A DNA stretch of 64,000 bases. Origin: Marinoscillum sp. 108 (GTDB lineage Bacteria; Bacteroidota; Bacteroidia; Cytophagales; Cyclobacteriaceae). The position numbers were made by a program, and so were the translations under genes. Shown one piece after another: positions 1 to 64,000 of the stretch. Under the pieces are notes generated by a model. The model was not told the origin of the DNA. It saw only the letters and a list, made by a program, of their open reading frames with translations, and searched no databases. The DNA lies in assembly GCF_902506655.1 (NCBI RefSeq), contig NZ_LR734817.1:275667-339666 (forward strand). Reading direction: 5' to 3'. How positions within the stretch are numbered: the stretch's first letter is position 1; the number at the start of each line of letters is the position of its first letter.

Positions 1-1077
1 TTCGTTTTCGTCTTTCTCTACAGGTAAAATGATACCTGCTCGGTTCGGTGCGTTGAGTTTCAAGGTGATCTCTTCCGCGTCCATGTTGTTGAGCATTTCG
101 ATCAAAAACTTGGCATTGAAGCCAATCTCGATATCCTCTCCGTCATGCTCACAAGACAATCGCTCACTGGCTTCGTTGGAGAAGTCCAAATCCTCAGCAG
201 AGATCAACAATTCACTACCTGTGATCTTCAACCGCACCTGATGAGTGGTCTTATTGGCGTAAATGGCAATCCGCTTCAGAGAGCTCAGGAGCTCACTCTT
301 GTTGATGTTCATCGCATTCTCATTGTCTGAAGGAATCACGTTCTCGTAATCCGGGAATCGCTCATCGATCAGTCGGCATATCATCTTCACATTGTTGAAG
401 CTGAAGAATGCATTAGAAGCGTTAAACTCAAGGTTAACGTTGGTATTTTCAGAAGGAAGTGTAGACTTCAAAAGCGTCAGTGCCTTCCTTGGAATGATCA
501 TATTGTGCGCCATGTCAGAGGCAATATCCACTCGTCGGTATCTAATCAGTCGGTGACTGTCCGTAGCCACAAAGGTGGTATTGGTCTCATCCAGTTTGAT
601 GTATACCCCTGTCATTGCAGGTCTTAGTTCATCATTGCTGGTGGCATAGATGGTGCTGTTGATGGCCTGGGCCAGTACTCCCGATGACATATTCACCGCA
701 TACCCATCAGACACTGTAGGGATCTTAGGGAAGTCCGTTGCGTTCTCGCCACTTAGCTTGTATCTACCGTTATCCGAATTGATCTCTATGCTATAAGTAT
801 CCGCATCGATGGAAAAGGTCACCGGCTGCTCAGGCAAGTTTCTGAGTGTCTCCAAAAGAATCTTGGCGGGAATGGCAATACTTCCATTCTCCTTAGCTTC
901 CACTTCCAGCTCAGTGATCATGCTTGTCTGAAGATCAGATGCAGTGATCGTCAAAGTACCATCTGTGATTTCAAAAAGAAAATTCTCAAGAATAGGCACC
1001 ACGGGATTCGTTGTGATCACACCATTGATGGCAGAAAGTTGCTTAAGCAGGTAAGATGATGATACTATAAATTTCAT
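1..1077 (-). CDS. dnaN: DNA polymerase III sliding clamp (beta subunit), C-terminus cut by window edge
   Basis: Reading back from the ATG at 1077 gives one open frame of 359 codons that runs off the window start. It begins MKFIVSSSYLLKQLSAING, the usual clamp N-terminus. Typical clamp segments follow: the DLQTSM strand near residue 45, ATDSHRLIRYR near 170 and RFPDYENVIP near 240. The visible end (GIILPVEKDENE) lies just before the conserved C-terminal MPVML-type ending, so only about 10-15 residues are missing. The protein is the ring that tethers replicative polymerase to DNA. It is separated from the gld run by about 125 bp that contain its own promoter. Frame continuity and family motifs make this call secure. 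Confidence 0.95.
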   Translation of the reverse strand, partial: MKFIVSSSYLLKQLSAINGVITTNPVVPILENFLFEITDGTLTITASDLQTSMITELEVEAKENGSIAIPAKILLETLRNLPEQPVTFSIDADTYSIEINSDNGRYKLSGENATDFPKIPTVSDGYAVNMSSGVLAQAINSTIYATSNDELRPAMTGVYIKLDETNTTFVATDSHRLIRYRRVDIASDMAHNMIIPRKALTLLKSTLPSENTNVNLEFNASNAFFSFNNVKMICRLIDERFPDYENVIPSDNENAMNINKSELLSSLKRIAIYANKTTHQVRLKITGSELLISAEDLDFSNEASERLSCEHDGEDIEIGFNAKFLIEMLNNMDAEEITLKLNAPNRAGIILPVEKDENE

Positions 1078-1101
1078 GGATTCACGATTTCAATTGGGCG
1101 T

Positions 1102-1109
1102 CAAATTTA
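1102..1109 (-). promoter_or_regulatory. Putative dnaN promoter, -7 box
   Basis: On the minus strand these bases read TAAATTTG, a match to the Bacteroidota -7 consensus TAnnTTTG, 25 bases before the dnaN ATG. A T-rich run near 1129-1133 sits where the -33 TTTG element would be expected but is not a clean match. Confidence 0.45.
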
Positions 1110-1202
1110 ACCCGAAATTGTCATTGGAAAAAAATATACCGGAGAATTGGTTTCCCTAATAATAATCTTTCGATTGAATGGTCCCTCAATGTGGTCTGGG
1201 TC

Positions 1203-2105
1203 CTATTTTTTATACTTAAAATCCTCCTTTTTCAATAAAATCTCCTTCATTCGCCTGTCATCTACCACCAGCATGGATCCTTCATAGGTCATTAGCAGAT
1301 AAAAGCGATCTCCGGATAACTTCGGAAAAATGTCTATAACCACAGGTGCCTCCTGATTGATGGCCTCAATGGTGAGGGTAGCAAGTGGTGGCATTTTAGA
1401 GAGGCTGTCGTATTTTTCAAACCGACCGGCACTCAACCATTCGTTGGTCTGAAAGAGTTGAAACAGGTTGAGATAGTTGACCACTGCATTGGAGTCAATG
1501 GGGGCAATGTCCTCTACGACAAAGAAGTCCTTGTCGAAATTGATGGTAAAATCTGAGTCATCTGACTGTTGATAATCCAAAGTCAGTTTTTGAATCGTCC
1601 TCCAACTGGCATCCACCACCAGCCGATCGCGCCATTGGGCAGGCTTCAGTTCGAAAAGTCCCCCCAGGTACTCATTGTATCCGGGGATGTGCACCTCATA
1701 AACCTCCTCACTTCCGGTCAGTGCAAAATAGGTCTTGGTCTTGGTAGGATTTCCCCAAACTCTGAAATTCAACGGGTTTGCCCCGCCTACGGCTACTTCA
1801 ATACCTTCTTCGGGCTCTATATCCACTGGTTTCTTCACTTTCACCCTCGTCAGGATGGAAAAGAGCAGTTGCCGAACAGACGGGTCAGCAGGATATTGAT
1901 CATTCACACGCCACTTTCCCGTGTTTTTGGATAATGCCACTCCCTCACCGATCTGGATATTGCTTATTCCCGCAGTATCTGCCAGTATGAATTTGTTTTC
2001 GTCAAAAGAGACACCCGTTCGCTGGCTTCCCAAAAAGAAAAACAAGACATTGACCAGCAGCAGTCCCATAAAAATCACCAACAGATTACGATTATGTGTT
2101 GTCAT
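1203..2105 (-). CDS. DUF4340-like membrane-anchored protein, last gene of the gld-type ABC operon
   Basis: The 300-residue product has one N-terminal membrane anchor (about residues 7-26, LLVIFMGLLLVNVLFFF) and a long beta-rich extracytoplasmic part. The layout, with repeated segments such as VGGANPLNFRVWGNPTKTKTYFAL and a later WRDRLVV stretch, resembles DUF4340 proteins, which commonly sit beside GldG-type genes. It starts one base after the gldG stop, so it is surely co-transcribed with it. By position it is probably an accessory periplasmic part of the GldA-GldF-GldG transporter. No catalytic motif is visible. The family assignment is by context and general pattern, so the function is inferred. 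Confidence 0.7.
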   Translation of the reverse strand: MTTHNRNLLVIFMGLLLVNVLFFFLGSQRTGVSFDENKFILADTAGISNIQIGEGVALSKNTGKWRVNDQYPADPSVRQLLFSILTRVKVKKPVDIEPEEGIEVAVGGANPLNFRVWGNPTKTKTYFALTGSEEVYEVHIPGYNEYLGGLFELKPAQWRDRLVVDASWRTIQKLTLDYQQSDDSDFTINFDKDFFVVEDIAPIDSNAVVNYLNLFQLFQTNEWLSAGRFEKYDSLSKMPPLATLTIEAINQEAPVVIDIFPKLSGDRFYLLMTYEGSMLVVDDRRMKEILLKKEDFKYKK

Positions 2106-2106
2106 G

Positions 2107-3789
2107 TTAGTACTTGTTTCTGCGTTTTCTCCAAATCATCTTGAGCACTCCAAAAAGCAACAGCAGCACGATGGGAATCACCAGATTGATGACCTGCCAT
2201 TTGGTACGTTCCTGCTTCACTTTCACTTTGTCCAACGGGCGAATCTTCACCTCTTTGGCCCGGGTCTCCACCAGCCCGTCCTCGTCCACCAGATAGTCTA
2301 TCAGATTCATGAGCATGGCCTCATTGGCATAGGTCTTCTGACTATAGGGTTCCACTCCCAAAGGCAGCGGTTTGCCATCTTCCAGGCTCAGCTCGTTGCG
2401 TACCAGGTCTCCATCTGCTATGACCACCACTTTGTTTTTCACCCCATCTTCTACCATCTCTTCCTTTTTGAATCCCTGAGGTGGAAACCGATTTTTATAG
2501 AGTGAGGTAAACGTTCCTTCCAGTAAATAACCCACGGTTCGTGGCCCACTTTGAAATTTCTCAGGCATCAGGTCAGACTGCAGGTCATTGAAACTCACAG
2601 TGACCGGCGCGCCCATGACTTTACTATGAGCAGAAGTCATCAGCAAGGGAATCTTCTCCACACCCACGGCTTTCACCGTGTCAATTGTAGAAGCAAAGCG
2701 AACCATCACCGCGTCCATGTTTTTCACCACAGGATGTTTACCATAGTTGGTAATGATGGGGAAGTACGGCCAGGGCAGCATGCGTATTTGGGCCTGATCA
2801 CCCAGGTTTCCTGCCACCACCGGAAAGTCACCACAGTTGAGGTCGGCTACATAGTTTTGATTGATGCGCACCCCATATTTGAAAAGCAAATCCGCCAAAC
2901 GGGTATCATATGGAATGGCCACCGTGCCATCGCCTGCTGCACTGTCCATATTTACACTTAGGGCATCCAGGAAGAAAGCAACGCTTCCGCCCTTCATCAC
3001 AAACTGATCCAGTAGATATTTTTCCCGGTCGGAAAATGCAGTGGTAGGCTTGGTCACCAGCAGCAAATCATAACCAGTAATCGGCGTGGTGCGAGTGGGT
3101 AGGTTCACCCTAAACAAATCATATTTGGTAAGAACGAGGTTATTCAATCCGGCCAACTGACTGGTATCCGGCTCGTTGTGACCGGTAATCAGCCCCACTC
3201 TTTTGCGGCCAGTCCCAGCCAACTGCTGCAGGGCATTGGCAAACTCATACTCCAGTCCCTCGATGGACTGGTTGATAATCTCTTCCGGCCCACTGGCCCT
3301 GTTACCTTTCAGCAGATTAAGAGCGAGTTCCCGGCCGCCGTAGGAAATAATCGCTCCCGGAAAGATCAGTTTCTGAGTGCTCTTGCCATCGATGGTATAA
3401 TTAAGATTGGTAGGCTGCAGGCCCTGATTGATCAGTCCCTGGAAATACTGGTTGCGGGCACGGGTGCTCGCTGCTTCTCCCGGGTCCACGAATTTCACAT
3501 CAAAATTCACATCCGTATAAATGGCGAACTCCTCCAGTAATTCACGGATCGACTTTTGAAAACGAATGAAATTAGCCGGTAGCTCCCCCGCCAGGTATAC
3601 CTCCACAATCACATCTGCATCCAATCTTTTGAGTAGGTTTCTGGTAGGATCAGAAATACTGTACCGGTTTTCCTCAGTCATATCCAGGCGAAATCGATAG
3701 CGATCTGCTACCTGAAAAAGCAAGACAATAATCAGTACCCCTATGCCCAGGTGCAACCACAAACCCAATCTGTAACCACTTTTCCTCAT
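2107..3789 (-). CDS. gldG: GldG-type gliding-motility ABC transporter auxiliary component
   Basis: The 560-residue protein has an N-terminal membrane helix (about residues 8-27), a large extracytoplasmic region and a C-terminal helix (LVIPIVLLLLFGVLKMIW) followed by a basic tail. This is the architecture of GldG, an ABC-2 auxiliary protein. The segment RYSISDPTRNLLKRLDADVIVEVYL near residue 45 and the GHNEPD and YDLLLVTKP segments near 205-250 are typical of the family. It overlaps gldF by four bases and is followed after one base by the DUF4340 gene. In Flavobacterium johnsoniae GldA, GldF and GldG are linked to gliding and surface-protein function. Whether this organism glides cannot be told from the window. 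Confidence 0.88.
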   Translation of the reverse strand: MRKSGYRLGLWLHLGIGVLIIVLLFQVADRYRFRLDMTEENRYSISDPTRNLLKRLDADVIVEVYLAGELPANFIRFQKSIRELLEEFAIYTDVNFDVKFVDPGEAASTRARNQYFQGLINQGLQPTNLNYTIDGKSTQKLIFPGAIISYGGRELALNLLKGNRASGPEEIINQSIEGLEYEFANALQQLAGTGRKRVGLITGHNEPDTSQLAGLNNLVLTKYDLFRVNLPTRTTPITGYDLLLVTKPTTAFSDREKYLLDQFVMKGGSVAFFLDALSVNMDSAAGDGTVAIPYDTRLADLLFKYGVRINQNYVADLNCGDFPVVAGNLGDQAQIRMLPWPYFPIITNYGKHPVVKNMDAVMVRFASTIDTVKAVGVEKIPLLMTSAHSKVMGAPVTVSFNDLQSDLMPEKFQSGPRTVGYLLEGTFTSLYKNRFPPQGFKKEEMVEDGVKNKVVVIADGDLVRNELSLEDGKPLPLGVEPYSQKTYANEAMLMNLIDYLVDEDGLVETRAKEVKIRPLDKVKVKQERTKWQVINLVIPIVLLLLFGVLKMIWRKRRNKY

Positions 3790-4511
3790 TTTCCGAATCC
3801 CAGGGTTAATTGTGTAAATAGCAACATCAGAGCCATCAGGCTCCCGAAATAGACAACATCCTTAAAGTCCAGTAAACCGCGACTGATAGACGTATAATGC
3901 GCCATAATGCCCAACTCAGCGATGTAATAGGACCAGTCTGCCCAGAGATTGATCTCCGCTACGGCATCAAATCCGGCATAAAAAAAGAAACACAGAAAAG
4001 CCGCCAAAATGAAGGAAACAATCTGGTTTCCCGTAAGGGCTGAGGCCAGGATGCCTATGGCCGTGAAGACACCTCCCAGAAACACCAGGCCTATATAGGA
4101 GCCTATGATCCCTGGAGTATCGAGGTTGCCAACCGGGTTACTGAGATAACTCAGCGAGTAGTAATAGATGATGGTGGGCAGCACTGAAAACAGAACCAGA
4201 AAAAATCCGGCAAGGAATTTTCCCATAATGATCTGAGAATCCCTGAAGGGCAGCGTCTGCAAAAGCTCAATGGTTCCGGAGCGCTTCTCTTCGGCAAAAG
4301 ATTTCATGGTGATGGCCGGGATCAAAAACATAAACATGTATGGCCCCAGGCTAAAGAGCGGCTCCATGCTGGCATAGCCATAGTCGAGCACGTTGGTATC
4401 CGGAAATACCCACATAAGCAGGCCGATTCCTATGAGAAAAACCCCGATAACCACATAGGCAATCAGGGAGTCCAGAAATTCATTGACTTCTTTTAAAAAA
4501 ATGCTGATCAT
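3786..4511 (-). CDS. gldF: GldF-type ABC transporter permease
   Basis: The 241-residue product has about six hydrophobic membrane segments. It carries the ABC-2 permease signature region KSFAEEKRSGTIELLQTLPF near residues 70-90, where the EExR/GTIE motif contacts the ATPase. It begins MISIFLKEVNEFLDSLIAYV, the usual start of GldF proteins. It overlaps both gldA (upstream) and gldG (downstream) by four bases, which implies translational coupling. The role is the membrane channel of the Gld ABC complex in the inner membrane. The substrate of the family is not established. Confidence 0.9.
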   Translation of the reverse strand: MISIFLKEVNEFLDSLIAYVVIGVFLIGIGLLMWVFPDTNVLDYGYASMEPLFSLGPYMFMFLIPAITMKSFAEEKRSGTIELLQTLPFRDSQIIMGKFLAGFFLVLFSVLPTIIYYYSLSYLSNPVGNLDTPGIIGSYIGLVFLGGVFTAIGILASALTGNQIVSFILAAFLCFFFYAGFDAVAEINLWADWSYYIAELGIMAHYTSISRGLLDFKDVVYFGSLMALMLLFTQLTLGFGK

Positions 4512-5416
4512 GCTTCCGTCTTTTGCGTTAAGCGATGAAAAATTTCTTCCAGTGACTGCTGTGATTTGGTGAGGCTCACCAACGGCAGGTCATTTTCGGA
4601 GGTGATCCGAAGGAGCTCCGCCCTCAGGTCTGAGCGATCAGACTCAATCAAATAGGCGCTGGCCCCAAAAGGCTGAGGCTCGAAACCGGCTTGTATAAAC
4701 ACGCTCTGATCTACGGGTTGCTCAAATTCGATGATTATTCCATTGGTATGATTGAGTCCCTCTTTGAGCACAGATAGCTGATCATTGGCCACGAGCTCAC
4801 CACGATCGATGATCACCACATGGTCGCATATAGCCTCCACCTCCTGCATGATGTGGGTGGAAAGGATCACCGTTTTGTCCACGCTAATGTCTTTGATCAC
4901 CTGACGAATTTCCAAAATCTGATTGGGATCGAGGCCCGATGTGGGCTCATCCAGGATAAGTACTTTGGGGTTATGAATCAGGGCTTTGGCCAAGCCCACT
5001 CGTTGGCGATACCCCTTCGAAAGGGCACTGAGTCGCTTGCCACGCTCCCGCTGCAGTCCCACGAGCTCAATCATTTCGTCCACCCGCTTGCCTGCGCTTT
5101 TCAGTCCATAGGCACTGGCTATGAATCGCAGAAACTCCCTGACGTACATATCCAGATACAAGGAATTATGCTCCGGCAAATAGCCGGTGAGTGCCTTGGT
5201 TTGGAGGGGGTGATCTGTCACATCCAGTCCTTCTATCAGCACCTGACCAGCTGTAGGCCGGATATACCCGGTGGCCATTTTCATGGTGGTGGACTTTCCT
5301 GCACCATTAGGACCCAAAAAGCCGGTAATTCGCCCCTTTTCAGCTTCGAAAGAAATATCGCTGACTGCCCGCTGTGTCCCGAAGACTTTTGTTAATTGCT
5401 GGATAGATACGGCCAT
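4508..5416 (-). CDS. gldA: GldA-type ABC transporter ATP-binding protein
   Basis: The 302-residue ATPase has Walker A GPNGAGKS at residues 35-42, a signature-like LSALSKGYRQR near 135, Walker B LILDEPTSGLDP near 155 and the switch His in LSTHIMQEVE. Length and domain order match GldA, a nucleotide-binding domain plus a C-terminal extension of about 80 residues. It follows the SDR gene by five bases and overlaps gldF by four. It powers the GldF/GldG complex. Other ABC-2 ATPases share these motifs, but the three-gene order gives the specific call. Confidence 0.9.
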   Translation of the reverse strand: MAVSIQQLTKVFGTQRAVSDISFEAEKGRITGFLGPNGAGKSTTMKMATGYIRPTAGQVLIEGLDVTDHPLQTKALTGYLPEHNSLYLDMYVREFLRFIASAYGLKSAGKRVDEMIELVGLQRERGKRLSALSKGYRQRVGLAKALIHNPKVLILDEPTSGLDPNQILEIRQVIKDISVDKTVILSTHIMQEVEAICDHVVIIDRGELVANDQLSVLKEGLNHTNGIIIEFEQPVDQSVFIQAGFEPQPFGASAYLIESDRSDLRAELLRITSENDLPLVSLTKSQQSLEEIFHRLTQKTEA

Positions 5417-5421
5417 AGATT

Positions 5422-6123
5422 TTACTGCTTGCCTTTTGGTCTGAGTGGTCTGAGTTCCAAATCTACAGGAAGATAATTAGGATGTGTATTTAAAAGATCA
5501 ATCACTGACTTAGCTACGTCTTCCGGGCGCATCATGTTGTCATTGGCGGCTATGGAATCTATCTGATCGAAGAATCCGGTCTTGATGCTCCCCGGATAAA
5601 CATTGGTGACTTTGATGCCCCAGTCCCGCAGCTCCATCATCAGGGAGTGGCCAAACCCACGCACTGCGTGCTTGGTGGCTACATAACCGCTCATGTTTTT
5701 CACACCGTTGAGACCGGCAATCGAGCTGATATTGACGATATGGCCCTGATCCATCTTTTTCATTTGGGGCACCACCATTTTGGTACAGTACATCAGGCCG
5801 TGTACATTCACATCAAACATTCCTTTCCAGTCTTCCACATTCAGTTCGTCCACGGGCCCCATCACCCCATATCCGGCGTTATTGATGAGGATGTGAATCT
5901 CTGACCCCATGCGGGAAACGGACTCCCGATAGGCGCTGGCCACCGAATCAAAATCCGCCACATCAGTTTCTATAAAATGAAAGTGGTCATCCATCAGCTC
6001 CGGCTGAGACCTGCTCCAGCCGGCTACCTCCACGCCTGCATCCAGTAGCTGCCGGGCCATTTCCAATCCTATTCCTTTACTCACTCCTGTCACTATGGCT
6101 CTCTTACCCTTCAAATGCTCCAT
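5422..6123 (-). CDS. Short-chain dehydrogenase/reductase (SDR)
   Basis: This is a classical SDR of 233 residues. The cofactor loop TGVSKGIG is at residues 12-19, NNAG near 81-84, the catalytic Ser in NISSIAG near 133-134, and the YxxxK pair is Y147/K151. An Asp/Glu pair (ETDVAD) lies after the second strand. It probably reduces a carbonyl with NAD(P)H in the cytoplasm; the substrate cannot be predicted. It is the first gene of the minus-strand run, five bases ahead of gldA, but has no evident functional link to the transporter. A purine-rich CAGGAGA stretch precedes the ATG. The upstream 200 bp separate it from the divergent SIR2 gene. Confidence 0.9.
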   Translation of the reverse strand: MEHLKGKRAIVTGVSKGIGLEMARQLLDAGVEVAGWSRSQPELMDDHFHFIETDVADFDSVASAYRESVSRMGSEIHILINNAGYGVMGPVDELNVEDWKGMFDVNVHGLMYCTKMVVPQMKKMDQGHIVNISSIAGLNGVKNMSGYVATKHAVRGFGHSLMMELRDWGIKVTNVYPGSIKTGFFDQIDSIAANDNMMRPEDVAKSVIDLLNTHPNYLPVDLELRPLRPKGKQ

Positions 6124-6328
6124 TCTCCTGTTTGATTTTAACTAAACGCAATATTGTTGGTTTTTATTCTTATCTGAAACAGTCGGGGGGCATTTCTGTT
6201 TGGGTGTGGTTCAAATGCATATACTAAAAATACGTTACCTTTTTTTCCAACACCATAGTTAAGGGTATGAATAAATAATCGATCGTTCAATCACTGAGAC
6301 AATAATCAGACTTAACTATCTTTCCCGT

Positions 6329-9300
6329 ATGATCCGTTTTGAAGAATCTTTAGTTCGGCAGATTGAAATAATCAAAAAGGCTGCTAATGCAGGAAAGCTT
6401 GTTCTTTTCGTTGGAGCCGGGGTTTCTCAAAATTCAGGAATACCTGGCTGGGGGCATTTAACTGAAGAGTTGAGGAAAGATTTAACTGGCATACCTCCTG
6501 GTGAGTATAGTGCTCAAGTTATTGCCCAAATGTATTTCAATAAATTTGGAAAAAGAGCGTATACGGATAAGGTTCAGCGAATTCTAAATACTGAAAGCAA
6601 ACAGCCAAACCCTATTCACAACCTCCTCTTTGACCTGAATCCCAGACACATTTTAACAACAAACTTTGATAATTTGATTGAATTATCGGCCTATGAAAAC
6701 CAGCACCCTTTTTCCGTAGTATCACAGGACACAGAGTTACCTACAGCTGAATACATACAACTAATTATCAAAGTTCACGGAGATTTTTCAAATGGCGGTG
6801 AGAACATTGTGCTAAAGGAAGATGATTACCTGAGCTACCCAAGAAAATACCCTTTGATCAAAAGTTACATTGAATCTCTTTTTGCTTCAAGTGTGATTCT
6901 TTTTATCGGCTATGGCTATAAGGATGATAACCTGAAACAAATCATTGATCAGGTTCGGGTCTATTTAGGTGACGATTCCCATCAAGCCTATCTCATCAGA
7001 CCTGAACCAACAGATAATCAAATAGAACTGGATTACTTCGATAAGAAAAACATCCAGGTGATCTCCTATTTTGATGATATGTGGAATTACCTGAAATCAG
7101 GAAACCCTCATGATCAACCCCTCAATATTGAGGTAAACGGAATTGAAGGGATAGGTTTAAACTTATTCAAAATACTGAATTTCATCTCCAAATTTGATCC
7201 AGAGGTTTATAGGCTGTCTTTTGAAAATGTAGTGAATCAAAGTTTGACGGCAATAGGAAACTTGAACAAACAACTGGCATTTATTCCTCCATTTCATCTG
7301 ATGAATATCTTTCCCTTCAACAAAGGTCAGCTGAAATGGTCGTATGTCGATGATTATAATTATGATAGAAGTAACTATTCACTTACTACCAAAAACAGTG
7401 AATTGCTTAGTCTATTTGCAGCCATTAAAACTGATAAAAATGGGCATTTCAAGGGGGTTAGTTCCAAATTCATAAAAAATATTCTACCCCAAAAACTTAC
7501 TCCGGAAGCCGAGAAAGCCTTTAGTGAGAAATTGAATTCGGACGTTTCAGCCCTTATCAATGCATTGAACAAAAACTTGATTTATGATCTCCCTATTTCA
7601 GCTGCCCAAAATACGTCTAGTGGCAAAAAAAGAATTACTTACAAGATTGAAAACCAACTCACAGATTGCCACAGTCTTTTCTTCAAATTTCAGTTTTCAA
7701 AGTCTTTCGAAATTGCATATTCCAATAATTCAATAAAATTAACTGCTCAAGAGTATTTAGAACATGGATATACTTTTTATCAATTTCGAGATTACAAAAG
7801 AGCCTGTATAGAGTTTCAAAATGCCTCGAGAATCGCATGGAAGCAGAAACTTTACATCATATATATAATCGCCTCAATGAATATCAAGAGGTTATTAAAA
7901 AGTGTGGATTTTGACCGAGATACGACAGGTGGAGATTCAACAAAAACATTTATTGAAAATGCCATTAATCAGTCTGGTGTCAGGCACCTCCATGAGACGG
8001 CCTTTAGTCTGGATGTGTCGCTAACTGAACGTGAAATAATCAGATACCTCATTGAGGATAATATGTCAGATTCAGTTAGCAACAAGGTAAGAAAGTCCCT
8101 TTTTGAGGTTAGAAAATTACCCTCTACGTACTCAGATAGTCATTTGTCTCTAACTTATGAGATTAACTCGCTTTTTGTACACCTGAATGCGAATTGCATC
8201 ATATATGATCACTATACGAATTTTAAAAATCTGGTTCGTGATGCATTCGAATCATACTGTCTGAACTATTCAAAATCCAATCCAAAAACTCAATTTGAAA
8301 TTTTCTATCTGGAAATTGCTATTCTCTATATCTCCTATCTGGATGTTAGTGATATTTTATCCGATTCCCTAATTGAGAGAATAAATATCGATGAGAACAA
8401 TATCTCTGGATTCATTCAAATAATTAATGATTTACTTGAATCCAGCTACATAACAAATGAGTTCGGGAAAGTATCATCCAACAATTTTAATGATGATAAG
8501 GTGATGTTCGGCTTCAAGGATCGATTGTCGCAGATGATCAATACATCCCTAGCACTAATGGCCAAAATCGATATTGATTCGAGTCATTTTGAGCTTTTAA
8601 CAAATCCAATTCTGCATGTAATCCAATTGATGAGAAGGCATGAACTAAAGCACGTTTCAGGGGTCTTATTAAAGCATCAGGAAGCATTCAGTAATATTCA
8701 ATTAGAAACTATACTTCTAAACTTATTGGATCATGACATATGGGCTTATAATTCCATTTATTCTGTCATTAATATACTTAAAGAAAGGGATGAGAATTAT
8801 AAAATAAAGCGGGCGGATATATTAGATAAAATACGTAGTTTGGATTTTAAAGGTGAGCAAGGCTTACCATTTCGTCTGTATGAAATAACCGATATAGAAA
8901 TCAAGCATTTTATTAAAGAGGTGATTGAGAATAGAATGAAAGAAACATTTCATGAAGATGATTATAAAAGTGCGGTAATCTCTGACATTGTTGAGCCCTC
9001 CTTATACCTATCACCATACCTGCAAAGAATCTTAGGAAATACAGATAAGCGAGAAACAATAATCAATCATTGGCATTACCGATTCATTATTGAGCATTTG
9101 ATCGAACGACTTCACCTTGAAAATTTATTTCAAAATGAACTAAATGAGCTTTTAGAAAACTCCGATTATTTTTCTTGGCTGTATAAACCTGAAGCTTTCA
9201 ATTACGAAAGGTTCGATAAGGAATGGCTAAACTTTGAAAGGTCAGATTGGTTTATCAGCAGAATTAAAAATGTGGATATTTTGAAGGAAAAAGTCCAAGA

Positions 9301-9361
9301 AATTGCAGAAACAGATCAAGATAAGGAACTCGCCTATTTTTTCACTTGCCATTTATCCTAA
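6329..9361 (+). CDS. Large SIR2-domain protein, candidate antiphage NADase (defence-associated sirtuin type)
   Basis: The 1010-residue protein has an N-terminal SIR2 domain over about 250 residues: GAGVSQNSG from residue 30, TTNFD at 110-114 (N112 the likely catalytic Asn), KVHGD with H150 as the likely catalytic His, and GYGYKDDN at 194-201. The remaining 750 residues have no family I recognise. They look alpha-helical, with a TPR-like stretch near 471-510 (YLEHGYTFYQFRDYKRAC). Length and layout resemble the defence-associated sirtuins DSR1/DSR2, which deplete NAD+ on phage infection. The gene is clearly more AT-rich than its neighbours, which suggests transfer. It stands alone, divergent from the SDR gene and 11 bases before an unrelated esterase. 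Identification of the SIR2 domain is secure; the defence role is inferred. Confidence 0.85.
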   Translation: MIRFEESLVRQIEIIKKAANAGKLVLFVGAGVSQNSGIPGWGHLTEELRKDLTGIPPGEYSAQVIAQMYFNKFGKRAYTDKVQRILNTESKQPNPIHNLLFDLNPRHILTTNFDNLIELSAYENQHPFSVVSQDTELPTAEYIQLIIKVHGDFSNGGENIVLKEDDYLSYPRKYPLIKSYIESLFASSVILFIGYGYKDDNLKQIIDQVRVYLGDDSHQAYLIRPEPTDNQIELDYFDKKNIQVISYFDDMWNYLKSGNPHDQPLNIEVNGIEGIGLNLFKILNFISKFDPEVYRLSFENVVNQSLTAIGNLNKQLAFIPPFHLMNIFPFNKGQLKWSYVDDYNYDRSNYSLTTKNSELLSLFAAIKTDKNGHFKGVSSKFIKNILPQKLTPEAEKAFSEKLNSDVSALINALNKNLIYDLPISAAQNTSSGKKRITYKIENQLTDCHSLFFKFQFSKSFEIAYSNNSIKLTAQEYLEHGYTFYQFRDYKRACIEFQNASRIAWKQKLYIIYIIASMNIKRLLKSVDFDRDTTGGDSTKTFIENAINQSGVRHLHETAFSLDVSLTEREIIRYLIEDNMSDSVSNKVRKSLFEVRKLPSTYSDSHLSLTYEINSLFVHLNANCIIYDHYTNFKNLVRDAFESYCLNYSKSNPKTQFEIFYLEIAILYISYLDVSDILSDSLIERINIDENNISGFIQIINDLLESSYITNEFGKVSSNNFNDDKVMFGFKDRLSQMINTSLALMAKIDIDSSHFELLTNPILHVIQLMRRHELKHVSGVLLKHQEAFSNIQLETILLNLLDHDIWAYNSIYSVINILKERDENYKIKRADILDKIRSLDFKGEQGLPFRLYEITDIEIKHFIKEVIENRMKETFHEDDYKSAVISDIVEPSLYLSPYLQRILGNTDKRETIINHWHYRFIIEHLIERLHLENLFQNELNELLENSDYFSWLYKPEAFNYERFDKEWLNFERSDWFISRIKNVDILKEKVQEIAETDQDKELAYFFTCHLS

Positions 9362-9372
9362 AATCACTCACT

Positions 9373-10182
9373 ATGAACCGATCGCTTACCTCCTTCCTAC
9401 TCCTACTTTGCAGCCTGGCATGCCTTGCACAGGAATACACCACCCTGACCAATCTCCCCTATAGAAATCAAACGGAGCGGAACAGTGATCCTTACATTTC
9501 GGAGCGCTGTGTCCTGGACCTCTATCACCCTGCCTCCAGTGGATTTGCCACGGTCATCTGGTTTCATGGCGGAGGGCTCACCGGAGGGAATAAGGAGTTA
9601 CCGGAGGCTCTCCAACAAAAAAACATCGCCATTGTGGGTGTCAACTATCGGCTCAGCCCAAAAGTCAGGGCTGCCACCTGCATAGAGGATGCTGCCGCGG
9701 CGGTAGCCTGGGTGTTTAAAAACATTGAACAGTACGGTGGAGATCCGTCAAAAATCTTTGTCTCCGGACACTCTGCCGGGGGATACCTGGCCAGTATGGT
9801 AGGACTGGACAAGAAATACCTGCAGGCCTACGGGATAGACGCCAATGACATTGCCGGACTCATTCCTTTCAGTGGTCATACCATCACGCATTTCACCATA
9901 CGTGAAGAACGTGGCATCCCCGGACATCAGGCGATCGTGGATGAGTTGGCCCCTCTTTATCATGTACGGGCGGATGCTCCCCCCTTGCTGCTCATCACCG
10001 GTGACCGGGAGCTGGAAATGCTCGGGAGATATGAGGAAAATGCCTACATGATGCGCATGATGAAGGTGGCCGGCCATCAGCAAACCACCTTGTATGAGAT
10101 GGATGGTTACGGGCACGGCATGACCTACCCGGCGTTTCCGCTGCTCCTGAACGAGGTGAAGCGAATTGTTGAGGAAAAATAG
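9373..10182 (+). CDS. Secreted alpha/beta hydrolase (esterase/lipase family)
   Basis: I chose the ATG at 9373 because it opens a clean signal peptide (MNRSLTSFLLLLCSLACLAQ). An in-frame upstream start at 9346 would overlap the SIR2 gene and spoil that signal. The mature part has the HGGG oxyanion motif, the nucleophile elbow GHSAGG, an acidic residue in LLITGDRELE and the catalytic His in GYGHGM. These are the marks of hormone-sensitive-lipase-like esterases/carboxylesterases. It probably acts in the periplasm or outside on small esters. Base composition returns to that of the surrounding chromosome here, so it is probably not part of the SIR2 unit despite the 11-base gap. Confidence 0.85.
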   Translation: MNRSLTSFLLLLCSLACLAQEYTTLTNLPYRNQTERNSDPYISERCVLDLYHPASSGFATVIWFHGGGLTGGNKELPEALQQKNIAIVGVNYRLSPKVRAATCIEDAAAAVAWVFKNIEQYGGDPSKIFVSGHSAGGYLASMVGLDKKYLQAYGIDANDIAGLIPFSGHTITHFTIREERGIPGHQAIVDELAPLYHVRADAPPLLLITGDRELEMLGRYEENAYMMRMMKVAGHQQTTLYEMDGYGHGMTYPAFPLLLNEVKRIVEEK

Positions 10183-10243
10183 ATTGTTAAAGTCTATTGA
10201 TACTAAAGCAACCTAATACTCCTTTTTCACAATTAATAACACC

Positions 10244-10531
10244 ATGAGCGGAGCAGGATTCACTAAAGACATGGTTAACTCCTCACGGGGCAACAGAACG
10301 CTCTTAAAGGGTAATGCCTCTGCTACATTCAATAATTTCGATAGGGAGGCCTATCAGATCAAACCAAAAAAAAGAAAAGCTCCCCAGTACAATCAAGCCT
10401 CCAAAGCTTATATGAAGCAGCTCAGAAATCAACTGTTGGCTGACAACCTACGAACCTCAAGAATCAGAAAGCTGGTGCTAGCAGGTTCAGTGATAACAGG
10501 GCTCATTCTGTTTTCATTGCTATTTCTTTAA
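10244..10531 (+). CDS. Small basic membrane protein of unknown function
   Basis: A 95-residue protein rich in Lys, Arg, Asn and Gln, with a single C-terminal membrane helix (LVLAGSVITGLILFSLLFL). The long soluble part would face the cytoplasm, as in tail-anchored proteins. It starts at an ATG 61 bases after the esterase and ends 55 bases before the J-domain gene, with which it may be co-transcribed. I do not recognise a family. The codon use and the matching direction of both neighbours support it as real. Confidence 0.65.
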   Translation: MSGAGFTKDMVNSSRGNRTLLKGNASATFNNFDREAYQIKPKKRKAPQYNQASKAYMKQLRNQLLADNLRTSRIRKLVLAGSVITGLILFSLLFL

Positions 10532-10586
10532 CCTTCATCTTATCCTTCTTGGGTGTTTTATCCCTGACTTTCCCTAATTTTTCCGG

Positions 10587-11387
10587 GTGAAAAACGAATA
10601 CCTCGATACGCTGGGACTCCAGCCCGGCGCCACCAAAGCGGAAGTAAAGGCTGCCTACAGACGGCTCTCCAAAATACACCACCCAGACATCAGTAAGGAT
10701 CCCAACGCCAAGGAGAAATTTATTGAAATCAATGAAGCCTATAATTTCCTCACCAAAGTAGGCCCCACCCCACATCAGGAAACGGTCTCCTATAACTACA
10801 ACCCTTACGTATCAGAGTATGACCAATGGCGCAAGGAAGCTCGCCGCAGGGCCTGGCAGAAAGCCAAAGAGCAAGAGCGAATGCAGCAGGAAATGATTGT
10901 CAAAATTCTCAAGGGCTTCAACATCGTTGCGCTTATTATTTTTCTGACCAATGTGATGCTTATTGTGGACTACATCCTCCCCAAAAAGGAGGAAACGCAG
11001 GAAATATTGAGTATCTACAGAGTATACGAGTCAGGACGCCATATCAAAAAGACCTACCGCTACGATGAAATTCATTTTGAAACCGTTACCATGCTTTTTG
11101 ACAGGGGCGAAGTGACCACCCTCAAGGATCTGGGGCCTACAGGTCGTGTAATCACCACCAGGCTGTTCCACACGCCTATCGCGGCCTACATCAGTATCGC
11201 AGGAAATGAAGAAAGACACGAGCAGATTTATAGTATCTACAGAGTGTTCGGATTCCTGATTCCGGCTATACTTCTTTTTCTGGCACTTTACCGATATGCA
11301 GTCACCTCCCTGGATCCCAAGCTCACTCTGGCGCTCTTTCTGTTGGCTTTTTTTATGATTCAGCTCTGGATACTCCTTCTGGACTAA
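10587..11387 (+). CDS. Membrane-anchored J-domain (DnaJ-like) protein
   Basis: The start is a GTG at 10587. The first 65 residues form a J domain with the diagnostic HPD at 32-34, preceded by YRRLSKIH and followed by EKFIEINEAYNFL. The rest contains one membrane segment near residues 110-130 (IVALIIFLTNVMLIVDYIL), an extracytoplasmic stretch, and two more helices at the C-terminus. There is no Gly/Phe region or zinc finger, so it is a type III J protein that would recruit DnaK to the membrane. Its stop codon directly abuts the stop of the convergent lactonase gene. The client protein is unknown. Confidence 0.85.
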   Translation: MKNEYLDTLGLQPGATKAEVKAAYRRLSKIHHPDISKDPNAKEKFIEINEAYNFLTKVGPTPHQETVSYNYNPYVSEYDQWRKEARRRAWQKAKEQERMQQEMIVKILKGFNIVALIIFLTNVMLIVDYILPKKEETQEILSIYRVYESGRHIKKTYRYDEIHFETVTMLFDRGEVTTLKDLGPTGRVITTRLFHTPIAAYISIAGNEERHEQIYSIYRVFGFLIPAILLFLALYRYAVTSLDPKLTLALFLLAFFMIQLWILLLD

Positions 11388-12488
11388 TCAGAACTTCAGG
11401 CAAACGGGCCTTGAAACTTCAATCTCCTGATCGGTATAAGAGAGTAATCCGGTTTTGGGATCTCTGGAAAACACGGTAATGTTATCTGTGTCTTTGTTGG
11501 CGACCAAAAGAAACTTCTCGTCTGGAGAAAGTGTGAAATTTCTGGGCCATTTACCTTGTACAGACTCCACACCTATGCGCTCCAGCTCACCACTTTCGCC
11601 TACTGAGAAAATAGCAATGCTGTCATGCCCTCTGTTGGATCCATACAGGAATTTGCCATCGCTGGAGAGGTGAATATCGGCGCACTGACTATGCTCCGTA
11701 AAATCTTCAGGTACTGTATTAGCCCGATCAATTTCCGTAAGCCTACCTGTCTCAGTATCCACATCAATGGAAATCACACTGTTCGAAAGCTCATTGATTA
11801 AAAAAGCCAGGTTCTTAGTCGGGTGAAATACCATATGCCTCGGGCCGTCTCCCGGAGTAAGTTGCAAAGCCGTAAAACCCTCTCCTATGGCTCCATCCAC
11901 TACCGGGTAACCCACCACCTGATCGATCCCCAGATCCACCACATAGACGAAACGACTGTCTTTGGAGAATAGCGCACAATGTGCGTGAGCAGCTTCCTGC
12001 CTGTTGGCAGAGTCCAGCCCAACACCTTCATGCTGATAAGTAGAGGGCTCCCCTACAATACTGCCATCCTCGGCCACAGCATACACCGCTCCGTTACCAG
12101 AAGAATAGTTAGCCACTGCCACCAGTTTCTTGTCAGCGCTGAAGTCCACATAGCAGGGATTGATCCCCATGGACGACACCTGATTGATCCGCTGCAGCCC
12201 ATCCTTGCCCCAGGCATAGGATACCACCGCACCATCTCCGCGCTCTCCTACAGCGTACACATATTTATGATCCGGGCTAATGGACAGGTAAGACGGGCTC
12301 GCCGCCTCTACAGCCAGCTGGAGATCCGAAAGCTCCCCAGTCTGAGTATCAAAGGAGACTTTATAAATCCCCTCACTTGTCTGGTCGGTATAGGTGCCAA
12401 TCAGCAAATCCATTTTAGTGCTTTTTTGAGTGCAGGAAAGAACAAAAATGCCCAATAGCAGGGCGGTCAGGTGTCGAAAATTCATCAT
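11388..12488 (-). CDS. Lactonase-family beta-propeller lipoprotein (6-phosphogluconolactonase-like)
   Basis: The 366-residue product starts with a lipoprotein signal (LLGIFVLSCTQ, lipid Cys near residue 19). Seven-bladed propeller repeats follow, with typical family pieces: LLIGTYTDQTSEGIY, PSYLSISPDHKYVYAV, GPRHMVFHPTKNLAFLINE and NFTLSPDEKFLLVANKDTDNI. This is the YbhE/lactonase family. Cytoplasmic members hydrolyse 6-phosphogluconolactone, but a lipoprotein member would act on sugar lactones in the periplasm. Two Met codons are adjacent at the start (12488 and 12485) and either could be used. It is monocistronic and convergent with the J-protein gene. Confidence 0.85.
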   Translation of the reverse strand: MMNFRHLTALLLGIFVLSCTQKSTKMDLLIGTYTDQTSEGIYKVSFDTQTGELSDLQLAVEAASPSYLSISPDHKYVYAVGERGDGAVVSYAWGKDGLQRINQVSSMGINPCYVDFSADKKLVAVANYSSGNGAVYAVAEDGSIVGEPSTYQHEGVGLDSANRQEAAHAHCALFSKDSRFVYVVDLGIDQVVGYPVVDGAIGEGFTALQLTPGDGPRHMVFHPTKNLAFLINELSNSVISIDVDTETGRLTEIDRANTVPEDFTEHSQCADIHLSSDGKFLYGSNRGHDSIAIFSVGESGELERIGVESVQGKWPRNFTLSPDEKFLLVANKDTDNITVFSRDPKTGLLSYTDQEIEVSRPVCLKF

Positions 12489-12826
12489 TTTAAAAGTTTT
12501 GGTGCGTCAATTTACGCATGCTCTTCAAATTCAGGCAGGATAATGAAAAGAAAAAACATGATCTCCCATGGACTTTTTCTGTTCTCACACGGCCATGTGG
12601 CCGGTAAATGTAAAAATCGCATATTAATCAACTAAGAAGCTCCTGACCAAATCACGAAACTGCATTACTGCGACCTTCTGGTTCTGAACCCGGATGAAAC
12701 CCCGAGCGAATCAAAGAATAAATCCTTGTTTCCATGTATTTAGCACACACATCTTTTATGCCTGATTTCTTTCAATTGAAAATGATGTTTCTTAAATTAT
12801 CCTTTTAAACCTAATTCAAAACAATC
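12489..12826. other. Gene-free stretch between lactonase and metalloprotease genes
   Basis: These 338 bp lie between divergent genes and must hold both promoters. I see a short GGCC-rich inverted repeat around 12588-12602 (CGGCC, four bases, GGCCG) and AT-rich sequence just before the protease ATG. There is no convincing ORF, RNA gene or clean TAnnTTTG box. Confidence 0.4.
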
Positions 12827-13630
12827 ATGAAAAACTATCTTAAAATCAGCGCCTATGCGCTCTTGCTATTCCTGTTGGCCTCCTGCCAGGATCAGAACAC
12901 TCCAGAACAACCACAACTGGAAGATGTCCCCAATGAAATACTCGACAAAGTAGATGCCCTCGGCTTCAATGCCAACGAAGTGCGCATGTACGATGGCACC
13001 CTCTTTATCGAAGGAGACATTGCCATTCCGGTCTCGAAACTCGATCAAATGAAACCCGGCCAACGAATCCCCACGGAGGAACAGTACAGCACTGACAACC
13101 TGGTAGCTGGCAATCCACGTACCATCAACGTATTTGTAGACATGCCTCAGAAGTACAAAGATGCCACTGACATTGCTAATGCCAGATACAATGCGGAAAG
13201 CCTTAACCTCACCTTTCAGCGGGTCACCAGCTCCTCAGGTGCAGACATTACCATCAAGGCTTCTCCCTGGTATTATCGTTTCTTAGGAATTCTGGGATCC
13301 GCCGGATTCCCAGAAAATGGTAACCCCTATCACACCATTCTGATGACACGCGCCTATTATGACAATGTGAGCAATATCAATGGACTGGCGACTACCATTG
13401 CTCATGAAATGGGTCATTGTATCGGCATGCGACACACCGACTATATGGACAGAAGCTATAGCTGCGGTGGAGTACCGGACAACGAAGGAGATGGCGGTGT
13501 AGGTGCCAACCACATCCCTGGTACCCCTACCGGTCCGGATGCAAACTCATGGATGCTGGCCTGTGGGACTCCCGAAGGTGACCGGCCATTTACAAGCAAC
13601 GACCAGGTAGCCCTGGACTATTTGTATTAA
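12827..13630 (+). CDS. M57-like zinc metalloprotease, lipoprotein
   Basis: The 267-residue protein has a lipoprotein signal (LLLFLLASCQD, lipid Cys at residue 20). It carries the extended zinc motif HEMGHCIGMRH at 193-203 (ligands H193, H197, H203; catalytic E194), of the metzincin type HExxHxxGxxH. The context LATTIAHEMGHCIGMRHTDY matches Bacteroidota dual-action HEIGH peptidases (Pfam Peptidase_M57). The C-terminal part includes SWMLACG, possibly contributing a Met-turn analogue. It would be anchored to a membrane and cut extracellular or periplasmic proteins. It is followed by a hairpin terminator and stands alone. Confidence 0.88.
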   Translation: MKNYLKISAYALLLFLLASCQDQNTPEQPQLEDVPNEILDKVDALGFNANEVRMYDGTLFIEGDIAIPVSKLDQMKPGQRIPTEEQYSTDNLVAGNPRTINVFVDMPQKYKDATDIANARYNAESLNLTFQRVTSSSGADITIKASPWYYRFLGILGSAGFPENGNPYHTILMTRAYYDNVSNINGLATTIAHEMGHCIGMRHTDYMDRSYSCGGVPDNEGDGGVGANHIPGTPTGPDANSWMLACGTPEGDRPFTSNDQVALDYLY

Positions 13631-13655
13631 TTCAGTTCTCATATTTATTTTTCAG

Positions 13656-13684
13656 ACTCATGATCGAAAGGTCATGAGTTTTTT
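13656..13684 (+). terminator. Rho-independent terminator after the M57 protease
   Basis: A ten-base stem (ACTCATGATC / GGTCATGAGT, with one G-T pair) and a GAAA loop, followed by five T. It lies 25 bases after the protease stop codon. Confidence 0.75.
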
Positions 13685-13700
13685 AGTGTATTTAAAAAAA

Positions 13701-13716
13701 TTAACCAAACGGTTAA
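13701..13716. promoter_or_regulatory. Putative TetR operator O1
   Basis: The palindrome TTAACC-AAAC-GGTTAA has six-base arms. It lies 31 bases before the tetR ATG and just upstream of its -7 box, about where the -33 region should be. A near-identical palindrome occurs at the start of the TolC gene (14369-14384). An AACC-N4-GGTT core is a usual form of TetR-family operator. Binding here would block tetR transcription, giving autoregulation. Confidence 0.65.
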
Positions 13717-13735
13717 CTTTATTTCCATACTCCCG

Positions 13736-13743
13736 TATATTTG
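13736..13743 (+). promoter_or_regulatory. Putative tetR promoter, -7 box
   Basis: TATATTTG fits the Bacteroidota -7 consensus TAnnTTTG. It ends only four bases before the tetR ATG, so the message would be leaderless or nearly so. The palindrome 13701-13716 covers the expected -33 position. Confidence 0.5.
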
Positions 13744-13747
13744 CAGT

Positions 13748-14350
13748 ATGACACAGGAAACTGCCGAGTACAAAATCAAAGAAGCCGCCAAAGATGTCTT
13801 CATGATCAAAGGGATGGCCGGAGCCCGCATGCAGGAAATTGCGGATAAAGCCGGTATCAACAAGGCGCTCCTGCATTACTACTATCGCAGCAAAGAGCTG
13901 CTATTCAAAGCAGTCTTCGAAGGGATCATCAAAGCATTTATTCCAAAGATGCTGCAGTTATTCACCAGCGACCTCCCTCTGGAAGCCAAAGTGTATCAAA
14001 TGGCCGATAAGTATGTGGACTTCCTCTCCGAACATAGAGAAATGCCTCTTTTTATCCTCACGGAGCTCAGAAGAGGCCCCCTGAAGCTTATACAAGCCTT
14101 AAATATAGGAGGATTGATAGACCTATCGGTCATTCAGCGCCAGATAGATGAAGAAGTGGCGAAAGGAAATATTCGCCCGATTACTGCACCACAGTTTATG
14201 CTCAATTTTGTCTCCATGATGGTATTCCCCTTCGCCGCTGGCCATATGTTCACTGGCATCTTTGGCGTCTCAGAAGAGGAATTTCAAAAGATCATGGAAG
14301 CCAGAAGAACCGAAGTTCCCAAATTTATCATGAATGCATTAAGACCATAA
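13748..14350 (+). CDS. TetR/AcrR-family repressor of the adjacent efflux operon
   Basis: The 200-residue protein has a standard TetR N-terminal helix-turn-helix: KEAAKDVFMIKGMAGARMQEIADKAGI with recognition region NKALLHYYYRSKELLF near residues 33-55. A ligand-binding helical domain follows. It is the first gene of a run of seven on the plus strand (TolC, adaptor, two ATPases, two permeases). The layout parallels the enterobacterial YbhGFSR efflux system with its TetR regulator CecR. Two matching palindromes, before this gene and inside the first codons of the next, are its likely targets. The inducing compound cannot be read from the sequence. Confidence 0.9.
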   Translation: MTQETAEYKIKEAAKDVFMIKGMAGARMQEIADKAGINKALLHYYYRSKELLFKAVFEGIIKAFIPKMLQLFTSDLPLEAKVYQMADKYVDFLSEHREMPLFILTELRRGPLKLIQALNIGGLIDLSVIQRQIDEEVAKGNIRPITAPQFMLNFVSMMVFPFAAGHMFTGIFGVSEEEFQKIMEARRTEVPKFIMNALRP

Positions 14351-14362
14351 AAAAAATTTGTC

Positions 14363-15652
14363 ATGAAATTAACCAAAAGGTTAAACCAAACAATTAAACC
14401 AGGAATACTCTCACTGATGCTCCTCGCCTCCACTGTCGCTGAGGGTCAGTCTGTGACAGTATACTCTTGCTACGAAATGGCTGAAGACCTGAGCCCTCTC
14501 AAACAAAAGGAAATTTACCTCAGCTCCATCAACAGTCTGAACCAGCTCATACAAAACACCCACAACCTTCCCAGTGTGACCCTGGAGGCTTCTGCCTCCT
14601 ATCAATCGGATGTGTTTGGGCTACCCGCTAGTATTCCAGGCGTGGATTTTCCTACGATCCCTCGAGATCAGTACAACATGTCACTGCAAGTGAAGCAAAA
14701 AATTTTCGATGGTGGAGTCTCCAAAGCCTCAAAAGCCATTGAGGCTTTGGATGAGCAAGTGAAGCAAAATGAACTGGATGTTTCCCTTTATCAAATCAGG
14801 AATATCATCAACGAACTCTACTTCGGAAGCCTCCGGCTTCATCAGCAGGAGGCCGTGCTCATCAGCTTGTTGGCAGAGTCTGAAAACAAAACCAGCGCCG
14901 CACGCGCGGCCTTCAACAATGGTGTGCTCCTCAAAAGCGAGCTGAACGAACTGGCAAAAGAACAACTGAAAGTGAGCCAGCAACTGGTGCAGGTGAGTCA
15001 TGCCAAGGCCGCAACACTGTCCATTCTATCCACCTGGATCAATCGGGAAATCAGTGCAGAGCAACTGGAACTACCCACCCCAGACGTGAATCAAAGTTTC
15101 GAATCCATTGACAGGCCGGAGCTCTCACTTTTCGCCACCAGAAATGAAAAGCTATCGGCCATGGCCGACCTAACCTCCACGAATAATACCCCCAAGCTCT
15201 ATGGGTTTGCCAATGTAGGGTACGCACAGCCTAATCCACTCAACTTCTACCAGACTGATTGGAACAGCTACTACCTCGTGGGTGCACGACTCACCTGGGG
15301 ATTGGACTGGGGGGCTTCCAAACACCAAAAGGAAATACTCCTGATCTCCCAGGAAATGACTTTGACCGAACAGGAAAACTTCCTTCGTCAGATCAACAAT
15401 GACCTGATCAAAAAAAAATCGGAGATCGAGCAAATGAAAGCCACCATTGTGCTGGATGAACAAATCCTGCAAATGCAAAACGAAATTGTAGCTGAAGCCG
15501 AAAAACAATATGAAAATGGCACCCGCTCCTCTACTGACCTGCTCACCATACTTCACGAGCAGGCACAGCTGAAAATGAACTTATCCATACACTCCATAGC
15601 CCTCGCACAAATGGGTGTAGAACTATTGACCATATCCGGAAACTTACCATGA
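14363..15652 (+). CDS. TolC-family outer-membrane efflux protein
   Basis: The 429-residue product has an N-terminal signal sequence (about residues 10-28, ending VAEGQS). Two long helical repeats typical of outer-membrane efflux channels follow, with coiled-coil segments at about 100-210 and 320-400. The pieces PQxxxSLQVKQKIFDGG-like and ENGTRSSTDLLTILHEQAQL are characteristic. It forms the outer-membrane tunnel for the ABC exporter encoded downstream. It starts 12 bases after tetR and overlaps the adaptor gene by four bases. A palindrome matching the one before tetR lies within codons 3-8. Confidence 0.9.
   Translation: MKLTKRLNQTIKPGILSLMLLASTVAEGQSVTVYSCYEMAEDLSPLKQKEIYLSSINSLNQLIQNTHNLPSVTLEASASYQSDVFGLPASIPGVDFPTIPRDQYNMSLQVKQKIFDGGVSKASKAIEALDEQVKQNELDVSLYQIRNIINELYFGSLRLHQQEAVLISLLAESENKTSAARAAFNNGVLLKSELNELAKEQLKVSQQLVQVSHAKAATLSILSTWINREISAEQLELPTPDVNQSFESIDRPELSLFATRNEKLSAMADLTSTNNTPKLYGFANVGYAQPNPLNFYQTDWNSYYLVGARLTWGLDWGASKHQKEILLISQEMTLTEQENFLRQINNDLIKKKSEIEQMKATIVLDEQILQMQNEIVAEAEKQYENGTRSSTDLLTILHEQAQLKMNLSIHSIALAQMGVELLTISGNLP
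14369..14384. promoter_or_regulatory. Putative TetR operator O2 inside the TolC gene start
   Basis: The palindrome TTAACC-AAAA-GGTTAA differs from the copy before tetR by one base in the spacer. It falls six bases after the A of the TolC ATG, so bound repressor could act as a roadblock or control an internal start. A third, imperfect AAACC/AATT-type stretch follows at 14383-14400. Confidence 0.55.
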
Positions 15653-16539
15653 AAAAACTAAGCATATTACTCCTGGGAGCCTTCACACTGTCCTGCTCCT
15701 CCTCAGATCAAACACCAGATGCCTATGGCAACCTGGAAGCCACAGAAGTTTTTGTGTCAGCCGAAGTTGGTGGAAAAATCATTCAATCCTCCATCCGGGA
15801 AGGCAGTCTTTTGGAAGAAAATCAAATCATACTCACCGTAGACACCACGCAGCTTCACCTGAAAAAAGGCCAAACTGAAGCCATGATCTCTGCCCTCAGA
15901 GAAAAGCTTCAAAACATACCCATTCAGCTGGAGGTGTATCAAAAAAAGGAACAGCTGCTCCGGCGAGAAGTGCAACGTGTAAAGAACCTACTGGAAGCCG
16001 GAGCTGCCACCCAAAAGCAACTCGACGACCTCTCCGGTGAACTGGAGGTGATCACCCGACAAAGCGAAGCCCTGGAAAGTCAGCTATCCACCGCCAATAG
16101 AAGTATTCTGTCGGAAATCAAACCCCTCAACTGGCAGTTACTGCAGCTAGAGGATCAGATCACCAGAAGTGCCATCAAATCCCCCATCAGCGGCACGGTA
16201 CTTCAGAAATTCAAAGAACCTGGTGAAATGGTGATGCCTGGCCAGCCAGTGGCCAAGCTTGCCAACCTGGAGCACATGGAAGCCCGAATATTCATCACGG
16301 GGGATCAACTGTTGTCCATAAAGCTCGGCGGCCAGGCTAAGGTTTCCATCGACGGTACAGAGGGGAATATTGTCTACGATGGCACAATCATCTGGATTTC
16401 TGACCGGGCAGAATTCACCCCCAAGTCTATTCAGACGAAAGCCGAACGCGTCAATCTGGTGTATGCCGTAAAACTGGAAATGAAAAACGATGGCAGCCTG
16501 AAAATCGGGATGCCTGTGGACGTAACCTTCGTCTTATGA
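15649..16539 (+). CDS. HlyD-type periplasmic adaptor, lipoprotein
   Basis: The 296-residue protein starts with a lipoprotein signal (LLLGAFTLSCSS). It has the biotinyl-lipoyl-like halves flanking a coiled coil: EVFVSAEVGGKIIQSSIREGSLLEE near residue 30 and ITRSAIKSPISGTVLQKFKEPGE near residue 175. A beta-barrel domain follows. It links the inner-membrane ABC exporter to the TolC channel, as YbhG does. It overlaps the TolC gene and the first ATPase gene by four bases each. No substrate specificity can be read from it. Confidence 0.9.
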   Translation: MKKLSILLLGAFTLSCSSSDQTPDAYGNLEATEVFVSAEVGGKIIQSSIREGSLLEENQIILTVDTTQLHLKKGQTEAMISALREKLQNIPIQLEVYQKKEQLLRREVQRVKNLLEAGAATQKQLDDLSGELEVITRQSEALESQLSTANRSILSEIKPLNWQLLQLEDQITRSAIKSPISGTVLQKFKEPGEMVMPGQPVAKLANLEHMEARIFITGDQLLSIKLGGQAKVSIDGTEGNIVYDGTIIWISDRAEFTPKSIQTKAERVNLVYAVKLEMKNDGSLKIGMPVDVTFVL

Positions 16540-17453
16540 AAGCCATCACCATCAACCATCTGAAAAAAGATTTCGGAAAAGTAACCGCTCTGAAAGAAGT
16601 GAGCCTGGAAGTGGCTCAAGGGGAACTCTATGGACTCATAGGGCCCGATGGTGCGGGTAAAACTACCATGATCCGCATCCTCACCAGCCTCCTCACTGCC
16701 ACCGCAGGAGAGGTGAGCGTACTGGGCCTGAATCCCCAAACGGAATACAAGGCCCTGAGACAAAAGATCGGGTATATGCCAGGGCAGTTTTCGCTCTATC
16801 AGGATCTCTCGGTGGAAGAAAACCTGAACCTCTTTGCCAGCATTTACGAGACCACCATTGAAGCTAACTACCACCTGGTAAAGGACATCTACCAGCAGAT
16901 CGAACCATTCAAACACCGCCGGGCCGGGGCCCTTTCCGGAGGTATGAAGCAAAAACTGGCACTCTGCTGTGCCATGATCCACCGGCCAGAGATTCTCTTT
17001 CTGGATGAACCCACCACCGGCGTAGATGCGGTTTCCCGAAAGGAATTTTGGGAAATGCTCAAAACACTCAATGTCGGCGGACTGACCATCTTCGTATCCA
17101 CACCCTACATGGATGAAGCCTCACTTTGCGAAAGAGTGGCGCTAATCCAGGCAGGCGAAATATTGGCTGTGGATACCCCGGAAAATATTAATGAAACCTT
17201 CGGAAGGCATCTCTATGCCATCAAAGGAGGTAATAAGCGGGCACTACTCAATGCACTAAAGGCCTTTGAGCACTGTCAGTCTGCGTATTCCTTTGGCTCC
17301 AGCATCCACTACACAGACAGCCGCCAGGAGATGGATGTTGAGGAGTTGCTCCTCTCACTTCAGGCGCACGGACACTCCAATATTACCATAGAAGAAATTT
17401 CACCTTCCATAGAAGATTCATTCATGAAACTAATGACCAGCCATGACTCGTGA
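16536..17453 (+). CDS. ABC exporter ATP-binding protein 1 (YbhF N-terminal-half type)
   Basis: The 305-residue ATPase has Walker A GPDGAGKT near residues 36-43 (Asp in place of the usual Asn), signature LSGGMKQKLAL near 135, Walker B ILFLDEPTTGVDA near 155 and the switch region FVSTPYMDEA, where Pro replaces the usual His after ST. In YbhF the two ATPase domains form one polypeptide. Here they are two genes overlapping by 11 bases. It pairs with the next ATPase to drive the two permeases. The missing switch His suggests its own ATP site may be weak. Confidence 0.9.
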   Translation: MKAITINHLKKDFGKVTALKEVSLEVAQGELYGLIGPDGAGKTTMIRILTSLLTATAGEVSVLGLNPQTEYKALRQKIGYMPGQFSLYQDLSVEENLNLFASIYETTIEANYHLVKDIYQQIEPFKHRRAGALSGGMKQKLALCCAMIHRPEILFLDEPTTGVDAVSRKEFWEMLKTLNVGGLTIFVSTPYMDEASLCERVALIQAGEILAVDTPENINETFGRHLYAIKGGNKRALLNALKAFEHCQSAYSFGSSIHYTDSRQEMDVEELLLSLQAHGHSNITIEEISPSIEDSFMKLMTSHDS

Positions 17454-18189
17454 AGCTGTAATTTCCGTCCATCATCTCTTGAAGACCTTTGGCAGCTTCC
17501 ATGCAGTCAATGACATTTCATTTGATGTCTATCGTGGTGAAATCTTTGGTTTCCTGGGTGCCAATGGCGCAGGGAAAACCACCGCCATGAAAATGCTCAC
17601 CGGGCTCTGGAAACCTACTTCCGGCAAGGCCACGGTGGCTGGTTATGATGTATTCACTCAGGCGGAAAGCGTCAAGCGCAGCATTGGCTATATGAGTCAG
17701 CGATTTTCCCTCTATGCTGACCTCACTGTGAAAGAAAACATCGAGCTGTTTGGAGGAATTTATGGCCTTAGTAGCGGTCACATCAGGGAAAAACGAATCG
17801 AACTCCTTTCCAGATTGGATCTGACAGATTCCGAGCATGAGCTCATCAGCGCGCTGCCATTGGGGTGGAAGCAAAAGCTAGCCTTCTCGGTGGCCATGCT
17901 TCATGACCCGCAAATTGTCTTTCTGGATGAGCCTACCGGGGGAGTAGACCCTATTACCAGGCGGCAGTTTTGGGACCTCATCTATGAAGCTGCCGACTTG
18001 GGCAAAACCATTTTTGTCACCACCCACTACATGGACGAGGCTGAATATTGCGATCGCATTTCCATGATGGTAGATGGGAAAATCACCGCATTGGGCACCC
18101 CGGAAGACCTCAAAAAGCAATTTCTGGCCAAAGACATGGACGAGGTGTTTATCAAAGTAGCACGACATACCCAACCGATAGCCCAATGA
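17443..18189 (+). CDS. ABC exporter ATP-binding protein 2 (YbhF C-terminal-half type)
   Basis: The 248-residue ATPase has Walker A GANGAGKT near residues 38-45, Walker B IVFLDEPTGGVDP near 155 and an intact switch His in FVTTHYMDEA. The signature motif is degenerate (LPLGWKQKL instead of LSGGQ), a pattern known in the second domain of YbhF-like exporters. Together with the previous ATPase, whose signature is canonical but whose switch His is lost, this implies an asymmetric pair with one good ATP site. It overlaps the previous gene by 11 bases and the next by four. Confidence 0.9.
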   Translation: MTREAVISVHHLLKTFGSFHAVNDISFDVYRGEIFGFLGANGAGKTTAMKMLTGLWKPTSGKATVAGYDVFTQAESVKRSIGYMSQRFSLYADLTVKENIELFGGIYGLSSGHIREKRIELLSRLDLTDSEHELISALPLGWKQKLAFSVAMLHDPQIVFLDEPTGGVDPITRRQFWDLIYEAADLGKTIFVTTHYMDEAEYCDRISMMVDGKITALGTPEDLKKQFLAKDMDEVFIKVARHTQPIAQ

Positions 18190-19289
18190 AACGATTCGCA
18201 GCATTTGTCACGAAAGAGTTTTACCACATCCTGCGGGATAAGCGTACACTGGTCATTCTGATCGGGATGCCTACGGTCATGATCATGCTCTTTGGCTTTG
18301 CCATTACCAATGAACTCAAAGAGGCCCGGGTGGCCTTTCTCGACCATTCCAACGACCCACAGACTCTGGCCATTCAGGAAAAAATATTGGCCTCCCCCTA
18401 TTTTTCTCTTTCCGGGCAAATCAGCTCTCCAACCGGAATCGAAGACATCTTCAGGGATGGTCAAACCAAGCTGGTGATGGTTTTTGAAAGTGATTTTGGA
18501 CAAAGGTTAGAAAAAGATGGCCAGGCCAATATCCAGCTGATTGCAGATGCCACCGACCCCAACACGGCGAGTACGGTAGTGAATTATGCGCAGGCCATCA
18601 TACTGGATTATACCCGGAACATAATACCCCAACAGAGTACCCCATTAATCAATGTGCAGTCACAAATGCGCTACAATCCGGAACTCAACGGCGTTTATTA
18701 TTTCGTGCCCGGACTTATCGCCATTCTGCTGATGCTGGTATCAGCCATGATGACGTCTATCTCCATCGCACGGGAAAAGGAAACTGGCACCATGGAGGTA
18801 CTGCTGGCCTCACCCATGAAGCCGGCTCAGATTATCCTGGCCAAGGTGGTGCCATATGTCTTGCTGTCCTTTCTGGATGCCGTGCTCATTCTCACCCTTG
18901 GCAAATTTGTGTTCGGTGTGCCCATCCTGGGGAGCCTCGGCTTGCTCCTGGGGGTGACCTTACTATTCATTCTTCTGGCACTGTCGCTTGGCATCCTTAT
19001 CTCCACCGTTTCACCCAATCAACAAACCGCACTGCTCCTCTCACTAATGGGGCTGATGTTGCCTACCATTTTGCTCTCAGGATTCATTTTCCCGATAGAA
19101 AATATGCCCTTGCTACTGCAGGTCATTTCCAATATCATCCCCGCCAGGTGGTTTATCATCGCTGTGAAATCCATCATGCTCAAGGGCTCCGGATTCTTAC
19201 TCCTTTGGAAGGAGATCCTGATCATGTTTGGATTCATCCTCTTTTTCATTGCCGTAAGTGTTAGAAAATTCAAAATCAGACTGGAATGA
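18186..19289 (+). CDS. ABC-2 type exporter permease 1 (YbhS-like)
   Basis: I start this gene at the ATG at 18186, which overlaps the ATPase stop as ATGA. A longer frame from 18048 would run far into the ATPase gene. The 367-residue product begins MKRFAAFVTKEFYHILRDKRTL, with one N-terminal membrane helix (VILIGMPTVMIMLFGFAITN), a large periplasmic loop and five C-terminal helices. The coupling motif SIAREKETGTMEVLLASPM is present near residue 190. It forms a heterodimer with the next permease in the inner membrane. Confidence 0.9.
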   Translation: MKRFAAFVTKEFYHILRDKRTLVILIGMPTVMIMLFGFAITNELKEARVAFLDHSNDPQTLAIQEKILASPYFSLSGQISSPTGIEDIFRDGQTKLVMVFESDFGQRLEKDGQANIQLIADATDPNTASTVVNYAQAIILDYTRNIIPQQSTPLINVQSQMRYNPELNGVYYFVPGLIAILLMLVSAMMTSISIAREKETGTMEVLLASPMKPAQIILAKVVPYVLLSFLDAVLILTLGKFVFGVPILGSLGLLLGVTLLFILLALSLGILISTVSPNQQTALLLSLMGLMLPTILLSGFIFPIENMPLLLQVISNIIPARWFIIAVKSIMLKGSGFLLLWKEILIMFGFILFFIAVSVRKFKIRLE

Positions 19290-20410
19290 GGGTTATACTA
19301 TTTCTTATCAGAAAGGAATTCCTACAGATATTCCGAAACAAAAGCATCTTGCCGCTGATACTGGTGATGCCTGTGATCCAGCTTTTCATACTGTCCTATG
19401 CCGCAGATTTCGAAATCAGGAATGTGCGCGTTTTCTGGATGGATGATGACCAGAGTACCTCCAGCAGGATGCTGCTTCAGAAAATTCAGGCATCCGACTA
19501 TTTTCAGCTGGTCGATCAATCCTTTTCTCCGAAAGCTGCGGATCTGGCCCTGGTGCAGCGCAAAACGGATTTGGTGATCCACATCCCTCAGGAGTTTGAA
19601 CACAACCTTTTCAGAGAAGGACATGCTGATATCCAACTGACTGCTGATGCCATAGATGGTACCAAAGCCGGACTGGGGACTTACTATGCCAATCTGCTGA
19701 TTCAGGATTTCAGTCGTGATTGGCTGGCCAAGTATGGGAGCAACATTCACATACAAGCCGCATCCATGCCTTCCATCGTGCCCACCTATTCCTTTTGGTA
19801 CAACCAGCACCTCAACTATAAGACTTTCATGGTTCCCGGTATTCTGGTGATGCTTGTCACCATGATCGGGGCGTTCATATCCGCCATGAACATCGTACGC
19901 GAGAAGGAGCTGGGAACCATCGAGCAACTGAACGTCACTCCCATCAGAAAGTATCAGTTCATTGCTGGAAAACTGATCCCACTTTGGATCCTTGGACTAT
20001 TCATCTTCACTATTGGTCTGGTGGTGGCCAAGCTGGCCTTTCATGTCCCCATCATAGGAAGTCTTTTTCTTATCTATGGATTCACGGCGATCTACCTGGT
20101 CATGATCCTGGGCCTTGGGATGCTCATTTCCACCTTCACCAATACCCAACAGCAAGCCATGTTCATATCCTGGTTTTTTCTGGTGATTTTTATCCTGATG
20201 AGTGGGCTCTTCACGCCGATCGAAAACATGCCTTCATGGGCTCAAAACCTGACACTGATCAATCCCATCCGATATTTCATAGAGGTCATTCGCCTGGTCA
20301 TGCTGAAGGGGGCAGTTTTTCAGGATGTTGGCCTCCAATTCGTGGTTATCGGATTGTATGCCATAATCATCAATGGACTGGCTATTTGGAATTACCGAAA
20401 GACCGTGTAA
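19286..20410 (+). CDS. ABC-2 type exporter permease 2 (YbhR-like)
   Basis: A 374-residue permease with the same plan as its neighbour: one N-terminal helix (ILPLILVMPVIQLFILSYA), a periplasmic domain, the coupling motif NIVREKELGTIEQLNVTPI near residue 205, and five C-terminal helices ending at WNYRKTV. It overlaps permease 1 by four bases (ATGA) and closes the efflux operon. The system probably exports hydrophobic drugs or metabolites through TolC, judging from the YbhGFSR family. Confidence 0.9.
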   Translation: MRVILFLIRKEFLQIFRNKSILPLILVMPVIQLFILSYAADFEIRNVRVFWMDDDQSTSSRMLLQKIQASDYFQLVDQSFSPKAADLALVQRKTDLVIHIPQEFEHNLFREGHADIQLTADAIDGTKAGLGTYYANLLIQDFSRDWLAKYGSNIHIQAASMPSIVPTYSFWYNQHLNYKTFMVPGILVMLVTMIGAFISAMNIVREKELGTIEQLNVTPIRKYQFIAGKLIPLWILGLFIFTIGLVVAKLAFHVPIIGSLFLIYGFTAIYLVMILGLGMLISTFTNTQQQAMFISWFFLVIFILMSGLFTPIENMPSWAQNLTLINPIRYFIEVIRLVMLKGAVFQDVGLQFVVIGLYAIIINGLAIWNYRKTV

Positions 20411-20439
20411 TCTCCTACTTTTGAGGAAGATCAAGAGAT

Positions 20440-20910
20440 ATGACCTTCCTCGAAACCACAGCCCTCAACACAGCCCAAAAGGAAGCTGTAATGGCACTTT
20501 GGAACAAAGAATATCCAACCACACTTGCTGTGACCACTGTAGCGGATTTTGATGCCTACCTCCAAAACCTGATTAATCACAATCATCTGCTGGTGATAGA
20601 TGACCAGAACCGAACCGTGGGCTGGTTCTTTACTTTCGAGCGGGATGCTGAAAAATGGTTTGCAATGATTCTGAGTGCTGATGTACAAGGGCAGAGACTA
20701 GGTTCACAGCTGCTTTCGCGAGCTCAACAAAAGCACGACACCCTGAATGGCTGGGTAATTGATCATGAAGACTACAAAAAATCCAATGGCCAGCCTTACC
20801 TTTCTCCGGTTACCTTTTACTTAAAAAATGGATTTGAAATACTGAACCTCACCCGACTGGAGACTCCAAAACTCTCTGCCGTAAAGATGCGATGGAGAAA
20901 TCAGCTTTAG
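20440..20910 (+). CDS. GNAT-family N-acetyltransferase
   Basis: A 156-residue protein with the GNAT fold pattern. The acetyl-CoA binding motif is ADVQGQRLGSQLLSRA (Q/RxxGxG/A-like) near residues 83-98, followed by a C-terminal FYLKNGFEIL strand. It lacks a clear substrate signature. It starts 30 bases after the permease gene and could be read through from the efflux operon, but the link is only positional. Its stop is three bases from the stop of the convergent lipoprotein gene. Confidence 0.8.
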   Translation: MTFLETTALNTAQKEAVMALWNKEYPTTLAVTTVADFDAYLQNLINHNHLLVIDDQNRTVGWFFTFERDAEKWFAMILSADVQGQRLGSQLLSRAQQKHDTLNGWVIDHEDYKKSNGQPYLSPVTFYLKNGFEILNLTRLETPKLSAVKMRWRNQL

Positions 20911-20913
20911 AGC

Positions 20914-21594
20914 CTAGTCCACCACATTCACCGCATAGGTTTCAGAAGTGATCTGTGAATGAGCGACTCCTCCTTCTTCTGTGGCTTCTGCCAATGAACC
21001 TGAAAAAGACCTGGATATGCTCATTCCGCATTGTCCCAACAAGGTCGCCTGAATATCCGCAGAATCGATTTCAATGAAAGTGGCGTTGACCAGGCCTATG
21101 GAAGCATAAAAATCACCCCCATCACCTGATAGGTGAAAAGTGACGGTTTCACCTGACTTCAGAGGTGCTCCCTCCCAGGTAATCCTGGCTCCTTCTGCAA
21201 TGGATAGTTCGGTCAAAGAGGACGGCAAATCAATATCGGCAGGCAGCGACAAGGTATTTCTATACACCACACCATCATTATTGGTATAAACAAAAGTACC
21301 GCTGGGCACCTTTGTGCCGTAGCTCTTCTGATAATCTACTATCCCCAGTATCTCGGTTTCCTTCAGACGATCATCATCAAAAGTGATACTACTCGGGGAG
21401 TTGATCTTCAAAAAAGTAGAGCCAAACAAAAAACTCGCAGAGGCCGTGGTTTTACGGTCTCCGGCATTATAAGCAAGTGTATAATTGGTTTCAATTCGCT
21501 GCTGATTGACATCTGCAGCATCTTCAGACTCACAGGAAGTCCAGACAATCAGGGACATCAGGAGTACAAGGAATAATGGGCGGGTGGAGGTCAT
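20914..21594 (-). CDS. Lipoprotein of unknown function
   Basis: A 226-residue protein with a lipoprotein signal (LLMSLIVWTSCESED, lipid Cys near residue 21). The rest is predicted to be beta-rich, with strands such as TFVYTNNDGVVYRN and a Ser/Gly-rich end (GQCGMSISRSFSGS). I do not recognise the family. It is downstream of the GH3 gene on the same strand, but the hairpin at 21659-21687 separates them, so it is probably transcribed alone. Confidence 0.7.
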   Translation of the reverse strand: MTSTRPLFLVLLMSLIVWTSCESEDAADVNQQRIETNYTLAYNAGDRKTTASASFLFGSTFLKINSPSSITFDDDRLKETEILGIVDYQKSYGTKVPSGTFVYTNNDGVVYRNTLSLPADIDLPSSLTELSIAEGARITWEGAPLKSGETVTFHLSGDGGDFYASIGLVNATFIEIDSADIQATLLGQCGMSISRSFSGSLAEATEEGGVAHSQITSETYAVNVVD

Positions 21595-21653
21595 GGCTGT
21601 GTATCTTAATTGGATTTCAAAAAAGACACTTCAATCTAATAATTCGTTGGGAC

Positions 21654-21687
21654 AAAAAGAAGGCCCGGCTCTCCGAGCCGGGCCTTC
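21654..21687 (-). terminator. Rho-independent terminator of the GH3 gene
   Basis: A perfect 12-base stem GAAGGCCCGGCT / AGCCGGGCCTTC with a five-base loop. On the minus strand it is followed by TCTTTTTG. It starts 22 bases after the GH3 stop codon. Confidence 0.9.
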
Positions 21688-21709
21688 AATCTACTAATTT
21701 GAACAACAA

Positions 21710-24085
21710 CTATTTCCTGGTGATTTCCTGAATGGCCCTATTCGGAACCAACACCTTATTTACTTTTTCCACGATGATTTCTTCAACCACCTGAAATTTG
21801 GCTTCTGCTCTTATATCTTCACTGGAAGCCCCTATTTTCACACTATACTCACCGGGTTCTACCACCCATGCTGAGCGGTCACTGTCAAATGAAGCGAGAT
21901 CCCGGGCGTCAAGACTGAAGTTGAGTGCTTCACGTTCACCGGGCTTTAGAACCCTGGTTTTTGAAAAAGCTTTCAACTCAAGCGCAGGCTTATCCATAGA
22001 AGTCCCCGGAGCAGTGATATACAATTGCACAGATTCCTTTCCTTGAGTATCGCCGGTATTGATCACCTCCACCGACACAAACATCCTTTCTTGAAAAAAC
22101 TCTGAACCCAATGCAAGCCCATCATAAGAAAATGAGGTGTACGAAAGTCCATATCCAAATGGATATGCTGTTTTCACCCCGAAGGTGGTGAAATATCGAT
22201 ATCCGACATAAATCCCCTCTTCGTATACCACCTCGGAAGCCTTGCCCAGCGACATAGGCCCCATCATCACTTCTTCTGCGCCAGGCAGCGCTTTACCCGG
22301 AAAGTTTTTGGTACTTAAAATATCTTCATAGGCCATCGGAAAGGTAGTAGGCAATTTTCCACTCGGGTTAACTGCACCGATCAGCACATCCGCCAGCGCA
22401 TTGCCAGCCTCCTGCCCACCTTGCCATGCCAGCACAATCGCATCTACCTGATCCCTCCAGCTGGCTGTTTCGATCACATTGCCAATATTGAGCACCAATA
22501 CCACCTTTTTATCTATCGCATGATAAGCGGCCGATACATTGCGAATAAGTTCCTTTTCAGCATCAGTGAGGTAATAATCGCCATCCAATGTCCGGTCCTG
22601 AAACTCACCAGAGTTTCTACCTATCGTGATCAGTGCCAGATCACTTTCACTGGCATGGGCCGCTATTTCTGCCTTTTGCAAGGGTCGCTCCGCTATGGGT
22701 GGAAGTAACTCAAAGAAAAATTTCTTTTCCGGCTGCTTGGCCTTCTCCTGTGCGATATACTTTTGATAATCCTCCCTAAGTGCCCCACTCACCAGGTACT
22801 TAGCCCTGCCCAGCCCCTCAACCAGGGAAACAGTGTAGGCCTCATTCACGTCACCACTACCCGACCCTCCTGCAATAAAATCATAAGAACCATTTCCAAA
22901 GGCGGCAATTTTTATACTGGAGTCCTTCAGAGGTAATGCGCCATCATTCTTAAGCAAAACCACCCCTTCTGCAGCTGCTTCTCGTGCCAATTCAGCATTG
23001 GCCTTGAGGTTTGGCTGATCACTATAAGCATATCTTGAAAACGATGGAGACTGTAATACGATCTTTAAAATATGACGAACATTTTCATCCAGCACGGCCT
23101 CATTCAACACCCCATCCGATACAGCTGCGAGAATGGCCTGGCGCTGATCTGGTCTTCCGGGCATCAGCAGATCGTTCCCCGCCTTCATCTGTGCCACCGC
23201 ATCTTTACCCGCAAACCAATCAGTCATCACCAGGCCCTCAAAGCCCCACTCTTCTCTCAATACAGTATTTAGAAGCTCACCATTCTGTGAAGCGTACGTT
23301 CCATTGAGTTGATTATAAGCACTCATGATGGTCCAGGGCTGGGCTTCCTTTACTGCGATTTCGAATCCTCTCAAATAGATTTCCCTGATCGCCCGCTCGC
23401 TCACTATAGTGTTGATCTGCATTCTGTTAGTCTCCTGATTATTGGCTACAAAATGCTTCACAGAGGTACCAACACCATTTGACTCTACTCCATTCACAAT
23501 GGCGGCCGCCATCTTCCCACTCAATACCGGATCTTCTGAGAAATATTCGAAATTTCTACCCGCCAGAGGACTTCTGTGGATATTCATAGCCGGAGCCAGC
23601 AAAACATCTACCCCATATTCTTTCACTTCATTGCCCATAGCCTGTCCCACCCGGTTCACGAGATCAGGATTCCAGGTGGAAGCAAGTACCGTCGCGATCG
23701 GGAATGCAGTACAGTAGTAAGTATTGTTATCCAAACTGTCACGAACAGGGTCTATTCTCAATCCCGCAGGCCCATCTGCCAGCACGATAGACGAAATACC
23801 CAAAGATGGAAGTTCCAAGGTACTGCCCGCTGCACCCTGCACTTTATCCTTACGCTCTGCCATGGACATACCGGGAATGTTCATACCCATGCCCACGACC
23901 AACCCCACTTTTTCTTCGAGAGAAAGCCGTGGCATGATATCAGCCACACGCTCATCGAGGGAAGCTTTGGGATTCTCATAGAGATCCATTTTCCCATTTT
24001 TATTTAAATCAGAATAGGTTGACTCCTGATTTTCAGTGCCGCATCCCAACAGGATGAGCAGACTGAGGGTATAAAATTTATTCAT
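21710..24085 (-). CDS. Glycoside hydrolase family 3 beta-glucosidase, lipoprotein
   Basis: The 791-residue enzyme has a lipoprotein signal ([11 protein letters not shown]). Its GH3 catalytic domain contains LADGPAGLR near 103, [19 protein letters not shown] near 165, KHFVANNQE near 210 and the nucleophile D289 in [10 protein letters not shown]-terminal (alpha/beta)6 domain and a fibronectin-III-like domain (about 660-760) follow. A short acidic EF-like stretch ([14 protein letters not shown]) follows the lipid Cys. It probably removes terminal glucose from plant or algal oligosaccharides at the cell surface or in the periplasm. It is divergent from a Nudix-type regulator gene and ends at a strong terminator. 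Confidence 0.93.
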
Positions 24086-24108
24086 AGCTATGTTTCCTTA
24101 TTGCGTCG

Positions 24109-24125
24109 TTATGACACAAACATAA
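24109..24125. promoter_or_regulatory. GH3 promoter -7 box inside a small inverted repeat
   Basis: On the minus strand 24124-24117 reads TATGTTTG, a TAnnTTTG match about 32 bases before the GH3 start. It sits inside TTATG-N7-CATAA. As this lies between the GH3 gene and a divergent Nudix-type regulator gene, it is a candidate operator. The arms are only five bases long. Confidence 0.35.
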
Positions 24126-24176
24126 TACTTAATCATTATTTTTCATCAACTTTGCCTGCGAAAAGGATAAGTGCGT

Positions 24177-24917
24177 ATGCAGACAGAAAATTTCCACCCT
24201 GGTTTATCTATTGACTGTGTGATTTTTGGATTTCACGAAAACGAGCTGAAGGTTTTACTTCTGAAGCTCAAAAAGGACGACCGGTGGGCATTGCCAGGAG
24301 GATTTGTGGAGAAGGATAAAGACGTAGACTCTGAAGCCGTACGTGTATTAAAAAAGCGAACTGGTCTGGATCATATTTTCCTCAAGCAATTTCACCTCTT
24401 TGGAGATGTCGATAGGATCGAACCGAGCCACTCCGACACCATGGTCAAAAAAGGGGTGATCCCACCGGAACTGAAAGGATGGTTTGATCAACGATTTGTT
24501 ACCGTGGGGTATTATGCACTGGTAGAATACTCTCGGGTGAAGGCCCCCACTCCTGACCTCACCAGCGAGCGCTGCGATTGGCGGCCACTCAGTGACCTTC
24601 CGCCAATGATGCTCGATCATGCTCAAATCCTGAAAAAAGCTCACCAAACTCTGAAAAAGGAACTTAATGATCAACCAATAGGGCTCAATCTTCTACCCGA
24701 GCACTTTACCATGCCAGAGCTACAAGCCCTGTATGAAACCGTACTGGAGAAGTCCCTGGACAGGAGAAACTTCAGAAGGAAAATGCTGAGTTACGATATT
24801 CTGATTCAAACTGACCTTCAGCGTAAGGGAGGGGCTCATAAGGCACCGCTGCTTTATAAGTTTGACAAGGAAAAGTACAACAACGCTATACTGAGCGGAT
24901 TACAATCCGGGTGGTAA
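24177..24917 (+). CDS. Nudix-domain transcriptional regulator (NrtR/AraR-like)
   Basis: About 247 residues: an N-terminal Nudix-like domain (LSIDCVIFGFHENELKVLLLKLKKDDRWALPGGFVEKDKDV) and a C-terminal winged helix (FTMPELQALYETVLEKSLDRRNFRRKML). The Nudix box is degenerate: the segment after GGFVEKD lacks the REUxEE core (VRVLKKRTGL instead), so it is probably a ligand sensor and not a hydrolase. In Bacteroidota such regulators control sugar catabolism, which suits the divergent GH3 gene. Both GTG at 24171 and ATG at 24177 are possible; an AAAAGGA stretch favours the first by spacing, while I give the ATG. Confidence 0.82.
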   Translation: MQTENFHPGLSIDCVIFGFHENELKVLLLKLKKDDRWALPGGFVEKDKDVDSEAVRVLKKRTGLDHIFLKQFHLFGDVDRIEPSHSDTMVKKGVIPPELKGWFDQRFVTVGYYALVEYSRVKAPTPDLTSERCDWRPLSDLPPMMLDHAQILKKAHQTLKKELNDQPIGLNLLPEHFTMPELQALYETVLEKSLDRRNFRRKMLSYDILIQTDLQRKGGAHKAPLLYKFDKEKYNNAILSGLQSGW

Positions 24918-24961
24918 CGCTAACCTCTTGATTTACAGGGATAAATTTTGTTACTTACGAA

Positions 24962-25627
24962 ATGCCGCCTGCATCTCACGTTTACATTCATGAGGATATA
25001 TCCTCTATTCAGGAGCTCTATTCAGACCTCACAGAGGACTTATCAGCCACTCCTTTGGTGATTGATTTTTTGACCGCTTCGGCCGAAAAACTGTTACATG
25101 CACACCGAACCAACCTCCATGCTGCCTTCGTGGAAATCCGCAATGGCCTCCCTCAGTTCGCAGGTAAAAGCATTAGTGAAATATTCAACTATGCCTTTAC
25201 CATGCTGGACGCACGTACCACGGTGGCCAGACTCCATGGGTTTGAGGATTGGGAAGAGGTAGAGCGGCATTCTGAAAATTCTTTCAACCTGGAATTTGAA
25301 AAAGCGATAGATCTGCTACTGGGTGGAGAGGTGGAGCACCTGAGTCAATTACTCAGCACTCATCCGGCATTGATCAAAGCCAGGTCTCCATTTGGACACC
25401 AGGCCACGCTGCTCATCTACTGCGGTAGCAATGGTGTGGAAATGAGAAGGCAGGTGGTCCCCGACAACCTGCCTGAAATGGTGAATCTCCTACTAGCCGA
25501 AGGGGCAGAAAAACACGCCAAGGCCCGGGTATATGGTGGGCAATTCACCACCTATCAGCTTGCCGAAAGTAGCGCCCATCCACATGATGCCGGTATCATG
25601 GATAAGCTACTTCGGGTCTTAAAGTGA
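24962..25627 (+). CDS. Ankyrin-repeat-like protein
   Basis: A 221-residue soluble protein. The segment DARTTVARLHGFEDWEEVERH near residue 90 matches the lead-in found in bacterial ankyrin proteins of the type ARxHGFxxWxxL. Two or three ankyrin-like units follow: FEKAIDLLLGGEVEHLSQLLSTHPALI and DNLPEMVNLLLAEGAEKHAKA. There is no signal peptide or membrane helix. It would mediate protein contacts in the cytoplasm; the partner is unknown. It lies 44 bases after the Nudix regulator, possibly in the same transcript. Confidence 0.65.
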   Translation: MPPASHVYIHEDISSIQELYSDLTEDLSATPLVIDFLTASAEKLLHAHRTNLHAAFVEIRNGLPQFAGKSISEIFNYAFTMLDARTTVARLHGFEDWEEVERHSENSFNLEFEKAIDLLLGGEVEHLSQLLSTHPALIKARSPFGHQATLLIYCGSNGVEMRRQVVPDNLPEMVNLLLAEGAEKHAKARVYGGQFTTYQLAESSAHPHDAGIMDKLLRVLK

Positions 25628-25693
25628 CATGGTTTGAGTTAGACTTTGGTTTATGGGATTAATTAAGTAATTTCTTGAATCATTCTTAGAACC

Positions 25694-27619
25694 ATGAAAA
25701 AACTCATCCAACCACTAGCACTATCTATCTGTATGATGCTCACGATCACTGTGCAGGCACAGGATCCTAAAGTATCATTTCTGAATGGCAACAAAGCACT
25801 GAGCCAGGGTAATCTGGACAAAGCCATTGCTGACTTCAAAGAAGCGGTCAATCTGAAAAACGACTATCAGGACGCCTGGTATCAACTGGGGCTCACCTTC
25901 AACTACGCCAGAAGGTGGGAAGAAGCCGTCTACTCTTTTTCCAGACTCAAAGCGCTCAATCCCAATTACAACCCGTGGTTTTACTACGAGGCGTGCAGAG
26001 CACTGATCGAACTGGACAAACTACCAGACGCTCAGAATGCGGCAACAGCATTTTTAGAAAAGTATCCCAATAAACCGAAAGATCAGCTCAGCAGACACCA
26101 GGCTCTTACCAAATTGGTCTATGCCCGAGAAAGTCCCGGTCTGAGAATGCTTCCAAAGAGCATGACGGACCCTGTGCCCCTGAGTGCCATCAACAGCCCA
26201 TCGGGAGACTACATGCCGCAGGTAAACCCTACAGGCACAAGGCTCTACTTCACCAGTGTGCGGCAGGGCGGATTTGACAACCTCGACGACAGTACGCGCA
26301 TGATGGATTTTGGTGAGGACCTTTATTTTTCCATCCTCGAAAACGGCACATGGAGTGCTCCGAAACTACTTCCCGAACCACTGAATTCCATGGGGGATGA
26401 TTTCGGATCGGCATTTACCGGCGACGGACAAATGATGGTCTATGTGCGCTGTGGAGACAAAGAGAGTATCGGCAATTGTGACCTGTACATTACCCAGCTC
26501 GTAGGCACTGATTGGTCCGAACCCATGAATATGGGAAATGTGGTCAATAGTGACGACTGGGACTCCCAGCCTACCATCAGTTCGGATGGTAACCGCATCA
26601 TCTTTACCTCCGCAAGAACGGGTGGCTATGGCGGCTCTGATATCTATATGGTGGAAAAAAATCACCTGGGCGAATGGGGCGTCCCGCAAAATCTGGGTGG
26701 TACAGTGAATACACCTTTCAACGAAAACAGCCCCTACCTGGCGCCCGATGGCAAAACCCTCTACTATGCCAGCAACGGCCACCCGGGATTTGGAGGTATG
26801 GACATCTTCTATTGCATTTTTGAAAATGGTAAATGGTCCAAACCCATCAACCTGGGTGCTCCGCTCAACTCCTCCGGGGATGACACCAACTTTAGTATAT
26901 CGGCAGAGGGCATGGGTTATTTCTCTTCCTCACGGCTAAATGGAGAAGACTATGAAATCTTTCAGATAGAACTTCCTGATCACCTGAAACCCAAGCCTAC
27001 CGTGGTGGTACAGGGGATCGTATCCAACGCCAAAACCAGTGCACCGCTGGAAGCAGTGGTGCTCATAGAAGACATCAACTCAGGAGAGCTCATCAGTGTC
27101 AACAAAAGCAACTCATCCAGTGGCGAATACCTGGTGGTGTTGCCTGCCGGCAGAGACTACAGTGTTTCGGCCAGTAGTAAGGGCTTTTTCTTCTATTCAC
27201 AGAGCTTTGAATTACCTAAGGATACCACCTATCAGGAGATCAGCCTTAATATCATGCTCGAGCCAATCGAGAAGGGAACCAAGGTAGTACTGAACAATAT
27301 ATTCTTTGAAAGTGGGCGAGCGGAGCTTAAACCCATCAGCTATGTGGAGCTCAACAAAGCCGCGGACTTATTAAAGGACAATGCCACCATGATCATAGAA
27401 GTAGGTGGCCACACCGATAACCTGGGGTCAGATGAACTCAACCTTTCTCTTTCTCAAAAAAGAGCCAATGCCGTGATGGAATACCTGAAACTGGCGGGAA
27501 TTGAAGAAACCCGCCTCAAAGCCAAAGGCTATGGAGAAACACAGCCCATCGCCGACAATAGCACGGAGGAAGGTCGCGCCAAAAACCGTCGAACGGAATT
27601 TGAAATTGTAGAGTTTTGA
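25694..27619 (+). CDS. PorE-like TPR / beta-propeller / OmpA-domain envelope protein
   Basis: The 641-residue protein has a signal peptide (MKKLIQPLALSICMMLTITV, cleavage near AQA-QD). Its parts in order are TPR repeats (about 25-130, GNLDKAIADFKEAVNLK), PD40-type propeller repeats (about 165-430, PQVNPTGTRLYFTSVR and APDGKTLYYASNG), a carboxypeptidase-regulatory-like fold (about 435-525) and an OmpA peptidoglycan-binding domain (FESGRAELKP, GGHTDNLGS, NRRTEFEI). This is the domain order of PorE, the T9SS peptidoglycan anchor in Porphyromonas. Here the signal lacks a lipobox, unlike PorE, and no other T9SS core gene is near, so it may be a paralogue. Confidence 0.88.
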   Translation: MKKLIQPLALSICMMLTITVQAQDPKVSFLNGNKALSQGNLDKAIADFKEAVNLKNDYQDAWYQLGLTFNYARRWEEAVYSFSRLKALNPNYNPWFYYEACRALIELDKLPDAQNAATAFLEKYPNKPKDQLSRHQALTKLVYARESPGLRMLPKSMTDPVPLSAINSPSGDYMPQVNPTGTRLYFTSVRQGGFDNLDDSTRMMDFGEDLYFSILENGTWSAPKLLPEPLNSMGDDFGSAFTGDGQMMVYVRCGDKESIGNCDLYITQLVGTDWSEPMNMGNVVNSDDWDSQPTISSDGNRIIFTSARTGGYGGSDIYMVEKNHLGEWGVPQNLGGTVNTPFNENSPYLAPDGKTLYYASNGHPGFGGMDIFYCIFENGKWSKPINLGAPLNSSGDDTNFSISAEGMGYFSSSRLNGEDYEIFQIELPDHLKPKPTVVVQGIVSNAKTSAPLEAVVLIEDINSGELISVNKSNSSSGEYLVVLPAGRDYSVSASSKGFFFYSQSFELPKDTTYQEISLNIMLEPIEKGTKVVLNNIFFESGRAELKPISYVELNKAADLLKDNATMIIEVGGHTDNLGSDELNLSLSQKRANAVMEYLKLAGIEETRLKAKGYGETQPIADNSTEEGRAKNRRTEFEIVEF

Positions 27620-27629
27620 TATAGGTAAA

Positions 27630-28352
27630 TCACAACGCTACAAACCATTCGCAAAGGGAGCGCCAAAACTCAAAACGATAAAAATTGAGTACGGAATAAT
27701 GGTAGATGAGGAGTAGGACGAGTACTACCGGAAAGACATTCCATCTCCGGTGGGCATACCAATCCCAGATAGCCAGCCCTACTACAATAATATCGGCAAG
27801 AGCAAATCCAATAACAGGAACGATAGGGGCGTGATCAATCCTGGGTACCCATTCAATGAGCGGCCTGAAATATCCGTATATCAGGCGATCCGTTACCGGA
27901 GTAAACATGGGGAATATAGTAGCCAACATATACCTGGCGTGAACCAGAGGTCTTTTTCTGTGGTAGATAGCCAGACCGTAAATAATCACAAATACGATGA
28001 TGGCATTGATGATCAAGGCCAGTGCGTACATGGGCAGGTTGGTCACCCTATCCAGTCCCCGCATCTGAAAATGGATCAGATTCAACGTAGTAAAGACAAT
28101 GTAGGGAATCAGAAGATATGAAAGCCACCCAAGCCGCTTGTGCAACCCGCGCCTATGAGTGCGAATGAGATAAGCCTGAGTGATCAATAGCATACACCAC
28201 AGGATCATGCCTATACCGTGTGCATGGAGACGATAGTCGGTCTGAGCCGTGAGTCGAGCAAAATAGCTTCCCCAAAAGGCCACTACTGCCATGACGAAAA
28301 ACAAACTAAAGAGAATTACGCTCCGACGATTGATCAATTGATCCAATTTCAT
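27630..28352 (-). CDS. Multi-pass membrane protein, DUF2306-like
   Basis: A 240-residue protein with about seven hydrophobic segments. Conserved-looking His residues lie at segment ends (RLHAHGIGMILW, RTHRRGLHKRLGWLSY, LVHARYMLATIFPMF), giving a pattern that could bind haem or metal. The segment RGLHKRLGWLSYLLIPYIV recalls DUF2306 proteins, of which a clearer member lies at 45644. It is convergent with the PorE-like gene, ten bases away. Function is unknown. Confidence 0.65.
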   Translation of the reverse strand: MKLDQLINRRSVILFSLFFVMAVVAFWGSYFARLTAQTDYRLHAHGIGMILWCMLLITQAYLIRTHRRGLHKRLGWLSYLLIPYIVFTTLNLIHFQMRGLDRVTNLPMYALALIINAIIVFVIIYGLAIYHRKRPLVHARYMLATIFPMFTPVTDRLIYGYFRPLIEWVPRIDHAPIVPVIGFALADIIVVGLAIWDWYAHRRWNVFPVVLVLLLIYHYSVLNFYRFEFWRSLCEWFVAL

Positions 28353-28469
28353 ACTTCATAAATTATATCCAGTTTCCCAATAATTATACGGTTTACGCAA
28401 ACTTCTTTTAGAGGAGCGGCGTTAAACTTGCCAAACCTAAATTTTCAACAATAAACTTTACATCAAATT

Positions 28470-29105
28470 ATGGCTTTAAGAATTGGAGATGATGCACCCA
28501 ACTTTCAGGTGGAAACCACTGAAGGTGCGATTGATTTTCATGAATGGTTGGGAGATAGTTGGGGAATCCTCTACTCACACCCTGCTGACTATACCCCTGT
28601 GTGTACTACAGAGCTTGGAAGAACGGCCCAGTTGGCACCGGAATTTGCCAAGCGAAACACGAAAGTTCTGGCAGTAAGCGTGGACGATCTGGAGTCTCAC
28701 CAGGGCTGGATCAAAGACATCAATGAGACGCAAAACACCGAAGTGAACTTCCCGATCATTGCTGATCCGGATAGAGTGGTGGCCAATCTATATGATATGA
28801 TCCACCCAAATGCCTCCGCTACTGCGACCGTTCGTTCGGTATTCTTCATTGGTGCGGATAAGAAAATCAAGGCTTCGCTTACCTACCCGGCCAGCACCGG
28901 ACGTAATTTCGCAGAGATCCTGAGGGTCATTGACTCCCTGCAGCTGACTGCCAACTTCAGTGTGGCTACTCCGGCTGACTGGATACAGGGACAGGATGTG
29001 GTGATCACTCCGGCAATCAAGACGGAAGACATTCCGGCAAAATTCCCGAAAGGACACACCATCATTAAACCTTATTTGAGAATGACTCCTCAACCAGATA
29101 AATAA
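28470..29105 (+). CDS. 1-Cys peroxiredoxin (Prx6 family)
   Basis: The 211-residue protein has the peroxidatic motif HPADYTPVCTTELG with C45. No second Cys occurs anywhere in the chain, so this is a 1-Cys enzyme. Further family marks are NFPIIADPDRVVANLYDMI near 95 and the long C-terminal arm GQDVVITPAIKTEDIPAKFPKG typical of Prx6. It reduces H2O2 and organic peroxides in the cytoplasm, needing an outside thiol for recycling. It is monocistronic, ending at a strong terminator. Confidence 0.95.
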   Translation: MALRIGDDAPNFQVETTEGAIDFHEWLGDSWGILYSHPADYTPVCTTELGRTAQLAPEFAKRNTKVLAVSVDDLESHQGWIKDINETQNTEVNFPIIADPDRVVANLYDMIHPNASATATVRSVFFIGADKKIKASLTYPASTGRNFAEILRVIDSLQLTANFSVATPADWIQGQDVVITPAIKTEDIPAKFPKGHTIIKPYLRMTPQPDK

Positions 29106-29150
29106 GCTTTTTAAAAGGTCGTTAATCCAAATTGGATTGACTGAAAACAA

Positions 29151-29188
29151 GGCGCCCGCAAAATTTTCAATTTTGCGGGCGCCTTTTT
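29151..29188 (+). terminator. Strong bidirectional terminator after the peroxiredoxin gene
   Basis: A perfect 15-base stem GGCGCCCGCAAAATT / AATTTTGCGGGCGCC with a three-base loop, then TTTTTGTTT. The A-rich left flank (GAAAACAA) lets it also serve the convergent collagen-like gene. Confidence 0.92.
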
Positions 29189-29208
29189 GTTTGAGTGTGT
29201 AAAGTCTA

Positions 29209-29784
29209 TCATTCTCTCCTATCTGTAATTGCTCTCTTCTGGGTGAGATTTGGCAACCCCAAAGCTGCCTCTACTGCCGCGTAATCCGAGAAATCCACTC
29301 GACCGGAATTCCAGAATTCGCCGGGCACCACCACTACCCTGGCAATCCAGGCATCCGTATCTATTGCCCCCAGCCAATCCAGCGGAAACTCAGCATCCAG
29401 AAATAACCTCACATCATATTTAGAGTGGTCGTAGTTGTAGATCAGCAACCCATCATCGGTGATTAGCGTCTGATCCAATTGGCGCCATACTTCCACCACT
29501 TCATTATTGGCATTGGTATATGTATCCCATAAAAAATAAACCAGTGCTACGTCAGAATCAAACCCTTCGAAGTTGTCCGGATAAGCCAGTATTACTTCAT
29601 AGTCGGGAGCTGTGAAGTTGATGTTTTCCCATTCAAAAACGAACCCCGACTGACCGTCAGCTCCCTTGGGACCAATAGGGCCTTGAGGACCTGTGGGACC
29701 CTGTGGTCCAATACTGGTCTCTGAGTAACAAGAACTTAGCATCACCAGTAGGCCTAATGCGAAAAATTGTACGGTAGCTTTCAT
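29209..29784 (-). CDS. Lipoprotein with short collagen-like repeat
   Basis: A 191-residue protein. The lipobox (LLVMLSSCYSE, Cys near residue 19) is followed at once by about eight Gly-X-Y triplets (GPQGPTGPQGPIGPKGADG). A globular part of about 150 residues follows, rich in aromatic residues and beta strands. This resembles Bacteroidota lipoproteins in which a short collagen-like neck presents a domain of unknown function at the surface, probably as a trimer. It shares a bidirectional terminator with the peroxiredoxin gene. Confidence 0.75.
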   Translation of the reverse strand: MKATVQFFALGLLVMLSSCYSETSIGPQGPTGPQGPIGPKGADGQSGFVFEWENINFTAPDYEVILAYPDNFEGFDSDVALVYFLWDTYTNANNEVVEVWRQLDQTLITDDGLLIYNYDHSKYDVRLFLDAEFPLDWLGAIDTDAWIARVVVVPGEFWNSGRVDFSDYAAVEAALGLPNLTQKRAITDRRE

Positions 29785-29830
29785 AATATTAATGTTTGAT
29801 TCAGGTAGACTTTACCAAACATTGTTCCAG

Positions 29831-29864
29831 TTTGTGGTTTGAAAGAATTTATTCACTACATTTG
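29831..29864 (+). promoter_or_regulatory. Putative cold-shock gene promoter
   Basis: TTTG at 29831-29834 and TACATTTG at 29857-29864, 22 bases apart, fit the Bacteroidota -33/-7 pair TTTG and TAnnTTTG. The predicted start is near 29871, leaving a short AT-rich leader of about 24 bases. No long cold-box leader as in E. coli cspA is present. Confidence 0.55.
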
Positions 29865-29894
29865 ATCCAATTTTTAACAATTTATTTTATTACA

Positions 29895-30086
29895 ATGAGT
29901 ACTGGAAAAGTAAAATTCTTCAATGATTCTAAAGGTTATGGTTTCATTAAAGAAGATGGATCAGAAAAAGAATACTTCGTACACGTATCAGGTCTTATCG
30001 ACGAGATCAGACAGGATGACGAAGTAACCTTCGAGTTGCGTGAAGGTAAAAGAGGATTAAATGCAGTTGATGTTAAGCTTGCTTAA
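29895..30086 (+). CDS. Cold-shock-domain protein (Csp family)
   Basis: I start at the ATG at 29895, giving 63 residues and beginning MSTGKVKFFNDSKGYGFI. An upstream in-frame start at 29796 would lie before the promoter. The RNA-binding motifs RNP1 (KGYGFI) and RNP2 (YFVHVSGL, in place of the usual VFVH) are present. Length is as usual for CspA-like single-strand nucleic-acid chaperones. It is monocistronic, between its own promoter and a hairpin terminator. Confidence 0.95.
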   Translation: MSTGKVKFFNDSKGYGFIKEDGSEKEYFVHVSGLIDEIRQDDEVTFELREGKRGLNAVDVKLA

Positions 30087-30120
30087 TAATTAATCATAAA
30101 AGTATTTTAATCATTGCTGG

Positions 30121-30149
30121 CCCCTGACTTTAACGTCAGGGGTTTTTTT
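30121..30149 (+). terminator. Terminator of the cold-shock gene
   Basis: An eight-base stem CCCCTGAC / GTCAGGGG with a six-base loop, followed by seven T. It overlaps the last codons of the convergent nitrilase frame. Confidence 0.85.
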
Positions 30150-31100
30150 GTGGCTTTTTCAAAATAGAGGCCCTTTGCTGATTCACTTCCAGCTGAAAGA
30201 TATCAGGTCGGCTGTAGTGCCCCGAAACATCCAGTGTCAATCTAGCTGCCCGTACTTTCTGATGATCAATCTCCACATAGAAGATCCCCTCCTGATCGAT
30301 CACTGGCTCCAACAACCAGCTACCATCCGGTGCTGCCACGCAGCTTCCGCCGTTGGCCAGTGTTCCGCTCATTTGATCCTTCATCAAACGAGCCTGTGGT
30401 AAATCATCCGTGATGTCCTTATCTGTAAAAAGTCCGCAGGCTGCCACCACATATGATCTTGATTCCCTGGCAATCATCGGAATGAGGTCCCTGGTATTGC
30501 GGTCATTACCCGGCCAAACAGACACATGTAGATCTTCGCCCTGTGCATATAAAGTAGCCCTGGCCAAAGGCAGCCAGTTCTCCCAGCAATTGAGTCCACC
30601 TATACCGTGAATGGGGCCAATGAATGAGTCACCAGACCATTTCCATCGCCCATGGCCCACACGAGCCGTTCTTCATACGTGGGCATCACTTTGCGGTGAG
30701 CAGACTGAATAATACCCTGTTGATCTATGTATACCAGCGTACAATACAGGCTTCGTCCCCTGTCTCGAGGCTGCTCAATGATACCTAAATAGATGGCAAC
30801 TTCATACTCAGAAGCTATTGCACACAGGCCATCCAAATCCCCGCGCTCTATACAAACGGCCTCATTCATATAGTGAGCAAAAATCTCCTGCTGAATCGCA
30901 CTTTCAAAAACTGCTCCGTCTGTCTTCTCCACCCAAAAAGGATACCCCGGCACCAGAGCCTCTCCAAAAACCACAAGCCCTGCTCCGCTGCCAGCAGCTT
31001 CTTTGACGCAGTGAACTACCTTCTGCAGAGTGGCTTCCCGATGAAGCCACTCCGGTGCGATCTGTGCTATGGCTATTTTGAGTAGATCAGACTGGCTCAT
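30136..31100 (-). pseudogene. Nitrilase-family carbon-nitrogen hydrolase, interrupted by a frameshift
   Basis: Two frames together make a full nitrilase. The first (31100 to 30600) has catalytic E47 in VVFGEALVPGYPFW and K137 in [14 protein letters not shown]. The second (to 30136) has the catalytic Cys in [14 protein letters not shown]. The first frame reads APFTV and then stops. One extra base near 30608-30612 would give APF[12 protein letters not shown], which has exactly the family spacing. So one base is missing, either a true inactivating mutation or a sequence error. If repaired, the enzyme of about 320 residues would hydrolyse a nitrile to an acid. It lies one base after OsmC in the same transcript. 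Confidence 0.88.
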
Positions 31101-31101
31101 C

Positions 31102-31521
31102 TCAAGGTCTCAAAATCTCCAGGCTATGGGTAATCTTGGTGGATTCGTTGATCGTAGCTGCCACCGAACAGTATTTTTCTACCGCCAGGTTGACGAGCTT
31201 TTCAGCCTCTTCCTCCTGCAAATCCGGTGAAGTGAATGTGTACTTCACATGAATATCTGTAAATTTCTTGGGGTATTCCTCACGTCTCGTACCGTCTATT
31301 TCACCGGAGAACGCCACGAGGGTTTTCCTTCTTTTCTTCACCATGGCCACCAGATCAACAGCCGCACAGGAAACCACCCCTGCAAGAAGCAGCTGCATAG
31401 GCGACATGGCCTTTTTATCTTCAGCAGCCAACATGTCTATTTCTATCCGATTGCCGGATTCATTCACTGCAAAATACTCCTGGTCGGATTTAAAACCCAT
31501 CTTAATTTTCATCGTGCTCAT
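31102..31521 (-). CDS. OsmC-family protein
   Basis: A 139-residue protein of the OsmC/Ohr fold. The first conserved Cys is in LLAGVVSCAAVDLVAM near residue 52 and the second in AVEKYCSVAATI near 117. The strand pattern (FSGEIDGTRREEYPKKFTDIHVKYTF) is typical. Members are thiol-dependent peroxidases that remove organic hydroperoxides; this one is closer to the general OsmC group than to Ohr. It is the first gene of a two-gene unit with the nitrilase. The promoter must lie in the 31522-31660 region shared with the divergent DAHP synthase gene. Confidence 0.9.
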   Translation of the reverse strand: MSTMKIKMGFKSDQEYFAVNESGNRIEIDMLAAEDKKAMSPMQLLLAGVVSCAAVDLVAMVKKRRKTLVAFSGEIDGTRREEYPKKFTDIHVKYTFTSPDLQEEEAEKLVNLAVEKYCSVAATINESTKITHSLEILRP

Positions 31522-31663
31522 ACTCGGTTATGCTAAGTAGTTTAATGTTTTGTCCTTTTTATGATTTTTAAAATTTACGGCGGCAAATATTCGGTTGATC
31601 CTAAATATTTCCATTTATAAGTAACATTTTCCCCAATCTTCTTGGCTTATGTCCTGAGTGACT

Positions 31664-31671
31664 TACTTTTG
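31664..31671 (+). promoter_or_regulatory. Putative DAHP synthase promoter, -7 box
   Basis: TACTTTTG matches TAnnTTTG; a partial TTG occurs about 19-20 bases upstream. Transcription would begin near 31678. This excludes the longer in-frame start at 31658 and supports the ATG at 31700. Confidence 0.45.
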
Positions 31672-31699
31672 CCGATTCAATAGTAACAAAGTCAGGGTC

Positions 31700-32758
31700 A
31701 TGATTATTCCAAAGGAGCCAAAGTTAACAAAAGAGCAGTTTGAAGAGGTCGTTTCGATCGTAGAAGAGTACGGCTGTCGAGTACAACCAATAGAAGGACA
31801 CCACAGAACGATATATGCGGTGCTGGGTGATGAGCGGGAAACCATCATGGTCACCCGTATTCTCGGTTTGGATTATATCGACAGGTTTGATGCAGTGGAT
31901 ACTCCATTTAAATTAATGGACATTAAATCTGAGCTGGCACACCATAAAATTAAGATCGGGAACATTATTCTTGGTGAAGCTCCGTTCATCATCGCTGGTC
32001 ATTGTACCATCGACCCGAAAAATCCGAACTTGTTTATCGAGTCGGCACACGCCATGAAGGAAGCGGGAGCAGCGGCCATCAGAGGTGGGGTATGGAAACC
32101 ACGAACAATGCCTTATGCATTTCAGGGGGACGATGCTTCCATGAAAATATTGATTGAAGCCAAAGAGCAAACTGGTTTGCCTGTGGATACTGAAGTGATG
32201 GATGAGCATCAGCTGTCCATCGCCGTGGAAGCAGGTGTAGACATTCTGCAGATCGGTGCGAGAAACGCACTGAACTACTCCCTGCTCAAAAAAGTAGGTC
32301 AGGAAACTGCCGATAAGCAAATCGCGGTGTTGCTTAAAAGATCAATGGGTATGGGACCTGTCAATGAATTCATTGCGGCCTCAGAGTACATCGCAGCAGG
32401 TGGCAACCCGGACGTGATGCTTTGCCCAAGAGGGACATCACCTACTATGGACGGATATAGAAATTATCCTGACGAATGCATCACACCGCTCCTGAAAGAA
32501 AAAACATGGGCACCGGTGATTGTGGATCCTTCGCACTCGGTGGGTAGAGCCAAGTATGTACCTTCTGCCGCCATGGCTGCCATGGCTTATGGAGCCGATG
32601 GGGTGATTGTGGAATCACACTGCGATCCTAAAAAAGGTATTGGTGATGACCCTAAACAAGCCATCACTCCGGATGTATTGAAAAAACTGATCCAGGACAT
32701 CCACCAGATCTGGGAAATCAGGAAGCACTATAAGAAAGAGCTCCCTGTAACCGTATAA
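31700..32758 (+). CDS. aroF: 3-deoxy-7-phosphoheptulonate (DAHP) synthase, AroF/type I-beta
   Basis: The 352-residue enzyme condenses phosphoenolpyruvate and erythrose 4-phosphate, the first step of the shikimate pathway. The N-terminal 80 residues form a ferredoxin-like ACT-type regulatory part (MIIPKEPKLTKEQFEEVVSI). The barrel follows with IIAGHCTIDP, GAAAIRGGVWKPRT, PVDTEVMDE, ILQIGARNALNYSLLK, LCPRGTSPT and VIVDPSHSVGRA. These metal and substrate loops are all intact. The N-terminal extension marks the feedback-regulated I-beta group. It stands alone between its promoter and a hairpin. Confidence 0.95.
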   Translation: MIIPKEPKLTKEQFEEVVSIVEEYGCRVQPIEGHHRTIYAVLGDERETIMVTRILGLDYIDRFDAVDTPFKLMDIKSELAHHKIKIGNIILGEAPFIIAGHCTIDPKNPNLFIESAHAMKEAGAAAIRGGVWKPRTMPYAFQGDDASMKILIEAKEQTGLPVDTEVMDEHQLSIAVEAGVDILQIGARNALNYSLLKKVGQETADKQIAVLLKRSMGMGPVNEFIAASEYIAAGGNPDVMLCPRGTSPTMDGYRNYPDECITPLLKEKTWAPVIVDPSHSVGRAKYVPSAAMAAMAYGADGVIVESHCDPKKGIGDDPKQAITPDVLKKLIQDIHQIWEIRKHYKKELPVTV

Positions 32759-32766
32759 AACGAAAA

Positions 32767-32795
32767 AAAGGCTGCCGAATGGCAGCCTTTTTTAT
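32767..32795 (+). terminator. Bidirectional terminator after aroF
   Basis: A ten-base stem AAAGGCTGCC / GGCAGCCTTT with loop GAAT, with T-rich and A-rich flanks on either side. It also serves the convergent lipoprotein gene. The same GGCTGCC core recurs in the hairpin at 35613-35641. Confidence 0.88.
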
Positions 32796-32813
32796 TCAAT
32801 TTCACTTGTCAAC

Positions 32814-33679
32814 TCAGAGTTGCACCACCAGGTAATTGGTGCTCTTCCAAAAGAGCTTTTTATCCGAAATCACCAGCTGAGTTTTATCCTTCGTAGAAGT
32901 AAGGCTGTAGCTACCTTCGGGATGCTCGGTAATGAGCTTGATCGATTTGGCATTAAACTCCAAAGCACTGGTACTGTCTTTTCTGATAGCAGAAAACAAT
33001 TGATCTTCGCTATTGGCATTGAGTACCTTCACCTGACCAAGGCCGATGAATCCACTTCTTTATCCACGATTCCTTTTTGCTTCAAGTCCTTGGAAGATCC
33101 AGCAAAATAATAGGCGCGATTCAGGATATTATTCAATTCCTGTGTAAGGGCCAACTGCTTCTCATAGGCCAGCTCCAGCTCCTCCACGTCTGCTTCCAAC
33201 TCACTTTTCAGTACTACAAATTCCGCTTCCCTTTCTAAAAGTATTCGAGCCTGAGCCTTGATTTCATTGTTGAGGGCCAAAACTTCCTCACTCTGGTCTC
33301 CGTATTTTTTCCTCATCTCATTCAGGCTTCTGTCCAGCGCGATCAGTTTCAGCTTGGAGTTATCCATCAAAGCTTTGATAGAAGCAATCCGTGCCCTTAT
33401 CATCTCTTTGGTGTCCGCGTTGCCTTTTCCATCTTTACCCACTTTACCCACCATGGTCGCATTGGCATCAATAGACTTCAGGTTTTCATCCACTTCTTTC
33501 AAAAACACTTTATACCCTTCTATAGAGGCATTAAGTTTCTTGTTTTGAGACTGAAACGTCTCATTTTCCTGCTTCAGCTTCAACGTTTCCGCTTTGAGGT
33601 TTTCATTTTCCTTCTTCACTTTGGTATTACAGCTGCCCAGTAATACGATGAGTGCGATTCCTATAATTTTCGTTTTCAT
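32814..33679 (-). pseudogene. Coiled-coil lipoprotein, interrupted by a frameshift
   Basis: The start at 33679 gives a lipoprotein signal (MKTKIIGIALIVLLGSCNTK). A long coiled coil (about residues 25-190, rich in Lys, Glu and Leu) and the motif NNILNRAYYFAGSSKDLKQKGIVDKEV follow, and then a stop at 33029. The frame that follows encodes GFIGLGQVKVLNANSEDQLF and runs to 32814. One added base near 33048 would join them into KEV-x-FIGLGQVKVLN, the continuous motif I know from Bacteroidota lipoproteins of this kind. The repaired protein would have about 288 residues. Function is unknown. The break is a real mutation or a sequence error. Confidence 0.75.
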
Positions 33680-33763
33680 TTTTTTTAGAGATGATGCATA
33701 TACGCAACAATCATACGAGGGTTTAGTTATTTCAACACAGAAATCAACCAAAAAGTCCCTCTA

Positions 33764-33801
33764 TCAAAAAAGCCTCCAAATGGATCATTTTGGAGGCTTT
33801 T
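33764..33801 (-). terminator. Terminator after the DUF1080 gene
   Basis: A 13-base stem AAAAGCCTCCAAA / TTTGGAGGCTTTT with an eight-base loop. On the minus strand it ends in TTTTTTGATAG. It lies 40 bases after the stop of the minus-strand gene at 33842. Confidence 0.85.
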
Positions 33802-33841
33802 GAAAGGAAAAAAATAGCAATCTCAGAGAGATTTATGTGAG

Positions 33842-34672
33842 TTACAATTCACGAACCCATATGTTTCTAAACTGCATGCGGTCACTGTGATCCTGTAGTA
33901 CCAATGGCAGCTTCTCAGGATGCGCTATGTAATAGGGAGTGCCGATGAAACAGGTAGGCCCCAAAAGTTCCACATTATTCTGAACGAGGATTCCATTGTG
34001 AAGAACAGTCACTTTGGCCGGGCTTACCACCCCCCCTTTCTCAGAAAACTTGGGTGCCATGAAAATGATATCATAAGTCTGCCACTCCCCGGGTTGGGTA
34101 GAAGCATTAACCAATGGAATGTGCTGCTTGTAGACAGACGCTACCTGACCGTTGCTATAAGTGGGATTTTCATATCCATTGAGTACCTGTACTTCATACA
34201 TCCCCATGAATATCACTCCACTGTTTCCTCCGGCCTGGCCTGTTTTATCAGCTGGCATTTTGGGGGCTCTCCATTCCAGGTGAAGCTGTACATCCCCAAA
34301 AGCTTTTTTGGTAGCAATGGCTCCGGTGCCAGGGGCCACTTCCAGGGCATCTCCAATGATCGTCCATTCAGCCGGTGCTCCTTTGTAATCGGGATCGATC
34401 AGAGGAATCATGGCCTTAAAACCATCCATTTTCACCGGAGATCCAAACTGAGCCTTTTGCCACTGACTTTGATCTTTCCCATTGAATAGCACAATAGCAT
34501 CTGAGGGTGCTCCTGAGTTGGCGCGGGGAGTAACGGTGGGTACGTCCTTATAGAGCTCGGTGATTTCCCAGGGTTTGGTCTTATTGAGTTCGTCCCAGTT
34601 GGGCTGAGGTATGTCCTGCGCCACCAGTGTGGCTGAAAGTGTGATGAAGAAAATTGAAAAAAGTGTTTTCAT
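33842..34672 (-). CDS. DUF1080 (3-keto-disaccharide hydrolase-like) secreted protein
   Basis: The 276-residue protein has a signal peptide (MKTLFSIFFITLSATLVAQD). The DUF1080 jelly-roll fold is marked by IVLFNGKDQSQWQ near residue 62, WTIIGDALEVAPGTGAIATKKAFGDVQLHLEWRAP, GNSGVIFMGMYEVQVLNGYENPTY and DHSDRMQFRNIWVREL at the end. Some members hydrolyse glycosidic bonds of 3-keto-sugars; others only bind carbohydrate. A second protein with this domain lies at 38347. It is monocistronic with a terminator. Confidence 0.9.
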   Translation of the reverse strand: MKTLFSIFFITLSATLVAQDIPQPNWDELNKTKPWEITELYKDVPTVTPRANSGAPSDAIVLFNGKDQSQWQKAQFGSPVKMDGFKAMIPLIDPDYKGAPAEWTIIGDALEVAPGTGAIATKKAFGDVQLHLEWRAPKMPADKTGQAGGNSGVIFMGMYEVQVLNGYENPTYSNGQVASVYKQHIPLVNASTQPGEWQTYDIIFMAPKFSEKGGVVSPAKVTVLHNGILVQNNVELLGPTCFIGTPYYIAHPEKLPLVLQDHSDRMQFRNIWVREL

Positions 34673-34748
34673 GAATTGAGATTTTATTGGATCATTAAAT
34701 CTAAAGAAACCTATTGAAAATGCCGTTCTTTATTACTTTGGCGCTCCC

Positions 34749-35609
34749 ATGGCAAGGATATTTTATTACCTCATCATCAAACCCCTCTCGTTTCTCCCGA
34801 TGTGGGCGTTGTATGTATTGTCAGATCTGCTGTACCTAGTCATGCGTTGCGGGCTCACCTATCGGAAAAAAGTGGTTTTCAGTAATCTCTCCCTTGCATT
34901 CCCTGATAAACCTCATGAGGAAATCCGAGCGATCGCCTGGAAATTTTACCGCCACTTTTGCGACCTCTTAGCCGAATCTGTCCGACTTTTTAGTATTTCA
35001 AAGGAAGAGGCCATCGCGCGATTCAAAGTGGTCAACCCTGAAGTACTCGACGCACTGGCCCTGCAATCCAAAAGTGCCCTGCTGGTAGGTGGTCATTACA
35101 ACAACTGGGAGCTTTTTGCTGTAGCCACAGCCCCTCAGATTCCCCACCAGTTACTGGGTATTTACACTCCACTTACCAATGCTTTTTTTGAGAGAAAGTT
35201 CTCAGAATCACGTTCAAAATTTGGCCTGGTGCTGGTGCCTAAGAAAATGGTGAAAGAAACCTTTGAACACTACAGAAATCACCTTACGGTCACCACCTTT
35301 GCCATCGATCAAAGCCCGAGAAAAAGTCAAAAGGTATACTGGACCCGCTTTCTTGGTCAGGACACGGCAGTGCACTTCGGTGCCGAGAAATATGCCAAAT
35401 ACTATCATTACACAGTGGTCTACGGAAGTGCCCGCAAGGTCAAAAGAGGGTATTATGAGCTGCGATTTGAGCTAATAGAGGCCAATGCACCTGAAGCTCA
35501 CGAGGGATCTATCACCGAGCGAATGACTCATCTGCTCGAACACCAAATCCACGAGTCCCCGGAATACTGGCTCTGGACACACAAGCGTTGGAAACTAAAA
35601 AAAACCTAA
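34749..35609 (+). CDS. Lipid A biosynthesis acyltransferase (LpxL/HtrB family)
   Basis: The 286-residue protein has an N-terminal membrane anchor (about residues 5-30) and the acyltransferase motif HYNNWE (HX4E) with H116 and E121. The later segments TTFAIDQSPRKS, RFLGQDTAVHFGAEKYAKYY and PEYWLWTHKRWK fit the LpxL/HtrB family. It transfers a secondary acyl chain to lipid A at the inner membrane. The close of the protein (WLWTHKRWK) is highly typical. It stands alone with a terminator. Confidence 0.92.
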   Translation: MARIFYYLIIKPLSFLPMWALYVLSDLLYLVMRCGLTYRKKVVFSNLSLAFPDKPHEEIRAIAWKFYRHFCDLLAESVRLFSISKEEAIARFKVVNPEVLDALALQSKSALLVGGHYNNWELFAVATAPQIPHQLLGIYTPLTNAFFERKFSESRSKFGLVLVPKKMVKETFEHYRNHLTVTTFAIDQSPRKSQKVYWTRFLGQDTAVHFGAEKYAKYYHYTVVYGSARKVKRGYYELRFELIEANAPEAHEGSITERMTHLLEHQIHESPEYWLWTHKRWKLKKT

Positions 35610-35612
35610 AAC

Positions 35613-35645
35613 AAAAGAGGCTGCCATTGGCAGCCTCTTTTGGCT
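35613..35645 (+). terminator. Bidirectional terminator after the lipid A acyltransferase gene
   Basis: A perfect 13-base stem AAAAGAGGCTGCC / GGCAGCCTCTTTT with loop ATT. The symmetric A and T ends suit the convergent gene at 35662. Confidence 0.9.
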
Positions 35646-35661
35646 CTTATTTATTCCAAAA

Positions 35662-36315
35662 TCAGTCTGTACTAGATCTTCCCGATCGGCTCTTATAAGT
35701 AGGCTGCTCATCGCCACGATCCGAAGTACTCCTTTGGGTAGTCCCTGCATTTAACCTGGACCTGCCTTCATTAGAGGAATACTTTACACTTTCTCGCCTG
35801 CTCACCCCATAATCCACCTTGTTGGATTTGTGATGGTTTTTCCCATGCCCTTTGTCATATTTGTAATGGCCGTGTCCATGTTTGGGCTGGCTATAGTTTT
35901 GATAATGAATGGCCACGGGGCGGTAACGCGGCCCGTGATGGTAGTGATGAAAGCTTTGGCTTGCATAATACGTGGTATGAAAACCACAAAAAGTACTGCA
36001 ATGGTGATCGTAAAGTGGATAGTTATAATCTATCACTTGTCGGACAATACGACCATTTCGTTCAATGTCCACTACCACAAACACATCTCCCCTTCTCATA
36101 ATCAACTCAAAAGTGTAGCCACGTCTGAACGGCACCCGTCTGGCGTGCACCAGGTCAAATCCACGGTATTCATGCTCGATGGAATGATAAACCTCATAAG
36201 GAATCTCCCAGTGCTGCTGCACTCCCAATGAGGTGACAAACCTAAACTGCTGTGCTTCACTTTTAGAGGCTAAAAGGATGACACTCAAAACGGAAAGTAT
36301 TATTGCTCTTTTCAT
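35662..36315 (-). CDS. Secreted His/Tyr-rich protein of unknown function
   Basis: I start at 36315, which gives a signal peptide (MKRAIILSVLSVILLASKSEAQ). The 217-residue product has an N-terminal part with RFVTSLGVQQHWEIPYEVYHSIEH, a middle part rich in His and Tyr (YDHHCSTFCGFHTTYY, FHHYHHGPRYRPVAIHY) and a basic Lys/His/Ser tail (HGHGHYKYDKGHGKNHHK). The His clusters could bind metal. I do not recognise a family. It is convergent with the acyltransferase gene. Confidence 0.7.
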   Translation of the reverse strand: MKRAIILSVLSVILLASKSEAQQFRFVTSLGVQQHWEIPYEVYHSIEHEYRGFDLVHARRVPFRRGYTFELIMRRGDVFVVVDIERNGRIVRQVIDYNYPLYDHHCSTFCGFHTTYYASQSFHHYHHGPRYRPVAIHYQNYSQPKHGHGHYKYDKGHGKNHHKSNKVDYGVSRRESVKYSSNEGRSRLNAGTTQRSTSDRGDEQPTYKSRSGRSSTD

Positions 36316-36419
36316 GGCTCCACATATTTGGTTATGCGGAGATATTACCAAGTATAGTGCCAATTTGATCCAAAGAATAACAACAAACTCATTATCAATT
36401 ACTTACACAGATTTAAAAA

Positions 36420-38336
36420 TCAGTCTCCCGTCTTCAATGAGTTGATCCAGGCTGCGATTTTCATTGCTTCCTCCTTTGGTACCTGTGGCATCGGGGCCAT
36501 AGGGGTGGAGTAATCCGGCCAGTTTTCAGGCTGAGGATTATAGATCAACTCCACAATTTTCTTATCCGTATAGCGTCGCTTGGCAATGTCACTAAAGGCC
36601 GGCCCCACCACACGTTTGCTCACCTGATGACAGGCACTGCAGGTATTCTTATCCAGCAGCGGCTTCACCTGCTCATAGGTGAGCACTTCAGTAGTTAACT
36701 TAGTCACGGGCTTTTGAGGGGCCGGTTTCTTCGGCACCACAGCTGAAGTTCTTTTGGTGCTCAGCGCTGAGGCTGGCAGTTTGTCCCCTTCAGGAATGCT
36801 ATTGAGCGTATAATAGGCCGTAGGATGCAAAACAGGAAGCTGCTCATCTGCTGATCGGATGCCTGGCACATTAATTTCATGAATATAGTACCGGGTCAGA
36901 TTGTCCACCACCAGCCGCACACTCAATCCATCCTCAGCCACTTGCACCCCTTTGATCTTTAGCGGCTCTGCATTGATAGTGGGGCTACCGTAGACCGAGT
37001 GATACTTATAGGTAAAGCTCTGACCGCTATAGCTATCCAGGTTTTCTGCCAGTTTGCGATCCACAGGTTTGGTAAAAGCTATTTCAAATCCATCTGGCCG
37101 GGCCGAAACAGTCTTCATTTCCATGGGCACTTTTCCTGTCCAAATCAGTCGCTCAAAACCGGAGTTTTGATTTCCAGCTGATCCCCATCCCCTATTGGTC
37201 TCACCAATGAAAAGTGATCCGTCATTCCCCCAGTCCATTCGTAAAATCCCGGACTGAAAACCCTCTTTAAAATCGAAGGCCACACCTTGAAATTCGCCAT
37301 TGACTTTCTCCATCACCACGCGCATAATCTTACTCTGACCCTGGTCACCCACAAACACCTGACCCGCAAATGGCCCAAATGCACCTTGGGTCTCATCTTT
37401 CAAAATCTCAGAATTGGAGATCCCCAAAATGGCGTGTGGCAACCACACCGCCGGCAACCTGATCTCGGGAAATTTCTCCTTTGCGGTGGCTAAAGTGAGG
37501 GGATTCTCCTCGTCCATTATATTCTCGGGCTTGATGTATCTACCCTCTTCAAACCTCCTTCGTTCGTCTATTTCATCAAAAAATGCCTTCTGCGAAAGCT
37601 TCACCGGGGAATCCGACTCACCTGACCACCTGAGCCCTGCGGGATGTCCGGTAAAACTCCCTTTGGCGACATGCCAGACACCTCCCGAGCCCATCCAATC
37701 GCCCTGGTTGTCGGCATAGAAAAACTCATCGTCAATCATACCAATACCACAGGGTGAGCGCATGCCGGTGGCCCAGGGTTCCATTTCTCCGGATGGAGAA
37801 ATTTTCATCGTCCACCCTCTCCAGGGTACCCGGCTCTCACCGCGCCACCATTCCTGATCACCGAAAGCCACATTGGCGGTCACAAACATACTGCCATCAT
37901 CCGCGATCTTAGGACCGTAGGAGTATTCATGATAGTGACCCGAAAGTGGCCAGGAGTAAATCGTTTCGTAAACATCTGCCCGATCATCACCATTGGTATC
38001 TACCAGTTTGGTGAGCTCTCCACGCTGGGCAGCGTACAGGGCATTTTGATAATAGGCCAGGCCCAGAGATTCGTGCAGACCAGAGGCAAACAAGGTGTAT
38101 TTCGGCAATTCACCTCCGGCCAGATAAGGGTTTTCCACCAGCCATACGTCCCCCCTTCGTGTAGACAAAGCCACCCGTCCATCAGGTAAGGTGGTCACAC
38201 CACCCACCTCCAGTAGGATGCCTTCAGGCACCGGCATGGTGATGATCTTGTAGTAATCTTCTTCCTTTGGCTGAGCCACCAATGAAACCCACAAGGTGGC
38301 CAAAATAAGTGCGAAATGATATTTTAAAGTTTTCAT
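36420..38336 (-). CDS. Secreted propeller protein with C-terminal cytochrome c domain
   Basis: The 638-residue protein has a signal peptide (about 20 residues, ending VSLVAQ) and a propeller resembling glucose/sorbosone dehydrogenases (LEVGGVTTLPDGRVALSTRRGDVWLVEN, SPCGIGMIDDEFFYADNQGDW, VFVGDQGQSKIMRVVME). A single-haem cytochrome c domain closes it, with CSACH near residue 565 and a likely Met ligand in PMAPMPQVP. Such proteins oxidise sugars or alcohols in the periplasm and pass electrons to the respiratory chain. It is ten bases after the DUF1080+PA14-like gene, so the two form an operon. The substrate is unknown. Confidence 0.85.
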   Translation of the reverse strand: MKTLKYHFALILATLWVSLVAQPKEEDYYKIITMPVPEGILLEVGGVTTLPDGRVALSTRRGDVWLVENPYLAGGELPKYTLFASGLHESLGLAYYQNALYAAQRGELTKLVDTNGDDRADVYETIYSWPLSGHYHEYSYGPKIADDGSMFVTANVAFGDQEWWRGESRVPWRGWTMKISPSGEMEPWATGMRSPCGIGMIDDEFFYADNQGDWMGSGGVWHVAKGSFTGHPAGLRWSGESDSPVKLSQKAFFDEIDERRRFEEGRYIKPENIMDEENPLTLATAKEKFPEIRLPAVWLPHAILGISNSEILKDETQGAFGPFAGQVFVGDQGQSKIMRVVMEKVNGEFQGVAFDFKEGFQSGILRMDWGNDGSLFIGETNRGWGSAGNQNSGFERLIWTGKVPMEMKTVSARPDGFEIAFTKPVDRKLAENLDSYSGQSFTYKYHSVYGSPTINAEPLKIKGVQVAEDGLSVRLVVDNLTRYYIHEINVPGIRSADEQLPVLHPTAYYTLNSIPEGDKLPASALSTKRTSAVVPKKPAPQKPVTKLTTEVLTYEQVKPLLDKNTCSACHQVSKRVVGPAFSDIAKRRYTDKKIVELIYNPQPENWPDYSTPMAPMPQVPKEEAMKIAAWINSLKTGD

Positions 38337-38346
38337 ATGATTGGGC

Positions 38347-40218
38347 TTACCAGGTTAATGAATATTGGATCGGAGTGGTATCGACAGGCAAGATCAGCTC
38401 TTGGACATCACCTTTACTCCTGACAGATGGTACCTGACCCGACTGAATATTGATATAATACTGCTTGTCATCCACGGCATACCATCCATTCGGAAGCAAC
38501 TCAATCTTTCGGCCTTCAGCCACTTTCAGGTAAGTATTTGGGCTTGGGTTTGAGACAACCACCTCCCGAATAAAATACTTTGCCTCCTCATCGGGAACAA
38601 TTTGATCGCTCACTTCGGCGCCTTTGTATTCATACAAAAAAGTGGGGCGCTGACTAGCGTAATCCAGCTTGTAGCCTTTAGAAATAAGGTCCGTCGATGA
38701 CGAGGGAAATCCCTGACCAGGAGTATCGAGTACTGCCAAGGATGGCCCTGAAAACAGGTATTGCAGCATTCCTATTGGGCGAAACGAACCATCACCCCGA
38801 TCATGCCACATAGGCGTAGCGTCTACAAAATCACCCTTCCATACACACACCAGGTTGCCAGCATTCAGGTCATAGATGTAGTGAATTCTGTCCGGTTCGC
38901 CCACCCCAATGGTATGGGTAAGTCGCTGGCTTCTATCTCCTTTGAAGTCTAGAAATGCCCGAAGCAACCTTACCTCACTCTTCGGTTGGATCAGGATAGG
39001 TGGTACCAGATTGCTACCCGGAGGAGAAGAACTGAAGCTATGCAAAGCCACCGGGTAAGAATTGGTTGTAGAAACCACCAAGCTTAGACTGCTCCGCACC
39101 CAACTTTGAGCTTTGAAAAGCACCACTTCTACGGAGTGTGATCCTGCTTGCAGAGAAGTACTTGCCGACAAGCCTCCCCAGCCATCACCAATGGATGCTC
39201 CATCAATCTTAAGATTTCCAATCCCCCCGTATACCATGTCGAAGAAATAATCGGTGGTTTCCGGCACTGTAAGTTTCCCTGTGAAGACTATCCCATATTC
39301 GTTTTCTTTCCCGGCCACTTCATAGGTCAGTGCGGAGATGCTTCCGCTTTTCACCACGGCAGATTCCTTCACTTCCGACTCTGTCTCAAAGGGGCCGTGA
39401 TGCACCTCAAAGTTCAGGTCTTCCATTCGAATGTCCAGATCGCCAATGAGCTTATATCGGAAGTTCCTGAAAGCCACCGGCCCATGGTCACCCTGAATCA
39501 TGATTGGCCCCATGGCTACCTCGTCATTCACCAATGGACCGCCTGTCGGTCTGGGGATTTCCACATTGTCATGGATTTTTACTCCATTTAGCGTGGTAGA
39601 AATAACACGTGCATTGGCAATTTTATTTCCACTCGCATCAAACCTTGGTGCTTTAAAAACTACCTCCAGTTTCTGCCAAAGACCGGGGGCCTTGGCCGCA
39701 TTGACTAAAGGTGCTTTTCCCATATAACTGGTTTCAGGATTCTGCTCCCAGTTGCGGTAAATCCCTCCTATATCTGAAAAACGGGCGGTCTTTACGCCCC
39801 AGCTATCGCAAAGCTGAATTTCATATCTACCCTGAAGATAAAGGCCGGAGTTAGATCCTTTGGGGATCATCACCTCCACCTCCAGAGCAATGTCTCCATG
39901 CTCCCAATTGGTGACCAAATGACTCTTCTTGTCATCATCTGGCATGTTAAGAAGCACGCCCGTTCCGGAAACTGAGGTAATTGGCCGAGGAGGGGCTTCA
40001 CTTTTCTTTTTCTTTTTCTTGTCTAAAGGTGGCTGAGCATGAACATCTACGGTGGGGTCCATCATCACATCACCTACGATCTGCCAGTTGCCGGATTGGC
40101 TCTGAAAAGCAGAAAGATCTTCGAATGGCAATGGTTTCATGCCACTGTTCTGGGCAAAAAGAAGGGCTGACAACACCAAGTACATGACTGAACTCAGCAT
40201 AATTCGGGTTGGATTCAT
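38347..40218 (-). CDS. DUF1080 domain protein with PA14-like domain
   Basis: The chosen start at 40218 gives a signal peptide (MNPTRIMLSSVMYLVLSALLFAQ). The 623-residue protein has an N-terminal DUF1080 domain (SNSGLYLQGRYEIQLCDSWGVK, YRNWEQNPETSYMGKAPLVNAAK, GDHGPVAFRNFRYK). A PA14-like part follows (YGIVFTGKLTVPETTDYFFDMVYGGIGNLKIDG), then a C-terminal region of unknown fold with FLDFKGDRSQRLTHTIGVGEP and HDRGDGSFRPIGMLQYLFSG. A Lys-rich stretch (DKKKKKKSEAPP) follows the first 50 residues. With the cytochrome protein it may form a carbohydrate hydrolysis and oxidation pair. Confidence 0.85.
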   Translation of the reverse strand: MNPTRIMLSSVMYLVLSALLFAQNSGMKPLPFEDLSAFQSQSGNWQIVGDVMMDPTVDVHAQPPLDKKKKKKSEAPPRPITSVSGTGVLLNMPDDDKKSHLVTNWEHGDIALEVEVMIPKGSNSGLYLQGRYEIQLCDSWGVKTARFSDIGGIYRNWEQNPETSYMGKAPLVNAAKAPGLWQKLEVVFKAPRFDASGNKIANARVISTTLNGVKIHDNVEIPRPTGGPLVNDEVAMGPIMIQGDHGPVAFRNFRYKLIGDLDIRMEDLNFEVHHGPFETESEVKESAVVKSGSISALTYEVAGKENEYGIVFTGKLTVPETTDYFFDMVYGGIGNLKIDGASIGDGWGGLSASTSLQAGSHSVEVVLFKAQSWVRSSLSLVVSTTNSYPVALHSFSSSPPGSNLVPPILIQPKSEVRLLRAFLDFKGDRSQRLTHTIGVGEPDRIHYIYDLNAGNLVCVWKGDFVDATPMWHDRGDGSFRPIGMLQYLFSGPSLAVLDTPGQGFPSSSTDLISKGYKLDYASQRPTFLYEYKGAEVSDQIVPDEEAKYFIREVVVSNPSPNTYLKVAEGRKIELLPNGWYAVDDKQYYINIQSGQVPSVRSKGDVQELILPVDTTPIQYSLTW

Positions 40219-40416
40219 ATTTTGGGTTCTTAAAAATTGAGTGGATGAAGCTAAAGAAAAAATGATGGGAGTCAAAACAGAAAGCTGCCTGACTCTTCAT
40301 TTTTACCCACTCAATGGTACCCTCCAAACTCCTGCTTACCTCAAGTAAAACAGTGATCTACCTAACAATGAGGGTGTTGACCTGACCCAAGGAGTCCTAC
40401 CGAATAAAAACCATTT

Positions 40417-43400
40417 TTACATATTCCTTCGGTACTGACCTCCTACCTCAAACATGGCATGGGTAATCTGACCCAAAGAGCAATACTTGGTACTCTCCAT
40501 CAACTGCGCAAAGGTGTTTCCATTGTTCAGGGCCACATTCTGTAACTTCTGCAGGGCCGCTGCAGACTTGCTTTCATTGCGGTGATGAAGTGCATTGAGA
40601 TTGGTGATCTGAGCCTGCTTTTCGTCTTCTGTCGCCCTGATCACCTCGTCTGGAGTGATAGTCGGCGATCCTGTGGAAGACAAGAAAGTGTTCACTCCGA
40701 TTATCGGCAGGTCACCATTGTGCTTCTTGGTTTCGTAGTAGAGACTTTCCTCCTGGATTTTACCACGCTGATACATGCTCTCCATGGCCCCGAGCACACC
40801 GCCCCTTTCTGTGATCCGGTCAAACTCCACCATCACGGCTTCTTCCACCAGATCAGTCAGTTCTTCGGTAATGAATGAACCCTGCATTGGATTCTCATTT
40901 TTGGCCAGCCCCAACTCATTGTTGATGATCAGCTGAATGGCCATCGCCCTGCGCACCGAATGCTCGGTAGGTGTGGTAATGGCCTCATCGTAGGCATTGG
41001 TATGTAGCGAGTTACAGTTGTCATATATCGCATACAAAGCCTGCAAGGTGGTGCGGATGTCATTGAAATCAATCTCCTGAGCATGCAGCGAACGGCCAGA
41101 AGTCTGAATGTGGTATTTCAGCATCTGCGAACGCTCGTTGGCCCCGTATTTTATTTTCATGGCTTTCGCCCAAATCCTTCGCGCTACACGTCCAATCACC
41201 GCGTATTCAGCATCTACCCCATTGGAGAAGAAGAAACTCAGGTTTGGAGCAAACTTGTTGATGTCCATTCCGCGGGAAAGGTAATATTCCACGAAAGTGA
41301 ACCCGTTGGCCAGTGTAAAGGCGAGCTGAGTGATGGGGTTGGCCCCCGCCTCGGCAATGTGGTATCCGGAAATGGATACCGAATAAAAATTACGTACGGC
41401 ATGATCAATGAAATACTGCTGCACATCTCCCATCAAACGCAGTGAAAACTCTGTGGAAAAAATGCAGGTATTTTGTGCCTGATCCTCCTTGAGGATATCT
41501 GCCTGCACTGTACCGCGCACACTGGAAAGCGTTCTTGCTTTGATCTCTTCATAAACCTCCCTGGGCAGAACATCCTCTCCGGTGACTCCAAGAAGCATCA
41601 AGCCAAGCCCGTCGTGACCTGCCGGCAAATCACCCTTGTAAGTAGGGCGCTCACTGCCCAACTGATCATATATCTTCTTGATTTTCGCCTCTACTTCCTG
41701 CTCCAGTCCTTTTTCTTTGATGTACAGCTCACACTGCTGATCGATGGCGGCATTCATAAAAAATGCTGCAATGGTGGCAGCAGGGCCATTGATGGTCATA
41801 GAAACCGAGGTGGTAGGATCGCACAGGTTAAATCCGGAATACAATTTCTTGGCATCATCCAGGCTGCAAATGCTCACTCCTGAGTTCCCAATCTTGCCAT
41901 AAATATCTGGCCTGTGATCCGGGTCTTCTCCGTAAAGCGTCACCGAATCGAAAGCGGTAGACAATCTCGCCGCAGGCAATCCGTGAGATACATAATGAAA
42001 CCGCTTGTTGGTCCTTTCGGGTCCACCCTCTCCCGCAAACATCCGGGTGGGGTCTTCCCCTTTTCTTTTGAACGGAAACACTCCGGCTGTGTACGGAAAT
42101 TCACCGGGCACGTTTTCCTGCAGACTCCACTTCAGCACATCGCCCCAGGCCTCGTACCTCGGCAGGCTCACCTTGGGGATTTTGGAGTGCGAAAGCGTCT
42201 CACTGGTGGTTTCCACCTCTATTTTCTTGCCTCGTACTTCGTAGGTAAATTGCTCCCCGGCATAGTTGGCCTTCTTGGCTTCCCATTCTTCCAGTAGTTT
42301 CTTATTGTGCGGATCCAGATCGAGTTCCAGCTGTGACTTAGCCTCCTCTATGGCCTGTATGGCGGCTTCTTTATCCATCGCCCTCATCACCTCCAGGGAT
42401 TTATCCAATCCGTAAAGTTTCTGAGCAATCTCTTTTTGTTTTTCTACCGTCTCATTGAAATCCCGGATGGTTTCAGAAATCTCCGACAAATAGCGGGTTC
42501 GCTTTGGTGGAATGATGTAGATCTTCTCCGACATCTCCTGAGTGGTCTCAAAGCCTGACTTCAGATCGGCACCTGTCTTTTTGGACAGCGCATCGATGAT
42601 GGCCCGGTAAAGTTGGTTCATGCCCGGGTCGTTAAACTGGCTGGCGATGGTTCCATACACGGGTAGTTCTTCATCCGGTGTTTCCCAAAGCCCATGGTTG
42701 CGCTTGTATTGCTTTTTGACATCCCGAAGCGCATCCAGCGCGCCACGCTTGTCAAACTTATTGAGGGCAATGACATCCGCAAAGTCGAGCATATCGATCT
42801 TTTCCAGCTGAGTGGCTGCTCCATACTCGGGGGTCATCACATACAGGGCCATGTCTGAGTGATCGGTGATTTCGGTATCAGACTGACCGATACCGGAGGT
42901 CTCGAGGATGATCAGGTCAAAACCGGCCGCCTTGGTGATGTCCACGGCATCTTTCACATATTTGGAAAGCGCGAGGTTAGACTGCCGTGTGGCCAGTGAG
43001 CGCATATATACCCGATCACTGAAGATCGAGTTCATCCGGATACGGTCACCAAGCAGTGCTCCTCCGGTTTTCCGCTTAGACGGATCGACAGAGATCACGG
43101 CGATATTTTTATCTTCAAAATCCAGCAAAAATCTACGCACCAACTCATCCACCAGGGAAGATTTACCAGCACCCCCGGTACCGGTGATTCCTAAGACCGG
43201 GGCGATCTTCTTCGCATCCATGCTCTTGCGAATTTCATCCAGCAGCCCTATGTTTTCCTCCGGGTAATTTTCAGCAGCCGAAATCACCCTGGCTATGGCA
43301 TTGACATCCTTTTTGTCCAGCTTTTTGAGCTGCCCGTTGAGGTTTTCTCCTACCGGGAAATCACTGGTTTTTACCAGGTCGTTGATCATGCCCTGCAAGC

Positions 43401-43794
43401 CCATTTCTCGCCCATCATCTGGCGCATAGATGCGCGTGATCCCATACTCATGGAGCTCTTTGATCTCCTCGGGAAGAATAGTACCTCCACCACCGCCAAA
43501 GATCTTGATCTGGCTGGCACCACGCTCCTTCAGCAGGTCATACATGTACTTGAAGTACTCCACATGCCCACCCTGATAGCTGGTGATAGCGATGGCCTGC
43601 GCATCCTCCTGAATGGCGCAATCAACGATCTCCTGCACGGAGCGGTTGTGGCCCAGGTGGATCACCTCGCAGCCCGTAGACTGAATGATCCGACGCATGA
43701 TGTTGATGGCAGCATCGTGGCCATCAAACAGCGAGGCAGCAGTGACGATCCTAATGTGATTGACGGGTTTGTAAGGAGCAATGGTCTGAGACAT
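40417..43794 (-). CDS. icmF: Fused isobutyryl-CoA mutase (B12 domain, G-protein chaperone, mutase)
   Basis: The 1125-residue protein has an N-terminal cobalamin domain with FDGHDAAI, in which H26 is the probable cobalt ligand. A MeaB-like GTPase follows, with P-loop GTGGAGKS at 205-212, [10 protein letters not shown] and NKFDKRG. The C-terminal mutase barrel has [35 protein letters not shown] and [11 protein letters not shown]. This order is unique to IcmF, which interconverts isobutyryl-CoA and n-butyryl-CoA (some forms pivalyl- or isovaleryl-CoA). A Phe in VFPFKR where methylmalonyl-CoA mutase has Tyr fits that substrate. The GTPase loads and protects the cofactor. The gene is monocistronic. 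Confidence 0.95.
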
Positions 43795-43851
43795 AAATGA
43801 TTGGTTTATGTTTTGGGGTATTTTTTAATGTTGTTTTGGTCTACTGAACTA

Positions 43852-43859
43852 CAAAAATA
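43852..43859 (-). promoter_or_regulatory. Possible icmF promoter, -7 box
   Basis: The minus strand reads TATTTTTG, fitting TAnnTTTG, 58 bases before the icmF ATG. I find no clear -33 TTTG at the right distance. Confidence 0.3.
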
Positions 43860-44032
43860 AGTAAAACCCCACTGTGAAGGTGTCCATTTCGGGGATTTGG
43901 TGAAAGGGGAAAGGATGTTTGGAAAGCAAAGGAATTGGGTAATTCCTGTTTTGAAAATGAAGGAAATTGAAATGGAAGGTTTTGGGGATTAGGGGGGTAT
44001 TCTCAGGAAATTGAGATCACCCATCTAAAACC

Positions 44033-44650
44033 CTACTGATTGCGCCTTACTGACTTCCCCACTTTAATATACAATGCCGATATCCCAACGAATAAGACCA
44101 TCAGGCCCATGGCATTGATCAATACTTTCGAAAGGCCGAGACTCCCCACATCCACAAAAGGATAGGGGTAGAACCCAGAGCCATTGCCCCTGATGAGTAT
44201 GTACACCAGGTAAATCAAAGGATAAATGAGCCATTGTGGTATTTGTCGGTAGGACACCAATGATTTGTCCTCAAACAAATACCAGCAAACAATGACCGCA
44301 ACGGGTATCACAGAATGAAGGAGCTCATCAACTACCAGCTGGATTCCGGTAGGCTCCCAAATAGGCCGCAAAAGAATTTGATAAACAAGTCCAACAATGG
44401 TAATATAAACCGTGAGGGCAGTTAGCGTGCCGGGCTTATTGAGCATGGAGGGATTTTCCTTTTTATGCAGGAGAATCCACCAGGTAAAATAAATCGCCAC
44501 CAGCGAATTGGTCAGAATGGTAAAAAAACTAAAGAATCGGATGGTTGTTTCACCCACCGAAGCTACCCTGTTCTCAACCATTAAAAAGTATTGAGTCAAT
44601 ACAGCTACCCAAGCTATGCCTGCCAAAAACAACGACCATTTTTTCCTCAT
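44033..44650 (-). CDS. Pr6Pr-family six-helix membrane protein
   Basis: A 205-residue protein with six hydrophobic helices. Family marks are the start MRKKWSLFLAGIAWVAVLTQYFLM, then FFSFFTILTNSLVAIYFTWW near residue 40, a DELLHSVIPVAVIVCWYLF segment with a His in the membrane, and PYPFVDVGSLG near the end. This is the Pr6Pr family (actinobacterial and Bacteroidota integral proteins), whose function is unknown. It follows the cupin gene by about 95 bases on the same strand and may be co-transcribed. Confidence 0.75.
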   Translation of the reverse strand: MRKKWSLFLAGIAWVAVLTQYFLMVENRVASVGETTIRFFSFFTILTNSLVAIYFTWWILLHKKENPSMLNKPGTLTALTVYITIVGLVYQILLRPIWEPTGIQLVVDELLHSVIPVAVIVCWYLFEDKSLVSYRQIPQWLIYPLIYLVYILIRGNGSGFYPYPFVDVGSLGLSKVLINAMGLMVLFVGISALYIKVGKSVRRNQ

Positions 44651-44745
44651 AACGCGATCCTAATTTAATCATCTCTCTGATTTTGAAAAATTCTTCAAAG
44701 GATCTCTTCGCTATGGCAGAAAAAAAGGGCCCCATCACATAACAC

Positions 44746-45387
44746 TCACTTCTCTTCAAACGGGAAGTAATCGAGCACATCATATTCCCAGACATTCGTG
44801 GGAAATATCACCACCAGATTGGCCGTTTTCTCGCCTATGTTCTTAAATGCATGGGGCACCATTGGGGGGATATTCACAATGTATGGCGCCTCGATGGTAA
44901 AAAGCGTATCTCCAAGTGCGTAAAGAATCGTGCCCTCCAGCAGCACATGGGACTCTTCGCCCTTGTGGGTGTGCATTGGAGGAGCACCTCCCGGGAAGGT
45001 CTCCGTAATCCCTATCACCAGGTTTTGATAGCCATTTTTATAGCCCTCCATTACATGCACATATTCACCGGGGCCTGGATTAATGACTGGTAGTTCATCC
45101 AGCCGGGCAGCATATTCCTTCCAGTTCTTAAGCTCCCGGGTCGCATAGCCCGGGGGCACTGTTCGCCTTTCCAGTACCTTATGCGAATGGTGTTGGGCAT
45201 GTAGGTATTCAATAATAGAATCAGGGACAGTCTTGATCTCATCCACCAACCCCTCAATTGAAAAGGTTTCCGTGGCAGAGCCATGAGTGTGAGTACCCAG
45301 ACCATGCGTATGGGTTCCGGTATCTCCGGTGCAAGCGTAAAGCAGGAGGGCCATTCCACCTACAATTAAAAAGTTAAGTGGTTTCAT
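44746..45387 (-). CDS. Cupin-domain lipoprotein with His-rich N-terminus
   Basis: The start at 45387 gives a lipoprotein signal (MKPLNFLIVGGMALLLYACT). After the lipid Cys comes a His/Gly/Thr run (THTHGLGTHTHG) that may bind metal. The rest is a helical linker with HAQHHSHKVLERR and a cupin barrel with the metal motif PPMHTHKGEESHVLLEG and a later MVPHAFKN. The 213-residue protein would be in the periplasm or on the outer membrane and bind a divalent metal. The reaction is unknown. Confidence 0.8.
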   Translation of the reverse strand: MKPLNFLIVGGMALLLYACTGDTGTHTHGLGTHTHGSATETFSIEGLVDEIKTVPDSIIEYLHAQHHSHKVLERRTVPPGYATRELKNWKEYAARLDELPVINPGPGEYVHVMEGYKNGYQNLVIGITETFPGGAPPMHTHKGEESHVLLEGTILYALGDTLFTIEAPYIVNIPPMVPHAFKNIGEKTANLVVIFPTNVWEYDVLDYFPFEEK

Positions 45388-45643
45388 ATTAGTATTGGTT
45401 GGTGTCGTACGAGGGCACATCAACACCCTGATAAACAGCATGTTGACATTTACATTAAGACTCTTAAAATAGGAAAATAACCATTGCAAGTCAAGTATTA
45501 TTTTTGTGTGGCAGGCTGATCTGCCTGTAGTAGAATGATGGTCACTGGATGCTCCAATAGGAAAAAATGTGCTAGAGAGACACAGGTTAGCGTATCTTTC
45601 TACCTGAATCGACGGGAATCCGCCCTAACCAATAAATAATCAA

Positions 45644-46246
45644 ATGAGAAGATTAGTCTGGTTCGTTTTTGTGTTTCTGGCCATCGGTGTGGGCATCTAC
45701 CCCATCCTTTACTTTGTGGTCGGTGAGCGAGTAGGATTGCTCACTGCCAAATCAACAGCAGTGCTCGAAAATCAAATTTGGTGGGTGGCATTTTATATCC
45801 ATATCTCATTTGGTGCCTTTGCCCTGCTCACGGGTTGGTCACAGTTCAGTAAAAAAATACGCGCCAAAAATATCCAACTCCATCGCGTGCTTGGAAAAAT
45901 CTACCTGATCAGCATTCTATTTGCGGGAACCGCCGGTCTCTATCTTGCACTTCACGCCAATGGCGGATGGATCGCACAAGTGGGATTTAGCGGGATGGCG
46001 CTGTCCTGGCTTACCACTTCCATTTTGGCTTACCTGGCCATCCTGAAATTGAACATCGAGCACCATAGGATCTGGATGATTCGGAGTTATTCGCTTGCTT
46101 TCGCAGCAGTCACCCTGCGATTGTGGCTTCCCTTCTTTGATATCGCCTTAGGGATGGGATTCGATGATTCGTACACCATCATCTCATGGCTCTCCTGGGT
46201 GCCCAACCTCTTTGTAGCCCAATATTTCATCAACAGGAAGTCCTGA
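45644..46246 (+). CDS. DUF2306 membrane protein
   Basis: The 200-residue protein has six hydrophobic segments. The DUF2306 pattern is clear: HISFGAFALLTGWSQF, QLHRVLGKIYLISILFAGTAGLYLA and NIEHHRIWMIRSYSLAFAAVTLRLWLPF. Conserved His and Arg residues at helix ends could bind haem, but this is not shown. It lies alone, divergent from the cupin gene. Confidence 0.85.
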   Translation: MRRLVWFVFVFLAIGVGIYPILYFVVGERVGLLTAKSTAVLENQIWWVAFYIHISFGAFALLTGWSQFSKKIRAKNIQLHRVLGKIYLISILFAGTAGLYLALHANGGWIAQVGFSGMALSWLTTSILAYLAILKLNIEHHRIWMIRSYSLAFAAVTLRLWLPFFDIALGMGFDDSYTIISWLSWVPNLFVAQYFINRKS

Positions 46247-46300
46247 TTTACTTGCCAACTTATCTCGCATTTGCAGGCCTGGAAATTAATGTCTACTTTC

Positions 46301-46338
46301 GAGTAAACATCAAATTATTTATTATTTGATGTTTACTC
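46301..46338. repeat. Perfect inverted repeat before the Fic gene, likely operator
   Basis: Arms GAGTAAACATCAAA and TTTGATGTTTACTC are 14 bases each with a ten-base AT-rich centre, ending 20 bases before the Fic ATG. A further half copy (GAACATCAAA) lies at 46345-46354. The same words recur after the gene at 47523-47558. The Fic protein carries a C-terminal winged helix that could bind here. Confidence 0.7.
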
Positions 46339-46357
46339 AGTTTTGAACATCAAAACC

Positions 46358-47491
46358 ATGGAAGCACCTCTTTTCAAAATCAACCCAGACAGAAACAAGC
46401 CCTGGAATGACTTACCGGATTTGCCCATACACCCCAACCTCTACCGAACGGTGGACATCATGGAGCAGTTGGGTAATACCAAATCTGCCCTGGGAAGGCT
46501 CCATGGACGCTCAGTAGCCATCCCCAATCAGGGAATCCTCATCAATACCATCAGTTTGCAGGAAGCCAAGGCCTCCAGTGAGATCGAAAACATCTTCACT
46601 ACGGATGACGAACTGTACCAGGCCTACAGTGAAGAGGGAGAGGATGTGCATGTAAAGGGTGCACCCAAAGAGGTACTCCGCTACCGGGAGGCATTATGGG
46701 AAGGTCATCGGTATTTGATGGCGCAGGGTCAGTTTGATCAGGATTATTTCATCCGCCTGTACAGGATCATCAAGCAAACCAATGATGGCCTGCGGCCACC
46801 CAGTGCCCATATCTACATCAAGCAAGGTGGAACCGGCCCCAACGCCGGCACGGCCATTTATACTCCACCTCGTGACAAAGGGATCATCGAACAAAAGCTT
46901 CAAAACCTTACAGACTTTGTGAATGATGATGAAAAGTACCCCATAGACCCACTGATCAAGATGGCCATTGCTCATTACCAGTTTGAGGTGATCCACCCCT
47001 TTAGGGATGGAAACGGCCGTGCAGGTAGAATCTTCAACATTAACATCCTGACTCAAAAAGGACTTTTAGACCTCCCGATCCTGTTTTTGAGCCGATACAT
47101 CATCAACCATAAAAGTGAATACTACTCCCTGCTGGCAGGGGTGACCCAGCGGGGACTTTGGGAACGGTGGATCCTATATATGCTCAAGGCGGTAGAGACC
47201 ACAGCAAATCTGACATTCAACAAAGTCAACGACATACTGGCGGCTAAAGAAGGTATGATGAAAGCCATCACTGATGAGACCAAAATCAGGAAACCTGAGC
47301 AACTCGTGCAGATGATCTTTACTCAACCTCTCACCAAGGTGAGCCACCTCACCGATGCTAAAATCTATGCGGAGGGTACGGCCAGAAATTACCTCAATCA
47401 ACTCTGTGATTTGTCCATTCTGGAAAAACGCACCATCTCAGGGCACCATTATTACCTGAATATGGAATTGTACCGGATCTTATCAGAGTGA
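46358..47491 (+). CDS. Fic-family AMP-transferase with winged-helix C-terminus
   Basis: I start at the ATG at 46358 and not the in-frame TTG at 46343, giving 377 residues. A Fic_N-like N-terminal region contains the self-inhibitory motif SSEIEN at 73-78, of the (S/T)xxxE(G/N) type, so it is a class II Fic. The active-site loop HPFRDGNGRAGR is at 213-224 with catalytic H213. The C-terminal 60 residues (VSHLTDAKIYAEGTARNYLNQL and EKRTISGHHYYL) form a winged helix. It would AMPylate a protein Ser, Thr or Tyr; the target is unknown. A perfect inverted repeat lies just upstream, which suggests autoregulation. Confidence 0.93.
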   Translation: MEAPLFKINPDRNKPWNDLPDLPIHPNLYRTVDIMEQLGNTKSALGRLHGRSVAIPNQGILINTISLQEAKASSEIENIFTTDDELYQAYSEEGEDVHVKGAPKEVLRYREALWEGHRYLMAQGQFDQDYFIRLYRIIKQTNDGLRPPSAHIYIKQGGTGPNAGTAIYTPPRDKGIIEQKLQNLTDFVNDDEKYPIDPLIKMAIAHYQFEVIHPFRDGNGRAGRIFNINILTQKGLLDLPILFLSRYIINHKSEYYSLLAGVTQRGLWERWILYMLKAVETTANLTFNKVNDILAAKEGMMKAITDETKIRKPEQLVQMIFTQPLTKVSHLTDAKIYAEGTARNYLNQLCDLSILEKRTISGHHYYLNMELYRILSE

Positions 47492-47522
47492 CCATACTCA
47501 GGAAAATGATGGTAAAACATCA

Positions 47523-47558
47523 GTAAACATCAAAAAAGAAAATAAACAACGTTTACTC
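47523..47558. repeat. Second copy of the Fic-associated repeat words
   Basis: GTAAACATCAAA at 47523-47534 is identical to the left arm before the Fic gene, and GTTTACTC at 47551-47558 to part of the right arm, now with a longer and different spacer. A further ACATCAAAT lies at 47568-47576. The gene is thus bracketed by related sequences. Confidence 0.6.
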
Positions 47559-47575
47559 CAAATCAGACATCAAAT

Positions 47576-48961
47576 CTACCTGAGCAGCACTTTTTGAGAT
47601 TTGGAGGTGTCCTCCATCAGCACCTGAATGGTATACAAGCCCCGTGGCCAAAAGCTGACATTCAGGTCAAGTTCCTGGCTCTCCAGATGATCATAATGCT
47701 GAACCATTCGCCCAGTAAAATCATAGATCACCACTGCTCTGGTATCCTGAGTCTCAGGTAAAACAAGTTTTAACCTGTCTTGTGCGGGGTTGGGGTAGAT
47801 AAATACCTGCAAGGTTTCTGGATCCTCCACACCCAATACAGGTTCGGGGTTCAGGCTATGGTCGGTGTAATACACCTGGCCATCCAGTTGCTGTACGGCA
47901 AACACCCGCCCATCTCTGCGCTGAGCAAACCGGCAAAAGTTGAAATAGGGGGAGTCATTGATCATCACCGGATCCAGCGACATTCGCTCAAAGCTCTCCC
48001 GCTCATCATGATCCAGGTAGAAAATGCTGGACAACCGAAAGGAAAATCCCAGCCTGGGCGCATAAATGTCCCCATTTTCAGCAAAGAACAGGTCATAGCC
48101 CTCATTGTAAAACCAATCGTACCCATTGGGAGTAAGCTTCAGGTGCGACCATTCTTCCTGATCCAGTGCCCCGGAGAGACTGTTGGTCAGGTTGAGGGCC
48201 GTGGCCATAAAGCCAATGCTCCCCTGCAAACTAACATGCAGCTGATCACGCTGATCCACCTCCAGGCTGGTCACCTGCACTATATTGGTGGTGAGCAGCT
48301 CAGAATCCCCTCCGTTAAATTTTGGATTTGGAATTCTCTGCCAGGTATTGCCATGATCCGGTGAGTAAATAATGGCACCATCCTGGGAATTATATTCATT
48401 GAGCGAGGCGAAAAGATTACCCTGGCTATCCTGTGCCAGATGTACCACGTATCGGTTGTTGAAACTCCCAATATCCAACTTTTGCCAGGTGGCGCCATGA
48501 TCAGCAGACCTGAAAAGGCCATTGCCCCGAAAATATCCCACGTCATCCTTCACTAACATGTGACCAGTGGCTGCCAACACATCTCCATTGGGCAGTACCT
48601 CCAAATCTCTGATCTCCTGCACATCCGGAAGCTGGCTCTCCTCCCAGGTGACTCCCCCATCTTGCGAATGGTAAACCACACCCTGTGCAGCTACCGCATA
48701 ACGATACTGTCCGGAAATCCTGATCTGAAAAAAAGAGATAGTCGGGGCACTCAACTTTTGCCAGTCATCCCCATTGGGCCGGCTTTTATATAACCCATGG
48801 TCAGTGGCCAGATAGATCTCATCGCTGACCGGATCAATCGCAATATCAAAATGAACGGCCTGAGGATCGGCTTTGGATTCCAATACGTTCCAAAATGAGG
48901 TGTTTCGCTGGGACACCACCACTTGTGGCATCAAAATCAACAGCAGGAGGACTTTTCTCAC
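47576..48961 (-). CDS. T9SS-secreted sialidase-like beta-propeller protein
   Basis: The 461-residue protein has a signal peptide (MRKVLLLLILMPQVVVSQ). BNR/Asp-box type propeller repeats follow (YHSQDGGVTWEESQLPD, FRSADHGATWQKLD, YSPDHGNTWQRIPN). The last 80 residues are a type A T9SS sorting domain: VFIYPNPAQDRLKLVLP, YDFTGRMVQHY and PRGLYTIQVLMEDTSKSQKVLLR. It is therefore exported across the outer membrane and attached or released. The propeller probably binds or cleaves a polysaccharide, or is structural, as no catalytic residues can be assigned. Confidence 0.9.
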   Translation of the reverse strand: MRKVLLLLILMPQVVVSQRNTSFWNVLESKADPQAVHFDIAIDPVSDEIYLATDHGLYKSRPNGDDWQKLSAPTISFFQIRISGQYRYAVAAQGVVYHSQDGGVTWEESQLPDVQEIRDLEVLPNGDVLAATGHMLVKDDVGYFRGNGLFRSADHGATWQKLDIGSFNNRYVVHLAQDSQGNLFASLNEYNSQDGAIIYSPDHGNTWQRIPNPKFNGGDSELLTTNIVQVTSLEVDQRDQLHVSLQGSIGFMATALNLTNSLSGALDQEEWSHLKLTPNGYDWFYNEGYDLFFAENGDIYAPRLGFSFRLSSIFYLDHDERESFERMSLDPVMINDSPYFNFCRFAQRRDGRVFAVQQLDGQVYYTDHSLNPEPVLGVEDPETLQVFIYPNPAQDRLKLVLPETQDTRAVVIYDFTGRMVQHYDHLESQELDLNVSFWPRGLYTIQVLMEDTSKSQKVLLR

Positions 48962-49249
48962 GAAAAAATGAAATAAAATTCTCCATGTGAACGAAAAGTG
49001 GATAGACTGGTTTCAAAATAAATGTCTGACAAGGGACTTTTCGCTTCGAATCGGCATTAAGGCCCAATTACGCTTTCAATATCCAGCCCTGTCTCATCCC
49101 TTAATGCTTCTTCATCCATGTCCGGTACTGGTCACAAATGTCCGCATACGGATAACCATGAAACTACGGGAATACCCATCACCACTGACTATCAATCACT
49201 TAAAAGTATGGTTTGTTTTTTGCGGAAGAACCTGCAAATTACCTAAGTT

Positions 49250-49450
49250 ATGAAAACAGTCATCGCCCTTATTCTTTGGTTCATCCTTTTCAGCCTTTCC
49301 TGGCCACTAGCCGTATTTCTGTTTTTCTTTCTGGGCTTCTTCTGGCTCATTTTGCTCCCCTTCAGAATTGTCGGGTTCACACTGGAGGTAGTATTCCGAA
49401 CCGTTGGCGCTATTTTAACTCTTCCCTTCAGAGTCTTGAAAGGGGTCTAA
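49250..49450 (+). CDS. Small hydrophobic membrane protein
   Basis: A 66-residue protein that is almost wholly hydrophobic, with two membrane segments (VIALILWFILFSLSWPLAVFLFFFLGFF and FRIVGFTLEVVFRTVGAIL) and few charges. Bacteroidota have many short proteins of this type, of unknown role. Its stop codon overlaps the stop of the convergent gene at 49447 by three bases. It is preceded by 288 bp without any gene. Confidence 0.6.
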   Translation: MKTVIALILWFILFSLSWPLAVFLFFFLGFFWLILLPFRIVGFTLEVVFRTVGAILTLPFRVLKGV

Positions 49451-50190
49451 GGTACTACCAATCCATCCGCAGGCATGACAAAAAGGGAATCGCTCAATGC
49501 AGATTCCCTTAATTCTATTTGCTCAAAGGTGGCATCTCCGGTCACTCCGCCCACGCTATCACCATCAAAATAGTGCCACTGGATTTTAGAAGGCATCTGG
49601 AGCCCGTTGACTAAAACCCAATCCCGATAATGAATCAGGTTGTATTCATTGCGCGCCTTGCCGCTGTGAAAAGTAGATTCATACATCAGCCATTCCATCT
49701 GATGACTATCCTGATCGTAAAACAAAATATAGCTGTCTCTGGATGACTGCCCCACACCGTCTGCATAGGAAATCCGGATAGCCTCATAAGTATTTCCCAG
49801 CAATTGCCTCCTGGCTACAGTATCGTAGCTGATGCCGGGATCAGCCAGCACAAAGGGCATTGCTCCAAAGTAAAAAAACAGGTTGTAGTAAAACCGGGCG
49901 CCCTGCAAATCGGCAGAATCCGTCACCCAAACATTCTCCCCATCAAATGCAACAATGCCTCCCCCTTCCTTATCGACTCTGGTCTTTCGGTCAGAAAGGT
50001 TGATTTGATGATGCTCCCCCTCCATATCATACTCCATGGACTGAAAGCTTTTCCACCGGTCTAGCCCACCGTGGGTTTCTAGCACCTTCTGAAGTGCAAC
50101 CGGCACAGCCGCTATACCATCGCTCCCATCCGGTTTCGGGGAAGTGCAACCCACAACAATCAAAAACAAACCGCCAAAGTATTTTATCAT
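49447..50190 (-). CDS. DUF6503-like lipoprotein
   Basis: The start at 50190 gives a lipoprotein signal (MIKYFGGLFLIVVGCTS); an upstream Met at 50211 is also possible. The 247-residue protein has LQKVLETHGGLDRWKSFQSMEYDM near residue 40 and then a beta-rich LolA/LppX-like fold with GENVWVTDSADL, PFVLADPGISY and GLQMPSKIQWHYFDGDSVGG. It resembles DUF6503-type proteins of Bacteroidota, which probably carry lipids or lipoproteins. The name is by pattern only. Confidence 0.7.
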   Translation of the reverse strand: MIKYFGGLFLIVVGCTSPKPDGSDGIAAVPVALQKVLETHGGLDRWKSFQSMEYDMEGEHHQINLSDRKTRVDKEGGGIVAFDGENVWVTDSADLQGARFYYNLFFYFGAMPFVLADPGISYDTVARRQLLGNTYEAIRISYADGVGQSSRDSYILFYDQDSHQMEWLMYESTFHSGKARNEYNLIHYRDWVLVNGLQMPSKIQWHYFDGDSVGGVTGDATFEQIELRESALSDSLFVMPADGLVVP

Positions 50191-50397
50191 GATATGAAGA
50201 TAGTTTTTCATTCCATTTCCATCAAGACCGTATAGGTGCAAACGTCATGAAGCTTACATAAAAAACATCTCCTTTCAAGGATTTTGTCAACAGCATAACG
50301 AGCACAACCCCGTGAATCCGGTCTTTAGCTCCCCAAATCTTTCCTTTTGTCCATAAGAATTGATAATTTCATTACTCAAACTCACCACCCTAAAAAC

Positions 50398-51564
50398 ATG
50401 AAAACGATCGCCTCTCTTTGTAGTCTCATAGTTTGCTCATTTGCTTTTGCCCAATCCCCCATCACGAGTATTCCTTTTGAATTATTTGGGGACCATATGC
50501 TCATCAAGGTGAGCGTAGATAATTCAGAGCCACTGGATTTCATTTTCGACACGGGCTCCGGCCTCACAGTGATAGATAGTGATGTAGCTGAAGGCCTGAA
50601 GCTGTCCGGTAAAAAAATCAAAATGAATGAAGCCACCACCACTGTGGAGCTCATCAAGCACAATGAGATCGAGATTGATGGCTTTCCGATGGAGAAAAAC
50701 ATCAAAGTATATGCTACGGATCTTGACCATCTGGAAATCAGCCTTGGAAGGGATATAGACGGCATAGTGGGCTACGACCTGATGCACCACCACACCATCC
50801 GCATCAATTATGAGAATAAGACCATGGACATCTACGAGCACGGCAAGGGACCCAAAAGTGGTGATGCTGTACCTTTTGTGCTCAACACCTCTATCCCCAC
50901 CATCTCCGGAAAGGTGGTTTTGAATAACAAAGAACCACACACCGGCACCTTTTTTATCATGTCTGGTGCAGGCACCACCCTCGACTTTAACTCACCCTAT
51001 GCGCAAAAATATGATGTGATTCACAAAACCGGAAAACACTACTCCTACGTGGTAAAGGGGATTACCGAAGAAGAGACCCTGCACTATGAAGGTCATGTGC
51101 TTTCTCTTTCTTTTGGCAATCAGGTGATCAAGGATTTGCCAATTGGCATCAGCCAGGCCAACCATGGAATACAAGCCAGCCCGGAGGTATCAGGCATCAT
51201 TGGCAACAAAATCTTAAGCATGTACAACATCACCATCGATGTACCCTCCAAAATGCTCTATTTTGAGAAAAACGCGAACTTCGGACAAAAGCTTTCGGTC
51301 AACTGCAGTGGCATAGACCTGCAGCTAACTCCCGACAAAAAGCGTGTGCTTATCCATCAGGTGTTTGAGGACAGCCCGGCATCCGATGCAGGAATCAAAC
51401 TCAATGACGAATTGATCACCATCAATGATAAGTCTGTAGCTGAATTTGACCTGCCGGACATCAAGGACCTGCTGAAAAAAGAAGGTGAGACTGTGAACCT
51501 GGTGATCAAACAAGACGGCCAGGAAAAATCTGTTTCGCTCACCTTGAGGTCACTCATCGACTAA
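50398..51564 (+). CDS. Secreted retropepsin-like aspartyl protease with PDZ domain
   Basis: The start at 50398 gives a signal peptide (MKTIASLCSLIVCSFAFAQ). The 388-residue protein has one aspartyl-protease domain with D51 in IFDTGSGLTVID, plus a later half with GTFFIMSGAGTTLDF where the Asp of a second DTG is replaced. A C-terminal PDZ domain (about 305-385) contains VFEDSPASDAGIKLNDELITINDKSV. Such clan AA proteases work as dimers of single-Asp halves. It would act in the periplasm, with the PDZ part choosing substrates. The gene is monocistronic. Confidence 0.85.
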   Translation: MKTIASLCSLIVCSFAFAQSPITSIPFELFGDHMLIKVSVDNSEPLDFIFDTGSGLTVIDSDVAEGLKLSGKKIKMNEATTTVELIKHNEIEIDGFPMEKNIKVYATDLDHLEISLGRDIDGIVGYDLMHHHTIRINYENKTMDIYEHGKGPKSGDAVPFVLNTSIPTISGKVVLNNKEPHTGTFFIMSGAGTTLDFNSPYAQKYDVIHKTGKHYSYVVKGITEEETLHYEGHVLSLSFGNQVIKDLPIGISQANHGIQASPEVSGIIGNKILSMYNITIDVPSKMLYFEKNANFGQKLSVNCSGIDLQLTPDKKRVLIHQVFEDSPASDAGIKLNDELITINDKSVAEFDLPDIKDLLKKEGETVNLVIKQDGQEKSVSLTLRSLID

Positions 51565-51720
51565 ATCACCCCCCGGCTTTTATAAAAAGTGTAGGACATG
51601 GGTCTGAAAGGGATCGGAATGTCTATATGTGAAGGCTCAAATGGTCATACATTTCATTTATGACCCGCACAACCGTTAAATTCCTTCACTATTGTTTTAA
51701 AGACTAAACCCAAACCAGTC

Positions 51721-53223
51721 ATGCAGAAATCCGGACTATTCATAGGTGCTTTACTGATGCTGAGCATCACCACTTTGGCACAAGTGCAAACCTCTAAGCT
51801 AGGTGTGCTGGAAGCCACCACCGATGTGGGTGCACCCAAAAACACGGGAAGCACCTCCTATAACGCCACCACGCAGCAATACACCCTCAAAGGCAGTGGC
51901 ACTAATATGTGGGGCGAAAAAGATGAATTTCATTTTGCTTATAAAAAACTCAAAGGGGACTTTATCCTCCGTGCCCATGTGAAATTGATAGGCGAAGGAG
52001 TGGATTCACACCGCAAAATAGGGTGGTCGGTCCGGCCTACGCTGGAAGGCAACGGCACCCATGTGAGTGCTGAGCTCCATGGTGACGGACTCACCTCCCT
52101 CCAGAGCCGCAGTGAAATAGGAGGAATTACTGAAAGTCTTAACTCCACAGACAGCTTTCCGGATGTGATCCAGCTAGAGCGAAAAGCAGGGACCTATACC
52201 ATGTCCACCGCTCAATACGGAAAAACCTTTACCAGTATCACACTCAACAATGTAGACCTGGGTGATGAGGTCTTTGCAGGAATTTTCGTTTGCTCACACA
52301 ATGCCGAGGTGATTGAAAAAGCTGTTTTCAGCAACGTGCGCATTGTGCTCCCTGCTCCGGATGATTTCACTCCTTACAGAGACTACATTGGTAGCAACCT
52401 GGAAGTGATGGACATAGCCACAGGTCAAAGGAAAATCCTGGCGCAATTTCCCAATTCCATACAAGCTCCGAACTGGACACTGGACGGAAAAACCCTCATC
52501 TACAACAGCGAAGGCAAACTGTTCAACTTTGACCTGGCCACCAATACCTCCTCGGAGCTTTACACGGGCTTTGCCACCAGAAACAACAATGACCATGTGC
52601 TCACTTTTGATGGAAAAACCATTGGCATCAGCCACCACAGCGAGGACGACAATGGGCAGTCGATCATCTATTACCTCCCCACCAAGGGTGGAGACCCGGT
52701 GCGCGTGACCCCCAAAGGGCCCTCCTACTTTCATGGTTGGTCGCCCGATGGGAAAGAGCTGGTGTATACCGGTGGCAGAAACGATGTTTACAACATCTAC
52801 AAAATCTCTAAAAAAGGGGGGGAAGAAACCAAGCTCACCGACCTCACCACCCTGGATGATGGCCCCGAGTACTCCCCAGACGGTAAATACATTTACTTCA
52901 ACTCTACGCGCTCAGGCAAAATGAAAATCTGGCGCATGAAGCCGGATGGTAGCGAGCAGCAGCAGATGACCTTTGATGAATACAACGACTGGTTTCCGCA
53001 TATTTCACCAGACGGAAAAAGCATGGTGATCATCTCCTACCCTACAGACATAGACCCTGCGGATCATCCCTTTTATAAACGTGTATACCTCAGGATCATG
53101 CCTGTAGAAGGTGGCGAACCAACAGTAATAGCTTACCTCTATGGCGGACAGGGCACCATCAACGTGCCTTCCTGGTCACCAGATGGTAAGAAAATCGCTT
53201 TTGTCAGCAATAGTCAGCTCTAA
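51721..53223 (+). CDS. TolB-like propeller protein with N-terminal concanavalin-like domain
   Basis: The 500-residue protein has a signal peptide (about 20 residues, ending TTLAQ). A beta-sandwich of about 190 residues follows (GDFILRAHVKLIGEGVDSHRKIGWSVRP, FAGIFVCSHNAEVIEKAVFSNVRI), resembling DUF1349/LamG-like domains. A TolB-type propeller with repeats of PNWTLDGKTLIYNSEG, HGWSPDGKELVYTGG, EYSPDGKYIYFNSTRSG and PSWSPDGKKIAFVSN closes it. It probably binds carbohydrate or another ligand in the periplasm. No enzymatic residues are visible. Confidence 0.85.
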   Translation: MQKSGLFIGALLMLSITTLAQVQTSKLGVLEATTDVGAPKNTGSTSYNATTQQYTLKGSGTNMWGEKDEFHFAYKKLKGDFILRAHVKLIGEGVDSHRKIGWSVRPTLEGNGTHVSAELHGDGLTSLQSRSEIGGITESLNSTDSFPDVIQLERKAGTYTMSTAQYGKTFTSITLNNVDLGDEVFAGIFVCSHNAEVIEKAVFSNVRIVLPAPDDFTPYRDYIGSNLEVMDIATGQRKILAQFPNSIQAPNWTLDGKTLIYNSEGKLFNFDLATNTSSELYTGFATRNNNDHVLTFDGKTIGISHHSEDDNGQSIIYYLPTKGGDPVRVTPKGPSYFHGWSPDGKELVYTGGRNDVYNIYKISKKGGEETKLTDLTTLDDGPEYSPDGKYIYFNSTRSGKMKIWRMKPDGSEQQQMTFDEYNDWFPHISPDGKSMVIISYPTDIDPADHPFYKRVYLRIMPVEGGEPTVIAYLYGGQGTINVPSWSPDGKKIAFVSNSQL

Positions 53224-53337
53224 ATCATCACATCAGCGGGAGTGGGTGCAGATGCACCCACCCCTGTTATTCGGGTGGATAGACAAAAGGCTTGGTTGCC
53301 GAATTTTGTTTCTTTAATTTGAGAGCAAATTACACCT

Positions 53338-54516
53338 ATGACCGCCACACCTATCCACTCAAGAATCACCTCTATTGATCTGCTCAGGGGAGTCGTTATT
53401 GTACTGATGGCACTTGATCATGTGAGGGACTACTTTCATTACGACGCTTTTTTCTACGATCCCACGGACCTTACCCAGACCAACGGAGCCATTTTTTTCA
53501 CGCGATTCATCACGCATTTTTGCGCCCCGGTCTTCGTCTTTTTGGCGGGCACCTCGGCCTTTTTGGTGGGTGAGCGCAGAGGCAAAAAAGTGCTTTCCGG
53601 CTGGCTGATTAAGCGTGGTGCCTGGCTGATCATTGCTGAGATTACCATTATCAAGCTGGGCTGGTTTTTCCAGTTAGACTTTTCCTTGATCGTGCTACAG
53701 GTCATCTGGGTGCTAGGAATCTCCATGGTCTTCCTGGCAGGTATTATTCACCTGCCCCGGAAACTCACAATTGCCCTCTGTCTGCTGGTGGTCTTCGGGC
53801 ACGATGCCTTTAATAGCTTCCAGCCTTCAGAAAGCTGGAGTGGCGTCTGGTCCTTCCTGCATGTTTTTTCGATTGTCCCCGTGGGTTCGGTAGCCATTTT
53901 TGTGGGCTATCCCATGATCCCGTGGATCTTCGTGATGCCACTGGGCTACTATCTGGGGCAGCTCTACACTCCCGGCACGGACCCGGAATACCGTATAGCC
54001 AAACTCCGGCAGATCGGGCTTGGTGCCTTTCTACTTTTTGTGATCATCAGGTTCACCAACCTCTATGGCGATCCCGTCATCTGGACCGTACAGAAAAACC
54101 TGGGGCTCACCATTATGTCGTTTTTCAACGTCTCCAAATACCCCCCATCGCTGCTTTATCTGCTGGTGACGCTGGGGCCGGCCATCTACCTCCTCTCCCT
54201 GGCCGAAAGGTGGAAGGGAACCCTGGCCAGCTACATGGTGACCGTAGGCCGGGTACCTATGTTTTATTACATCATTCACATCTACATCATTCACATCGGT
54301 GGGGCGATTGCCGCCATGCTCACCGGCTTCTCGTTTTCTGATATGGTGATCAATGTGTGGGTCACCGAGGAGCCACAGCTGGACGGCTATGGCTTTGGAC
54401 TGTGGGTGGTGTATGCCCTATGGCTGCTGCTGATTGTGGGGCTGTACCCTGTGTGCAAGTGGTACTATCAGTACAAGCAAAACCACCGGAACCAATGGTG
54501 GCTGAGTTATTTGTAG
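53338..54516 (+). CDS. DUF1624-family membrane protein (acetyltransferase-like)
   Basis: A 392-residue protein with about ten membrane helices. The N-terminal signature RITSIDLLRGVVIVLMALDHVRDYF, then FITHFCAPVFVFLAGTSAFL and PMFYYIIHIYIIHIGGAIA, mark DUF1624 and related heparan-glucosaminide N-acetyltransferase-like proteins. Those move acetyl groups across a membrane onto sugars, but activity of the bacterial members is not settled. The protein is full length and stands alone. Confidence 0.85.
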   Translation: MTATPIHSRITSIDLLRGVVIVLMALDHVRDYFHYDAFFYDPTDLTQTNGAIFFTRFITHFCAPVFVFLAGTSAFLVGERRGKKVLSGWLIKRGAWLIIAEITIIKLGWFFQLDFSLIVLQVIWVLGISMVFLAGIIHLPRKLTIALCLLVVFGHDAFNSFQPSESWSGVWSFLHVFSIVPVGSVAIFVGYPMIPWIFVMPLGYYLGQLYTPGTDPEYRIAKLRQIGLGAFLLFVIIRFTNLYGDPVIWTVQKNLGLTIMSFFNVSKYPPSLLYLLVTLGPAIYLLSLAERWKGTLASYMVTVGRVPMFYYIIHIYIIHIGGAIAAMLTGFSFSDMVINVWVTEEPQLDGYGFGLWVVYALWLLLIVGLYPVCKWYYQYKQNHRNQWWLSYL

Positions 54517-54779
54517 GGGATGCTGATGTTAAGATTATGTACTTAATATGGCAGAGTTCGTGTATGAATGCCAGAATGATTCAAGCCATATTTAAGAGTT
54601 ACCACTGGCTTTGGCACGTGTCTCTAGACTTTTTTAATATCTTCAATCGATCAATTTTGTACAACATTTTAAGAAGTGAAACTGATTAGGAGGAGTTTCT
54701 TTTTGCATTTCAATAACAAATAGGCTCTCTTTGCGTTTTCAAGAACGATTGACTACATTTAATCGTTGATCAACATACC

Positions 54780-55019
54780 ATGCCAGAAGTCTTAAAACGT
54801 ATATTTTTTGCAATGAATGGCGCTTTTCTTCCAAAGGATGGATATATAGACGAATCGTTGCAAGAGTTTCAGGATTACGTTTATTCCGATCTTGAAATGA
54901 GTCACCCAATTGAAGATCGCATTAACATGAAACAAGATGTTAATAATGTGCGATCTGATTTTAGAAAATCACTGAAACAGTACAAAGAAGAACATACTGA
55001 GAATGGCAAAACATCATAG
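54780..55019 (+). CDS. Small charged protein upstream of the DUF2335-like gene
   Basis: A 79-residue soluble protein rich in Asp, Glu and Lys, with no signal or membrane segment and no family I recognise (MPEVLKRIFFAMNGAFLPKD at the start). The C-terminal half is helical and charged. It overlaps the next gene by 17 bases, which implies coupled translation. It lies in an AT-rich block that starts just after the DUF1624 gene, unlike the surrounding sequence, suggesting it arrived with its partner. Confidence 0.6.
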   Translation: MPEVLKRIFFAMNGAFLPKDGYIDESLQEFQDYVYSDLEMSHPIEDRINMKQDVNNVRSDFRKSLKQYKEEHTENGKTS

Positions 55020-55443
55020 ACAAACTAAACAGTCGAATGTTGTTGGTCGCCATGGGCAGGGTGTTTCCTATGAGCATCAGGAAAGCATTGATGACAGTTT
55101 ATTGCCCGAAGCAACAGAGTTAGCAAGTCTAAAAGAACTAGATCCTGATGTGATGTCTTGGGTTAAGGAGAGAACCGCCAAGGAACAAGACGCACGACTG
55201 GATTTTAACGACCGAAAGATGGGTCTTCTCGAAAGGGGCCAAAGAATGAGTTATAGAGTTGACCTATTAGCCATTTTAGCTTCGTTTACAATCACAATGT
55301 CTGGAATGGTCTTTTCGTATTTCCTTGTTCAAGCTAATCAGATAATTACAGGAAGTGTTTTTGCAGGTGCAACCATCTTGTTTGCAGCCAATTCTTTTTT
55401 AAATTTCAGAAAGAAAAACAGTGGAAATACTTCAACTAAGTAG
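55003..55443 (+). CDS. DUF2335-like membrane protein
   Basis: A 146-residue protein. A hydrophilic N-terminal half contains VMSWVKERTAKEQDARLDFNDRKMGLLERGQRMSY, and two membrane helices follow (LLAILASFTITMSGMVFSYFLV and IITGSVFAGATILFAANSFL). The ERGQ element ahead of two helices is the DUF2335 pattern. Function is not known; such proteins occur in accessory regions and next to small partner genes. It overlaps the 79-residue gene and the pair is AT-rich. A membrane effector with a small regulator is one possible reading, not shown. Confidence 0.7.
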   Translation: MAKHHRQTKQSNVVGRHGQGVSYEHQESIDDSLLPEATELASLKELDPDVMSWVKERTAKEQDARLDFNDRKMGLLERGQRMSYRVDLLAILASFTITMSGMVFSYFLVQANQIITGSVFAGATILFAANSFLNFRKKNSGNTSTK

Positions 55444-55673
55444 TTTCACTCAATGAGAAGCTTTTAGTTCAGATTCCTAATTATATTTCTCCCCACAGCA
55501 CCGGGTATACTCCCTACGGAATTTCATCCCTTAGTGTACATACCTCTCTCCTAAGCATCTTTCACCCCTTCCTGGCCACTTAGGAACCTCCCCACAGCAT
55601 CCGGCCCCCTTCCCACACAAAACCATGGTATTCCCCATACGTCAGGCAAGTCAATTGCAAATGCATCGCTTTT

Positions 55674-55716
55674 CCATCTGTCATGGTTGAGCTCCGTCGA
55701 ACCACCAGACAGATGG
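55674..55716. repeat. Imperfect hairpin element in a gene-free stretch
   Basis: The gene-free 297 bp at 55444-55740 hold a stem formed by CCATCTGTC (55674-55682) and GACAGATGG (55708-55716), with an inner stem TGGTT / AACCA. Repeated CTCCCCACAGCA-like words occur at about 55490 and 55588. It looks like a structured or dispersed repeat, not a terminator, as there is no T run. Confidence 0.45.
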
Positions 55717-55740
55717 TGGAAGGAGCGACCTGCCGGCTGT

Positions 55741-56421
55741 TTACAGCAATGTTTGGATGTCCTCAATCATCCGGGCCATTTCCAGCGGGATGGTACCATT
55801 GTAGACCCCTCTGATACGCCGCTGCTGATCCACTAAAATAACCTTCTCGGTGTGCAAAAAATCAGCCTCCACGGTCACCGTTTTACCAAACCCCTCATCA
55901 GCGAAGTAGGACTCCCTGGCCAGGGAATAGATCTCCTGTTTGTCACCCGTCAGCAGGTGCCACTGGTCACTCTGGATGTCATTCAGCTCAGCATATACCT
56001 GCAGCCGCTCCACGGTATCCGCCCAGGGCATCACCGTATGCGAAAGGATAAGCACCTCACTCGCCTCGAATGCCTCCTGTACCCTCAGGAGGTTTTTGGA
56101 CATCCGGGGACAAACACTCGGACAAAGCGTGAAAAAGAAATTGGCGACATACACCTTTCCATCGGTCAGCGCATTGGTCACCGTGTCCCCCTGCTGGTCT
56201 ACAAACTGAAAAGGAGCAACGGTGTGAATGGTCTTGTAGTCAGGCGTACCCGCCTCCACCCACACGGGTGTAAAAGTGGCTTCATTGAAAAACGGGAGCG
56301 GAATTTCCGCTACTTCCTTCCTGGCTGTCGGCTGACATGCTGATCCCGCCAGGATCAAGCTGAGCAGTGCCAGGTTAGTTCTCAACACCTTTGTAAGGGT
56401 CAATTTCTTCTTTTTCTCCAT
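55741..56421 (-). CDS. SCO1/SenC-family copper/thiol protein, lipoprotein
   Basis: The 226-residue protein has a lipoprotein signal (LLSLILAGSACQP, lipid Cys near residue 29). The thioredoxin-like SCO domain has the copper-binding Cys pair in FFFTLCPSVCP (C100, C104) and the third ligand H190 in ADFLHTEKVILVD. SCO proteins deliver copper to the CuA site of cytochrome oxidase, or act as thiol reductases. The gene overlaps the MORN-repeat gene by 47 bases on the same strand. There is no later Met that would keep the signal peptide, so the overlap appears real. Confidence 0.9.
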   Translation of the reverse strand: MEKKKKLTLTKVLRTNLALLSLILAGSACQPTARKEVAEIPLPFFNEATFTPVWVEAGTPDYKTIHTVAPFQFVDQQGDTVTNALTDGKVYVANFFFTLCPSVCPRMSKNLLRVQEAFEASEVLILSHTVMPWADTVERLQVYAELNDIQSDQWHLLTGDKQEIYSLARESYFADEGFGKTVTVEADFLHTEKVILVDQQRRIRGVYNGTIPLEMARMIEDIQTLL

Positions 56422-57013
56422 CTATTTTTGTGCATCTTTTAATTCCCATCAAACCATAGCGCTTCCCATTTTCACGGATCACGTAGTTGGCCCGTATCTT
56501 ACCATCGCTTCTCCATATTTTCTGAGGACCAAACGGTCGCCCATCCTGGTAGTTTAGGTCCTGAAAAAGGCTGCCATCGGGGTACCATTCTTTGTGATTG
56601 CCCACGCTCTTGCCCTGATCAAAGTGATAAAGAAACTTCATTTGTCCATCCTCATACCAGGCCATATGCGCCCCATGTTTTTGGCCATCCCGATAGGGTC
56701 TTTTGAACCTGAGGGCTCCGCTGGCGTAATACGCTAGTATTTCCCCCTCCAGTCTCCCCTCAAAGTACCCCTGTCGCAGTATCACCTGGCCTTCCGAGTC
56801 CAGGTCCAGCAGATAACCGGAATAGGGCACCTCACGATACAGTAGCACACCGGATGAATCCTTCCGCAGCCCTTCATGCGTACTGACGAGCTGAGTGTTG
56901 GGGATTTGCTTCTCAGCAGCCCCCACCACCGCTCCATCATGCTCCTCACCCCCTTCGTACCAGGAGAGGGCAAGAAACAAACTACATAAAAGAAACAGGA
57001 AAAGTACTCGCAT
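56375..57013 (-). CDS. MORN-repeat variant protein (YwqK type)
   Basis: The 212-residue protein has an N-terminal signal or anchor (VLFLFLLCSLFLALSWYEGG). MORN_2 repeats of about 23 residues follow: EGQVILRQGYFEGRLEGEILAYY, GALRFKRPYRDGQKHGAHMAWYEDG and GSLFQDLNYQDGRPFGPQKIW. Such proteins are often labelled YwqK-family antitoxins, but no toxin is seen nearby. It lies between the YHYH gene (15 bases) and the SCO1 gene (overlap), so the three probably form one unit. Confidence 0.85.
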   Translation of the reverse strand: MRVLFLFLLCSLFLALSWYEGGEEHDGAVVGAAEKQIPNTQLVSTHEGLRKDSSGVLLYREVPYSGYLLDLDSEGQVILRQGYFEGRLEGEILAYYASGALRFKRPYRDGQKHGAHMAWYEDGQMKFLYHFDQGKSVGNHKEWYPDGSLFQDLNYQDGRPFGPQKIWRSDGKIRANYVIRENGKRYGLMGIKRCTKIDGEKEEIDPYKGVEN

Positions 57014-57028
57014 TTTAGCTTGCTGTTT

Positions 57029-57856
57029 TTACTTGGTAATCGTGCCGGGTGTCCCAAAATAGCCATCACCATTGATCCATGGAAGCTCATCTGTGATGTG
57101 GTAATGATAGATGCCATCAGGGAATTCGGCAGTTGCCGAAATATGCCCATGGTAGTCATCCAGGTCAGCATTGGTCAGTCTCTTGCCTCCCTCCACAGGT
57201 CCGTACACGGGAAATCCATCCAACAACAGCCCCAGAAAGGCATCATCACTGATGGTCTCGGTCAGCCAGATGGGCTCTAAGTGGTAATGGTAATCCCCAG
57301 ACTGTGCCGGATGACCCTCATACTGATCAAAGGTATTGAGCTCCTCCAGGATATCATCTCCGGGCCCAGCATTCTGATTATAAAAGGCCACACTGTTGAC
57401 CGCCACACCCATGGGTCCAAAATCAGTCGCTTCTTTATTGGTCGCTTCCTCGGGAAATCGGGGCAGCGTGTAGACAAAATTTTGAATCTCAATACTGTTC
57501 GGGTTTTTCTTAAAATCTGGATTATTCGGTTCATCATAGTCTTCATACAATGAATTGTTGGGTGAGTAATACATACTCTTGTGATCCGGCTGATCACTGG
57601 ATGAAATAATCACATGATCGTCGGTAACGGTAACCGACACAGCGCTGGTGTGGTAAAATTTGGAGGCGAGTATGCTGATATCCACTTTGGTTTCTTCCTC
57701 CTCCTCTTCCTCCTCTTCTTCCTCTTCTTTATTTTCCTCTTCTTCCTCTTCCTCCTCCAGTTGCTCTTCCGGATCAGGTTCGTCTACCGGGGACTCATCA
57801 CAAGCCACAGTGAAGGTCAAAAAGCCCATCAGGAGCAGCATGGCCAGTTGTTTCAT
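57029..57856 (-). CDS. YHYH-domain lipoprotein with poly-Glu linker
   Basis: The start at 57856 gives a lipoprotein signal (MKQLAMLLLMGFLTFTVACD); Met codons at 57886 and 57874 are alternatives. After the Cys comes a linker of about 40 residues that is nearly all Glu, encoded by GAG/GAA triplets at about 57685-57765. The C-terminal domain carries SGDYHYHLEPIW, LLLDGFPVYGPV and GIYHYHITDELPWINGDGYFGTPG, the YHYH family (Pfam PF14240). The paired Tyr/His residues suggest metal binding. It is co-transcribed with the MORN-repeat and SCO1 genes, hinting at copper or respiratory work. Confidence 0.85.
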   Translation of the reverse strand: MKQLAMLLLMGFLTFTVACDESPVDEPDPEEQLEEEEEEEENKEEEEEEEEEEEETKVDISILASKFYHTSAVSVTVTDDHVIISSSDQPDHKSMYYSPNNSLYEDYDEPNNPDFKKNPNSIEIQNFVYTLPRFPEEATNKEATDFGPMGVAVNSVAFYNQNAGPGDDILEELNTFDQYEGHPAQSGDYHYHLEPIWLTETISDDAFLGLLLDGFPVYGPVEGGKRLTNADLDDYHGHISATAEFPDGIYHYHITDELPWINGDGYFGTPGTITK

Positions 57857-57886
57857 AAGGTCTCTTACACTCATAGTAATATTCAT

Positions 57887-58305
57887 TTAAATCAAACCAA
57901 TGAAGGGTATCCCTCCTTTGGAAGATACAACGGGGAACCCTGCGTTAACCCTACCCCGCTATTCATACTTGTGGGAAAAACATGACCATTGTTTAGAGAT
58001 TGACTTTTCGCGAGGCGAGAATATTTTATATCTTAACCCGAACTGATTGGCTACTTACCCTTCATTTTCTTTGCTTGCCCAAAGAAAACGAAGCAAAAGA
58101 AAAGGCACCAACGCAAAAAATCATTTTGACTCACCGTTTCAGACATTTTTTAAACAACTTTCTGGAGTCAAAATGATTCACACTTGCCTTGGATGCCCCT
58201 CCCTCCTTTGCGTCCTAACTTTTCTGAATACAAAGTGGATTAATTGGTTTAGCAAAACATAACCATATAGTGGTGCCCACACAAATATCGCTTGATTTAT
58301 AACCA
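57887..58305. other. Gene-free stretch with dispersed-repeat-like sequence
   Basis: These 419 bp between divergent/parallel minus genes carry a Lys-codon-rich block (about 58060-58115, with CTTTG-N6-CAAAG and AAGAAAA-type runs). It looks like the intergenic repeats seen in many Bacteroidota genomes. It is followed by the 14-base inverted repeat described separately. A 71-codon frame at 58047 is open, but its composition looks like repeat and not protein. Confidence 0.45.
58119..58178. repeat. Perfect 14-base inverted repeat, 32-base spacing
   Basis: AATCATTTTGACTC (58119-58132) and GAGTCAAAATGATT (58165-58178) are exact complements across a 32-base AT-rich centre. It adjoins the A-rich repeat block. 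It has no T run suited to a terminator, and the minus gene at 58306 ends 128 bases away. Confidence 0.7.
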
Positions 58306-60579
58306 TCACTCTACGAGTATTTCCCTGAGCTTCATCAATGCCTTCTGATTGTTGGGTAGCTCGATGTTTTGAATGATGTTCTGCTTCTCTCTGGTGGTCA
58401 AATGCCAGCTCAGCGAGGCCCTTTCCAGCTGCTTTCGTTCCAGCTCCTTTGAGGTCACAAGGTACTGCTCGCTAATGTTCGTATAGGTGTTGTACTCGAT
58501 CTCCACCACATTCACTGGCAGGTGCAGCCAGGTGCTCAAACCCTCTATTTTAGATTCATTGTTGATGTCCTGAATGTTCCCCAGGTTGTTGTAAACACTG
58601 GCAATGGGGTAAGTCAGCTTGTCCACGAGCGATGAATTGGTTCTGGGCTCAATCGGGGCATTTTTACGGGTATCCCGGATGATGAGCAGCGTGATCCCAC
58701 TGGTGTTTTCCTCCAGCCATTTTCTGAAAACATAGATAAACCGTGAGGCATCCCCCACCCCAAAGTTGTCGGAAATCCCCGCATCCATGATCTCAATGGG
58801 CGGATGGCTGGGAAGGGACACGGTGGGGGTAATGTAGGGAAAGGAAGCTGACATCCTGAGTGCCGTGAGAAAACTCAGGTCATTGGCTCCATGACCGCTA
58901 AAAAGCTGATTGAAATCTACTCCACGGATCTTATAGTCGTTATCGCGTAGCTCCTCATTGTTGATGTTCATAAAGGAAACGGAATGAGGGGAAATGTAAA
59001 GCTTGCGCCCATCATTGGCTATGACAGGTGACATCAGCATCAGTGGTATCAGCCCCTCGGCCTCCGGCCCCTCATAGTCGATCAGCCTTTTGTCAAAGAC
59101 CCTACCCAAATTATTATTGAGGTTCTCTTCAAACACCACTCCCCTGTCCTTGAGGTACTTTCTTCCGGCGTACTCATAAGACCTCACCCTGAAAAAAGCG
59201 TCATTCACAAGCAGTGAAAAAATAATTGCGTTCAGGTTGTCGCGCCCCATTCTGGCCAGCTGCTCTGGTTCTGAAGGAATGGCCTGTTTTCTTTTGCGCA
59301 TCAGCTCCAACTCACGGTAATACGCCGCACCAATCATCCCGCCTGAAGCTCCCGTAATCAGCGCAGTTTTGTCCATGATGGGGCTCCCAATGGTACTATC
59401 GATCTTCTGAAGGGCATTCACCGCCCACAAAGCAGCCCGCTGCCCGCCGCCACTCACACACAGAAACACCATTTGTGGTTGATCACTGTCCTGTTTTGCT
59501 TTCCAATTTTCCAGAACCTCTATCATCCTGAGACTATCCGCGGCAAACACTTCCTGACTATTCATCGCATTCAGTTTACTGAGCGAGTACGTCACCTTGG
59601 GGGAATCGTAGCTCAATCCACGCGCCTGATACTCTCCTTTGATCACACCCCATCGCACCAGCATATTCACCAACAGAAACAGGCCAAAAACAAAAGCCAG
59701 GCCCCAACCTCGCAGCCAGTAGGAAAAAGCTCCGATGAGCATCACCAAAAAGGAAAAAAGCAAAAGTGAACTGGCAGCCGCCGGAATCTGGAAATAGGGA
59801 TTGTCCATGAAGGTGCCCAAAAACAGAATGAGAAAAATCACCGCCAGTTCAATCACCACCGAATTGAAGTGATTCTGATCAAAAACCTTTAAAACGGCTT
59901 CTTTATCATAGAAGTCCTGCAAATTCTTGCAGCTCATGACCCTCAGCTTCAGATCCAGGTAAGAATGCACCGTATACCTTCGCTCTCTGGTTTCGGTGAG
60001 CTTGTTCATCATCCGCTCCCGGCTGATTTTAGCCTTCCTGAGGCGTTTGTCCACAGACCCGGCCAGGTATTTGAAAATGTCTTTATTGGTAAACCTGAAG
60101 TAGATGAAAAAGACCGAAAGCATGCTGGCAATCCCCAGCAGCAGCCCCAGGAGATCCATGATGACATTGGTGGCTCCGGCAAATTCGTTGTTCACCTGAA
60201 ACCGGACGATCAGCACAACATATACCACGAATGCAATGAGCGGAATCAGGCTGTTATTCACCGAAAACTTGGCAAAAGGGCGCTCCAGTATACCCACGAA
60301 GGTAAAACGGTGGCTGTCCAGAATATAACAGGTGATGTGGTAAGCCATGGTAAAGTTGCCAAAAGCCAGACCTACCAGAAAAAAACTCCAAAACCCAACC
60401 TTGTTCATGTATTCAGGATCCAGATACAAATAATGGATGCCATAAATCTTACCAATGCCCCCTCCCAGGGTAGCGATAAAGAGGATCCACAGTATGACCA
60501 GGGCGAGATTTCTCCTGATGTGATGAAAAACTAATTGTACAGGAAAGGAATAGATGAATGAGTTAAACTTTTCTCGCAT
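58306..60579 (-). CDS. Membrane-bound patatin-like phospholipase
   Basis: The 757-residue protein has about seven membrane segments in its first 310 residues, arranged in two groups with a helical linker. A patatin domain follows: oxyanion loop GGGQR at 377-381, nucleophile S412 in GASGG at 410-414 and the partner Asp in DAGISDNFG near residue 600. The active site would be on one face of the inner membrane and cut acyl esters of phospholipids. Patatin domains with such a long membrane part are not the common form. It is divergent from an alpha/beta hydrolase with lipase features. Confidence 0.88.
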   Translation of the reverse strand: MREKFNSFIYSFPVQLVFHHIRRNLALVILWILFIATLGGGIGKIYGIHYLYLDPEYMNKVGFWSFFLVGLAFGNFTMAYHITCYILDSHRFTFVGILERPFAKFSVNNSLIPLIAFVVYVVLIVRFQVNNEFAGATNVIMDLLGLLLGIASMLSVFFIYFRFTNKDIFKYLAGSVDKRLRKAKISRERMMNKLTETRERRYTVHSYLDLKLRVMSCKNLQDFYDKEAVLKVFDQNHFNSVVIELAVIFLILFLGTFMDNPYFQIPAAASSLLLFSFLVMLIGAFSYWLRGWGLAFVFGLFLLVNMLVRWGVIKGEYQARGLSYDSPKVTYSLSKLNAMNSQEVFAADSLRMIEVLENWKAKQDSDQPQMVFLCVSGGGQRAALWAVNALQKIDSTIGSPIMDKTALITGASGGMIGAAYYRELELMRKRKQAIPSEPEQLARMGRDNLNAIIFSLLVNDAFFRVRSYEYAGRKYLKDRGVVFEENLNNNLGRVFDKRLIDYEGPEAEGLIPLMLMSPVIANDGRKLYISPHSVSFMNINNEELRDNDYKIRGVDFNQLFSGHGANDLSFLTALRMSASFPYITPTVSLPSHPPIEIMDAGISDNFGVGDASRFIYVFRKWLEENTSGITLLIIRDTRKNAPIEPRTNSSLVDKLTYPIASVYNNLGNIQDINNESKIEGLSTWLHLPVNVVEIEYNTYTNISEQYLVTSKELERKQLERASLSWHLTTREKQNIIQNIELPNNQKALMKLREILVE

Positions 60580-60638
60580 AATCGGGGCACCCTATTTGAT
60601 CCAGATAATTTATATAAATTCGGCTTCAAAGATTGAGA

Positions 60639-61466
60639 ATGGATAGCGAAACAGAATATTTTTTAAGCCAGGACGGCCTTAGACTTTATTATCGCCACTG
60701 GGATTGCGAGCATCCCAGCAAAATGCTCTGCATCATTCATGGACTGGGTGAGCACAGCAATCGGCATCAGGAATTGGCCACCTTCCTCAATTCACAAGGG
60801 ATTACCGTGTTTGCCATGGACCTGCGTGGCCACGGACTTTCACATGGCAAGCGGGGCCACGCCCGAAGCTATCCACTTCTGCTCAGCGATATAGAAGAAC
60901 TTCTGAAAACTGCCCGCGCGGAGTACACCGAGCTCCCCATGTACCTGCTGGGACAAAGTATGGGTGGCAATCTGGTGGCTAACTATGTACTGAAAATGAA
61001 CACCACCGAGCTGTCAGGTTTTGTGCTCACCAGTCCCTGGTTTCGTTTGGCCTTCGAGCCCCCCAAATGGAAAGTGACTCTGGGTAAATTGGTCTCTGGC
61101 ATCCTCCCCGCACTCACACAGCCCAACGACCTGAATGCCGCTGATCTTAGTAGGGATCCGGTAGTGATAGAAGCCTACGATCATGACCCATTGGTGCACC
61201 GGGTAATTTCCGCCGGATTGTTCACATCGGCCACTGCCGCTGGCGAAGAGGCGCTTCAGCGGGCTTCGGAGGTGAAAATCAAAGGACTGGTCATTCATGG
61301 GAATGCAGATCCGATTGTTAGCTGGAAAGCATCCAAAACCTATGCAGAAACTAATGAACTCCTGACATGGACGGAACTGGATGGAGTCTTACATGAGCCC
61401 TTTCAGGATTTGGGCAAGGAGGAAGTGATGCAGCAGGTAGCTAAGTGGATTTTGGCGGAAGCCTAA
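60639..61466 (+). CDS. Monoacylglycerol-lipase-like alpha/beta hydrolase
   Basis: I start at the ATG at 60639 (MDSETEYFLSQDGLRLYYRHW) in preference to the TTG at 60633. The 275-residue enzyme has HGLGEHSNRH near residue 35, DLRGHGLSHGKRGHA near 65, nucleophile in GQSMGG near 110, acid in HGNADPIVS near 225 and His in GVLHEPF near 250. This is the pattern of lysophospholipase/monoacylglycerol lipase. There is no signal peptide, so it is cytoplasmic. It could act on products of the divergent patatin enzyme. Confidence 0.88.
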   Translation: MDSETEYFLSQDGLRLYYRHWDCEHPSKMLCIIHGLGEHSNRHQELATFLNSQGITVFAMDLRGHGLSHGKRGHARSYPLLLSDIEELLKTARAEYTELPMYLLGQSMGGNLVANYVLKMNTTELSGFVLTSPWFRLAFEPPKWKVTLGKLVSGILPALTQPNDLNAADLSRDPVVIEAYDHDPLVHRVISAGLFTSATAAGEEALQRASEVKIKGLVIHGNADPIVSWKASKTYAETNELLTWTELDGVLHEPFQDLGKEEVMQQVAKWILAEA

Positions 61467-61903
61467 GACAGAGATTTGACTTTCAGAATATCCTGAGAAC
61501 GCTTCTGATCCAGCAGCTGGTACTCAAGCTCCTCTTTACCCATGAAGTAGACTTCCGTGAAGTCCCCTTCAAATCCTTTGACACGGATGTGAAAGTAAAA
61601 AGAGTTAAGCTTATGAATGTATCCCCCGTGCACATTGGGTTTCTGATAAAGAAAACCACTCACACCAGAAAGAATATGGTCTTTGGTCACACGATCCTGT
61701 ATGATCATCAAAAGGCCTTCTTCCTGCTCTGAGAGCATCGCCCGAAATACGAACTCCTGTCCTTCCAGGCTAAAAAGCACCTTTACAATGATGTGATTTA
61801 ATCTCACTACCTCCACATAGGTTCTCACCACTCTGCGTGAGGCAGAATAGACCATGTTTCCAAGGTATTTTCCCGAAAGTTTCGAGGCGAGATTTTGTTC
61901 CAT
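61463..61903 (-). CDS. Hypothetical cytoplasmic protein
   Basis: A 146-residue protein without signal or membrane segments, with alternating strands (RRVVRTYVEVVRLNHIIVKVLFSLEG, VHGGYIHKLNSFYFHIRVKG). I do not recognise a family. It overlaps the stop of the convergent lipase gene by four bases and lies 92 bases after the histidine kinase gene on the same strand, so it could be its downstream partner. It lacks the Asp pattern of a receiver domain. Confidence 0.55.
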   Translation of the reverse strand: MEQNLASKLSGKYLGNMVYSASRRVVRTYVEVVRLNHIIVKVLFSLEGQEFVFRAMLSEQEEGLLMIIQDRVTKDHILSGVSGFLYQKPNVHGGYIHKLNSFYFHIRVKGFEGDFTEVYFMGKEELEYQLLDQKRSQDILKVKSLS

Positions 61904-61995
61904 TAGCAGATAATATCCAAACCAAAGTTAGAATTCCGCCAAAGACAACCTAATTACGAACAATGAACCGGTAAAAACGACGAATGGATGGGAAT

Positions 61996-63876
61996 TTATG
62001 AATCCGAACCAAGGGGCAGGAATATTCTGAATCTGGCCCCTTTGCCCGGAGCACTATACACCTCTATTTTCCCCTTGTGCTCCTCTATGATCCGGTATGA
62101 AATGGATAAGCCCAGGCCGGTGCCTTCACCTACCTCCTTAGTGGTGAAGAAGGGATCAAAAATTTTGTTGATATGCTCTATGGCGATCCCATGCCCGGTA
62201 TCCGACAGCTCTATGACCACATGCCCATCTTTTCTTTTGGTCTTCACTGTGATTACCCCTTCATGGGCGATAGCCTGAATGGCATTATTCAGAATGTTCA
62301 AGAACACCTGGCTCAGTTGCTGGGGATTGCACAAAATATCGGGTAACTCCCCAAAGTCCAACTCCAGGCGAATTCTGTCTTTGAGGTGATGGCGAACAAG
62401 GTTAATGGTTGATTTGAGTGAATCATTGACATCACAATACACTTTTTTGGCGCCTTCTGGCAGCGAAAAAGTATTGAGGTCGTTCATCAGGGTCTTCACT
62501 CTGTCAGCCCCTTCATTTACCCCTTCCAGCAGAGAATCCAACTCATCAAAAAGCAACTCAAAATTCTGCGTTTCAACGACGGGGCTTTGTTCATGGTGGT
62601 TATTGTTCAGGCTGATAAGAAATTCTTTCAACTCTCCCAGGTCCCTTCTAATTGGCCCAATATTACCCGCCACATAATTAATGGGGTTATTGATCTCGTG
62701 GGCAAGGCCCGCCGTAAGCTGGCCAAGTGAAGCCATTTTCTCGGATTCTATCAGGCGCATCTGGGTAGCACGCAACCTATTGAGGGTCTGCTGCAACTCA
62801 TGGTTGGCCTCCAGTAGCTTAAACTCCGTCTGCTTCAGGTTAGTGATATCATTGTGTACGCCTAGCAGGTACTTTTCGGCACCTATCTGCATCCTGCGCT
62901 TGCTGAGAAAAAGCCATTTTTCGGAGCCATCCGGGTATTTATGCAATGACTCCTCCTCCACTGTTTTATTATTGGCCAGAATTTCCACATCCTCCGCTGC
63001 AAATTTTTCAGCATCCTCAGCATTCTGATGTGTTTCCGCTATCGTTCGCCCGATAAACTCTTCTATTTTCAACCCAAAAGAATCAGCCATGGCCTGATTC
63101 ACAAGCACATATTTGCTCTGGGCATCCCTGACAAAAATGAGATTGGGCAAATTATCAATGATCTTTTGAAAAAATTCTGATTGTTCTTCCAGCTGAGCGG
63201 TTCGCTGTCTCACAAGCTCCTCCAGCTGGTCTTTGTAATTTTCCAATTCCTGCTCGGCCTGAATGCGATCCGTCACGTCAAAAACGTTGCTCGTAAGCCC
63301 CACGACGTTATCATGATCGTCATACACAGGATTAAAAATCTGAGTATAGTACCGATGATTATACAGGCTGGTGACAGAAAAGTGTTCACCATTAAGTGCT
63401 CTTTTGAAATTTCTAACCGTACGCTCTCTGATCTCGTCTGGCAAAAGATCTACGATATAGGCTCCTTCCTCCGCATGCGCATGAAAATATAACCGCATTT
63501 CCTTCTGATGGAGGGAGTTGAACCCGGTATAGCACATATCCCTATCCAGGGAAAAAATGCTCACATACTCAGGACTTTCAATGTAAGAGGTAAGACGCGC
63601 CGAATAAGTTTCCAGTTTCTCCTCCACTTTTCTTTTCTCCTGCAGATACTCCGAAAGCAATTGCTGAAAGTGCCAATAAAGCACCAAAAGCAACACTGCA
63701 GCAACAGCAGACGCCACCAAAAGCGCATTTCTAAAGAATTGGAGTTCATCGGAAATACCCGTGCCTGCTGAACTCCGCACAATGGATCCCATCCAAACCG
63801 CAAACAACGGAAGAGTGATCATAAGGACTCCTCCTACAATGTAGATCACCAGGTTTCGTTTCCGTGCAGGACTCAT
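61996..63876 (-). CDS. PAS-domain sensor histidine kinase
   Basis: The 626-residue kinase has two N-terminal membrane helices (about 9-31 and 50-68) and a coiled coil. Two PAS domains follow, at about 90-205 and 235-350, each ending in a PAC-type segment (NVFDVTDRIQAEQELE and HNDITNLKQTEFKLL). A second coiled coil leads to the H-box ASLGQLTAGLAHEINNPINY with H393 and an ATPase domain with NNAIQAI, LSDTGHGI and GEGTGLGLSISYRI. There is no receiver domain and no response regulator next to it. The PAS parts probably sense a small ligand or redox state. Confidence 0.92.
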   Translation of the reverse strand: MSPARKRNLVIYIVGGVLMITLPLFAVWMGSIVRSSAGTGISDELQFFRNALLVASAVAAVLLLVLYWHFQQLLSEYLQEKRKVEEKLETYSARLTSYIESPEYVSIFSLDRDMCYTGFNSLHQKEMRLYFHAHAEEGAYIVDLLPDEIRERTVRNFKRALNGEHFSVTSLYNHRYYTQIFNPVYDDHDNVVGLTSNVFDVTDRIQAEQELENYKDQLEELVRQRTAQLEEQSEFFQKIIDNLPNLIFVRDAQSKYVLVNQAMADSFGLKIEEFIGRTIAETHQNAEDAEKFAAEDVEILANNKTVEEESLHKYPDGSEKWLFLSKRRMQIGAEKYLLGVHNDITNLKQTEFKLLEANHELQQTLNRLRATQMRLIESEKMASLGQLTAGLAHEINNPINYVAGNIGPIRRDLGELKEFLISLNNNHHEQSPVVETQNFELLFDELDSLLEGVNEGADRVKTLMNDLNTFSLPEGAKKVYCDVNDSLKSTINLVRHHLKDRIRLELDFGELPDILCNPQQLSQVFLNILNNAIQAIAHEGVITVKTKRKDGHVVIELSDTGHGIAIEHINKIFDPFFTTKEVGEGTGLGLSISYRIIEEHKGKIEVYSAPGKGARFRIFLPLGSDS

Positions 63877-63946
63877 TTCACTTGAAAATAAGTGAAAAAA
63901 CCGTCTCAGAGAAATCTATTTTCGTCTAAAACGAACTTACCCCGGA

Positions 63947-64000
63947 TTAATAAAGCTCTTTGAAGTACTGAGCAGCCATTCTGTTACTCCCAAATTCTGG
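63947..64000 (-). CDS. C-terminal end of a gene cut by the window
   Basis: The minus strand reads PEFGSNRMAAQYFKELY and then TAA at 63949-63947. The hydrophobic/acidic pattern ending in YFKELY looks like the C-terminus of a glycosyltransferase or similar enzyme, but only 17 residues are visible. It would lie just upstream of the histidine kinase on the same strand. Confidence 0.35.
   Translation of the reverse strand, partial: PEFGSNRMAAQYFKELY

What the first reader, a model, noticed from the sequence alone, without database searches (positions are those of the whole stretch)
6329..9361. AT-rich single-gene SIR2 protein with an uncharacterised 750-residue helical part
Seen: intact SIR2 catalytic motifs (N112, H150) and a C-terminal region of unknown family with a TPR-like patch. 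The gene is compositionally unlike its neighbours and sits alone between housekeeping-type genes. Known: DSR1/DSR2-type proteins of about 1000 residues, ThsA and SIR2-HerA use SIR2 NADase domains against phage. Inference: this is a stand-alone NADase defence gene, possibly a new sensor subtype because the C-terminal part is unrecognised.
Basis: partly seen in the sequence, partly recalled or inferred. Interest (0 to 1): 0.72.

Follow-up and report, generated by a model that had tools for sequence, protein, structure and literature searches.

The report
DSR2-like phage alarm with swappable effectors
The gene most likely makes a phage-defence protein that destroys the cell's NAD+ when its long sensor end meets a phage protein, and the same kind of sensor end is found in other bacteria joined to quite different toxic enzymes.

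Summary
The ORF is real: 6329-9361, 1010 aa, 34.9% GC against 47.3% around it. Its N-terminus is a SIR2 NADase-type domain; N112 and H150 align with DSR2 N133 and H171 (E 7e-48). The C-terminal 750 residues are not an unknown family: a profile of ten such C-termini, no DSR2 among them, finds Bacillus subtilis DSR2 in the PDB (E 2e-10, 562 positions). The protein is a very divergent member of the DSR2 superfamily. It lacks the hydrophobic loop with which B. subtilis DSR2 grips tail tube protein, so its trigger is open. With an esterase gene it stands where 5 of 5 congeners have an FMN-reductase gene. AT-richness is usual in the family (58 of 60 genes). The surprise: of 22 sensor loci from sensor-only searches, 16 carry no SIR2 but MmeI-type, Mrr-like, DUF4365-like, SMEK, PIN-like, TIR or DUF3037-like domains, or none (with the window's own C-terminus as query: 4 of 9). 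No PADLOC model and no paper that I found describes these forms. No structure could be predicted (queue full at 23 attempts); function is inferred.

The parts
6329..9361 (+). SIR2-sensor protein, 1010 aa, DSR2 superfamily (with stop codon)
6329..7069 (+). SIR2 NADase-type domain, residues 1-247
   Evidence: phmmer match of residues 5-246 to DSR2 chains, E 7e-48; Pfam SIR2_2
6449..6451 (+). codon of W41, aligned with DSR2 W59 of the nicotinamide pocket
   Evidence: alignment; role of W59 from PMC10981675 (passages)
6662..6664 (+). codon of N112, aligned with catalytic N133 of DSR2
6776..6778 (+). codon of H150, aligned with catalytic H171 of DSR2
7205..9358 (+). shared sensor region, residues 293-1010; homologous to the DSR2 region behind its SIR2 domain (best supported for DSR2 residues 427-1004) and to the C-termini of proteins with other N-terminal domains
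9188..9229 (+). best conserved stretch near the end of the sensor, residues 954-967 (PEAFNYERFDKEWL), aligned with PENFDYKKFIPSWL of DSR2
5422..6123 (-). short-chain dehydrogenase gene, left flank, kept in this place in 4 of 5 congeners (the fifth keeps the next gene, the ABC ATPase)
9373..10182 (+). alpha/beta-hydrolase (BD-FAE type) gene, 11 bp behind the SIR2 gene if its ATG is the start; close copies (71-75% identity) lie elsewhere in 3 of 5 congeners
10244..10531 (+). 95-aa ORF, right flank; homologues next to the lactonase gene in 3 of 5 congeners

Best explanation
A single-gene abortive-infection defence of the DSR2 superfamily. Shown by sequence: an intact SIR2 NADase-type domain in front of a 700-residue sensor region homologous to that of DSR2. 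Inferred from DSR2: the protein assembles through its SIR2 domains, is silent at rest, and is switched on when a phage structural protein binds the sensor; it then hydrolyses NAD+ and stops the cell. The phage protein need not be a tail tube: the loop that B. subtilis DSR2 uses for its main hydrophobic tube contact is missing here. The sensor is a module that in relatives is joined to other domains (nuclease-type, TIR, PIN-like), so the sensor, not the NADase, defines the family.
For: SIR2 match to DSR2 chains E 7e-48 with catalytic Asn and His kept; same length (1010 against 1005). Profile of ten C-termini (window included, no DSR2) finds DSR2 at 2e-10, profile positions 178-739; hhalign of five SIR2-type C-termini against the Priestia DSR2 C-terminus: probability 98.4, E 1e-14; two unrelated proteins as controls: probability 0.6 and 0.1, E 0.09 and 0.5. 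Same sensor on other N-termini: hhalign of SIR2-type against non-SIR2-type C-termini, probability 100, E 1e-71 over 704 columns. Neighbours of non-SIR2 relatives, chosen by eye, include LmuB, two type IIG restriction enzymes, methylases and a pPIWI-associated nuclease. Patchy presence: of 58 other relatives searched with the whole protein 3 match, and those in the SIR2 part only; the locus differs from 5 of 5 congeners.
Against: No structure, no activity, no phage data. The window protein alone gives only 4.4 bits against the DSR2 C-terminus, so the sensor homology rests on profiles at about 20% identity. The five non-SIR2 C-termini alone find no PDB chain up to E 1. No defence gene among the five window neighbours scanned. 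The tube-contact loop is absent.
Confidence: 0.85

Rival explanations
1. The protein senses a phage tail tube protein exactly as B. subtilis DSR2 does.
For: Homologous sensor region of the same length.
Against: The loop with L495/L497/L498 of DSR2 (role from PMC11087589 section 8) is seen in L018, L130 and L131 of 49 aligned rows, not in the window protein; L114, L122, L132 and L140 have loops of similar length but other sequence. Sensor identity to the nearest rows is about 21%.
Confidence: 0.3
2. A Thoeris-type ThsA effector switched on by a nucleotide signal made by a partner.
For: Best PADLOC match is ThsA, E 2.5e-33, residues 11-242.
Against: The match covers the SIR2 domain only; the rest matches DSR2 and no SLOG model; no TIR protein among the five neighbours scanned; 1010 residues, not about 480.
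Confidence: 0.05
3. A housekeeping protein deacylase (CobB-like sirtuin) with an extra helical part.
For: Weak matches to NCBIfam deacylase models (best E 1.5e-5, 24.7 bits against a cut-off of 221).
Against: SIR2_2 type; the nearest solved relatives are DSR2, then ThsA-type chains; not found in 5 of 5 congeners apart from the separate SIR2 protein of G005.
Confidence: 0.03
4. A degenerate or silent horizontally acquired gene.
For: Long lone branch; stands in place of a resident gene.
Against: Intact 1010-codon frame and catalytic residues kept; low GC is normal for the family.
Confidence: 0.07

Closest known systems
DSR2 of Bacillus subtilis (defense-associated sirtuin 2; PDB 8k98 and others)
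   Same: N-terminal SIR2 NADase domain with the same catalytic residues; homologous sensor region behind it; same length
   Different: Sensor only about 16-20% identical; tube-contact loop absent; trigger unknown; this branch was found in Bacteroidota
ThsA of Thoeris
   Same: SIR2 domain
   Different: No SLOG match, no partner gene recognised among the neighbours scanned, twice as long
Short pAgo systems (SPARSA, SPARTA, SPARDA)
   Same: There too one recognition part is joined to SIR2, TIR, SMEK or DUF4365 domains (PMC10810196 and PMC10474274, start of abstract in a search listing); the sensor here is joined to SIR2, TIR, SMEK and DUF4365 types
   Different: No Argonaute or APAZ match in any sensor protein scanned
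Avs/AVAST proteins
   Same: Would work like them: kept sensor, exchangeable N-terminal effector (recalled)
   Different: No STAND ATPase match in the sensor proteins scanned
DSR1 as modelled by NCBIfam NF041818
   Same: SIR2 part only
   Different: 18.7 bits against a cut-off of 1400; C-terminus not matched

Membership tests
DSR2 superfamily (SIR2 plus DSR2-type sensor) | N-terminal SIR2 domain with catalytic Asn and His | tested here: met
DSR2 superfamily (SIR2 plus DSR2-type sensor) | C-terminal sensor region homologous to that of DSR2 | tested here: met
   profile to DSR2 chain E 2e-10, hhalign E 1e-14, controls negative; the single sequence alone gives 4.4 bits
DSR2 superfamily (SIR2 plus DSR2-type sensor) | same fold and tetramer | not tested
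   Structure prediction answered busy at all 23 attempts
DSR2 proper (tail-tube sensor of the B. subtilis type) | hydrophobic tube-contact loop (L495/L497/L498) | tested here: not met
   seen in L018, L130, L131 of 49 rows, not in the window protein
DSR2 proper (tail-tube sensor of the B. subtilis type) | activation by monomeric tail tube protein, then NAD+ loss | not testable with these tools
   needs experiment
NCBIfam Dsr1 (NF041818) | score above the curated cut-off | tested here: not met
   18.7 bits against 1400
Thoeris ThsA | SIR2 domain of ThsA type | tested here: met
Thoeris ThsA | C-terminal SLOG domain | tested here: not met
   no Pfam match after residue 245; the region matches DSR2
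Thoeris ThsA | neighbouring TIR-domain gene ThsB | tested here: inconclusive
   none among the five window proteins scanned; the whole window was not scanned

The most novel reading that the evidence does not exclude
DSR2 is one branch of a large, undescribed family of phage sensors. Its helical sensor module has been joined, by repeated exchange of the N-terminal domain at the SIR2/helix boundary, to at least seven other kinds of domain (MmeI-type and Mrr-like nucleases, DUF4365-like, SMEK, PIN-like, TIR, DUF3037-like with a HipA-like kinase gene) and once stands alone beside genes with EAD11 matches. The window protein is a lone SIR2-bearing lineage that falls, with weak support, at the base of the mixed nuclease/TIR/PIN group and likely reads a phage ligand other than the known tail tube.
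Probability: 0.7. Interest if true: 0.78.

Novelty: new variant of a known kind. Interest (0 to 1): 0.62.

Why it matters
The passages that I saw of five DSR2 structure papers treat DSR2 as a SIR2 system. If its sensor is a general module, a set of single-gene defences that the 2023 PADLOC library does not model (no full-length match for any of 10 non-SIR2 or sensor-only proteins scanned) becomes predictable: same way of sensing, different way of killing. It also makes a question testable: which part of the sensor sets phage specificity, and does sensor binding drive a nuclease or TIR domain by the same movement that opens SIR2?

Tried and rejected
Search of genome contigs with six exact peptides of the window protein found no relative (8 stretches matched, none confirmed). 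The five non-SIR2 C-termini alone found no PDB chain; their link to DSR2 rests (probability 93.4, E 2.6e-7). PDB searches for the Mrr-like, PIN-like and DUF4365-like N-termini gave nothing useful; the names Mrr-like and PIN-like are mine, by motif recalled, without library support. L008, L016, L082 and L185 were dropped as chance matches, by their short or patchy match and the look of the ORF; only L008 and L016 were also tested. L084 and L187 were dropped as fragments. With the whole window protein, 317 plasmid and 2 phage records match, none over 80% of it. Plasmid searches with one Bacillota and two nuclease-type sensors found nothing and the Hymenobacter plasmid again. Viral contigs: two SIR2 relatives, and an MmeI-type protein without the sensor. 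A Bacteroidota promoter pattern (recalled) upstream of the gene gave no hit. Low GC as proof of recent arrival was rejected.

Full report
Observation. The window lies in contig C10 of a 5.2-Mb genome. It holds one intact 1010-codon gene at 6329-9361 with 34.9% GC against 47.3%. The SIR2 part matches Pfam SIR2_2 and the solved chains of B. subtilis DSR2 (E 7e-48, residues 5-246), then ThsA-type and other chains. N112 and H150 align with DSR2 N133 and H171, D114 with D135 and W41 with W59; these four DSR2 residues are reported as important for activity (PMC10981675 passages, PMC11087589 section). In an alignment of 48 rows N112, H150 and W41 are invariant; D114 is not (L090, L092 and L093 have Glu).

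What the C-terminal part is. The best stretches of all Pfam, NCBIfam and PADLOC matches lie within residues 1-247. Searches of whole genomes with residues 251-1010 found C-terminal relatives, some full-length. A profile of ten C-termini, the window's among them and no DSR2, finds the DSR2 chains at E 2e-10, profile positions 178-739, DSR2 residues 427-1004. hhalign of five SIR2-type C-termini against that of a Priestia plasmid protein (L018), itself a plain DSR2 (1254 bits over its full length), gives probability 98.4, E 1e-14. Two chance proteins as controls gave 0.6 and 0.1. Against this: the window protein alone scores 4.4 bits on the DSR2 C-terminus, and the five non-SIR2 C-termini alone find no PDB chain, so the case is a profile case. 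Among ORFs of all loci then fetched, 92 hit the sensor profile at E 1e-3 or better, from Bacteroidota to Bacillota and L018 itself; this number holds fragments and the window's own copies; 66 of the 92 carry the TTN-[YFW]-D motif. Published DSR2 domains are helix-turn-helix 301-400, helix bundle 410-547, HEAT repeats 548-858, C-terminal domain 859-1005 (PMC11263360 passages). The region shared by SIR2 and non-SIR2 proteins begins near window residue 293, at the SIR2/helix boundary.

Membership and trigger. Both parts place the protein in the DSR2 superfamily. It should not be filed as a B. subtilis-type tail-tube sensor: the loop that carries L495/L497/L498, whose mutation stops complex formation (PMC11087589 section 8), is seen in L018, L130 and L131 of 49 aligned rows and not in the window protein; four others (L114, L122, L132, L140) have loops of similar length with other sequence. 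In sensor trees the window protein has the longest end branch (2.49) or one of the two longest (2.15) and is at most 21% identical to any row. In one search it falls at the base of the mixed nuclease/TIR/PIN group, weakly (80/84); its place is open. The trees used the proteins fetched, not all that exist (one search kept 80 of 305).

The sensor is shared by other N-termini. Five sensor-only searches (395, 390, 395, 360 and 355 genomes, overlapping, window genome included) gave, apart from the window genome, 22 sensor loci after dropping four chance matches (L008, L016, L082, L185) and two fragments (L084, L187). Six carry SIR2 (L009, L010, L012, L013, L015 with an in-frame TAG, L079). Sixteen do not: MmeI-type (L011, the second gene in L020, L076, L077, L183), Mrr-like (L007, L078), DUF4365-like (L006, L080, L188), PIN-like (L184, L191), TIR (L186), SMEK (L081, cut by the contig end), DUF3037-like (L014, with a HipA_2 gene just upstream), and one without effector (L083). 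A caution: the last three searches used a profile with five SIR2 and five non-SIR2 rows, so their share is not neutral; with the window's own C-terminus as query the first look gave L009, L010, L012, L013, L015 with SIR2 and L006, L007, L011, L014 without. A further MmeI-type protein lies on a complete Hymenobacter plasmid as one annotated gene (L017). Strength of the names: at or above the Pfam cut-off for L006 (DUF4365), L011, L017, L076 and L020 (MmeI_N, the last exactly at it), L081 (SMEK_N, 106.9 bits), L186 (TIR_2, 44.2 against 28) and HipA_2 (39 against 27). Below it or by relation only: DUF3037 in L014 (16.3 against 22.6), L183 (14.2 against 27), L077 (52% identical to L076), L080 (BLASTP 2e-7 to L006 in a single comparison). 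By eye only: Mrr-like (L007 and L078 share 44% over 152 residues), PIN-like, L188. The MmeI-type domain keeps D93, E113 and K115 of a D...ExK motif in 5 of 5 aligned (motif recalled). SIR2-type against non-SIR2-type C-termini: probability 100, E 1e-71 over 704 columns. In the tree of 41 sensors nine labels need nine changes, the least possible being eight, and DUF4365-like and Mrr-like rows do not form groups of their own; many long branches make single placements unsure. L083 stands between two genes with EAD11 matches (downstream 42.9 bits against 26; upstream 20, below the cut-off).

Defence context. Neighbours of non-SIR2 relatives, picked by eye from ORF lists and scanned, include a Lamassu-type LmuB and a methylase (L024), type IIG restriction enzymes (L171, L172), a pPIWI-associated nuclease (L020), a dynamin-DUF4365 protein with LeoBC match, an MBL-fold and a patatin protein (L174), a STAND-type NTPase protein (L183) and a C5 methylase (L191). 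Near L019 and L173 nothing evident was seen and nothing was scanned; near L014/L027 only the HipA_2 gene was scanned; neighbours of L081, L184, L186 and L188 were not scanned. This is association in a chosen sample. PADLOC gave no full-length match for any of ten non-SIR2 or sensor-only proteins nor for L006, L007, L011, L014 and L017.

How it came here. In 5 of 5 congeners the ABC exporter genes and the lactonase gene keep their order, four keep the SDR gene, and none has the SIR2 gene there; G005 has a different SIR2 protein elsewhere. All five have an FMN_red-type gene at this place; the window genome has no match to it anywhere (family call on the G005 copy). So the SIR2 and esterase genes stand where the FMN-reductase gene is in relatives; whether by one event is not known. 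Low GC is a family trait: 58 of 60 sensor-bearing ORFs of at least 850 aa with at least 6 kb of flank have lower GC than the flank, 44 by more than 5 points, median 8 points; most of these are SIR2-type proteins.

Literature. Nine searches of the open library, seen as listings, and passages or sections of the five DSR2 structure papers and of one review showed no mention of DSR2-type sensors on other effectors. Subscription papers and preprints are mostly not held (the Garb 2022 paper is not), so 'undescribed' is limited to that.

Mechanism. Shown: domain make-up, kept active site, homology of the sensor, the sensor on other N-termini. Inferred from DSR2: rest state, phage-protein trigger, NAD+ loss, cell arrest. 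Open: the trigger, the oligomer, whether nuclease and TIR relatives are driven the same way.

Noticed in passing
L020:2117-4750 and 4795-7692: Two sensor proteins in tandem in one genome, one Mrr-like and one MmeI-type, followed by a pPIWI-associated nuclease gene.
   Followed up: partly
L168:8436-12769: Sensor protein without effector between two genes with EAD11 matches (one below the cut-off): the sensor may recruit its effector through adaptor domains.
   Followed up: partly
L184, L186, L188 (genome G521): One genome carries three sensor proteins with three different N-termini: PIN-like, TIR and DUF4365-like.
   Followed up: partly
L079, L099, L102, L104, L106: Five SIR2-sensor proteins of about 1175-1195 aa have an extra N-terminal domain of about 150 residues with no Pfam match in the two scanned (L079, L102).
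   Followed up: partly
L099 against L102: A Woesearchaeota MAG contig and an Owenweeksia MAG carry much the same gene (end branches 0.14 and 0.13): contamination or recent transfer.
   Followed up: no
L123, L129, L139: SIR2 match and sensor lie in separate neighbouring ORFs: frameshifts or true two-gene forms.
   Followed up: no
NCBIfam NF041818/NF041819: The curated Dsr1 and Dsr2 models do not reach a plain B. subtilis-type DSR2 (L018); library names and structure-paper names do not cover the same proteins.
   Followed up: partly
window 9373-10182: The esterase gene behind the SIR2 gene is also out of place: its close copies lie elsewhere in 3 of 5 congeners.
   Followed up: partly
L022 (Flectobacillus): A SIR2-type relative has a recombinase-like ORF just downstream and one with nearly the same start a few kb further on, by eye: a likely mobile element.
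   Followed up: no
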